A DNA stretch of 33,680 nucleotides from Coriobacteriales bacterium (GTDB lineage Bacteria; Actinomycetota; Coriobacteriia; Coriobacteriales; Atopobiaceae), in NCBI GenBank assembly GCA_030529665.1, contig JAUMWL010000012.1, forward strand, positions 1-33,680, read 5' to 3'. Below the pieces are notes generated by a model that saw nothing but the letters and a program-made list of their open reading frames with translations, was not told where the DNA came from and searched no databases. The position numbers and the translations under genes are program-made. This document shows positions 1-33,680 of this stretch, piece after piece (position 1 is the first letter of the stretch; every line of letters starts with the position of its first letter).

Positions 1-2
1 CC

Positions 3-278
3 GACGAGCCCACTGGCGCGCTTGACTCAAAGAACTCCGCCATGCTGCTCGAGGTTCTGAAGCACATGAACGAGCACATGGGGGCAACCATCCTCATGGT
101 AACCCACGACGCCTTCGCCGCATCGTACTCCACGCGCACCGTGTTCCTGCGCGACGGGCGCCTGTTCAACGAGCTCGGCCGCGGAAACGCCAGCCACGCC
201 ACCGCCGCCCGCAGCGAGTACTACCAGCGCATCATGGAGGTCATGGCATTCCTAGGCGGTGATCTGGATGCTCGCTAG
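3..278 (+). CDS. ABC transporter ATP-binding protein, C-terminal fragment (BceA/MacB type)
   Basis: Only the last 91 residues of the nucleotide-binding subunit are in the window; the gene begins upstream. The visible part opens with the Walker B/D-loop stretch DEPTGALDSKNS, followed by the H-loop in MVTHDAFAASYS and the usual short C-terminal strand (VFLRDGRL). These identify an ABC ATPase of the lipoprotein-release/antimicrobial-peptide exporter group (LolD, MacB, BceA). It overlaps the start of the next gene, an FtsX-type permease, so the two would form one exporter or peptide-sensing complex at the membrane. In the Bce family such pairs remove peptide antibiotics and signal to a histidine kinase; no kinase is seen here. 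The substrate cannot be told from sequence. Confidence 0.93.
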   Translation, partial: DEPTGALDSKNSAMLLEVLKHMNEHMGATILMVTHDAFAASYSTRTVFLRDGRLFNELGRGNASHATAARSEYYQRIMEVMAFLGGDLDAR

Positions 279-2439
279 GCTGGCCTTTCGCAACGTGCGG
301 CGCGCAGGCCGCGACTACGCCATCTACTTCATCACCGTCGCGCTCGGCGTCGCCCTGTTTTATGCGTTCAACGCCGTTCGCAGCCAGTCGGTACTCTTTG
401 ACGCGCTCTCTGCCGACAGCGAACGCATGCTCACTCTTTTGTCCATGCTCATCGGGCTCTTCTCGGGCGTCGTGGTGTGCGTGCTGGGATTTCTGGTGGT
501 GTACGCCAATCGCTTCCTCATTCGACGTCGGCGTCGGGAGTTTGGCACGTATCTGCTGCTTGGCATGAGCGCCGGACGCGTGAGCCGCATCCTTTTGTGC
601 GAGACGGCGCTCGTTGGCCTCGCGTCGCTTGCGGCGGGTCTCGCGCTAGGCGTGGCCATATCGCAGGGCCTCTCGTTTGCCACAGCGGCGCTCATGGGCA
701 CCACCATGAGCAAGTACCGGTTCATCGTGTCGGGCGAGGCCATTGCGCTCACGGCGCTATGCTTTGCGGCCATCTTTGCCCTATCTGCGCTGGTAGACGT
801 ATTGTACATTCGCCGTTGCAAGCTGGTTGCCCTGCTCTCGGCACGCGAGGCAAACGAGCGCGGCGGCATAGCACACATGTCCGCGCGCATCGCAGGCTTC
901 GTGTTCTCGGTCGTCCTTCTTGCGCTCGCATACTGGCAGCTCGCCATCAACGGCATGCAAATGATAGATGCGCACTTCTGGGCGGCAACGGCGCTTATGC
1001 TGGCAGGCACGTTTTTGTTCTTCTGGAGCGTGGGCGGTGCCGTTATCTTTGCGCTCACCCACGCCAGCGGCATCTACCTCAAGGGCATTCGCATGTTTAC
1101 GGTGCGCCAGATTGCCAGCAAGGTGAACACCGCGTTCGTGAGCATGGGCGTGGTATGCGTGCTGCTCTTCTTTGCGCTCACGACGGCCTCCGTTGGCATG
1201 GGTTTGCTCGAGCTCTTTGCCGGAAACCTCCAGCAGACCACCCGCTACGACGCGACCATCGTTGCCTCTTCCACGTTCTTCGATAACACCGACCCCGAAT
1301 GGCAGGACGAGTTCACGCGCTACGACGGAAACATGGCCGCGTGCCTAGCAAGCCGCGCAAGCTCGTGGAGCACTGCCGTGCGCGAAAGCGCGCAGGTAGA
1401 CCTGTGGATTGCCAACGCCACGTTCCAGCAGATTCTGGAACAGATCCCAAACGCAGCTCGCATGCAGGACGCCGATACCCTTTCGCGCATTGGCCAGACT
1501 GAGGTAAAGGTCGTCTCCCAAAGCCAGTACAACGCCACCTGCTCGCTCATTGGCCAGAAAGGCGTCCGGCTGGCACGCGACGAGTTTGCGGTTGACAATA
1601 CCATCGTTGGCTTTGACGAGCTCGGTCGCGCCATGAGCAATAAGAACGTGGCGCTCGAAGTGGCAGGCACGGCGCTTCACGGCTACGGCGAGCTGCAGTG
1701 CGTCCCACTCGACACCTCCGCCATGAGCGACGTGGGACTCATAATTGTTGTTCCCAACGAGGTCGTGGACTCCTTGCGAAGCGCAGGCGCGTTTCCGTAC
1801 CTAAGCTACCTCAACGTTTCGTACCCAAGCGACCGCGCGCAGGGCGACGCAGACTTGGCGGCGACGCTGGCCGAAGCCTCTCCCCTGCCGGAGGGCTCCA
1901 CCCCACTCACAAACAGCATAGAGGACCAGTTCCATAAGGACGCCTGGCCGCTTTCAAACGTGTATACGGGACTCGCCATGACCGAGCAGGCGAGCGGTCT
2001 GCGCATGGTCATTACCTTCCTCGCGCTCTACATTGGCTTCACCATGCTCGTTGCCACCGCTGCGGTTCTTGCCATCCAGCAGCTATCCGAGACGACCGAC
2101 AGCTTGCAACGGTATCGCCGTCTTTCGGACCTTGGCTGCGACCTGTGCCAGATCTTTGGCTCGTTGCGCACCCAGACGGTGGTGTACTTCTGCGCCCCCA
2201 TCGCTTTGGCAGCATGCCACACCGCCTGCGCGGTGAACGTGATCTCGTCCACGCTCTTCATGGAGCTGGGCGTGGACCCGTCGGGACTCATTGGTGTGGC
2301 CGCTGGCTCCATCGCCGGAGTGTACGCGATCTACCTTGTCGCCACGTACCTGCTCTCAAAGAGCGTCGTCCGTAGCACAAAACCGTACGCGAGCGGCGGC
2401 TTCTATCGCGCGGGACGTGGGCGCGTTTGCTCGGATTGA
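268..2439 (+). CDS. FtsX-family ABC transporter permease (BceB-like)
   Basis: This is the membrane subunit that partners the preceding ATPase. It is 723 residues long, close to BceB-type permeases. Hydrophobic segments fit the 10-helix BceB plan: one near the N-terminus (YAIYFITVALGVALFYAF), a FtsX core around residues 50-300, a large soluble extracellular region at roughly 320-590, and a second FtsX core at the end. I prefer the ATG at 268 because AGGCGG at 254-259 sits 8 bases before it; a GTG at 259 is the alternative. It overlaps the ATPase gene by 11 bases, indicating translational coupling. Its stop codon lies inside the first unit of the 30-bp array (2426-2604), so the last few residues (RVCSD) are encoded by repeat DNA. 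Substrate unknown; a role in peptide resistance or sensing is inferred from the family. Confidence 0.88.
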   Translation: MLARLAFRNVRRAGRDYAIYFITVALGVALFYAFNAVRSQSVLFDALSADSERMLTLLSMLIGLFSGVVVCVLGFLVVYANRFLIRRRRREFGTYLLLGMSAGRVSRILLCETALVGLASLAAGLALGVAISQGLSFATAALMGTTMSKYRFIVSGEAIALTALCFAAIFALSALVDVLYIRRCKLVALLSAREANERGGIAHMSARIAGFVFSVVLLALAYWQLAINGMQMIDAHFWAATALMLAGTFLFFWSVGGAVIFALTHASGIYLKGIRMFTVRQIASKVNTAFVSMGVVCVLLFFALTTASVGMGLLELFAGNLQQTTRYDATIVASSTFFDNTDPEWQDEFTRYDGNMAACLASRASSWSTAVRESAQVDLWIANATFQQILEQIPNAARMQDADTLSRIGQTEVKVVSQSQYNATCSLIGQKGVRLARDEFAVDNTIVGFDELGRAMSNKNVALEVAGTALHGYGELQCVPLDTSAMSDVGLIIVVPNEVVDSLRSAGAFPYLSYLNVSYPSDRAQGDADLAATLAEASPLPEGSTPLTNSIEDQFHKDAWPLSNVYTGLAMTEQASGLRMVITFLALYIGFTMLVATAAVLAIQQLSETTDSLQRYRRLSDLGCDLCQIFGSLRTQTVVYFCAPIALAACHTACAVNVISSTLFMELGVDPSGLIGVAAGSIAGVYAIYLVATYLLSKSVVRSTKPYASGGFYRAGRGRVCSD

Positions 2440-2604
2440 GACCTGTGGCGCGGCGTTTGCTCGGATTGAGACCTGTGGCGCAACCGCAGCGTCACTGGTC
2501 CGCATCTCGGCAAACCGATTGCCACTGGCCTCAATCCCAGCAAACGCTGCGCCACAGTCCAAAAAGCCGGCAAACCGATTGCCACTGGTCTCAATCCCAG
2601 CAAA
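2426..2604. repeat. Six-unit 30-bp minisatellite, two direct and four inverted units
   Basis: Six contiguous 30-bp units can be read. Two are on the plus strand (2426-2455, 2456-2485) and four on the minus strand (2485-2514, 2515-2544, 2545-2574, 2575-2604). Every unit starts with TTTGC on its own strand and has a core close to GGATTGAGACC followed by WGTGGC. The inverted units alternate in two subtypes, so 60-bp duplication is visible: 2515-2544 and 2575-2604 differ at one position. The first unit contains the stop codon of the upstream permease gene. The direct and inverted halves could fold on each other in RNA. Function unknown. Confidence 0.85.
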
Positions 2605-2760
2605 TGCGTCCCCACCGACCCGCTGTTCATGGCCCCAACAGACCCACACGACGAAGGAACGCTTTCGTTCGTACGTCCCGTGCGAGCAGCCGGACTACCC
2701 ACGCTGGCACGCACCATCTGCTATCATGTGCGCCACATACCCGCGCGCGAAAGGACCCCC

Positions 2761-3396
2761 ATGGCATTTGACTTCAAGAAGGAATACCGCGACCTCTACC
2801 AGCCAAAGACAAAGCCGTCCATCGTGGAGGTGCCGCGCATGCGCTTTATCGCCGTCTCGGGCGAGGGCGACCCCAACGAGGAGGGCGGCGCGTACAGCCA
2901 GGCGCTCAACCTGCTGTACGGCATTGCCTACACGCTGAAGATGAGCTACAAGACAGACCACGTGATTGACGGCTTCTACCAGTACGTGGTGCCGCCGCTG
3001 GAAGGCTTTTGGTGGCAGCCAGGCGTGGCGGGCGTCGACTATACAAATAAGGCAGCCTTCCATTGGGACTCGGTCATCCGCCTGCCCGACTTCGTGACTG
3101 CGGACGACTTTGCCTGGGCAATCGAAACCGCTACGGCAAAGAAGAAGCTCGACTTCTCGCCCGTGCGCATGATCGAGCTCCACGAGGGCCTCTGCGCGCA
3201 GTGCATGCACGTCGGCCCCTACGACAGCGAACCCACAACGGTTGCGGCCATGCACGAGTTCGCCGCTGCACAGGGATTCGTGCCCGACTTCAACGACAAG
3301 CGCCGCCATCACGAGATCTACCTCTCCGACCCGCGCAAGGCCAGCCCAAGCAAGCTCAAAACCGTCGTGCGACACCCCATACGGAAAGCGGAATAA
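2761..3396 (+). CDS. GyrI-like small-molecule-binding domain protein
   Basis: The 211-residue product resembles stand-alone GyrI-like (SOUL/SHV-fold) proteins. The N-terminal part (KPSIVEVPRMRFIAVSGEG) and the later MIELHEGLCAQCMHVGPYDSEP stretch match the two halves of this fold, and the C-terminus HHEIYLSDPRK is typical of the family. These proteins bind hydrophobic or cationic small molecules, and some are effector domains without their DNA-binding partner. The start is the ATG preceded by GAAAGGA at about 2750; longer in-frame starts run into the repeat array and have no ribosome site. It is transcribed alone and converges on the PF06541-type gene, with a long hairpin between. Ligand unknown. 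Confidence 0.8.
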   Translation: MAFDFKKEYRDLYQPKTKPSIVEVPRMRFIAVSGEGDPNEEGGAYSQALNLLYGIAYTLKMSYKTDHVIDGFYQYVVPPLEGFWWQPGVAGVDYTNKAAFHWDSVIRLPDFVTADDFAWAIETATAKKKLDFSPVRMIELHEGLCAQCMHVGPYDSEPTTVAAMHEFAAAQGFVPDFNDKRRHHEIYLSDPRKASPSKLKTVVRHPIRKAE

Positions 3397-3407
3397 GCCC
3401 TCCGGAC

Positions 3408-3471
3408 GGACAGTGGGGACGGGGACGTTTGCCCCGCCTTTGCAGGACAAACGTCCCCGTCCCCACTGTCC
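3408..3471. terminator. Long hairpin (27-bp arms), dispersed palindrome copy 1, likely bidirectional terminator
   Basis: The arms 3408-3434 and 3445-3471 pair over 27 bases with one mismatch, around the loop CGCCTTTGCA. It lies between the convergent ends of the GyrI-like gene and the minus-strand membrane gene, as expected of a bidirectional terminator, although neither side has a strong T run. A nearly identical element with almost the same loop is at 9516-9579, so this is a repeat family rather than a chance hairpin. Confidence 0.75.
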
Positions 3472-3491
3472 GCGTCAACAAAAGGTATGTC

Positions 3492-5057
3492 TTACTCCGA
3501 CTCGGCCGCCTGGTCGTTCTGCGCCGCCTCTATGAGGGATTCTTCAAACGCATCAAGCTCGGAGTTAAGGGCATCAACGCGCTCTTGGAGCTTTTGCTTC
3601 TCTTCTTCGGTAAGATGCGAGGAATCAGCAAGCTGCTTCTCGATGTCCTCGATGTCGGCCCTCGCAGCTGCGTAGTTAGCTGCAAGAACCACCGCTTCCA
3701 CCGTCTCTTCTCGCTGTTCTTGCTGCTGGCTGTTCTCTCCCAGATCGATGCCATCCGGAGGACTGATGGCGTAGAGTGAGAACAGAATGCCGCCCGCCAC
3801 CGCAACAATTATACAGACGATGTTCATGGTTGCGGGACGAATGCGCGCAATAGCGCGCTCCAGCATGGGGTACACCCACCACGCAATGACGGAGGAGGCA
3901 ATGCCAAAGCCTATGGCGTTTTGCAGGCAGACCTGTCCCATAAAGTTAAACGGGAGATCGGAGTAGTTCCAGTTTTGCAGGTTGGCGTTAAACATAAGGC
4001 CGCCACAGAACTCGATGAGCGTGCAGGTTGCCATGTTGAGCAAAAAGCTCACCACATAGGCCATCCAGCGCTTGTCGAACTTCTTCTTCATAAACGTAAA
4101 GAGCGGGTACAGAATGACCGCAATCAGCACCACGGCGGTTCCGTGCATGGGATACGGATAGAACCAGTCGCGCCACAGCATGGTGTTGCTTGGGTCATAG
4201 TCGCCCTGAACAATGCCCAGGCGAATGAGCTGGCAAAACGCCGCCTCCATCCAATGACCCAGCACCGAGAAGACCATGAAGTAGATGATGAGGTTGCGGT
4301 AGAACGGCCATCCACGACGGTCGATCACAAAATCGTCGTCGTCCAGAGCGCCCTTGTCGGAAGACAGGTCGTTTACCAACGTTACGCGCACCCTGTCCGA
4401 GGTGCAGAAATACACGATGAGGAAGATGTAGAATATGCTTGCGGTCAAAAGACCCAAGATGCTAAAGGTGCCAGACACCAAGTCCGTTACGGCGTTAATA
4501 ACAATGCCGAGCGCCGCCATGCCAATGACCAGCGGTTTGGCAAGCTTGTAGCGATTGACAAAGAAATAGAACGCCACAGCCTCCAGGACAACCATGATCC
4601 AGTCGGTTATGTTTGCCGAACTGTATGCAATGGTGTCGCGCGAGGTAAGAATCAGTCCTAGCAGCGTTAGTGCAATGTTTAGCAAAAAGCCAACCTGAAC
4701 CACGCGCAAAAAGCCCAGGGAGTTGGGATCGCTAAACTTGATGGCCTCGTACGCCCGCTTTGCAGACTTGGTTGCAGCCTTGTGGTCCTTCTTTGCCTTG
4801 CCGCGAGCCTCGCGCTCTCGCTCTCGTGCGGTCTTTGCCTTGTCGCGGTTACCCATGTTTGCCGCAATGATGGCCAGTTTTGCCGCCTCGTCCACCTCCT
4901 CGTCCGACTCCATGGCGATGCCAACCATTGCCACGGCTTCTGCCGCGTCTAGCTGGGCGCTGCGTGTTATGGTGGCCCGGTCCACCTTTCCGGTGGAGAA
5001 TGCCCTATCCACCGCCCTTTGGGCATTCTTTATGTCCTTCTGTTTTTGGTCTTTCAC
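3492..5057 (-). CDS. PF06541-type membrane protein with N- and C-terminal coiled coils
   Basis: 521 residues. Residues 1-110 are soluble and rich in Lys, Glu and Ala, with a very charged stretch (KAKTAREREREARGKAKKD). Residues about 120-420 hold some eight membrane helices. The segment NWNYSDLPFNFMGQVC is the hallmark of the family annotated as putative ABC-transporter type IV (PF06541, CmpB). The last 80 residues form a Glu/Gln-rich coiled coil (EEEKQKLQERVDALNSELD). The start is a GTG with AGGGGTG upstream. Known PF06541 proteins are often much shorter, so the flanking soluble and coiled-coil ends are noteworthy. The gene stands alone and is divergent from the PAS/GGDEF/EAL gene. No ATPase partner is adjacent, and transport is not proven for the family. 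Confidence 0.8.
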   Translation of the reverse strand: MKDQKQKDIKNAQRAVDRAFSTGKVDRATITRSAQLDAAEAVAMVGIAMESDEEVDEAAKLAIIAANMGNRDKAKTAREREREARGKAKKDHKAATKSAKRAYEAIKFSDPNSLGFLRVVQVGFLLNIALTLLGLILTSRDTIAYSSANITDWIMVVLEAVAFYFFVNRYKLAKPLVIGMAALGIVINAVTDLVSGTFSILGLLTASIFYIFLIVYFCTSDRVRVTLVNDLSSDKGALDDDDFVIDRRGWPFYRNLIIYFMVFSVLGHWMEAAFCQLIRLGIVQGDYDPSNTMLWRDWFYPYPMHGTAVVLIAVILYPLFTFMKKKFDKRWMAYVVSFLLNMATCTLIEFCGGLMFNANLQNWNYSDLPFNFMGQVCLQNAIGFGIASSVIAWWVYPMLERAIARIRPATMNIVCIIVAVAGGILFSLYAISPPDGIDLGENSQQQEQREETVEAVVLAANYAAARADIEDIEKQLADSSHLTEEEKQKLQERVDALNSELDAFEESLIEAAQNDQAAESE

Positions 5058-5096
5058 GATTCACCCCTATCCGTTTTTCGTAAATACATGCCACGT

Positions 5097-5132
5097 ATCA
5101 TATTAACCCCATTTGTCCCGCATGGGTCCCAT
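5097..5132 (-). promoter_or_regulatory. Possible -10 box and small palindrome in the divergent intergenic region
   Basis: On the minus strand TATGAT (5102-5097) is a good -10 candidate for the membrane-protein gene starting at 5057. The perfect 11-bp palindrome ATGGGTCCCAT (5122-5132) lies just upstream and could be an operator. No convincing -35 box was found at 17 bases. Nothing else was recognised in 5058-5284, which is AT-rich compared with its neighbours. Confidence 0.3.
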
Positions 5133-5284
5133 CTTTGTTTGGATAAAACCCACGAAATACGCCGCAGACCCATTACCACAAGAAGCTCGCGCACAAAGAT
5201 GTCACAAAGATGCCAACGAGTTTGCTTTTTATGAGTCGCATATACCAAAAGTTATGAGAAACTGGAAGTGCGGAGGTGACAGTC

Positions 5285-7444
5285 ATGAAGAAACACCGGT
5301 TCAGCGACGCAGAGCTCTTGGTTATGGAGCGCTCCTGCATCCCCTTTGCCATATGCCAGCTCGTAGACAACCGCGTGGTTGTGCTGGTCGTCTCGGACGG
5401 CCTTTGCGAGCTGTTTGGTCTTGATCGCAAAGAGGCGGAAAGTCTCATGGATCGCGACAGAAGCAAAAACACGCATCCCGACGACGTGGCGCGCATTTCT
5501 GAAGCCATCCTCCGCTTTGTCTTTCACGACGAGCCCTATGACGTCGTCTATCGCATTCGGATCGACGGAAAGTACCGCATCATCCACGCGCACGGAAAGC
5601 ACACCCTCACCAACACAGGCGACAGAATCGCCACCATATGGTACACCGACGAAGGTCCGTACCTGTCATCCACAGGCGAAGGCGAGTACAAGCTCAACGA
5701 GTCCCTAAGCAGGGCGCTGCACGAGGAGAGCCTTTATCAGCAAAGCAACTACGATCACCTTACGGGCCTGCCTCGCATGACGTATTTCTTTGAGCTCGCG
5801 GAGGACGGCCGGATTCGGCTCCTTGCAGAGGGCAAGAGCCCGGCCCTGTTGTTCTTTAACCTCAGCGGCATGAAGTTCTTCAACAAGAAGCACGGCTTTG
5901 CGGAAGGCGACAAGCTCATCTACTCCGTTGCCCGAGTTCTTGCATCGCACTTTGGCCTCGAGTGCTGCAGCCGCCTGGGACAAGACCATTTTGCCGTCTA
6001 CACCGACGTCGCAGGCGTGGAAGACAAGCTCCGGCGGATCTTTGCCGAGTGCCGGGACATCAACGATGGCAAGAGCCTGCCCATACACGTGGGCATCTAC
6101 CTCAACAGCACCCAGACCATCGACGTTGGCACCGCGTGTGACCGTGCCAAGTACGCCTGCAACCTCAATCCCGAAGCGTTTGTATCGAGCTATCGTTACT
6201 TTGACAGCAAGATGCTCGCTCAGACCGAGCTGCAGCAATACATTGTTGATCATCTGGACCAGGCCATCAAGGAGGGCTGGATTCAGGTGTACTACCAGGC
6301 CATCGTGCGCGCCGCAAACAGCCGCGTGAGCGACGAGGAGGCGCTCGCCCGCTGGGTCGATCCCGAGCTCGGCCTGCTCTCCCCCGCCGACTTTATCCCT
6401 ATCCTCGAAAGCGCCAAGCTCATCTACAAGCTTGACCTGCACGTACTTGACCAGGTCTTGCAAAAGATGAAGCGTCAGGCCGATGCCGAGCTCTATGTGG
6501 TACCACAATCGATCAACCTCTCCCGTACCGACTTTGACCAAGAGGGCTTTGTGGACGAGGTATGTCGACGCGTGGACGCCATGGGAATCGACCGCGGCAA
6601 GCTCACCATCGAGATTACCGAGAGCGTGGTGGGAAGCGACTTCATCTTTATGAAAGAGCAGATCGAGCGCTTTTGCAATATGGGGTTTAAGGTATGGATG
6701 GACGACTTTGGAAGCGGATATTCCTCGCTCGACGTTCTCCAAAACATCCGCTTTAACCTTATTAAGCTCGACATGCGCTTTTTGCAGCGTTTTGAGAAGG
6801 GCGGCGAAAGCAAGATCATCCTTACCGAGCTCGTGCGCATGGCGATGGGCCTTGGTATAGACACCGTGGCGGAGGGCGTGGAGACGCAGGAGCAGGTTGA
6901 CTTCCTGCGCGAGATTGGTTGCAGCAAGCTGCAGGGATACTACTTCACCAAGCCGGTTCCCATGGATACGATCATCGAACGCAAGCGCAAAGGCACCCTC
7001 ATTGGGTTTGAGAACCCGGACGAGGCAGACTATTATGCGACGATCGGCCGCATCAACCTCTATGACTCCGCCGCGATACGGAACAAGGACTATCGCACCT
7101 ATCGTCGCTACTTCGACGCGATCCCCATGGCCATCCTTGAGTCAGACGGACAGCAACTGCATGTGGCCCGTTCCAACACGACCTACCGCGAGTACATGGA
7201 GCGCGTCTTTGGCGTAATCATCGAGGGACACGACGTTCGTCTGCCCGAGCGCGAGGGACGCGCGGTCTCGCTGTTCATCGACGCCGTGTTCCAATGCGGC
7301 AAGGACGGCAAGCCCGCCGCCCTGGACGAAGAGACCGGCAAAGGCGAGGTGAGTCACGCCCTCATCAACCGAGTTGCGGTGAACCCCGTAACGGGTACGG
7401 CAGCAATACTCGTGGCCGTCTTTGCGGTGATCCACCAGGCGTGA
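5285..7444 (+). CDS. PAS-GGDEF(degenerate)-EAL c-di-GMP phosphodiesterase
   Basis: 719 residues. A PAS-like domain (about 20-107) is followed by a GGDEF-fold domain (about 150-280), an EAL domain (about 315-555) and a further PAS-like tail (about 600-715). The GGDEF signature is GQDHF, and the metal-binding Asp of the first motif is replaced (FNLSGMKFFN), so cyclase activity is unlikely. The EAL domain keeps EALARW, the Asn in SINLS, EITES, DDFGSGYSS, the Lys in LIKLDM, AEGVET and LQGYYFTKP, so it should hydrolyse c-di-GMP. There is no membrane segment, so it is cytoplasmic. The ATG at 5285 is chosen because CGGAGG (5271-5276) lies 8 bases upstream; a GTG at 5276 is too close to it. A terminator follows directly. 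Confidence 0.9.
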   Translation: MKKHRFSDAELLVMERSCIPFAICQLVDNRVVVLVVSDGLCELFGLDRKEAESLMDRDRSKNTHPDDVARISEAILRFVFHDEPYDVVYRIRIDGKYRIIHAHGKHTLTNTGDRIATIWYTDEGPYLSSTGEGEYKLNESLSRALHEESLYQQSNYDHLTGLPRMTYFFELAEDGRIRLLAEGKSPALLFFNLSGMKFFNKKHGFAEGDKLIYSVARVLASHFGLECCSRLGQDHFAVYTDVAGVEDKLRRIFAECRDINDGKSLPIHVGIYLNSTQTIDVGTACDRAKYACNLNPEAFVSSYRYFDSKMLAQTELQQYIVDHLDQAIKEGWIQVYYQAIVRAANSRVSDEEALARWVDPELGLLSPADFIPILESAKLIYKLDLHVLDQVLQKMKRQADAELYVVPQSINLSRTDFDQEGFVDEVCRRVDAMGIDRGKLTIEITESVVGSDFIFMKEQIERFCNMGFKVWMDDFGSGYSSLDVLQNIRFNLIKLDMRFLQRFEKGGESKIILTELVRMAMGLGIDTVAEGVETQEQVDFLREIGCSKLQGYYFTKPVPMDTIIERKRKGTLIGFENPDEADYYATIGRINLYDSAAIRNKDYRTYRRYFDAIPMAILESDGQQLHVARSNTTYREYMERVFGVIIEGHDVRLPEREGRAVSLFIDAVFQCGKDGKPAALDEETGKGEVSHALINRVAVNPVTGTAAILVAVFAVIHQA

Positions 7445-7461
7445 TCACCACGTGGCGGATT

Positions 7462-7492
7462 GGGGCTGGCGGATTGGAGCCAGACCCCTTTT
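7462..7492 (+). terminator. Rho-independent terminator after the EAL gene
   Basis: GGGGCTGGC (7462-7470) pairs with GCCAGACCCC (7479-7488) with one bulge and is followed by TTTT. It lies 18 bases after the stop codon of the PAS/GGDEF/EAL gene. Confidence 0.75.
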
Positions 7493-7512
7493 GCCACATG
7501 TGAGCAGACCGA

Positions 7513-7549
7513 CAATGGGGACACACCTCAAAGAGGTATGTCCCCATTG
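7513..7549. terminator. Hairpin before the GH1 stop codon, possible terminator
   Basis: CAATGGGGACACACCTC (7513-7529) pairs with GAGGTATGTCCCCATTG (7533-7549), 16 of 17 positions, with a three-base loop. It lies 24 bases past the 3' end of the minus-strand GH1 gene. It contains the TGGGGAC core of the larger palindromes at 3408 and 9516 and may be a short relative. Confidence 0.6.
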
Positions 7550-7573
7550 CTCAGTCACTTGCTCGTATAAGGC

Positions 7574-9217
<1,644 letters not shown>

Positions 9218-9242
9218 TTACGTGGATTTGCCTTCCAGAAAT

Positions 9243-9398
9243 AGTGGTAAATTCCGATATCAATTTTGAAAAAACACCAGATGTTGTGTCCATTCGATTT
9301 CTTAATTTACCACTGTATAAAATACATAGTGGTAAATTGCGATACTTGGCTTAACAAAACACCAGATAAAAATTTAATTAAATTCTATTTTTACCACT
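9243..9398. repeat. Two copies of an AT-rich 72-bp element bounded by AGTGGTAAA/TTTACCACT
   Basis: Copy 1 spans 9243-9314 and copy 2 spans 9328-9398. Each begins with AGTGGTAAATT, has CGATA a few bases later, has AAAACACCAGAT exactly 28 bases from its start, and ends with TTTACCACT, the inverse of its beginning. The period is 85 bp. The facing ends 9306-9314 and 9328-9336 also make an inverted repeat across a 13-base gap. The stretch is much richer in A+T than the flanking genes. It lies between the divergent GH1 gene and the secreted cellulase, so paired regulator sites are possible; a mobile-element remnant is the alternative. Confidence 0.7.
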
Positions 9399-9515
9399 AT
9401 TTTTGCTTGGCAGGCCTTTGGGTTAAGAGAACCACCGCGGCTTGCCCCGCTTTTTGCGTCTTTCGCCCCGTTGCGAGCACGGATTGAACCCGCTTGGCAC
9501 CATCGAACAGTTTTG

Positions 9516-9579
9516 GGACAATGGGGACGGAGACGTTTGTCCCGGCTTTGCAGGACAAACGTCCCCGTCCCCATTGTCC
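9516..9579. repeat. Long hairpin (27-bp arms), dispersed palindrome copy 2, in the cellulase leader
   Basis: The arms 9516-9542 and 9553-9579 pair with one mismatch around the loop CGGCTTTGCA, nine of ten loop bases being shared with the copy at 3408-3471. It ends only three bases before the ribosome site (GGAGAG) of the cellulase gene. If the promoter is upstream, the hairpin would be in the 5' leader. The preceding part, 9399-9515, holds a weak imperfect stem (GGCAGGCC with GGCTTGCC, 9410-9447) and no recognisable gene. Confidence 0.75.
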
Positions 9580-9593
9580 TAACGGAGAGTGAC

Positions 9594-11000
9594 ATGAGCA
9601 AAAAACTCGCCATCAAACTACTTGTGGGCACCATAGCCACAGTACTCATTGCGCTTTGCCCGGTCTCACCGACGCACGCGCAAGCACAAGCGACCGTTCG
9701 CGGGCCAAAGTCTGCCGGAACCCCGGCGATAAAGAACGGCAAGCTCGTAGACAAGCGTGGCAAGCCCATCCAGCTACGAGGCGTAAGCACTCATGGGCTC
9801 GCATGGTTTCCCCAGTATGTAAACGACTCCTGCTTTAGACAGCTCCGCACAAAATGGGGTGCCAACGTTGTACGCCTAGCCCTATACACCCAAGAGTATG
9901 GAGGTTACTGCTCGGGAGGAAACAAGAGCGACCTCTTAGCGCTGGTAAAAGAAGGCGTGCGCCTTGCCACAAAGAACGACCTCTACGTTATTGTGGACTG
10001 GCACATCCTCTCCGACGGAGATCCCAACACTCATGTTAAGCAGGCCAAGTCGTTCTTTAAAAAGATCAGCGCCGAGTTTAAGGACAACAACAACGTCCTG
10101 TACGAAATCTGCAACGAGCCCAACGGCAGCACCTCGTGGAACGACATCAAGCGATACGCAAAAAAGGTCATCCCCACCATTCGCAAGAACAGCCCCAATG
10201 CCGTGGTGCTGGTGGGCACCCCCACATGGTCACAAGAAATAGACAAGGCCGTCGCAAGCCCACTCCCATATAAGAACGTTCTCTACACGTTGCACTTCTA
10301 TGCTGCCACACACAAAGACGACCTGCGCAACCGCATGGAGTCAGCCGTAAAGGGCGGGCTTCCCGTCTTCGTAAGCGAGTTTGGCATCTGTGACGCAAGT
10401 GGCAACGGCAGCATAGACAAGAGCTCGGCAAACGCATGGCTCAAGAGCATGAACAAGTTGGGCGTAAGTTGGTGCATGTGGAGCCTGTGCAACAAGGCCG
10501 AGGCAGCTTCCATCATAAAGAGCAGTTGCAAGAAGACCTCGGGCTTTGGGTCCAAGGACCTCTCCACCTCTGGCACGTGGCTGCTCAAGGCATTGGGCAG
10601 TGCTTCGGGCAAAGAATCGGGCAGCGCAAAAGCTGGCAAGGCAACGGGCACAGGAGGCTCGGGCACAAAGAGCAACGCGCAGCCGACGAGCTTTAACGTG
10701 GGCAACCTGCGTTGCAAGCTCACGCTCACAGGCTCATGGCCAGCAGACGGCAACAAGACATGCTATCAATACGAGCTCTCCATCACCAACAAAGGCTCTG
10801 CCCGCAAATCGTGGAGCGTGACGATTCCCTTTAGCAAGAAGGTCACGCTTGCCAACGGATGGAACGGCACGTATTCGGCCAAGGGAAGCAAGATCACCAT
10901 AAGGAACGCAGACTACAACGGGAGCCTTGGCAAGGGAGAGGCCGCAACCGGCATTGGGTTCCAGCTCACCTCCGCGTCCGGCCTCAAGCCAAACCCTTAG
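9594..11000 (+). CDS. Secreted endo-beta-1,4-glucanase, GH5 catalytic domain plus CBM2
   Basis: 468 residues. A Sec signal peptide (positive KK, hydrophobic 9-22, likely cleavage after THA at 29) is followed by a GH5 catalytic domain at about 40-335. The acid/base is E175 in YEICNEPNG and the nucleophile is E262 in FVSEFGICD; H137 (VDWH) and H234 (TLHFY) are further family residues. A Ser/Gly/Lys/Thr linker (338-362) leads to a C-terminal family 2 carbohydrate-binding module (about 365-464, with NGWNGTYS and NADYNGSLGKG). The family cuts internal bonds of cellulose or related beta-glucans outside the cell. Products could feed the GH1 enzymes after uptake. Translation starts at the ATG after GGAGAG, directly behind the palindromic hairpin. 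No cell-wall anchor motif was found. Confidence 0.93.
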   Translation: MSKKLAIKLLVGTIATVLIALCPVSPTHAQAQATVRGPKSAGTPAIKNGKLVDKRGKPIQLRGVSTHGLAWFPQYVNDSCFRQLRTKWGANVVRLALYTQEYGGYCSGGNKSDLLALVKEGVRLATKNDLYVIVDWHILSDGDPNTHVKQAKSFFKKISAEFKDNNNVLYEICNEPNGSTSWNDIKRYAKKVIPTIRKNSPNAVVLVGTPTWSQEIDKAVASPLPYKNVLYTLHFYAATHKDDLRNRMESAVKGGLPVFVSEFGICDASGNGSIDKSSANAWLKSMNKLGVSWCMWSLCNKAEAASIIKSSCKKTSGFGSKDLSTSGTWLLKALGSASGKESGSAKAGKATGTGGSGTKSNAQPTSFNVGNLRCKLTLTGSWPADGNKTCYQYELSITNKGSARKSWSVTIPFSKKVTLANGWNGTYSAKGSKITIRNADYNGSLGKGEAATGIGFQLTSASGLKPNP

Positions 11001-11166
11001 GTGCCACAAGACCGCCCACGCCCGTACGTGCAAAGCACCACGTGCGTCGCGGTTGTGACGAGTTTTCTTGCTACGCCGTCATTGCATCCGCAACGCATGA
11101 TAAAATAACTTGTGGGGATATTCACCAACACGGCTCATTACGGAACCGACCGCAAGGAGGCAAGCC

Positions 11167-12096
11167 ATGCGCTACATCGAGTTTGGAAGCAACAAGACCA
11201 AGGTATCGGAAGTGGTTCTGGGTGCCATGCGCATTTGGGACAAGACGCCCCTTGAGGTGGCCGACCTTATTGAGTGCGCGCTCGACTGCGGCATCAACGC
11301 CGTGGACACCGCACCCATCTATGGCCCGAGCGAAGGCATCCTGGGCAACGCCTTTGCCGCACGGCCTGGCCTGCGCGACCGTGTGTGGCTACAGACCAAG
11401 CTTGGCATTCGCAAGCATCCGCGCTTGGAGGCCAACTACTTTGACTTCTCGTACGAGCACATCATTGAGTCGGTGGAGGCGAGCCTTACCGCGCTGCACA
11501 CCGACCACATCGACTCCCTGCTGCTGCACCGTCCAGACGCCCTGATGGAGCCCACCGAGATTGCCCGCGCCTTTGACGAGCTCCACGCCGCTGGCAAGGT
11601 AATCGACTTTGGCGTGTCCAACCAAAACCCCGCCATGATGAAGCGCCTGGCACGAGTCATGCCGTTCCCGCTTGCCGCCAACCAGGTGCAGATCTCGGCA
11701 GCGTTTACACCCATGTTCGACGCCTTCTTTAACGCAAACATGGAAAACGACGCAGCCGTCATGCGCGATGGCGGCATCCTTGAGTATTGCGAGAGCCACA
11801 ACATGGCAATTCAGGCTTGGAGCGTCTTGCAGCACGGCTACTTTGGCGGCGTGTTCCTGGACGACCCCAACTACGAGGGCCTAAACGATGCGCTCGCCCG
11901 CATTGCCGCCGACCACAACACCACAAAGACGGCCGTTGCCATAAACTGGGTATTGCGCTACCCTGCCAAGATGCAGGCGCTTGTGGGCACCACACGTCCC
12001 GAGCGAATTCGCGAGAGCGCCGCCGCTTGCGACTGGCACATGAGCCGCGAGGAATGGTATGAGGTGTACCTCGGCGCCGGCCACAAGCTGCCCTAG
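11167..12096 (+). CDS. Aldo/keto reductase (YdhF-like)
   Basis: 309 residues, a cytoplasmic NADPH-dependent carbonyl reductase of the aldo/keto reductase superfamily. The catalytic tetrad is visible as D47 and Y52 (AVDTAPIYG), K78 (LQTKLGI) and H111 (LLLHRPD). SNQNP near residue 160 and the GTTRPERI segment near 280 are the usual substrate and cofactor-binding parts. The N-terminus MRYIEFGSNKTKVSEVVLGAM is typical. The ATG follows AGGAGG; the 19 extra codons upstream lack a site. It stands between the cellulase gene (166 bases away) and a strong hairpin terminator, so it is probably monocistronic. The physiological substrate cannot be told. Confidence 0.92.
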   Translation: MRYIEFGSNKTKVSEVVLGAMRIWDKTPLEVADLIECALDCGINAVDTAPIYGPSEGILGNAFAARPGLRDRVWLQTKLGIRKHPRLEANYFDFSYEHIIESVEASLTALHTDHIDSLLLHRPDALMEPTEIARAFDELHAAGKVIDFGVSNQNPAMMKRLARVMPFPLAANQVQISAAFTPMFDAFFNANMENDAAVMRDGGILEYCESHNMAIQAWSVLQHGYFGGVFLDDPNYEGLNDALARIAADHNTTKTAVAINWVLRYPAKMQALVGTTRPERIRESAAACDWHMSREEWYEVYLGAGHKLP

Positions 12097-12110
12097 CAGT
12101 AGTAAACGTG

Positions 12111-12158
12111 CGAGGGCCCGTCTTTCTGTGGCACGTGGCACAGAAAGACGGGCCCTCG
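12111..12158. terminator. Perfect 20-bp hairpin after the aldo/keto reductase gene
   Basis: CGAGGGCCCGTCTTTCTGTG (12111-12130) and its exact complement (12139-12158) enclose an 8-base loop. It starts 14 bases after the aldo/keto reductase stop codon and ends 13 bases before the AGAGGAGG site of the next gene. The perfect match argues for a functional terminator or attenuator, though no T run follows. Confidence 0.7.
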
Positions 12159-12179
12159 CCATCCCAGAGGAGGTTTGGC

Positions 12180-13130
12180 ATGAATAAGAGCGTTTTGGTT
12201 TCGCTGCCCCTTACCGACGCGCAGCGCAAGGAGTTTAAGAACCTCGTGCAGAATAAGGGCTACGCCATAGCGTTTGTATCGCCAAGCGAGGTTACCCAGT
12301 CAGACGTCGACGCAGCCTCCATAATTATTGGCAATCCTCCCACCCGCCTGCTGCATGCCTCGCCCTCCCTCGAGTGGCTGCAGACCTCCACCGCCGGCTA
12401 TGACCACCTGCTCGCACCGGACGTATTGCACAAGCACACAAGGCTCACCAATGCCACCGGAGCGTATGGCCAGGCCGTCTCGGAGCACATGCTGGCACAG
12501 CTCATGTGCCTTATGAAGAAGCTGCACCTCTACCGCGACAACCAGCCGCAAGGCGTGTGGCGCGACGAAGGGCCGGTCACCTCGCTGGTGGATGCTCAGG
12601 TGCTCGTTCTGGGCGCGGGTGACGTGGGCACGTGCTTTGCACGTCTGGTCCACGTGCTCGGTGCGCACGTAACGGGCATGCGGCGCACCCCCGTACCGGT
12701 CGCGGCCCCCTTTGAGCGCATGATAACCCCGGACGGCCTTGTAGACGTGCTCCCCCACATGGATGTGGTAGCCAGCGTGCTGCCCAGCTCGCCCCAGACC
12801 AGGGGCTTGGCAAACCAGGAGTTCTTTGCCAGCATGAAGAAGGGCTCGTTCTTCCTCAACGTCGGCAGGGGCGATCTGGTGGATACGGACGCCCTCTGCC
12901 AAGCCCTCGCATCCGGCCACCTAGCCGGTGCGGCCCTAGACGTTACGAACCCCGAGCCACTGCCCACCGACCACCCGCTCTGGCAGCACAAAAACGCCCT
13001 CGTAACGCCCCACATCGCCGGTTGGTGGCACTTGCAGGCCACCGTGGATAACGTGGTGCGCATATGCCTGGACAACCTTGGCGCGTACTTTGCGGACGAG
13101 CAGCTGGTAAACGAGGTATCGCGCGGATAG
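12180..13130 (+). CDS. D-isomer-specific 2-hydroxyacid dehydrogenase
   Basis: 316 residues. The NAD-binding Rossmann motif is VLVLGAGDVG (141-150) followed by GMRRT. Catalytic residues are R230 (NVGRGDLVD), E259 (NPEPLP) and H278 (TPHIAGWW), the complete set for this family. Members reduce 2-keto acids to D-2-hydroxy acids or act in reverse; the glyoxylate/hydroxypyruvate reductase-like subgroup is the nearest by eye. The ATG follows AGAGGAGG; the longer reading frame starts inside the upstream hairpin and is rejected. It is downstream of the hairpin terminator and convergent with the BMP gene 25 bases away. Substrate unknown. Confidence 0.92.
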   Translation: MNKSVLVSLPLTDAQRKEFKNLVQNKGYAIAFVSPSEVTQSDVDAASIIIGNPPTRLLHASPSLEWLQTSTAGYDHLLAPDVLHKHTRLTNATGAYGQAVSEHMLAQLMCLMKKLHLYRDNQPQGVWRDEGPVTSLVDAQVLVLGAGDVGTCFARLVHVLGAHVTGMRRTPVPVAAPFERMITPDGLVDVLPHMDVVASVLPSSPQTRGLANQEFFASMKKGSFFLNVGRGDLVDTDALCQALASGHLAGAALDVTNPEPLPTDHPLWQHKNALVTPHIAGWWHLQATVDNVVRICLDNLGAYFADEQLVNEVSRG

Positions 13131-13155
13131 GTGGCACGCCATTTACGGCCAGGAG

Positions 13156-14358
13156 TTACACCACCGTGATGACGTCCTCGAGCACGTAGCAGAAGGAGGG
13201 GGCGGACGCGCTCGCATTCTCTTGGTAGCCCTGGGAAAGGTCGCAGGTGTCCGAGGGCTTGCTTGGGTTAACCCCCACGTAATCGCCCTTGAAAACGTCC
13301 ACCCTGCCTCTCCTCAGCCCGTCGATGGCTGCCTCCATGGCCTCCTCGGCCCCCTCTGGAGCAGCAAGCGCGTTGAGGTCGAGCATCTGGACCCAGTCCT
13401 TGTCAAATCCAGCACCTGCATCCTTGCCGTGGATGTTGGCGCTCACGTTGTCCTCTATGTCCACGCCCTGCAACACGGCATCGGCCGCAGCGAGCACGTA
13501 GGGCGACCAGTTGATGCGCGTACACACCAACGCCATGGTGGGTGCCGACTCGGCCATGCTCTCGTTGTAGCCCACGTGGTAGACCTCGCGCGTTGCCGAC
13601 GCCTCCTCGCAGGCGAGCGCTGGGCCAATGGTGTTGGTGGATTGCGAGATCACCACGCACCCATCCTCTATAAACCGCTCCGCGCACTCCTTCTCGGCCG
13701 CGTAGCTTGACCACGAGTTCATGTAACTCACTTCCATGGTGGCAGTTGGCACCACCGAGCGCACGCCCAGCAAGAAGGCCGTGTACGCCGAGATGTTCTC
13801 GGCCGACTCAAACGCGGCTACATAGCCAACCTTTGCCGCGTTGGCGTCCACCAGCCCGCGATCGATCATCTGTTGAATCTTTAGACCGGCCACCACGCCC
13901 GACACATAGCGTCCCTCATAGATGTGCCCCATAAAGGTGTGGTAGTTGTCCAGCACCGGCTCGGTGTTGGCGTTGGTGCACGTTGCCTGGCAAAACTGCA
14001 CCTTGGGGTGCTCGGCAGCAATGCGCTTTGCGGCCTTTCCGTAGTCCCAACTGGTGGTAAAAATAAGGTCGCACTTGTTGTCCACGAGCGCAAGGATGGC
14101 TTCCTCCCCGTCCTCGTCTGCCACGTTGCTCTGAACCTCGATCTCCACACGGTCGCCGTATGCGGACTTCAGCGCTCGCTGGGCAACCATAAAGTTGTAG
14201 GTATACGGCTCGGTCTCGTCACCGTCGTACACGAAGCCCACCTTTATGCTCTCCCTGGCATGGCTCACCTGCCTAAAGGCGCTCACGCCCACCGCGCATG
14301 CCAGCACCATGCACACGCTCACGGCCATGCTCACAATGTCGGTACGCCCTAGCCTCAT
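13156..14358 (-). CDS. BMP-family (Bmp/PnrA-like) substrate-binding protein
   Basis: 400 residues. The N-terminus has a hydrophobic export segment, and VLAC at 18-21 fits a loose lipobox, so it may be lipid-anchored at C21. After it, IKVGFVYDGDETEPYTYN, CDLIFTTSWDYGKAA, YEGRYVSGVVAGL and VYHVGYNESM follow the order of the basic membrane protein family (PF02608). Characterised members bind purine nucleosides for ABC uptake. No permease or ATPase is adjacent. Instead the start codon overlaps the stop codon of the propeller/HD-GYP receptor gene (ATGA), with GGAGG inside that gene, so the two are translationally coupled. I infer a ligand-presenting partner for the receptor. The ligand is unproven. 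Confidence 0.87.
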   Translation of the reverse strand: MRLGRTDIVSMAVSVCMVLACAVGVSAFRQVSHARESIKVGFVYDGDETEPYTYNFMVAQRALKSAYGDRVEIEVQSNVADEDGEEAILALVDNKCDLIFTTSWDYGKAAKRIAAEHPKVQFCQATCTNANTEPVLDNYHTFMGHIYEGRYVSGVVAGLKIQQMIDRGLVDANAAKVGYVAAFESAENISAYTAFLLGVRSVVPTATMEVSYMNSWSSYAAEKECAERFIEDGCVVISQSTNTIGPALACEEASATREVYHVGYNESMAESAPTMALVCTRINWSPYVLAAADAVLQGVDIEDNVSANIHGKDAGAGFDKDWVQMLDLNALAAPEGAEEAMEAAIDGLRRGRVDVFKGDYVGVNPSKPSDTCDLSQGYQENASASAPSFCYVLEDVITVV

Positions 14359-17300
14359 GCGTCCTCCCCCTCCAAGCTGGTGCCGTTGAGGATGTGGTCT
14401 ATCTTGCCCTCGTCGATGAGCCGCAACATTATGGTGGCAATCTCTGGGTCAAACTGCTTGCCTTTGCCACGCTCGAGCTCGCCTAACACGTAGCCCATGT
14501 CCTGCTTCTGGCGATACACGCGGTTTTGCGTCATGGCGTCAAAGGCATCGGCCACCGCGATTATGCGTCCATACAAGGGAATCTTTTGGCCCGCAATGCC
14601 GGTTACGTATCCGCTTCCATCGTAGCGCTCGTGATGGTAAAGCGCACCCTCCACCACATGGTCGATCATGGTAAAGTCCTTGAGGATCTCGGCCCCACGC
14701 GAGACGTGCGTCTTCATGACGGCGTACTCCTCGTCCGTAAGGCGGCCCGGCTTGTTGAGGATGCGGTCGGGAATGCCAATCTTTCCAATGTCGTGCAGAA
14801 GCGCCGCCTTGCGCAGGTTCTCGCACTCGTCCTCGGTAAAGCCAAGCTCGCGCGCCAGCAAAACGGAGTACTGCGAGACGCGATGGGAGTGCTGGCTGGT
14901 GTTTCCGTCCTTGGCGTCCACCGCGCGCGCGATTGAGATGACCGTTTGGTCGGCCATCTGGATCTGGCGGTGCGCAAGGTCGAGCTCGCGCTGCTGGAGC
15001 TCCAAGCGCCTCTGCACGGTGGAACGCGCAACGTACCAGGTAAACCAGGCAATGGCAAGACCGGCCACCACAAAGACGTATGCCATGAACCATGGGTTGT
15101 CATAGATCATGGGGGCCTTGCGCAGCTGGTAGGAGCTCGTCTCCAAAACGCTTCCATCGTTTCCCAGCACGCTGAGCACAAACGTGTAGTCGCCCGACTC
15201 AATGTTGGTGTAGCTTATTACCCCCAGCTCGCTCTTGCGCACGCGCGTGGGCTTGGCGTCGTAGCCAACGAGCTGGTAGCTCACGTAGGGGTCGTCAAGC
15301 GTGTACGATATGACCTCGGGGTCTATGTCCATGCGCTGGGTGTCCTGCGCTATGGAAAAGGGCACGCCGCGCTCCAAGTGGTGCTCCACGCCGTCAAGGC
15401 TGATGGTAGGGACCTTCATGTGATACGAGCGTTTTGCCTGCGAGTAGTCATGCGTGTCGAGCCTAAAGGTCCCCTTGTCGGTACACACGTACAGCATGCC
15501 CTGCTCGTCCAGGTGATTCCACGAGTTGGCGGTAATGGACGCGCCGAGGCCAAACTTCCTGTCCAAGAGGTCCGTGCGCAGAGGGCTCACGCTGCCGATG
15601 AGGTCGGTCTCGCGCATTACGTATATGCCGGCGCTGCTGAGCACGAGCACCTCGCCATCCACCCCCGGCTGCACGTCAAAGTTGTTGAAGTAGGGAAACG
15701 CCTCCAGCGCACGCACCGTCTTGTCTGGCTCCATGTAGCAAAGGCCGTTGCTCGTCACCACATACAGGCCCTCGGCATTGACGGCCGGGGCTATGCGCAA
15801 GATGATGTTGGAGGTAAGCCCGTCACCCACCGTCTTGCGCCATGCCGGCTTGCCGTCGCGAATGGCCACGATGCCATCACCGTCGGTGCCGCAGAGCACG
15901 GTGCCGTCGTCCATGACATAGAAGGACAGCACCTGCGAGCTGCTAAAGCTAGACCCGTAGGGTATTGTTTGCAGCACCTTGCCATCGCGAATGCGCGCCA
16001 CGCACGTGTCGCCCGAGGCAACTATGGTACCGTCCTTTGCCTCCACGCACGTGCGTACGCGGTCCGAGAACGCATGGTCCTTGTCATCGAAGCTCTGCAC
16101 GCCTAGGTCAGGCGAAACGTCCAGAAGGCCCTTGCCATACGTGCACACCCACAAGTGGTCCTGTGAGTCCACGTACGTGCAGCGGACCCTGGTTCCCTCC
16201 AGCAGCGACGAGAGGTCGTTGTGCACCTCCACGCCACGCTGCAAGTCTATGATGTCGAGCCCTTCGTCGGTTCCCACGTACAGCAGATCCTGCCACATGA
16301 CGGTGGAGTTAACCACGTCGCGGGAAATCCCCGCCATCTCGTACAGGTCGCTAAACGTGGAGCGGGTCATCTTTAGCACGCCAAGACGCGACGAGGTAAA
16401 CCAGTAGTTGCCCTGATAGTCCACGATCATGCGGTCAATGGAGTTGTTGAACTCTCCCGTGTGGATGATGGTGTAGTCGCCACCGGGTACAAAGACACCC
16501 ACCCCGTTGTCCGCGCAGCCAAACATAATGCCGTCTTTGGTAAGGGTGAGGCTGTTTATCTCTTGCAGCCCCTCAAACACGAGCTTGTCCTGGACCTTAA
16601 ACGAACCGCCCGAAATGTCATACACATAGGCGACGCCCTCGGAGGTGCCCACGTACAACCTGCCCTTGTCGTCAAACAGGCAGCACGTGTACGTGCCCGT
16701 TCCCTCCTCGCCGACGAGCGACGTCCTCATCTGCACCCTGGCGTTGCTCATAACAAAGAGCTCACCGGACGAGGTCACCGCCGCCACATGGCCATCGTTG
16801 TCGGCAGACAGGCTGTGGGCGTAGTTGGCCTCCGCGATCTGCCTTACCATCTTTATGCCAGCGTTGAGCCTAAAGACCTGCAGCGCGTCGGACGTGCCCA
16901 CGTAGTAGGTGCCGTCGGAGCTACGCACGATGCCGCGCACGGAGTTGGAAGGCAGGCCGTCCTGTGTGTCTATAACGGTGCTTACCTGCTCCTCCACGCA
17001 CAGAGAGAGGCCGTTGTCGTTGGTACCGATCCACAACCTGCCCTCCTCGTCCACGTACATGCAGTTGACGTTCTTTACCGAGTCAAAGTCTCCCATGAGC
17101 CTAAACTCGCGGCCGTTGTAGCGATACAGGCCCGCATAGGTTCCAATCCACAGGATTCCGTCCTTGGTCTGGGCGATGTCGTTGGCCTCGCCACAGGGCA
17201 GCCCGTTGTCGCTGCTGTAGGTCTCCTGCACAAAGGAGTAGAAGTCGATGCCGTCCGTGGTGCCGTCTTTCGACGCCGCAAACGCCCGCGTTGGCAAGCC

Positions 17301-17951
17301 CGCCAGCAGCAAGAGAACAACGAGCAACGTCAGCACGCCAGGGGCCTTGGAGCCCAAGGCGCGGCTGGCAGTCCCGTCCCCGCCGCCACCGGACGCGTCC
17401 CTGTTGTGCCTGCCCCCCATCTTGTCCATGAGCCGCACCGCCAAGAAGAGCAGCGACAACGTGATGACCTTGTCAACAAAGTCCAGGTAGAACTGGCCAA
17501 TAAAGGAGCACAGCCACAAGGGACACCCGTAATGCGTCAGGAGGTCTATGACGCCGTCTCCCCACATGTTGTTGGTGTACCCGTTGTAAAAGAGGATGTT
17601 GAGCGGGGCTGAGAAGGCAACGGACGCCAAGGCCGCAACCGAACCCGTTGTCATGGCGCCAAAGAACGACTTGAGGTAGCCGCGTTGGGACAAGACGCCC
17701 ACGGCAAGTCCGAGCACAATCGCAGTGATCCCGTACCAAAACGATCCGTGCTGCAACAAGGTGCAGATGGTGTTGACCGCAAGGCCCGCCACCGCTCCAG
17801 GTATGGGCCCAAACAGATACGCGACGAACACGATGCCTATGGAATCAAGCCATAGCGGGAGCTGCAACCATGCCGCGAGCAATCGTCCGCCAACCGAAAC
17901 CGCCACACAAAGGGCCGTGATAGCCGCCGCCACTCTTTCTGCCTTGCCCAT
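14355..17951 (-). CDS. Membrane receptor: transporter-like domain, beta-propeller, Y_Y_Y-like domain, HD-GYP
   Basis: 1198 residues. Residues 1-175 form five or six membrane helices resembling an ECF-transporter S component (LPLWLDSIGIVFVAYLFGPI). A low-complexity linker (185-200) leads to another hydrophobic helix ending in RAFA (205-225), which would put the next part outside. Residues about 240-900 contain two-component-regulator propeller repeats (ILWIGTYAGLYRYNG, RLWIGTNDNGLSL, YYVGTSDALQVFR), then a Y_Y_Y-like sandwich, a membrane helix (FMAYVFVVAGLAIAWF), a coiled coil and a C-terminal HD-GYP domain (HDIGKIGIPDRILNKPG near 1053). HD-GYP domains degrade c-di-GMP; the metal ligands HD, H and HHE are present, but GYP reads GYV. 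Start at the ATG behind GGGAGGG; the frame continues upstream only through folE. Signal and output target unknown. Confidence 0.88.
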   Translation of the reverse strand: MGKAERVAAAITALCVAVSVGGRLLAAWLQLPLWLDSIGIVFVAYLFGPIPGAVAGLAVNTICTLLQHGSFWYGITAIVLGLAVGVLSQRGYLKSFFGAMTTGSVAALASVAFSAPLNILFYNGYTNNMWGDGVIDLLTHYGCPLWLCSFIGQFYLDFVDKVITLSLLFLAVRLMDKMGGRHNRDASGGGGDGTASRALGSKAPGVLTLLVVLLLLAGLPTRAFAASKDGTTDGIDFYSFVQETYSSDNGLPCGEANDIAQTKDGILWIGTYAGLYRYNGREFRLMGDFDSVKNVNCMYVDEEGRLWIGTNDNGLSLCVEEQVSTVIDTQDGLPSNSVRGIVRSSDGTYYVGTSDALQVFRLNAGIKMVRQIAEANYAHSLSADNDGHVAAVTSSGELFVMSNARVQMRTSLVGEEGTGTYTCCLFDDKGRLYVGTSEGVAYVYDISGGSFKVQDKLVFEGLQEINSLTLTKDGIMFGCADNGVGVFVPGGDYTIIHTGEFNNSIDRMIVDYQGNYWFTSSRLGVLKMTRSTFSDLYEMAGISRDVVNSTVMWQDLLYVGTDEGLDIIDLQRGVEVHNDLSSLLEGTRVRCTYVDSQDHLWVCTYGKGLLDVSPDLGVQSFDDKDHAFSDRVRTCVEAKDGTIVASGDTCVARIRDGKVLQTIPYGSSFSSSQVLSFYVMDDGTVLCGTDGDGIVAIRDGKPAWRKTVGDGLTSNIILRIAPAVNAEGLYVVTSNGLCYMEPDKTVRALEAFPYFNNFDVQPGVDGEVLVLSSAGIYVMRETDLIGSVSPLRTDLLDRKFGLGASITANSWNHLDEQGMLYVCTDKGTFRLDTHDYSQAKRSYHMKVPTISLDGVEHHLERGVPFSIAQDTQRMDIDPEVISYTLDDPYVSYQLVGYDAKPTRVRKSELGVISYTNIESGDYTFVLSVLGNDGSVLETSSYQLRKAPMIYDNPWFMAYVFVVAGLAIAWFTWYVARSTVQRRLELQQRELDLAHRQIQMADQTVISIARAVDAKDGNTSQHSHRVSQYSVLLARELGFTEDECENLRKAALLHDIGKIGIPDRILNKPGRLTDEEYAVMKTHVSRGAEILKDFTMIDHVVEGALYHHERYDGSGYVTGIAGQKIPLYGRIIAVADAFDAMTQNRVYRQKQDMGYVLGELERGKGKQFDPEIATIMLRLIDEGKIDHILNGTSLEGEDA

Positions 17952-17995
17952 ACAGTCGCCGTCCCTCCCACATACCATGCGGAACAAGCCTGGGT

Positions 17996-18565
17996 TTAAT
18001 CGCGCAGCAACGCCATGGCCTCCACCCGCAGGGCTGAGTCCTCCTTGAAGCACCCACCATACACGTTTGTGATCGTGTGTGCCTCGGGCTTCTTTATGCC
18101 GCGCGCCGTCATGCAAGAGTGCTTGCCCTTTACCAGCACGATCACGTCCTCGGTGCCCAGCACCTCGCCCAGCACGTCCCAGATGTCTTGGGTAATGCGC
18201 TCCTGCAGTTGAAGTCGCTTGGCGCACGTCTCGGCTATGCGAGCGATCTTGGAAAGCCCAATCACCTTGCCGTTGGGGATGTAGCACACGCTCACCCGCA
18301 TGTCGTACATAAGCGCCAGGTGGTGCTCGCAAAACGAGAACACCGGAACGTCGCGCTCCACCACCATGCCGTCCGAGTCGGACGAGAAGCACTTGCCAAA
18401 CATCTGCGCCACCTGATGGTTGGTGTAGTTCATACCATCTAGCAGCTCGGCCATCATGCCTGCAAAGCGCTTTGGCGTCTCGACCAGACCCTCGCGCCGG
18501 GGGTCGTCACCAATCGCCTCAATAATTATGCGGGCCGCCTTCTCGAGGGCAACTTGATCAATCAT
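17996..18565 (-). CDS. folE: GTP cyclohydrolase I
   Basis: 189 residues, the usual length without an N-terminal extension. The enzyme converts GTP to 7,8-dihydroneopterin triphosphate, the first step to tetrahydrofolate. Zinc ligands C79, H82 (FSFCEHHLALM) and C151 (KGKHSCMTARG) are present, along with GKVIGLSKIARIAE and RLQLQERIT, the family signatures. I choose the ATG at 18565 (MIDQVALEKA) with AAAGGTG ahead; an upstream TTG at 18589 is too close to its GGAG. A TATAAC box on the minus strand near 18600 may be its -10. It lies 44 bases upstream of the receptor gene on the same strand and may be cotranscribed with it. No other folate genes are near. Confidence 0.95.
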   Translation of the reverse strand: MIDQVALEKAARIIIEAIGDDPRREGLVETPKRFAGMMAELLDGMNYTNHQVAQMFGKCFSSDSDGMVVERDVPVFSFCEHHLALMYDMRVSVCYIPNGKVIGLSKIARIAETCAKRLQLQERITQDIWDVLGEVLGTEDVIVLVKGKHSCMTARGIKKPEAHTITNVYGGCFKEDSALRVEAMALLRD

Positions 18566-18622
18566 CGCACGCACCTTTGTTTGGGCCAAACTCCTTTAGT
18601 TATACCACGTCGCGCGGCACAA

Positions 18623-18655
18623 GTGAGTCAAAAGGGGTAACCCCTTTCTGCTCAC
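18623..18655 (-). terminator. Hairpin terminator after the FAD oxidoreductase gene
   Basis: GTGAG...AAAGGGGT (18623-18638) pairs with ACCCCTTT...CTCAC (18640-18655), 13 of 16 positions. On the minus strand the inner stem ends in CCCCTTTT, as in a rho-independent terminator, and it overlaps the stop codon of the FAD gene. A sequence-related hairpin is at 20987-21035. Confidence 0.7.
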
Positions 18656-20025
18656 CCTGCGCGAGCGACGATGTCGCGCGCAACAAACACGCCGCTCGCC
18701 GACGCATGCGAGAGCGAATGCGTAACGCCGCTGCCGTCGCCGATTACATACAGGCCCTCGTGCGCCGTCTCTAGGTTGGGCCGCAGCTCCACGTGCATGT
18801 TGTAGAACTTCACCTCCACGCCATATAGCAGCGTGTCGTCGTTTGCCGTGCCCGGGGCGATCTTGTCAAGCGCATAGATCATCTCTATTATGCCGTCCAT
18901 GATGCGCTTGGGCAGCACCAGGCTCAGGTCGCCCGGCTCTGCCTTGAGCGTTGGCACCACGAACCCTTCGGAGATGCGCTCGTGCGTACTCCGGCGTCCG
19001 CGAATGAGGTCGCCAAACCGCTGAACGATAACGCCGCCGCCCAGCATGTTGGAGAGCCGCGCGATGCTCTCGCCGTATCCGTTGCTGTCCTTAAACGGCT
19101 CGCTAAAGTGCTTGGACACAAGCAGGGCAAAGTTGGTGTAATCGGTCTGCCGCTCGGGGTTCTCGTAGCTGTGACCGTTTACCGTTACGATGCCGTTGGT
19201 GTTCTCGCTCACCACGCTTCCGTGCGGATTCATGCAAAAGGTGCGCACGCGGTCCTCGAACTTTTGCGTGCGATACACGATCTTGCTCTCGTACAGCTCG
19301 TCGGTGAGGTGGCTAAACAGCTCCGCAGGCAGCTCCACGCGCACGCCAATGTCCACGCGGTTCGACTGGGTGGGGATGCCCACCTCCCGACAGACCTTCT
19401 CCATCCATTTGCTGCCGCTGCGCCCCACCGACACAATGCAGCGCGGGCAGGCGTACGTGCCCCGCTTGGTGCCAATGCGATACACGCCGCCCAAGTCCTC
19501 CAGCGTCTGCACTGGCTCCAAAAAGTGAAAGTCCACCTTGCCCTTGAGCTCGTCGTAGAGGTTGGAGAGGACCACGTGGTTGAGGTCGGTGCCCAGATGG
19601 CGCACCGAGGCGTCGAGCAGCTGAAGCTTGTTTTGGAGACACAGCTTCTTTATGCTGGTGTCTGCCGTGCTATAGAGCTTGGTTCCCGCACCGCCACGTG
19701 CGAGGTTTATGCCGTCCACGTACTCCATGAGGGCGATGGCCTCGTCCTTGCCAATGTATTCGTACAGGTTTCCGCCAAAGTCGTTGGTGATGTTGTACTT
19801 GCCATCCGAGAAAGCCCCGGCCCCGCCAAAGCCACTCATAATGGAGCAGCTCTTGCATCGCACGCACGTCTTTATGGTCTTGCCGTCTATGGGGCAGCGG
19901 CGCTTGTTTAGCGTGTTGCCCGCCTCGAACACCGCCACGCTAAGGTCGGGCCTCAGCAGACTGAGCTCGTATGCCGCATAGATGCCGCCCGGTCCCGCAC
20001 CAATAATGATTACGTCGTAGTCCAT
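18652..20025 (-). CDS. FAD-dependent oxidoreductase (COG2509-type)
   Basis: 457 residues. The N-terminus YDVIIIGAGPGGIYAAYEL is a dinucleotide-binding motif followed by the acidic FEAGN end of the second strand. A Cys-rich segment (RRCPIDGKTIKTCVRCKSC, about 52-70) and SGFGGAGAFSDGKYN are hallmarks of the uncharacterised NAD(FAD)-utilising dehydrogenase family COG2509. The C-terminal GLYVIGDGSGVTHSLSHASASG is the FAD-contacting end. Catalytic function is unknown for the family. The start ATG follows AGGAGG at a spacing of about six bases. It lies downstream of the aquaporin gene, separated by a long hairpin, so it is probably a separate unit. Confidence 0.9.
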   Translation of the reverse strand: MDYDVIIIGAGPGGIYAAYELSLLRPDLSVAVFEAGNTLNKRRCPIDGKTIKTCVRCKSCSIMSGFGGAGAFSDGKYNITNDFGGNLYEYIGKDEAIALMEYVDGINLARGGAGTKLYSTADTSIKKLCLQNKLQLLDASVRHLGTDLNHVVLSNLYDELKGKVDFHFLEPVQTLEDLGGVYRIGTKRGTYACPRCIVSVGRSGSKWMEKVCREVGIPTQSNRVDIGVRVELPAELFSHLTDELYESKIVYRTQKFEDRVRTFCMNPHGSVVSENTNGIVTVNGHSYENPERQTDYTNFALLVSKHFSEPFKDSNGYGESIARLSNMLGGGVIVQRFGDLIRGRRSTHERISEGFVVPTLKAEPGDLSLVLPKRIMDGIIEMIYALDKIAPGTANDDTLLYGVEVKFYNMHVELRPNLETAHEGLYVIGDGSGVTHSLSHASASGVFVARDIVARAG

Positions 20026-20075
20026 GTGCCCTCCTTTTCCGCGCATAGCCATTGTACGCGATGCGCCGCACCACA

Positions 20076-20147
20076 AAAGCGGAACACCCTTTCCCGGAAA
20101 CATTGTGCCACTTGGCACGGCATTTCCAGGAAAGGGTGCTCCGCTTT
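20076..20147 (-). terminator. Long hairpin terminator after the aquaporin gene
   Basis: The arms 20076-20100 and 20123-20147 pair at 23 of 25 positions, and the loop holds a second small stem (GTGCC with GGCAC). Read on the minus strand, the distal arm ends in CCGCTTTT, giving a short T run. It starts 22 bases after the aquaporin stop codon. Confidence 0.75.
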
Positions 20148-20169
20148 GCTAGCTTTTGCGCGCGAGAGC

Positions 20170-20865
20170 TTACGCCTCGTCAGCCTCCAGGAAGTTGTAG
20201 AGCACGGCTGCGAGGGCAGCACCCACCAGCGGGCCCACAATAAACACCCACAGGCAGGCGAGCGGCGCGCCATTGCCCTGGAACATGGCAACGAGCGCAG
20301 GACCAAAGCTGCGTGCAGGGTTGACCGACGTGCCAGTAAGGCCAATGCCCAGGATGTGCACAAAGGTGAGCGTGAGGCCAATCACCAGCCCGGCAAGGGA
20401 GCCGTGCTTGAACTTTGCGGACGTTACGCCCAGGATGGTGAGCACAAAGATAAAGGTAAGCAGGATCTCTACGATAAGACCTGCCAGCGCATTGCCGCCC
20501 ACACCAGCAAGGCCGTTGGAGCCCAGCCCGCCGGTCATGTCTACCACGCCGCCCATGCCAAAGATCGCGCTCAGGATGACGCCACCCACAAGCGCGCCAA
20601 CAACCTGCGACACCACGTAGCCAATGAGGTCCTTTACTTCCATGCCACCACGCAGATACACGCCAAGCGAGACCGCGGGGTTAACATGGCAGCCCGAGAT
20701 GTTGCCAATGCTGTATGCCATGGCAACAATGGACAGACCAAAGGCCAGCGCGGTAAGCAGATACCCGCTTCCACTGGCAGCGTCACAGCCCACCAGCATG
20801 GCGGTGCCACAACCCATGGTCACGAGCACGCAGGTGCCGATGGCCTCAGCGATATACTTCTTCAT
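20170..20865 (-). CDS. aqpZ: Aquaporin, MIP family (AqpZ-like)
   Basis: 231 residues with the six-helix, two-half-helix MIP layout. NPA motifs are at 62-64 (GCHVNPAVSLG) and 182-184 (GTSVNPARSFGPA). The TGTSVNPARSFGPA sequence and a His at about 170 (LTFVH) plus Arg after the second NPA fit the narrow selectivity filter of water channels rather than glycerol facilitators. It acts in the cytoplasmic membrane. The start ATG follows GAAAGGAC. The gene is divergent from the nuclease gene and followed by a long hairpin, so it is likely monocistronic. Confidence 0.92.
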   Translation of the reverse strand: MKKYIAEAIGTCVLVTMGCGTAMLVGCDAASGSGYLLTALAFGLSIVAMAYSIGNISGCHVNPAVSLGVYLRGGMEVKDLIGYVVSQVVGALVGGVILSAIFGMGGVVDMTGGLGSNGLAGVGGNALAGLIVEILLTFIFVLTILGVTSAKFKHGSLAGLVIGLTLTFVHILGIGLTGTSVNPARSFGPALVAMFQGNGAPLACLWVFIVGPLVGAALAAVLYNFLEADEA

Positions 20866-20986
20866 TATTGTCCTTTCGTCGTATACCTATAGAATAATCA
20901 GCCAAGGATGTGCCTTGCGGCTGACCCACAGATTATGCGCCTTGCCCACCACCATGGCAACAGTTTTTTGCGAATGATTCAAAAGT

Positions 20987-21035
20987 GGTGAGCCAAAAGG
21001 GGATAGAAGAAAGGGGTTACCCCTTTCTGCTCACC
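20987..21035. repeat. Palindrome related to the 18623 hairpin, upstream of the nuclease gene
   Basis: GGTGAGCCAAAAGGGG (20987-21002) pairs with CCCCTTTCTGCTCACC (21020-21035), and a smaller stem AAAGGGGT/ACCCCTTT sits inside. It shares ACCCCTTTCTGCTCACC exactly with 18640-18656. Here it lies between two divergent genes, so it cannot end either of them; a TATGGT box follows just downstream and may be the nuclease -10. Confidence 0.6.
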
Positions 21036-21075
21036 ATGGCGTAGTATGGTGGTAAAGGCAATCGTGGAGGTCACT

Positions 21076-21915
21076 ATGGGCAGGCATCGAGGCAACAAGA
21101 GGCACAGGTTCTCTGGGGTGCGTGGTTGCGCCTTGCTTGCGATTCTTATGGCATTGGCCATCCTTGTTATCCCGCCCCTACGCCGTGCCGTCTACCAGTG
21201 GCTGCCATGCCTACCCGAGCTGCCGGAGCTGCCGGGGTTTCTCACGCTGGCCGATCAGCCAACCGCTGGCCAGCCCACCTCCATCCAGCCCGAGGAGTGG
21301 GACGAAGCCATGGCCCCCAACTACTACCGCGTGGCTGGTCCGGCGGACTTTGACGCCATGTCGGCAATAGGGGTCGTAATGTATTCACCCCTCGACGCAT
21401 TGGGCCGTGCGGGCAAGGTGCTGGCCTGCGTGGACGCAAATCTCTGCGCCTATGGTTCCAGCCGAGAACGCGTTGACATGTCCAACTTGGAACCCTCCGG
21501 ATGGGGCTACAACGAGGAGGCGGACATAGTGCTGCCCACGGGCAACGTGTACCACGGGTACTTCTGGAATCGCTCCCACCTTTTGGCCAAGTCGCTCGGC
21601 GGCGAGGAGGTGGAAGAGAACCTTGTGTGCGGCACGCGTATGCAAAACGTAGGGGCAAACCTCAACGGCACGGAGGGCGGCATGGCCTATTGCGAGACGA
21701 TCGTTCGCAAATGGCTGGAGCAAAACCCCAACGGATACGTGCTTTATAGCGCCACCCCCGTCTACCGCGCAGAAGAGCTTGTATGTCGCAACGTTATTGT
21801 TGACATCCACACGTCGGACGGGTCCATAGACCAGCAGGTCGTGGTATACAACGCGGCCAAGGGATACAGCATAGACTATGCCACCGGGCGGTTTGCCAAG
21901 GCAGCCGCGCCGTGA
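21076..21915 (+). CDS. Membrane-anchored DNA/RNA non-specific endonuclease (EndA-like)
   Basis: 279 residues. A basic N-terminus is followed by one membrane helix (about 16-34), a Pro-rich spacer and an extracellular nuclease domain. The segment WNRSHLLAKSLGG holds the catalytic His (H168), and ENLVCGTRMQNVGAN with GGMAYCE supplies the metal-binding Asn; both match streptococcal EndA and streptodornases of the beta-beta-alpha-metal group. These enzymes degrade extracellular DNA and in pneumococcus serve DNA uptake. I choose the ATG behind GTGGAGG; earlier in-frame starts lie close to the palindrome. No competence gene is adjacent, so nutrient or biofilm DNA degradation is equally likely. Confidence 0.88.
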   Translation: MGRHRGNKRHRFSGVRGCALLAILMALAILVIPPLRRAVYQWLPCLPELPELPGFLTLADQPTAGQPTSIQPEEWDEAMAPNYYRVAGPADFDAMSAIGVVMYSPLDALGRAGKVLACVDANLCAYGSSRERVDMSNLEPSGWGYNEEADIVLPTGNVYHGYFWNRSHLLAKSLGGEEVEENLVCGTRMQNVGANLNGTEGGMAYCETIVRKWLEQNPNGYVLYSATPVYRAEELVCRNVIVDIHTSDGSIDQQVVVYNAAKGYSIDYATGRFAKAAAP

Positions 21916-21962
21916 CCAAGCAATGGGGATACTCCCCTTTGCTTAGTATCCCCATCGCTTGG
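21916..21962. terminator. Hairpin after the nuclease gene
   Basis: CCAAGCAATGGGGATACT (21916-21933) pairs with AGTATCCCCATCGCTTGG (21945-21962) at 17 of 18 positions with an 11-base loop. It starts right after the nuclease stop codon. There is no T run. Confidence 0.65.
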
Positions 21963-22075
21963 CCCTCGCGCGGATTTGTGCGCTCTTACGTTACCATCCG
22001 CCCAAAAAACGGAGTTATCGTACGCAAACATGCTACATTGTTTTGGTACCACCGATGCACGAAAGGACAGGCGCC

Positions 22076-23776
22076 ATGGCTGTTGTTCCGCCACGTCAGG
22101 TAGCAATTCTTAGCATTGCCAACTATTCAACAATTTGCAACGAGGTCTCGGCCCAAGCCGCGGACGAGGCCATGGAGGACCTGCGCCAAATGGCGATTGG
22201 GTGCGGGGTCGATTCTGGTTACATGCGCCTGTTTCAGAACAACACCATCTTGCTTCGGCTCGACGATCTTCCTCGCCAAGGGTTTCTTGACGCCATACAT
22301 TGTCTGGGGGCACGGGCTCGCAGCCTGGAGACGCCCGGCACCAAGCACATAAAGCCCGTCGTGCGCGTAGGCGCCATGAGCGAGCGGGCACTGCGATCGT
22401 TTGTAAACGACGCGGCGGCCGACCTCCTGTCGTACATGAACCACGTGGACTGCCCTGCCGCCTTCCTCGCCGGAGACGAGCTTGACATATGGCAGCAGTT
22501 TGAGTCGTCGGGCATTGAGCTTATGAGCCATGAGCAGCTAAAGTACATGGATCCCTTTACGGGTCTTCTTCGTCCCGAGCGATTCTTTGAGCTTCTGCAA
22601 GGTTCTATTGACGAGGACGACCAGCGCACCAAAGACATTCACGTGCTGTACTTTGACATCGACGACTTTAAGTCGTACAACCGCGCATTCTCCTACGACG
22701 CTGGTGACGAGCTGCTCATGTTCTTGGCACGGCAGATTGCCGAGGCGTTTCCCTCGGACGTGGTGTCTCACCTGTCCATAGACCGCTTTGCCGTGCTGAC
22801 CAGCGCAAGTGACATTGTGCGCAAATGCGCCATTGTCCACGAGACCGTGCGCTCCTTCAACAAGGCGTTTGCACCGGAGGTGAAGTGCGGCGCATTCAAG
22901 CTGGAGCCAGGGCTGGAATCCGCGCACCTGGCCATGGACTGCGCCAAGCTCGCCTGCGAGAGCATAAAGGGTCGATACGACATCGCCTGTCGCTTCTTTG
23001 ACGATAAGCTGCGGGAACGCATGTTTACCAGGCGCTATGTGGCGCACCATGCCGAGAAGGCCGTAAGCGAGCATTGGATTCAGGCTTTCGCTCAGCCGGT
23101 GGTATACACGCGGACCGGCGACGTGTGCGGCTTCGAGGCCCTGGCACGCTGGATCGATCCCGAGATTGGCATGCTCTCCCCCGCCGTGTTTATCCCCACG
23201 CTTGAGGAGGCGCACCTCATACACAAGCTCGACCTCTGCATCGTGGACGAGGTGTGCCAGCATCTTGCCAAACGCATGCAGGCAGGCGAGACGAGGCTGC
23301 ATGCCAGCGTCAATCTCTCGCGGCTCGACTTTGGCCTGTGCGACGCCGTTCAAGAGATATCGACCAGATGCGACAACCTAGGCATTCCACATTCCATGCT
23401 CGCCATTGAGGTAACGGAAAGCGCGCTTGACAGCGACCTCAACCTGCGCAGGGAGATGGACCGTTTTCGCACCGCGGGGTTTGAGGTGTGGATGGACGAC
23501 TTTGGCTGCGGCTACAGCTCGCTCAACCTGCTTAAGGACTACGAATTCGATGTGCTCAAGGTGGACATGGAGTTCCTGCGCGACATGGAGTCCAACAGAA
23601 GGTCAAAGACCATCGTGGCCTCGGTGATTCGCATGGCCAAGCGACTGGGGATCCGCACGCTCGTGGAGGGCGTGGAGACCAAGGAGCAGTGCGACTTCTT
23701 GCGCGAGGCTGGCTGCGACATGATGCAGGGCTACCTCTTTGGGAAGCCACGTCCCCTGGAGATTGCCGCCATATAG
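22076..23776 (+). CDS. GGDEF(degenerate)-EAL c-di-GMP phosphodiesterase
   Basis: 566 residues, cytoplasmic. The first 150 residues show no PAS pattern. The order VAILSIANYSTICNEVS then YMRLFQNNTILLRLDD looks like a highly diverged cyclase fold (inference). A GGDEF-fold domain follows at about 155-260, where the first metal site YFDIDDFKSYN is intact but the signature is SIDRF, so synthesis is unlikely. The EAL domain (about 330-560) has EALARW, ASVNLS, EVTES, DDFGCGYSS, LKVDM, VEGVET and MQGYLFGKP, all needed for c-di-GMP hydrolysis. The ATG at 22076 has GAAAGGA upstream; the longer frame runs into the previous hairpin. It is a paralogue of the gene at 5285 with different N-terminal input. 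Confidence 0.9.
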   Translation: MAVVPPRQVAILSIANYSTICNEVSAQAADEAMEDLRQMAIGCGVDSGYMRLFQNNTILLRLDDLPRQGFLDAIHCLGARARSLETPGTKHIKPVVRVGAMSERALRSFVNDAAADLLSYMNHVDCPAAFLAGDELDIWQQFESSGIELMSHEQLKYMDPFTGLLRPERFFELLQGSIDEDDQRTKDIHVLYFDIDDFKSYNRAFSYDAGDELLMFLARQIAEAFPSDVVSHLSIDRFAVLTSASDIVRKCAIVHETVRSFNKAFAPEVKCGAFKLEPGLESAHLAMDCAKLACESIKGRYDIACRFFDDKLRERMFTRRYVAHHAEKAVSEHWIQAFAQPVVYTRTGDVCGFEALARWIDPEIGMLSPAVFIPTLEEAHLIHKLDLCIVDEVCQHLAKRMQAGETRLHASVNLSRLDFGLCDAVQEISTRCDNLGIPHSMLAIEVTESALDSDLNLRREMDRFRTAGFEVWMDDFGCGYSSLNLLKDYEFDVLKVDMEFLRDMESNRRSKTIVASVIRMAKRLGIRTLVEGVETKEQCDFLREAGCDMMQGYLFGKPRPLEIAAI

Positions 23777-23787
23777 GGTGGCCGTTT

Positions 23788-23804
23788 GGGGCCTGGCCCC
23801 TTTT
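23788..23804. terminator. Short GC hairpin terminator between convergent genes
   Basis: GGGGCC (23788-23793) and GGCCCC (23795-23800) are followed by TTTT, and outer GGCC/GGCC segments extend the stem. It resembles the terminator of the paralogous EAL gene at 7462. The convergent EcsC gene ends ten bases away. Confidence 0.7.
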
Positions 23805-23813
23805 GGCCAATCC

Positions 23814-24635
23814 TCACGCAATCGCTTCGAGGACGTCCCGCAGATGTTTCCACATGTCCGAGAAGCCCCCGTAACTGATGGTCCCCGAAATCACGGCACC
23901 CGCCAAGGGAACGGACTTGCCCACCACCTGGCCGGTCATACGATGCGCCATGCGGCCCTCAAGACCCTGCGCAATTCCGTCCACAGCATCGCTTTGAGCC
24001 ACGGCCGCCAGCACGGCGCCGGCGTCGCCCTCGCGCAATGGTGCCAGGCGCTTGAGCTCGGCATCCGCACGCTCGTCTCCCGCCATGGCACCAAGAAACA
24101 CGATCAGCAGCTTGCTAAGAGCTGGGTCCATGGCACCTACGCGCACGTAGCATGCGTCGCGCCAACCGTACAGATAGCTGAGCATCTGGATGGCACGCAC
24201 CAAATGGGCGTAGAGCTGAATCAAATCCGCAGGTATGGTAGCCGCCGCCGCCATACCGCCTGGCAAACCAGCCGCCATCGACGCCACGGTGGTGCGCCGG
24301 GCTTCTCTGCCCAAGGCCTTGCCAGCAAGCCGGCGAAGCTTGCCCAGAGGGATGCCCGCACGCACGGGGGTATGCGCTATCGCACGGTCTACGACGACGG
24401 GGGAATAGCCCTTGAGCGCCTTTTTAAGAAACTCCTCGCGGCTCACGCTCGCGCCGGGGAGAAGGACGGCCTGTGCCAGAACCTCTTCAAGAGAGGGCAG
24501 CGCGCCACGAATCTCTTCGGCGGACTCCACGGCCAGGTCACGCACCTCGCGTACGGCGTCGTTTGCGGTATCAGTAATCATCCCCGCCACGTCCCGCGCA
24601 CCCTTTTGCAGCTTGTTGAGCCCCTCGCCTAGCAT
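23814..24635 (-). CDS. EcsC family protein
   Basis: 273 residues. The central part AAGLPGGMAAAATIPADLIQ, followed by RAIQMLSYLYGWRD, is the diagnostic stretch of the EcsC family (PF12787). In Bacillus, EcsC is encoded with the EcsAB ABC exporter, but here no exporter is adjacent. Glycine-rich weakly hydrophobic segments at about 130-150 and 235-255 suggest membrane association. The first 60 residues are amphipathic helix. The start ATG follows AAGGAGG. Molecular function is not established for the family. Confidence 0.8.
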   Translation of the reverse strand: MLGEGLNKLQKGARDVAGMITDTANDAVREVRDLAVESAEEIRGALPSLEEVLAQAVLLPGASVSREEFLKKALKGYSPVVVDRAIAHTPVRAGIPLGKLRRLAGKALGREARRTTVASMAAGLPGGMAAAATIPADLIQLYAHLVRAIQMLSYLYGWRDACYVRVGAMDPALSKLLIVFLGAMAGDERADAELKRLAPLREGDAGAVLAAVAQSDAVDGIAQGLEGRMAHRMTGQVVGKSVPLAGAVISGTISYGGFSDMWKHLRDVLEAIA

Positions 24636-24840
24636 GTGACCTCCTTGTTGTTGGCGATTTGCATGTTGGTTCCTACCGTTACATCTGGCCTAGGCTGGGT
24701 TGTTGGCGTAAATGCCCGCTGTCACCCATCTTAACCCAGTTGCCCAGTCGGGCTTTTCACAGCCCGGTCAGTGGGGCGAGGCGTAGGGACCGCTTTCCTT
24801 TGGCATCACTCCCGGTTACAGAGCGGTCGGTTTGGTGGTG

Positions 24841-24869
24841 CAATTTCTGTCCGGTGCATCTCTTATACT
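24841..24869 (+). promoter_or_regulatory. Probable promoter (-10 TATACT) of the TPR-like gene
   Basis: TATACT at 24864-24869 is a strong -10 match; only a weak AATTTC stands near the -35 position. The start codon follows 35 bases later with AGGAG. The rest of 24636-24840 holds a small stem (CGGGCT with AGCCCG, 24749-24766) and no gene. Confidence 0.4.
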
Positions 24870-24904
24870 GCTGATAACCTCACGCCGTAAGACAGGAGCA
24901 CGTC

Positions 24905-25969
24905 ATGAACAACAGCAACAAAGCTTTCGATGAGATCATGGAGTCCATCACCGCCGAGTTCACGGGCGACTGGGATCATGACAAGAGGTGTCTGCGCAAG
25001 AAAATGGAGATGTATAAGAACCACCCGCTCTCCAAAGAGGTGCTCAGGGCATGCGGTCGCCTCATGTGGGAGATGGTGCCCGAGGAGCTTCGGTCCGAGC
25101 TAGAGCAGACGATGGACAACCACCGCAGCGCGACCGAATCGACGCTCAGCGAGGTCTCTTACAATATCAAGGCAGGCAACTCGGCGAAGGCGCTGGCGAT
25201 CATAGAACCTCTCGCAAGGAAGATGGACGACCTACTGGCATCGGGCTGGTGTGCGGATGACACCGAGAGCCGCTACTTTAACTTCCGCTCCCCCATCGAC
25301 GAGGTGGTTTGGCACGCGCACAACAACGAGAGCCGAGACATACGGCAGGCAACGGAGCCGTTTGATAGAGTTTACTTCATGCTCGGGTCGTGCCTTTTTG
25401 AGGCTGGTCGCCACGAGGAGGCGCTCGTTGCTTGCAGCAAGGCCGTGCGCTGGAACCCCGCGGATGTCGGCCTGCGCTTCGAGCTAGCCGAGAACTACAA
25501 GCGCCTGCGCGACATGGACGGGTACGCGAGGGTCGTGCAGGAGCTCTACCCCTACGTGGCGAGCGCCGACGAACTCGGCCATTATCACAGGGCAATGGGC
25601 TACCTCTGCGTGGAGCTGGGAAGCTTTAGGTCGGCGGCGGCACACCTCATGGCGAGTCTCTTGTTCGACAACTCGTCTCTGCCCCTCAGCGAGGTCATGT
25701 ACATCAAGATGCAGTATGGTCAGGACTACACGGACATGACGCCGCAGGCCGCAATAGGCGTGCTGGAAGAAATCGGTGACCCCCTGCTCATAGACAACGC
25801 AACGTTTAAAGCTTTGAATCAACTACTCGGCACCTCCTTTAGGCATGGCGACTTGCAAACTACGCTGCAAGTTGCAGTCGAGCTCTACAACCTAACGAGG
25901 AATGAGGAGTACGAGAAGCTCGCAAGGAGCCTTGTCGATGCCTTGGAGAATGTCGAGAAAGAGGGCTAA
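24905..25969 (+). CDS. TPR-like repeat protein, function unknown
   Basis: 354 residues, soluble and acidic. Helical pairs of TPR type are visible: VYFMLGSCLFEAGRHEEAL followed by AVRWNP at about 155-185, then LRFELAENYKRLRDMDGYARV, and YHRAMGYLCVELGSFRSAAAHL at about 225-250. Residues 95-115 (AGNSAKALAIIEPLARKMDD) look like an earlier repeat. Such proteins usually act as protein-binding scaffolds. The start has a good site (ACAGGAGC) and a promoter. It marks the left edge of the accessory stretch, and nothing in sequence ties it to the AAA+ locus 1 kb downstream. I do not recognise the specific family. Confidence 0.7.
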   Translation: MNNSNKAFDEIMESITAEFTGDWDHDKRCLRKKMEMYKNHPLSKEVLRACGRLMWEMVPEELRSELEQTMDNHRSATESTLSEVSYNIKAGNSAKALAIIEPLARKMDDLLASGWCADDTESRYFNFRSPIDEVVWHAHNNESRDIRQATEPFDRVYFMLGSCLFEAGRHEEALVACSKAVRWNPADVGLRFELAENYKRLRDMDGYARVVQELYPYVASADELGHYHRAMGYLCVELGSFRSAAAHLMASLLFDNSSLPLSEVMYIKMQYGQDYTDMTPQAAIGVLEEIGDPLLIDNATFKALNQLLGTSFRHGDLQTTLQVAVELYNLTRNEEYEKLARSLVDALENVEKEG

Positions 25970-26929
25970 CACATTAGCTGGCCGTGAGATATGACATTCA
26001 ATGACTGCAGCCAAGATTTGCTAATGCGCTTGTTCTCACAATGACCGTTACCCTTCAGAATGATCGCCCGGAGAAGCGCAAGGCACACGTTGTTGATGCG
26101 AACGCAGTGTCGCCGGTCCATGGAAAGATCCGTTCATTCATTGAGGACCTTACCATTCAGAGACCAATCAGGAGGCAGATCATGCCCGCAATAGAGCCGT
26201 ATGCATTGCTGAGGTCACTCGAAGAGAGGCGGGAAGAGGAGCATGCTGATGTGCCTGTGGAGTAGCCATGAGCTGAGAGAGGTCACGTAAGCCCCACAAA
26301 GCGGGAGCCAACAGAAAGCGCAAGACCAGCTGAAGATGACCGACGACTGTAAGGTTATCATCACCGCACAAGACTGGCGCCGCATGCCGACGTCGGCGGC
26401 TCCCCAAGCGCGCCTTGGGTTCGACGGTCCACGCAACCTCTGAACTCTTTGGGTCCGGAACCGGCGCGGAGGCCTCATAACCGCGCTCCCCGACTGCCCG
26501 AACGCGCGGGTTCGGTGCCCGTACGTTCGGAGCGCCATCTGGGCATGCCAAACTGGCCACTTTTATCGCGTTTTGGGTAGTTTTTGAATTGGATTTCCCC
26601 ATCGGCTGAAAACCTGCCCCGAAAAACCGCAGGTAGACTGGGGTGAAAATGTAACCCCGATTATCATGAGACCGAAAAACTACCCAAATCGCCATATTTT
26701 TGGCTAGTTTTGCATGTCGAAATGGCACTTCCCCAGACGAGCGGGGCCAAGCCTGCGACAGGCGCAAGGGTGGCGACGCCTGCCGTTCGCTCTGCCGTGC
26801 TACCCTTCACTTTTCAGGTTGGGCAGTTTTTGCAATGACACGCCAATCGTCTCTATCCACCATTGCAATTAAGCCCTAACAAAGAGAATCCACGGAGGAT
26901 CCGGAGGATCCAACTTCCCTTAGAGGACG
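25970..26929. other. About 960 bases without a convincing gene
   Basis: Only weak frames are present. A 74-codon frame at 26041-26265 has no ribosome site and no recognisable similarity. A 195-codon minus frame over 26180-26767 has a composition typical of noncoding DNA. Visible structure: the inverted repeat 26572-26688, small GC stems near 26730-26790, the inverted pair TTGCAATG/CATTGCAA (26830-26837, 26861-26868), and a tandem CGGAGGATC (26893-26910) just before the next possible gene. It could be a decayed gene region or carry an unrecognised RNA. Confidence 0.5.
26572..26688. repeat. Inverted repeat TTTGGGTAGTTTTT/AAAAACTACCCAAA with 89-base interior
   Basis: The 14-base arms 26572-26585 and 26675-26688 match exactly in inverse orientation. 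The interior contains a CCCC...GGGG pair (26617-26643). The sequence could be a small mobile-element remnant or an RNA closed by a long stem. No protein reading is convincing. Confidence 0.55.
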
Positions 26930-27178
26930 TTGATCGACAACTCCTCGACCGTATATGGCATACTTGGCAAGCGTAAGGTTCTGCATACTCTTAGTTCGCT
27001 ATCTATGTGGTCTGGCACGGGTCGCCTCCACACTAATGTCAGGGAAAGGGATGCTATGCATTACAACGAGTCCTTAACTGAGACGGTTTATGGCACAGAC
27101 GGCGTGCCGTTAGAATTCCTGAAAAGTATGCTCTCTGACATGTACGTCGTGTTCTCGTTCGTCGAGAACACGACGTAA
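26930..27178 (+). CDS. Hypothetical protein, probable N-terminal part of a frame-broken gene
   Basis: 82 residues from a TTG start with AGAGGA ahead; an ATG at 27056 gives a shorter product. No family is recognised. The frame ends at TAA 27176-27178, directly after a perfect hairpin (27143-27177). The next frame (27220-27771) has no ribosome site and is open back to 27139 in the minus-one frame. Joined there, the reading is smooth (DVNATILSEKLSDYFKMVG follows). So this is likely the 5' part of one longer gene broken by a one-base loss. Confidence 0.4.
   Translation: MIDNSSTVYGILGKRKVLHTLSSLSMWSGTGRLHTNVRERDAMHYNESLTETVYGTDGVPLEFLKSMLSDMYVVFSFVENTT
27143..27177. repeat. Perfect 15-bp hairpin at the frame break
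   Basis: TACGTCGTGTTCTCG (27143-27157) and CGAGAACACGACGTA (27163-27177) are exact inverse complements around a five-base loop TTCGT. It spans the only window (27139-27175) where both reading frames are open and ends within the stop codon of the first. It has no T run, so a terminator is less likely. Confidence 0.8.
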
Positions 27179-27219
27179 ACGCGACAATTCTCTCTGAGAA
27201 ACTCAGCGACTATTTCAAG

Positions 27220-27771
27220 ATGGTCGGCATGAAAACGTTCAAGTCATTTGACGACTGCATCTCCGCCTACATGGACGGTCTGAACGCGATTGTTGAACCC
27301 AGGGTCGCAAGAGCCTCACAGCCAAACGTCGTTCCCCGTGCGAGGAAGTACTACGAGCGGTTCGTTGAAATGAGGTTGTCGCGGAACAGGACAATCGATG
27401 ACGTCGTCGACTATTCAAGGATCATGTTCTGTCTCTACGAGTCCATAATCGAAAACGACATGAATCCAATCGACGACTTCGACTACGACCGTTACGCACT
27501 CGACCCCGTCACGATCATCGAGGCGATGCGGTCAGAAGAAGGCCGCGGCCTCTTCCGTCGCCAAGGCTCGAAGTTGTTCGACACGAACGAGACCTATGAG
27601 ATTGGAACCTGTGTCATAGTTATCGCCATAATCGTGCTGTTTACCTCGCTATATGATGTCGATGATTCTGAAGAGGGCGATGATAATGAGTACTGGCGTA
27701 GTTGTCACTCACCTGTCCCAACTCCAGCGCTATCTCAACGACAACAATGTCGTCGAGGTCATAACGCGTGA
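27220..27771 (+). CDS. Hypothetical protein with C-terminal membrane segment, probable 3' part of the broken gene
   Basis: 183 residues. Soluble, helical and rich in Asp, Arg and Tyr (YYERFVEMRLSRNRTIDDVVDYSRIMF), then one hydrophobic segment (TCVIVIAIIVLFTSLYDV, about 128-145) and an acidic tail. There is no Shine-Dalgarno sequence before ATG 27220 or 27229, which fits a 3' fragment. The end overlaps the next gene by 86 bases, so its last 28 residues may not be ancestral. No family recognised. Position directly upstream of the membrane/coiled-coil gene and the AAA+ gene suggests one operon. Confidence 0.5.
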   Translation: MVGMKTFKSFDDCISAYMDGLNAIVEPRVARASQPNVVPRARKYYERFVEMRLSRNRTIDDVVDYSRIMFCLYESIIENDMNPIDDFDYDRYALDPVTIIEAMRSEEGRGLFRRQGSKLFDTNETYEIGTCVIVIAIIVLFTSLYDVDDSEEGDDNEYWRSCHSPVPTPALSQRQQCRRGHNA

Positions 27772-28489
27772 CCATAACAAGAGGATCAGGCGGTACTTCA
27801 ACGTCATCTTGGATGACCCGCAGACAAAGCAAAAGGAACTGGCCGAACAGGCTGTCAGAATGATCCAAGACAACAGTCGCAGCTTGGACTCCCTCCTGAA
27901 CAACACCCAGATCCTCTCGGGCATTGGCTACGCGAACATGGCACTCAGCGCGGTGAACCTCTGCGCAACTTGCGCAGGGTTCGCAATAATCTACATGGAG
28001 ATGCAGCAGATAAGCTCCGACATCAACCAGCACTTGTCACAGCTCGATGAGACCGTGCGGAAGAGCTTCGACATCGACCGCCAGTTCAGGCTCGACAAGG
28101 TGCTCGCCGACCACAACGACATGCTCGACAGCATGAAGCGACAACGGCCCTACTCCGAGCAAAAGATGCGCAAGCTCGTCGACAGCGAGCACCGAATGAT
28201 CACGCTCCTCATCAACACGCTCAGAGCCGACGTGTCGAACGACCAAGGCTCGCTTATCGTGTCGCTGTTCTCGCTGATGGGCATGTTCACCGCATCGCTC
28301 TGCTATTTCGACGAAATCTACTACTTCAACAATCCAAAGTGCAATGGGCTCGCGAACCCTTGGCACACATCGCATGACAACTGGATGGGCGTCTATGAGA
28401 CCATGTGCGAAGAGTGGTTCGTCAAGAAGCTACAAGACTACGGCGTCTTGGAGCTGGGCCTTCGCACGTGGGATGCGGACGTGCTGTAA
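27686..28489 (+). CDS. Membrane/coiled-coil protein of the AAA+ locus, shortened by an in-frame stop
   Basis: 267 residues. Helical N-terminus, then a Gly/Ala-rich hydrophobic stretch (GIGYANMALSAVNLCATCAGFAIIYM, about 84-109), and a heptad-like region (QISSDINQHLSQLDETVRK). A second weak hydrophobic segment lies at about 192-209 (GSLIVSLFSLMGMFTASLCYF). The start ATG follows AGAGGG. The TAA at 28487-28489 is followed in the same frame by 71 more codons (28496-28711) without their own ribosome site, which end in an ATGA overlap with the AAA+ gene. This suggests an original protein of about 340 residues cut by a nonsense change. Function unknown; a membrane partner of the ATPase is inferred from position. 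Confidence 0.65.
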   Translation: MSTGVVVTHLSQLQRYLNDNNVVEVITRDHNKRIRRYFNVILDDPQTKQKELAEQAVRMIQDNSRSLDSLLNNTQILSGIGYANMALSAVNLCATCAGFAIIYMEMQQISSDINQHLSQLDETVRKSFDIDRQFRLDKVLADHNDMLDSMKRQRPYSEQKMRKLVDSEHRMITLLINTLRADVSNDQGSLIVSLFSLMGMFTASLCYFDEIYYFNNPKCNGLANPWHTSHDNWMGVYETMCEEWFVKKLQDYGVLELGLRTWDADVL

Positions 28490-28495
28490 AACAGC

Positions 28496-28711
28496 ATGCT
28501 CATGCAAATCGTCGACGCCAGAACGGAGGTCGAGGACAACCAGACCCTCATCGTTGCGTTTGGGAACAAAGGAGCCCTGCAGCGCTATCGGGAGCTCTCC
28601 AAGAAAGATGTCGTCAGCACCATACACAATGCCTACCGCGAAGCGGCGGACGACGCGGAAGGGGCTGAGGAGGCCTTTGAGGACGCACTTCGGAGGGTGG
28701 AGCTGGCATGA
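28496..28711 (+). pseudogene. In-frame C-terminal remnant of the preceding gene
   Basis: 71 codons in the same frame as 27686-28489, separated by TAA AAC AGC. No ribosome site precedes the ATG at 28496. The acidic helical sequence ([21 protein letters not shown]) reads as a normal protein end. The stop overlaps the ATG of the AAA+ gene (ATGA at 28708-28711). Alternatively it is a tiny separate protein made by reinitiation at ATG 28496. Confidence 0.5.
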
Positions 28712-29814
28712 GGGGCCATGCCGCGAGCGCAAACGTGAGGCACGCCTATGACGTGCTCGTCGCGGCTTGCGACCAGATAGACGAAATCCGTATGAGATCT
28801 CGTTCGGAGTCGCTTCGGGAGCTGCTCGCCAGGGACGTCTACGCCTTCGTCAGCTATGTGTCTACGGACGGAGCCGACAAGCGCTACAGTCTCTTTGACC
28901 TGCTCTGCCAGGGAGGCGCGTATCCAGTCTCCCGTCTTGGACACGGACATGTGTCACACGACGTGCCTGAAGCGCTTCCGATTGTCTGTGACTTCGACCA
29001 CAAGGTGATGACAGGTCACGATATCAAAGTGTCCGACCTCTACATCTCGTTCTTCTACGAACTCGGAAGGTACCTATCCAGCGGCCCTGACAAGCGACAG
29101 ACGGACTCCGCCCGTTATCGCTACCACCTTCAGTCCCTGAGGGCATACGTTAGCGAGTACGAGCCCGAGGTCTCTGACGGGCAGACCACGGCCACAATAT
29201 CCAACCCTGAGCACACGTGTGGAGAAGGAGAATCCACCGTCGTGCCAGAACGCGACGATACGGGTGCATCATCGACTGATGCCGACGATTCCGAGCCGCA
29301 GAAGACCCTCGAGGAGCTGCTTGAGGAGTTGAACGGCCTGATTGGCTTGGGAGGCGTCAAGCACGAGGTCAATTCCCTGATCAACCTGATGAGGATCAAC
29401 CAGATGCGCGCATCCCAGGGCCTGCGGGTACCGAACGTCTCGAAGCACCTCGTCTTCCTCGGCAATCCAGGCACGGGCAAGACGACCGTGGCACGCCTGC
29501 TATCCAAGATTTACCAGCAGCTCGGTGTCCTGGAGACCGGTCAACTCGTCGAGGTCGACCGTGCGGGCCTTGTCGCTGGCTACGTCGGCCAGACCGCACT
29601 CAAGACCAAAGAGAAGATAGGCGAGGCGATGGGAGGAGTTTTGTTCGTGGATGAGGCCTACACCTTGGCAAAGGATGGAACCGACTTCGGCCAGGAGGCG
29701 ATAGACACCATACCGTCTTCCGCTTGCTGCCATTTCTGTCACCCTGTCGCACAAGCCATTGTACCAGCACCAAGCATCCGTAAGACCAAGCCTACGTATG
29801 GACTCGCCAAATGA
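28708..29814 (+). CDS. AAA+ ATPase of SpoVK/CbbX type, truncated after Walker B
   Basis: 368 residues. Residues 1-150 are an unrecognised helical domain ([21 protein letters not shown]). Residues 155-200 are a variable linker. From 203 the CbbX/SpoVK/EccA-type AAA+ domain begins: [14 protein letters not shown], Walker [10 protein letters not shown] (252-260), the pore-loop-like [13 protein letters not shown], and Walker [11 protein letters not shown] (311-320). After FGQEAIDTI (335, base about 29712) family resemblance stops; sensor 1, the arginine finger and the C-terminal lid are missing, replaced by 33 unrelated residues. An ATPase lacking these cannot be expected to work. The start is coupled by ATGA to the previous frame, with GGAGGGTGGAG ahead. 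Confidence 0.75.
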
Positions 29815-29866
29815 AAATGTATGCAGTGCCTACACAGAGGCGCTTAGGAACTGTAAAACAGGGTTA

Positions 29867-29908
29867 GATAACTGAGATAACTATGCTATGATAGTTATCT
29901 CAGTTATC
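29867..29908 (+). promoter_or_regulatory. Perfect 18-bp inverted repeat overlapping a -10 box (operator/promoter)
   Basis: GATAACTGAGATAACTAT (29867-29884) and its exact inverse (29891-29908) flank GCTATG. Each arm contains two direct GATAACT units, so four half-sites are arranged in two pairs. TATGAT (29887-29892) is a good -10 at the centre, with TTAGAT at 29864-29869 as a weak -35 at 17 bases. The ATPase gene starts 21 bases after the repeat. This layout fits a repressor site covering a promoter. Confidence 0.7.
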
Positions 29909-29928
29909 AATACGGTTTTGGAGCGAGC

Positions 29929-31749
29929 ATGGAAGAGGCATCTGACGGCACAGAGATAGAACGCATTCACAGACAGATTTCGGAACTGCCCGTGGGGAGT
30001 ATCAGCTACAAGACCATCAAAGGTAAGGTCCAACCATACCTGCAATGGACACAGGACGGTAGGACCAGAAGCCGTTACCTCAAGGCTGATAATCGGGATT
30101 TGGTCATTGCACAGGTAGAGAAGCGCAAACAGCTGGAAGCTCGGCTCAGGGAGCTCGAGAGTCAGCAGAGAACGAGCACTGAGGCTCACATACATGCTGC
30201 CCCTTCACCAACCTCACTGCCAGAGTTTTACACGAACTGCCTCGTCGGTGCGCGGCTTGAGCGATTCGCCTCCATGGTCGAGTGCTGGAAGCATCGCGAT
30301 TGCTTCATGGAGCTTGCAGACTATCTCCAGAATCCGCAAAATTGGCGCGTGCTCGTGCTCTACGGTCTTCGCAGGACAGGCAAGTCAACAATGTTGCGTC
30401 AGGCGGTGCTCCGCATGAGCCCTGAAGAGCGTGCACGCACCGCCTACATTTCAATCACACCCGCTGACACACTTGGCAATCTCAACCGCGACCTCCGCCG
30501 CCTTTCGGACGCCGGATATCGAAACGTCTTCATCGACGAGGTCACGATGCTTGACGACTTCATCGAGTCTGCATCGCTATTCTCAGACATTTACGCCGCG
30601 ATGGGTATGAAGGTAGTGCTCTCGGGAACCTACTCGCTTGGCTTCCTCTTTTCTGAGGACGAACAGCTCTATGACCGGTGCACGCTCGTCCACACCACGC
30701 TCATCCCCTACCGAGAGTTCGAACGGGTACTTGGCATCGGCGGAATAGATGAATACATTCGTTACGGTGGAACGATGAGCATGGGTGGCAGGGATTACAA
30801 CAAGCGCTCGACCTTTGCCTCGGCAGCATCGGCAGGAGAATACGTGGACAGCGCCATCGCGCGCAACATACAGCACTCGCTCCGGTGCTACCAGCATGAG
30901 GGACACTTTCGCCACCTGCAGGACCTCTACGAGGCGCACGAACTGACCAGCGCCATCAACCGCGTGGTAGAGGATATCAACCACCGCTTCACGGTGGATG
31001 TACTGGCCCGCGACTTCGTCTCTGCAGATCTTGCTCTCTCGACTAAGAACCTCCGCCGCGACCCGAATTCCCCCAGCGATGTACTCGAACGGGTGGACGT
31101 CGAGGCGGTCACCAATCGACTGCGCGAGCTGCTCGAGGTTCTCAACGCCGATGAGCGTACCGTCGCAATTGATAAGACCCATGCAATAGAGATCAAAGAG
31201 TACCTCGACCTGCTCGAAGTCACGGTTGATATCCCAATTGTGGACGCATCCAACTACAACCTCATGCACTCCCATGTTGCGGTTTCGCAGCCAGGACTTC
31301 GTTATGCCCAGGCAAAGGCGCTCATCACGGCGCTGATGGACGACGATGAGTTTCGCTCCATGAAGCTTGAGGAGCGGCAGGCGGTCACGCGACGTATCCT
31401 GAGCGAGATCCGTGGACGCATGCTGGAAGACATCGTGCTACTCGAGACGGGGGCCGCATTGCCGGAAGCCAAGGTCTTCAAGCTGCAATTTCCTATCGGC
31501 GAGTTTGACATGGTCGTGTTTTGGCCCGAGTGGGGGTGCTGCTCGCTCTACGAGGTCAAGCACAGCGCTGAGGAGCACCCAAGCCAACGTCGACACCTAC
31601 TCGATCCAGAGAAGCTAACGGAGGTGGAGCGGCGATATGGTACTATTAAGGAGCGTTGTGTTCTGTATCGAGGGGAGGCTGGGGCAATCGAAGGTGTCAC
31701 GTACAAGAACGTCGAAACGTATCTGCGCTCTCTTGGAAGTGGCCAATAG
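29929..31749 (+). CDS. AAA_14-type ATPase with DUF6788-like N-terminus and PD-(D/E)XK-like C-terminus
   Basis: 606 residues. Residues 10-80 (ISELPVGSISYKTIKGKVQPY...) resemble the DUF6788 module. The ATPase core follows: P-loop GLRRTGKST (146-154), Walker B NVFIDEVTML (199-208) and LSGTYS (231-236). A winged-helix/DUF4143-like part spans about 290-480. The C-terminus has E500 (RGRMLEDIV), D527 (IGEFDMVVF) and E542-x-K544 (LYEVKHS), the PD-(D/E)XK nuclease pattern. Proteins of this build are common accessory genes with no settled role; nucleic-acid targeting in defence or mobile elements has been suggested by their domains. The ATG follows GGAGCG. It has its own operator-like promoter and is followed by a convergent hairpin. 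DNA cleavage is untested. Confidence 0.8.
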   Translation: MEEASDGTEIERIHRQISELPVGSISYKTIKGKVQPYLQWTQDGRTRSRYLKADNRDLVIAQVEKRKQLEARLRELESQQRTSTEAHIHAAPSPTSLPEFYTNCLVGARLERFASMVECWKHRDCFMELADYLQNPQNWRVLVLYGLRRTGKSTMLRQAVLRMSPEERARTAYISITPADTLGNLNRDLRRLSDAGYRNVFIDEVTMLDDFIESASLFSDIYAAMGMKVVLSGTYSLGFLFSEDEQLYDRCTLVHTTLIPYREFERVLGIGGIDEYIRYGGTMSMGGRDYNKRSTFASAASAGEYVDSAIARNIQHSLRCYQHEGHFRHLQDLYEAHELTSAINRVVEDINHRFTVDVLARDFVSADLALSTKNLRRDPNSPSDVLERVDVEAVTNRLRELLEVLNADERTVAIDKTHAIEIKEYLDLLEVTVDIPIVDASNYNLMHSHVAVSQPGLRYAQAKALITALMDDDEFRSMKLEERQAVTRRILSEIRGRMLEDIVLLETGAALPEAKVFKLQFPIGEFDMVVFWPEWGCCSLYEVKHSAEEHPSQRRHLLDPEKLTEVERRYGTIKERCVLYRGEAGAIEGVTYKNVETYLRSLGSGQ

Positions 31750-31838
31750 CCATCAGTTAACGCGAGCCTTGCCACAACCTTTCAGCTCCCACCGAAAACA
31801 CTGATCATGTGGCTCAAGCATGCGACACTGGCAACTTA

Positions 31839-31867
31839 GCACGCCCGTTTCCGGGAAACGGGCGTGC
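31839..31867. terminator. Perfect 14-bp hairpin between convergent genes
   Basis: GCACGCCCGTTTCC (31839-31852) and its exact inverse (31854-31867) share a single-base loop position, so the real loop is formed by the inner pairs. It lies 13 bases past the GH1 stop and about 90 bases after the ATPase stop. No T run on either side. Confidence 0.65.
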
Positions 31868-31879
31868 CACCCTCAAGCT

Positions 31880-33680
<1,801 letters not shown>

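Follow-up and report, generated by a model that had tools for sequence, protein, structure and literature searches.

In Vibrio cholerae the loaded binding protein NspS docks on the periplasmic domain of MbaA and alters its phosphodiesterase activity (PMC8079147, available text). In 5TMR-type receptors the S-component fold is used for sensing and is fused to a signalling output; they are described as having an additional helix, H0, and outputs in the cytosol that include HK, GGDEF, EAL, MCP and SpoIIE, and a term search of the available text returned neither HD-GYP nor propeller (Partipilo and Slotboom 2024, PMC11109136). Ectodomains built of a double propeller and a Y_Y_Y module occur in the Bacteroides HTCS sensors BT4663 and BT3049. 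Among BMP proteins, AtzT binds guanine with a KD of 0.11 uM and adenine was modelled in 3s99 (PMC6834077, available text).

The window analysed here, a stretch of 33,680 nucleotides (contig JAUMWL010000012.1) from a Coriobacteriales bacterium of the Atopobiaceae, encodes a receptor composed of an S-component-like membrane domain, a propeller ectodomain and an HD-GYP domain, followed directly by a BMP-type binding protein. By analogy, NspS-MbaA is the closest working model for this pair, as in both a substrate-binding protein is encoded beside a membrane c-di-GMP enzyme, a predicted one at our locus; however, NspS-MbaA as described in the available text comprises a polyamine-binding protein and a GGDEF-EAL output, without S domain, propeller or internal signal-peptidase-like site. 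The receptor differs from the 5TMR type in that its model shows no H0, its chain contains an entire extracytoplasmic sensor as an insertion, and it is partnered by a binding protein. It shares the ectodomain of BT4663 and BT3049, but differs by its HD-GYP output, its S domain and its BMP partner, and gives no indication of glycan ligands. The BMP protein keeps the stacking Tyr/Trp, the Glu and the Ser of AtzT and 3s99, but has a membrane anchor, and its operon partner is a receptor rather than an ABC transporter. No published account of the combination of S domain, propeller, HD-GYP and BMP was found in a search of mostly non-subscription literature, which is weak evidence of absence.

Gene and domain structure of the receptor

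The receptor gene (P0001; 14355..17951, minus strand) encodes 1198 amino acids without internal stop and begins with an ATG at 17951, ahead of which lies a GGGAGGG stretch. An order of S-like domain, propeller and HD-GYP in one chain had been proposed in a sequence-only reading of this DNA and was borne out by family matches and models. The full-length model (pLDDT 79, pTM 0.56) does not give a reliable domain packing, and residues 180-233, including the internal hydrophobic segment, stay below pLDDT 50 in it.

The extracytoplasmic double beta-propeller (residues 240-832; 15456..17234, minus strand) is recognised by its Reg_prop repeats (77 bits versus a cut-off of 20), by the model and by matches to BT3049 and BT4663. 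For the Y_Y_Y-type Ig-like module (residues 844-945; 15117..15422, minus strand) the Pfam match falls just under the cut-off (24.0 versus 26.6); its strands are present in the model, and BT3049/BT4663 are matched by the ectodomain taken as a whole. As modelled, the ectodomain is thus an HTCS-type double propeller with a Y_Y_Y module.

A transmembrane helix and stalk predicted by the model (residues 953-1014; 14910..15095, minus strand) lead to the HD-GYP domain (residues 1009-1181; 14409..14927, minus strand), which was assigned from an HD_5 match of 134 bits at the C-terminus and from conserved motifs; no kinase family is among the receptor's family matches. The nearest solved chain is 4mcw (E 1.7e-43). 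The metal-site and motif residues H1021, H1053-D1054, K1057, H1082, H1106-H1107-E1108, G1114-Y1115 and D1135 are invariant in all 36 rows of the family. The earlier remark that the GYP motif carries Val for Pro was correct, and the third position is occupied by P in 13, A in 10, V in seven, M in three and T in three rows; Val was rejected as a sign of inactivity, since it is one of five residues that the family uses there. The genome of the window contains 44 GGDEF matches. Less can be kept of the view that HD-GYP is an unusual output behind a propeller, as eight propeller-HD-GYP genes without S domain were met.

The S-component-like membrane domain

Residues 11-175 match the NCBIfam family ECF_S_CD3073 (E 3e-19), which is the best family match of this part, at 69.3 bits versus a curated cut-off of 180 and hence below the equivalog threshold. 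The match to 5TMR-LYT (PF07694) is also below its cut-off (19.5 versus 24.6 bits). A model of residues 1-235 (pLDDT 87, pTM 0.80) displays a six-helix fold of S-component type, in which the first helix comprises residues 3-29 and is followed by the S-component core. In a comparison with the PDB it matches ThiT best (Z 15.9; 160 residues aligned with an rmsd of 2.9), and S components, along with related transition-metal ECF-type transporters, fill the first 20 rows (Z 10.2-15.9), unrelated rows reaching 9.6 at most. Foldseek E-values are weak (best 0.023, at probability 1.00), and a search of the PDB by sequence alone with the S-domain alignment gave one chance match and nothing useful, so that the fold is visible only by model comparison. 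On the models, residues 1-179 (17415..17951, minus strand) have the S-component fold, as had been suspected for residues 1-180; the result that the sequence-only reading had named as refuting it, a predicted structure unlike S components, did not arise.

The domain is distinguished from a CD3073-family S component by its fusion to a receptor and by its location: stand-alone CD3073 genes adjoin EcfT/EcfA-like genes and the CD3072 TudS-related desulfidase, neither of which lies beside the receptor. Polar residues are nearly invariant (D36 in 35/36 rows, N60 in 34/36, N128, D160 and K161 in 36/36 each), and D36, N60, D160 and K161 are among those also present in the aligned stand-alone CD3073 proteins. 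The EcfT-docking motif of S components, AXXXA in helix 1 (PMC11109136, available text), occurs in seven of the 36 rows, the window and L005 among them, within a scoring that covered the receptor family. The transport role has therefore probably been lost in most members; as a clean proof of lost transport the motif was rejected, because the window copy carries it.

Distribution of the receptor family

The same order of S domain, propeller and HD-GYP in a single open frame was found at 35 other loci, with 44-53% identity to the window protein, in Lachnospiraceae, Oscillospiraceae, Treponema and Atopobiaceae. The receptor is thus not an artefact of assembly, a possibility that had been raised for its N-terminal part, and not a fusion by chance. 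The scan relied on peptide patterns taken from the window protein and consequently favours close relatives. Among 15 genomes of the same genus none holds a full-length S-type receptor, and the receptor-BMP pair is rare in the genus. A plasmid-borne cassette was considered and rejected, as none of the 83 plasmid records with a match covers 80% of the receptor. The eight loci without S domain are L041, which starts at a contig end, L042, L044, with only about 2 kb on each side, L045 and L106-L109; in L109 (genome G013) the propeller is split over two frames.

Pairing with a BMP protein

The gene directly downstream (13156..14358, minus strand) encodes a BMP/PnrA-type binding protein of 400 amino acids with an N-terminal membrane anchor (Pfam PF02608, Bmp; E 6e-24, 84.9 bits versus a cut-off of 24.1), and its start ATG lies in a four-base overlap with the receptor stop codon. 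A BMP gene holds this place in the window and at 35 of 36 loci (L005-L040). Gaps range from -25 to +56, the value -3 (ATGA overlap) occurring in 15 of the 34 listed, and besides BMP no neighbour is common across lineages. Six genomes together contain ten full-length S-type receptors and ten high-scoring BMP proteins (at least 554 bits), nine of each in adjacent pairs. The sole unpaired receptor, L014, belongs to a genome (G167) in which a single BMP gene of the same type stands unpaired on a different contig. That unpaired BMP gene sits behind the end of a kinase-like gene.

No BMP gene was found near any of the eight S-less propeller-HD-GYP loci or of the seven loci L046-L052, and in four genomes with such relatives the only BMP scores 173-180 bits. 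Distances in the BMP and receptor trees are correlated (r 0.72, 33 pairs), a value reached by none of 5000 permutations, and three of 16 strong receptor splits clash with strong BMP splits. L014 (no adjacent BMP), L028 and L039 (truncated at contig ends) and L033 (receptor 5' end missing) were omitted from this comparison; the BMP alignment A3 omitted L014, L033 and L039 and added L043. As the S-type receptors form one clade, the link between S domain and BMP and the tree correlation are partly confounded by descent.

For a second ligand on the propeller, as had been suggested, direct evidence was not found; the chain is more likely to take its second input from the BMP protein of the adjacent downstream gene, a link missed by the sequence-only reading.

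Binding pocket and ligand class

By profile as well as by sequence, the nearest solved relatives of the BMP protein are 3s99 and AtzT. In a mapping made by hand from the alignment, Tyr45, Ser97, Glu165 and Trp194 of AtzT correspond to Y52, S103, E187 and W216, which are kept in 33, 32, 33 and 35 of 35 rows, respectively. Asn220 corresponds to N242, retained in the window in a column of 32 D and three N, and the position of Asn218 is Ser in the window and His in 32 of 35 rows. The pocket is accordingly predicted to be purine-type, with a specificity that may differ from AtzT and 3s99, given the Ser at the Asn218 position. TudS acts on thiopyrimidines. Pocket and TudS-adjacent CD3073 family would both point to nucleobases, and it is at the nucleobase level only that the two hints agree.

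A lower-scoring BMP protein of the window genome is encoded in an ABC operon beside a xanthine phosphoribosyltransferase. The C-terminal tail of the partner stood out in alignment A3 and was considered as a receptor-specific docking element, but rejected, as the tail of a transporter-type BMP of the window genome (C32) aligns with it and has a SAP-x-F motif in common with it.

Proposed function of the receptor-BMP pair

Gene pairing, folds, intact catalytic motifs, a purine-type pocket and a conserved cleavage motif were all found by computation, and we consider it about 60% probable that receptor and BMP protein constitute a nucleobase receptor coupled to a substrate-binding protein (SBP) and controlling c-di-GMP breakdown, with ligand, docking, cleavage, direction of response and enzyme activity as its inferred parts. 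The two genes would then form one sensory unit. An uncleaved N-terminal helix would tether the BMP protein to the membrane on its outer side, where the protein would bind guanine, adenine or a related nucleobase; in its loaded or its empty state it would dock on the receptor, with the propeller or the outward-facing side of the S domain as the most likely contact site. Within the membrane the S domain would bind a second ligand, probably one of related chemistry. The change would be passed on through the Y_Y_Y module and the final transmembrane helix to the HD-GYP domain in the cytoplasm, which is predicted to hydrolyse c-di-GMP. Signal peptidase I may cut the internal segment and leave a separate S subunit beside the propeller-TM-HD-GYP chain.

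Of the ligand sites found, the BMP pocket is conserved best, and together with the scarcity of the EcfT-docking motif (7/36 rows) this would suit a BMP protein that is the only ligand sensor, beside an S domain reduced to a ligand-free structural or dimerisation module and a propeller and HD-GYP domain working as in other SBP-coupled receptors. Such an arrangement appears unlikely, since polar residues of the S domain are nearly invariant, several of them occurring in CD3073 proteins too, and since BMP pairing tracks the S domain and neither the propeller nor the HD-GYP domain. An S domain that still cooperates with EcfT/EcfA, importing and reporting the same compound, would agree with AXXXA in helix 1 of the window copy and L005 and with the two EcfT/CbiQ-family proteins encoded in the window genome; the absence of the motif from 29/36 rows and of any Ecf gene as conserved neighbour makes this very improbable.

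A propeller sensing sugars or polysaccharides in the manner of HTCS, beside a BMP protein engaged in unrelated uptake and sharing the operon by chance, is suggested by the ectodomain matches to BT3049 and BT4663, by the many gut or rumen bacteria among the hosts and by beta-glucosidase-like and cellulase-like genes elsewhere in the window, as judged from their translations. However, no carbohydrate gene is conserved beside the pair, ABC transporter genes accompany the BMP gene neither in the window nor recurrently in the family, and BMP is retained at 35/36 loci and, although unlinked there, also in G167, so that we regard glycan sensing as quite improbable.

The receptor-BMP pair recurs across several phyla of gut bacteria, which suggests that nucleobases are sensed in a manner not yet described. 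If the nucleobase receptor is real, bacteria of the gut and rumen would link nucleobases outside the cell to the breakdown of c-di-GMP, and the BMP partner would make the ligand directly testable. The idea of S-component 'transceptors' would then also cover receptors that have a sensor outside the cytoplasm and work with a binding protein.

An internal signal-peptidase-like site

The internal hydrophobic segment (residues 199-225; 17277..17357, minus strand) can be read as TM7 or as an internal signal peptide. Its RAFA-AS end had been noticed as resembling a signal-peptidase site, and AFA|A is indeed present at residues 223-226; a site of this kind is kept by 33/36 members in a linker that is otherwise unconserved, which strengthens the guess that the chain is cut in two. 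The strict cleavage motif, chosen after inspection of the sequences, occurs in 33/36 receptors versus a shuffle mean of 13.6 (maximum 23; none of 5000 reaching 33) and in 4/35 BMP anchors. A looser motif gives 33/36 versus a shuffle mean of 25.6 (maximum 33) and 18/35 BMP anchors. Applied to N-terminal segments, the strict motif is found in 7/9 S-less or unfused relatives and in 4/11 Bacteroidota propeller proteins, the latter score showing that it is not a full signal-peptide predictor.

We tentatively propose, as a possibility short of even odds, that the receptor is made as a polyprotein. Signal peptidase I would cut off the S-component part as a subunit; it would remain attached to the propeller-TM-HD-GYP chain, and the two, together with the tethered BMP protein, would form a three-chain nucleobase receptor setting c-di-GMP. 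A conserved internal site of this kind would mark an unusual receptor, its subunits made as one chain and then separated, and such a complex would be related to a vitamin transporter but serve sensing, and would have a binding protein of its own. It may have originated by fusion of a separate S gene to a propeller gene bearing a signal peptide; in two relatives, L050 and L048, the S part is encoded as a separate gene.

The receptor–BMP gene pair

The receptor gene (14355–17951, minus strand, ATG at 17951; 1198 aa) starts 44 bases downstream of the stop codon of a folE-type gene and is directly followed by the gene of a BMP/PnrA-type substrate-binding protein (BMP; 13156–14358, minus strand; 400 aa; PF02608, E 6e-24), whose start codon shares an ATGA with the receptor's stop codon. 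This conserved two-gene unit is a larger finding than the receptor architecture alone. Peptide patterns drawn from the receptor protein, run against 84,980 species genomes, picked out 59 loci, 35 of which held an S-component-fold membrane part (S domain), propeller and HD-GYP in a single open frame (L005–L040 except L033, whose 5' end lies beyond the contig; the S domain of L028 is partial). In the window and at 35 of the 36 loci L005–L040 BMP was found directly downstream of the receptor, with gaps of -25 to +56 bases; 15 of the 34 loci listed share the exact 4-base overlap. When the 261 remaining neighbour ORFs from 37 loci were clustered, nothing besides BMP was common across lineages, the largest clusters being ABC ATPases (nine loci) and Treponema-specific genes (four or five loci).

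Near propeller-HD-GYP genes without an S domain BMP was present at none of eight loci (four from the species-genome scan, four from same-genus genomes), and it was absent from all of L046–L052, relatives whose outputs were a hybrid kinase, something else or cut off. Because BMP adjoined 36/37 receptors with, but 0/8 without, the S domain (Fisher p 4e-8, shared descent uncorrected), it is the S domain, rather than propeller or HD-GYP, that predicts BMP. Six genomes searched whole contained ten full-length S-domain receptors and ten high-scoring BMPs, nine pairs being adjacent. In the sixth of them, the Treponema assembly G167, the third receptor (L014) had no adjacent BMP and the third BMP (L112) stood alone on a different contig behind a kinase-like gene end; the two seem to have been parted yet both kept, unless the metagenome assembly was misjoined. 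Patristic distances of receptors and BMPs were correlated (r 0.72 over 33 pairs; 5000 permutations gave 0.30 at most). A BMP near this family (L079, 545–1921, minus strand; 493 bits) was encountered in a same-genus genome, G006 (contig C18), where no S-domain receptor was found; its long reading frame contains a lipobox-like LASC and overlaps an oligopeptide-binding-protein-like gene truncated by the contig end.

Domain order and fold

Pfam and NCBIfam matches in the receptor followed the order ECF S-component of CD3073 type (residues 11–175, E 3e-19, under the curated cut-off), Reg_prop repeats, weak Y_Y_Y and HD_5. The chimera of membrane domain, propeller and HD-GYP proposed in the sequence-only reading is real, as profile matches and the same order in 35 loci demonstrate. 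The full-length model (pLDDT 79) resembled HTCS sensor ectodomains (BT4663, E 1e-34; BT3049, rmsd 4.6 and a TM-score of 0.78 normalised to target length). The checked HD-GYP motif residues were unchanged in 36/36 alignment rows, and the third GYP residue is free to vary in these.

An AlphaFold model of residues 1–235, built on 36 sequences (mean pLDDT 87, pTM 0.80), was headed in VIA-align by ThiT (Z 15.9, rmsd 2.9, 160 residues), then RibU, FolT, PanT and BioY. Since rows 1–20 were all ECF-type proteins and the following rows, lipoprotein N-acyltransferase, reached Z 9.6 at most, the earlier S-component assignment, which an unrelated fold would have overturned, holds.

The internal hydrophobic segment

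The C-terminus of S components is cytoplasmic, so residues 199–225 would cross the membrane outward, which fits the mean of 4.5 K/R before and 1.1 after the segment. A signal-peptidase-like site follows it in 33/36 rows, a count reached by 0/5000 shuffles, versus 4/35 anchor helices of partner BMPs; apart from this site, conservation is lowest in the linker 180–232 (identity to the window protein 13.5%, versus 37% for the S domain and 47% for the propeller). At L050 a CD3073-like gene of its own (194 aa) encodes the S domain and overlaps as ATGA with a propeller-hybrid-kinase gene that bears its own signal peptide, and at L048 a separate S gene lies just upstream of such a kinase gene. The simplest history would be that an S gene fused with a signal-peptide-bearing receptor gene and the cleavage site was retained. 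LtaS is a membrane protein cleaved internally by signal peptidase, and we infer that the putative site here keeps its function.

Ligand, output and related receptors

Profile searches placed 3s99 (E 1e-42) and AtzT (E 1e-39) nearest to the BMP family, other BMP structures giving E of at least 9e-10. For AtzT, retention of guanine through purification, KD values of 0.11 uM (guanine) and 2.5 uM (adenine) and pyrimidine binding of 620 uM or weaker are reported, and 3s99 carries a modelled adenine (PMC6834077). AtzT contacts were mapped by hand through the alignment (paper numbering is chain index + 5): the stacking residues Tyr45 and Trp194 correspond to Y52 (33/35 BMP rows) and W216 (35/35), Glu165 to E187 (33/35) and Ser97 to S103 (32/35). 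Asn220 is replaced by D in 32 rows and kept as N in three, including the window, and Asn218 by H in 32 rows and by Ser in the window BMP; at this place the printed 3s99 sequence reads QHTD and most of the receptor-linked family QHSD. A second, lower-scoring BMP of the window genome belongs to an ABC-transporter operon adjoining a xanthine phosphoribosyltransferase gene. Three stand-alone CD3073 proteins of the same class (L082–L084), above the cut-off, adjoin EcfT- and EcfA-like genes, two of them (L082, L083) also a DUF523/TudS-like gene, which in L083 scored as CD3072 TudS-related; thiouracil and 4-thio-UMP are described as substrates of TudS enzymes. Because of the AtzT-like pocket and the CD3073 genes beside TudS-like genes, both BMP and S domain appear, by separate evidence, to point to nucleobases.

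With 44 GGDEF and four HD_5 matches, the window genome likely uses c-di-GMP. In NspS-MbaA, as described, the binding protein, whose gene neighbours mbaA, docks on the receptor and alters phosphodiesterase output (PMC8079147). The likeness lies in a binding-protein gene beside a receptor gene with c-di-GMP output; by analogy, nucleobase-loaded BMP would dock on the receptor ectodomain and raise or lower HD-GYP activity. No paper on an S-domain receptor and BMP unit was found in the mostly open-access literature searched; the unit combines known kinds, S-component-fold receptors and binding-protein-coupled c-di-GMP receptors, and is not itself a new kind.

Two GGDEF-EAL proteins (5276–7444 and 21959–23776, both plus strand) flank the pair; both match EAL strongly, at 218 bits, and GGDEF weakly, at 37 and 47 bits. 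Contig C82 of the same genome encodes a second HD-GYP receptor (L067, 5230–7749, minus strand) with an N-terminal CD3073-like S domain (E 1e-23) and a different extracytoplasmic part without propeller, adjoining a GGDEF gene and a solute-binding-protein-like GGDEF-EAL gene. The propeller gene at L051 (514–3372, plus strand), its sole weak GGDEF match under the cut-off (22.0 bits), precedes LPXTG surface protein-like and signal peptidase-like genes.

Distribution

By record title, family hosts are Lachnospiraceae, Oscillospiraceae, other Clostridia, Treponema/Spirochaetales and Atopobiaceae, mostly metagenome assemblies of gut and rumen. None of 15 same-genus genomes searched contained a full-length S-domain receptor, and four (G010, G013, G014, G015) encode a propeller-HD-GYP protein without S domain. 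As the window receptor clusters with the Atopobiaceae copy amid Lachnospiraceae copies, the tree suggests transfer between phyla. An S-propeller gene truncated by the contig end (L046, 3461–5663, plus strand) in a Succinivibrionaceae assembly, Pseudomonadota by the family in its title, takes the S-propeller fusion into a further phylum.
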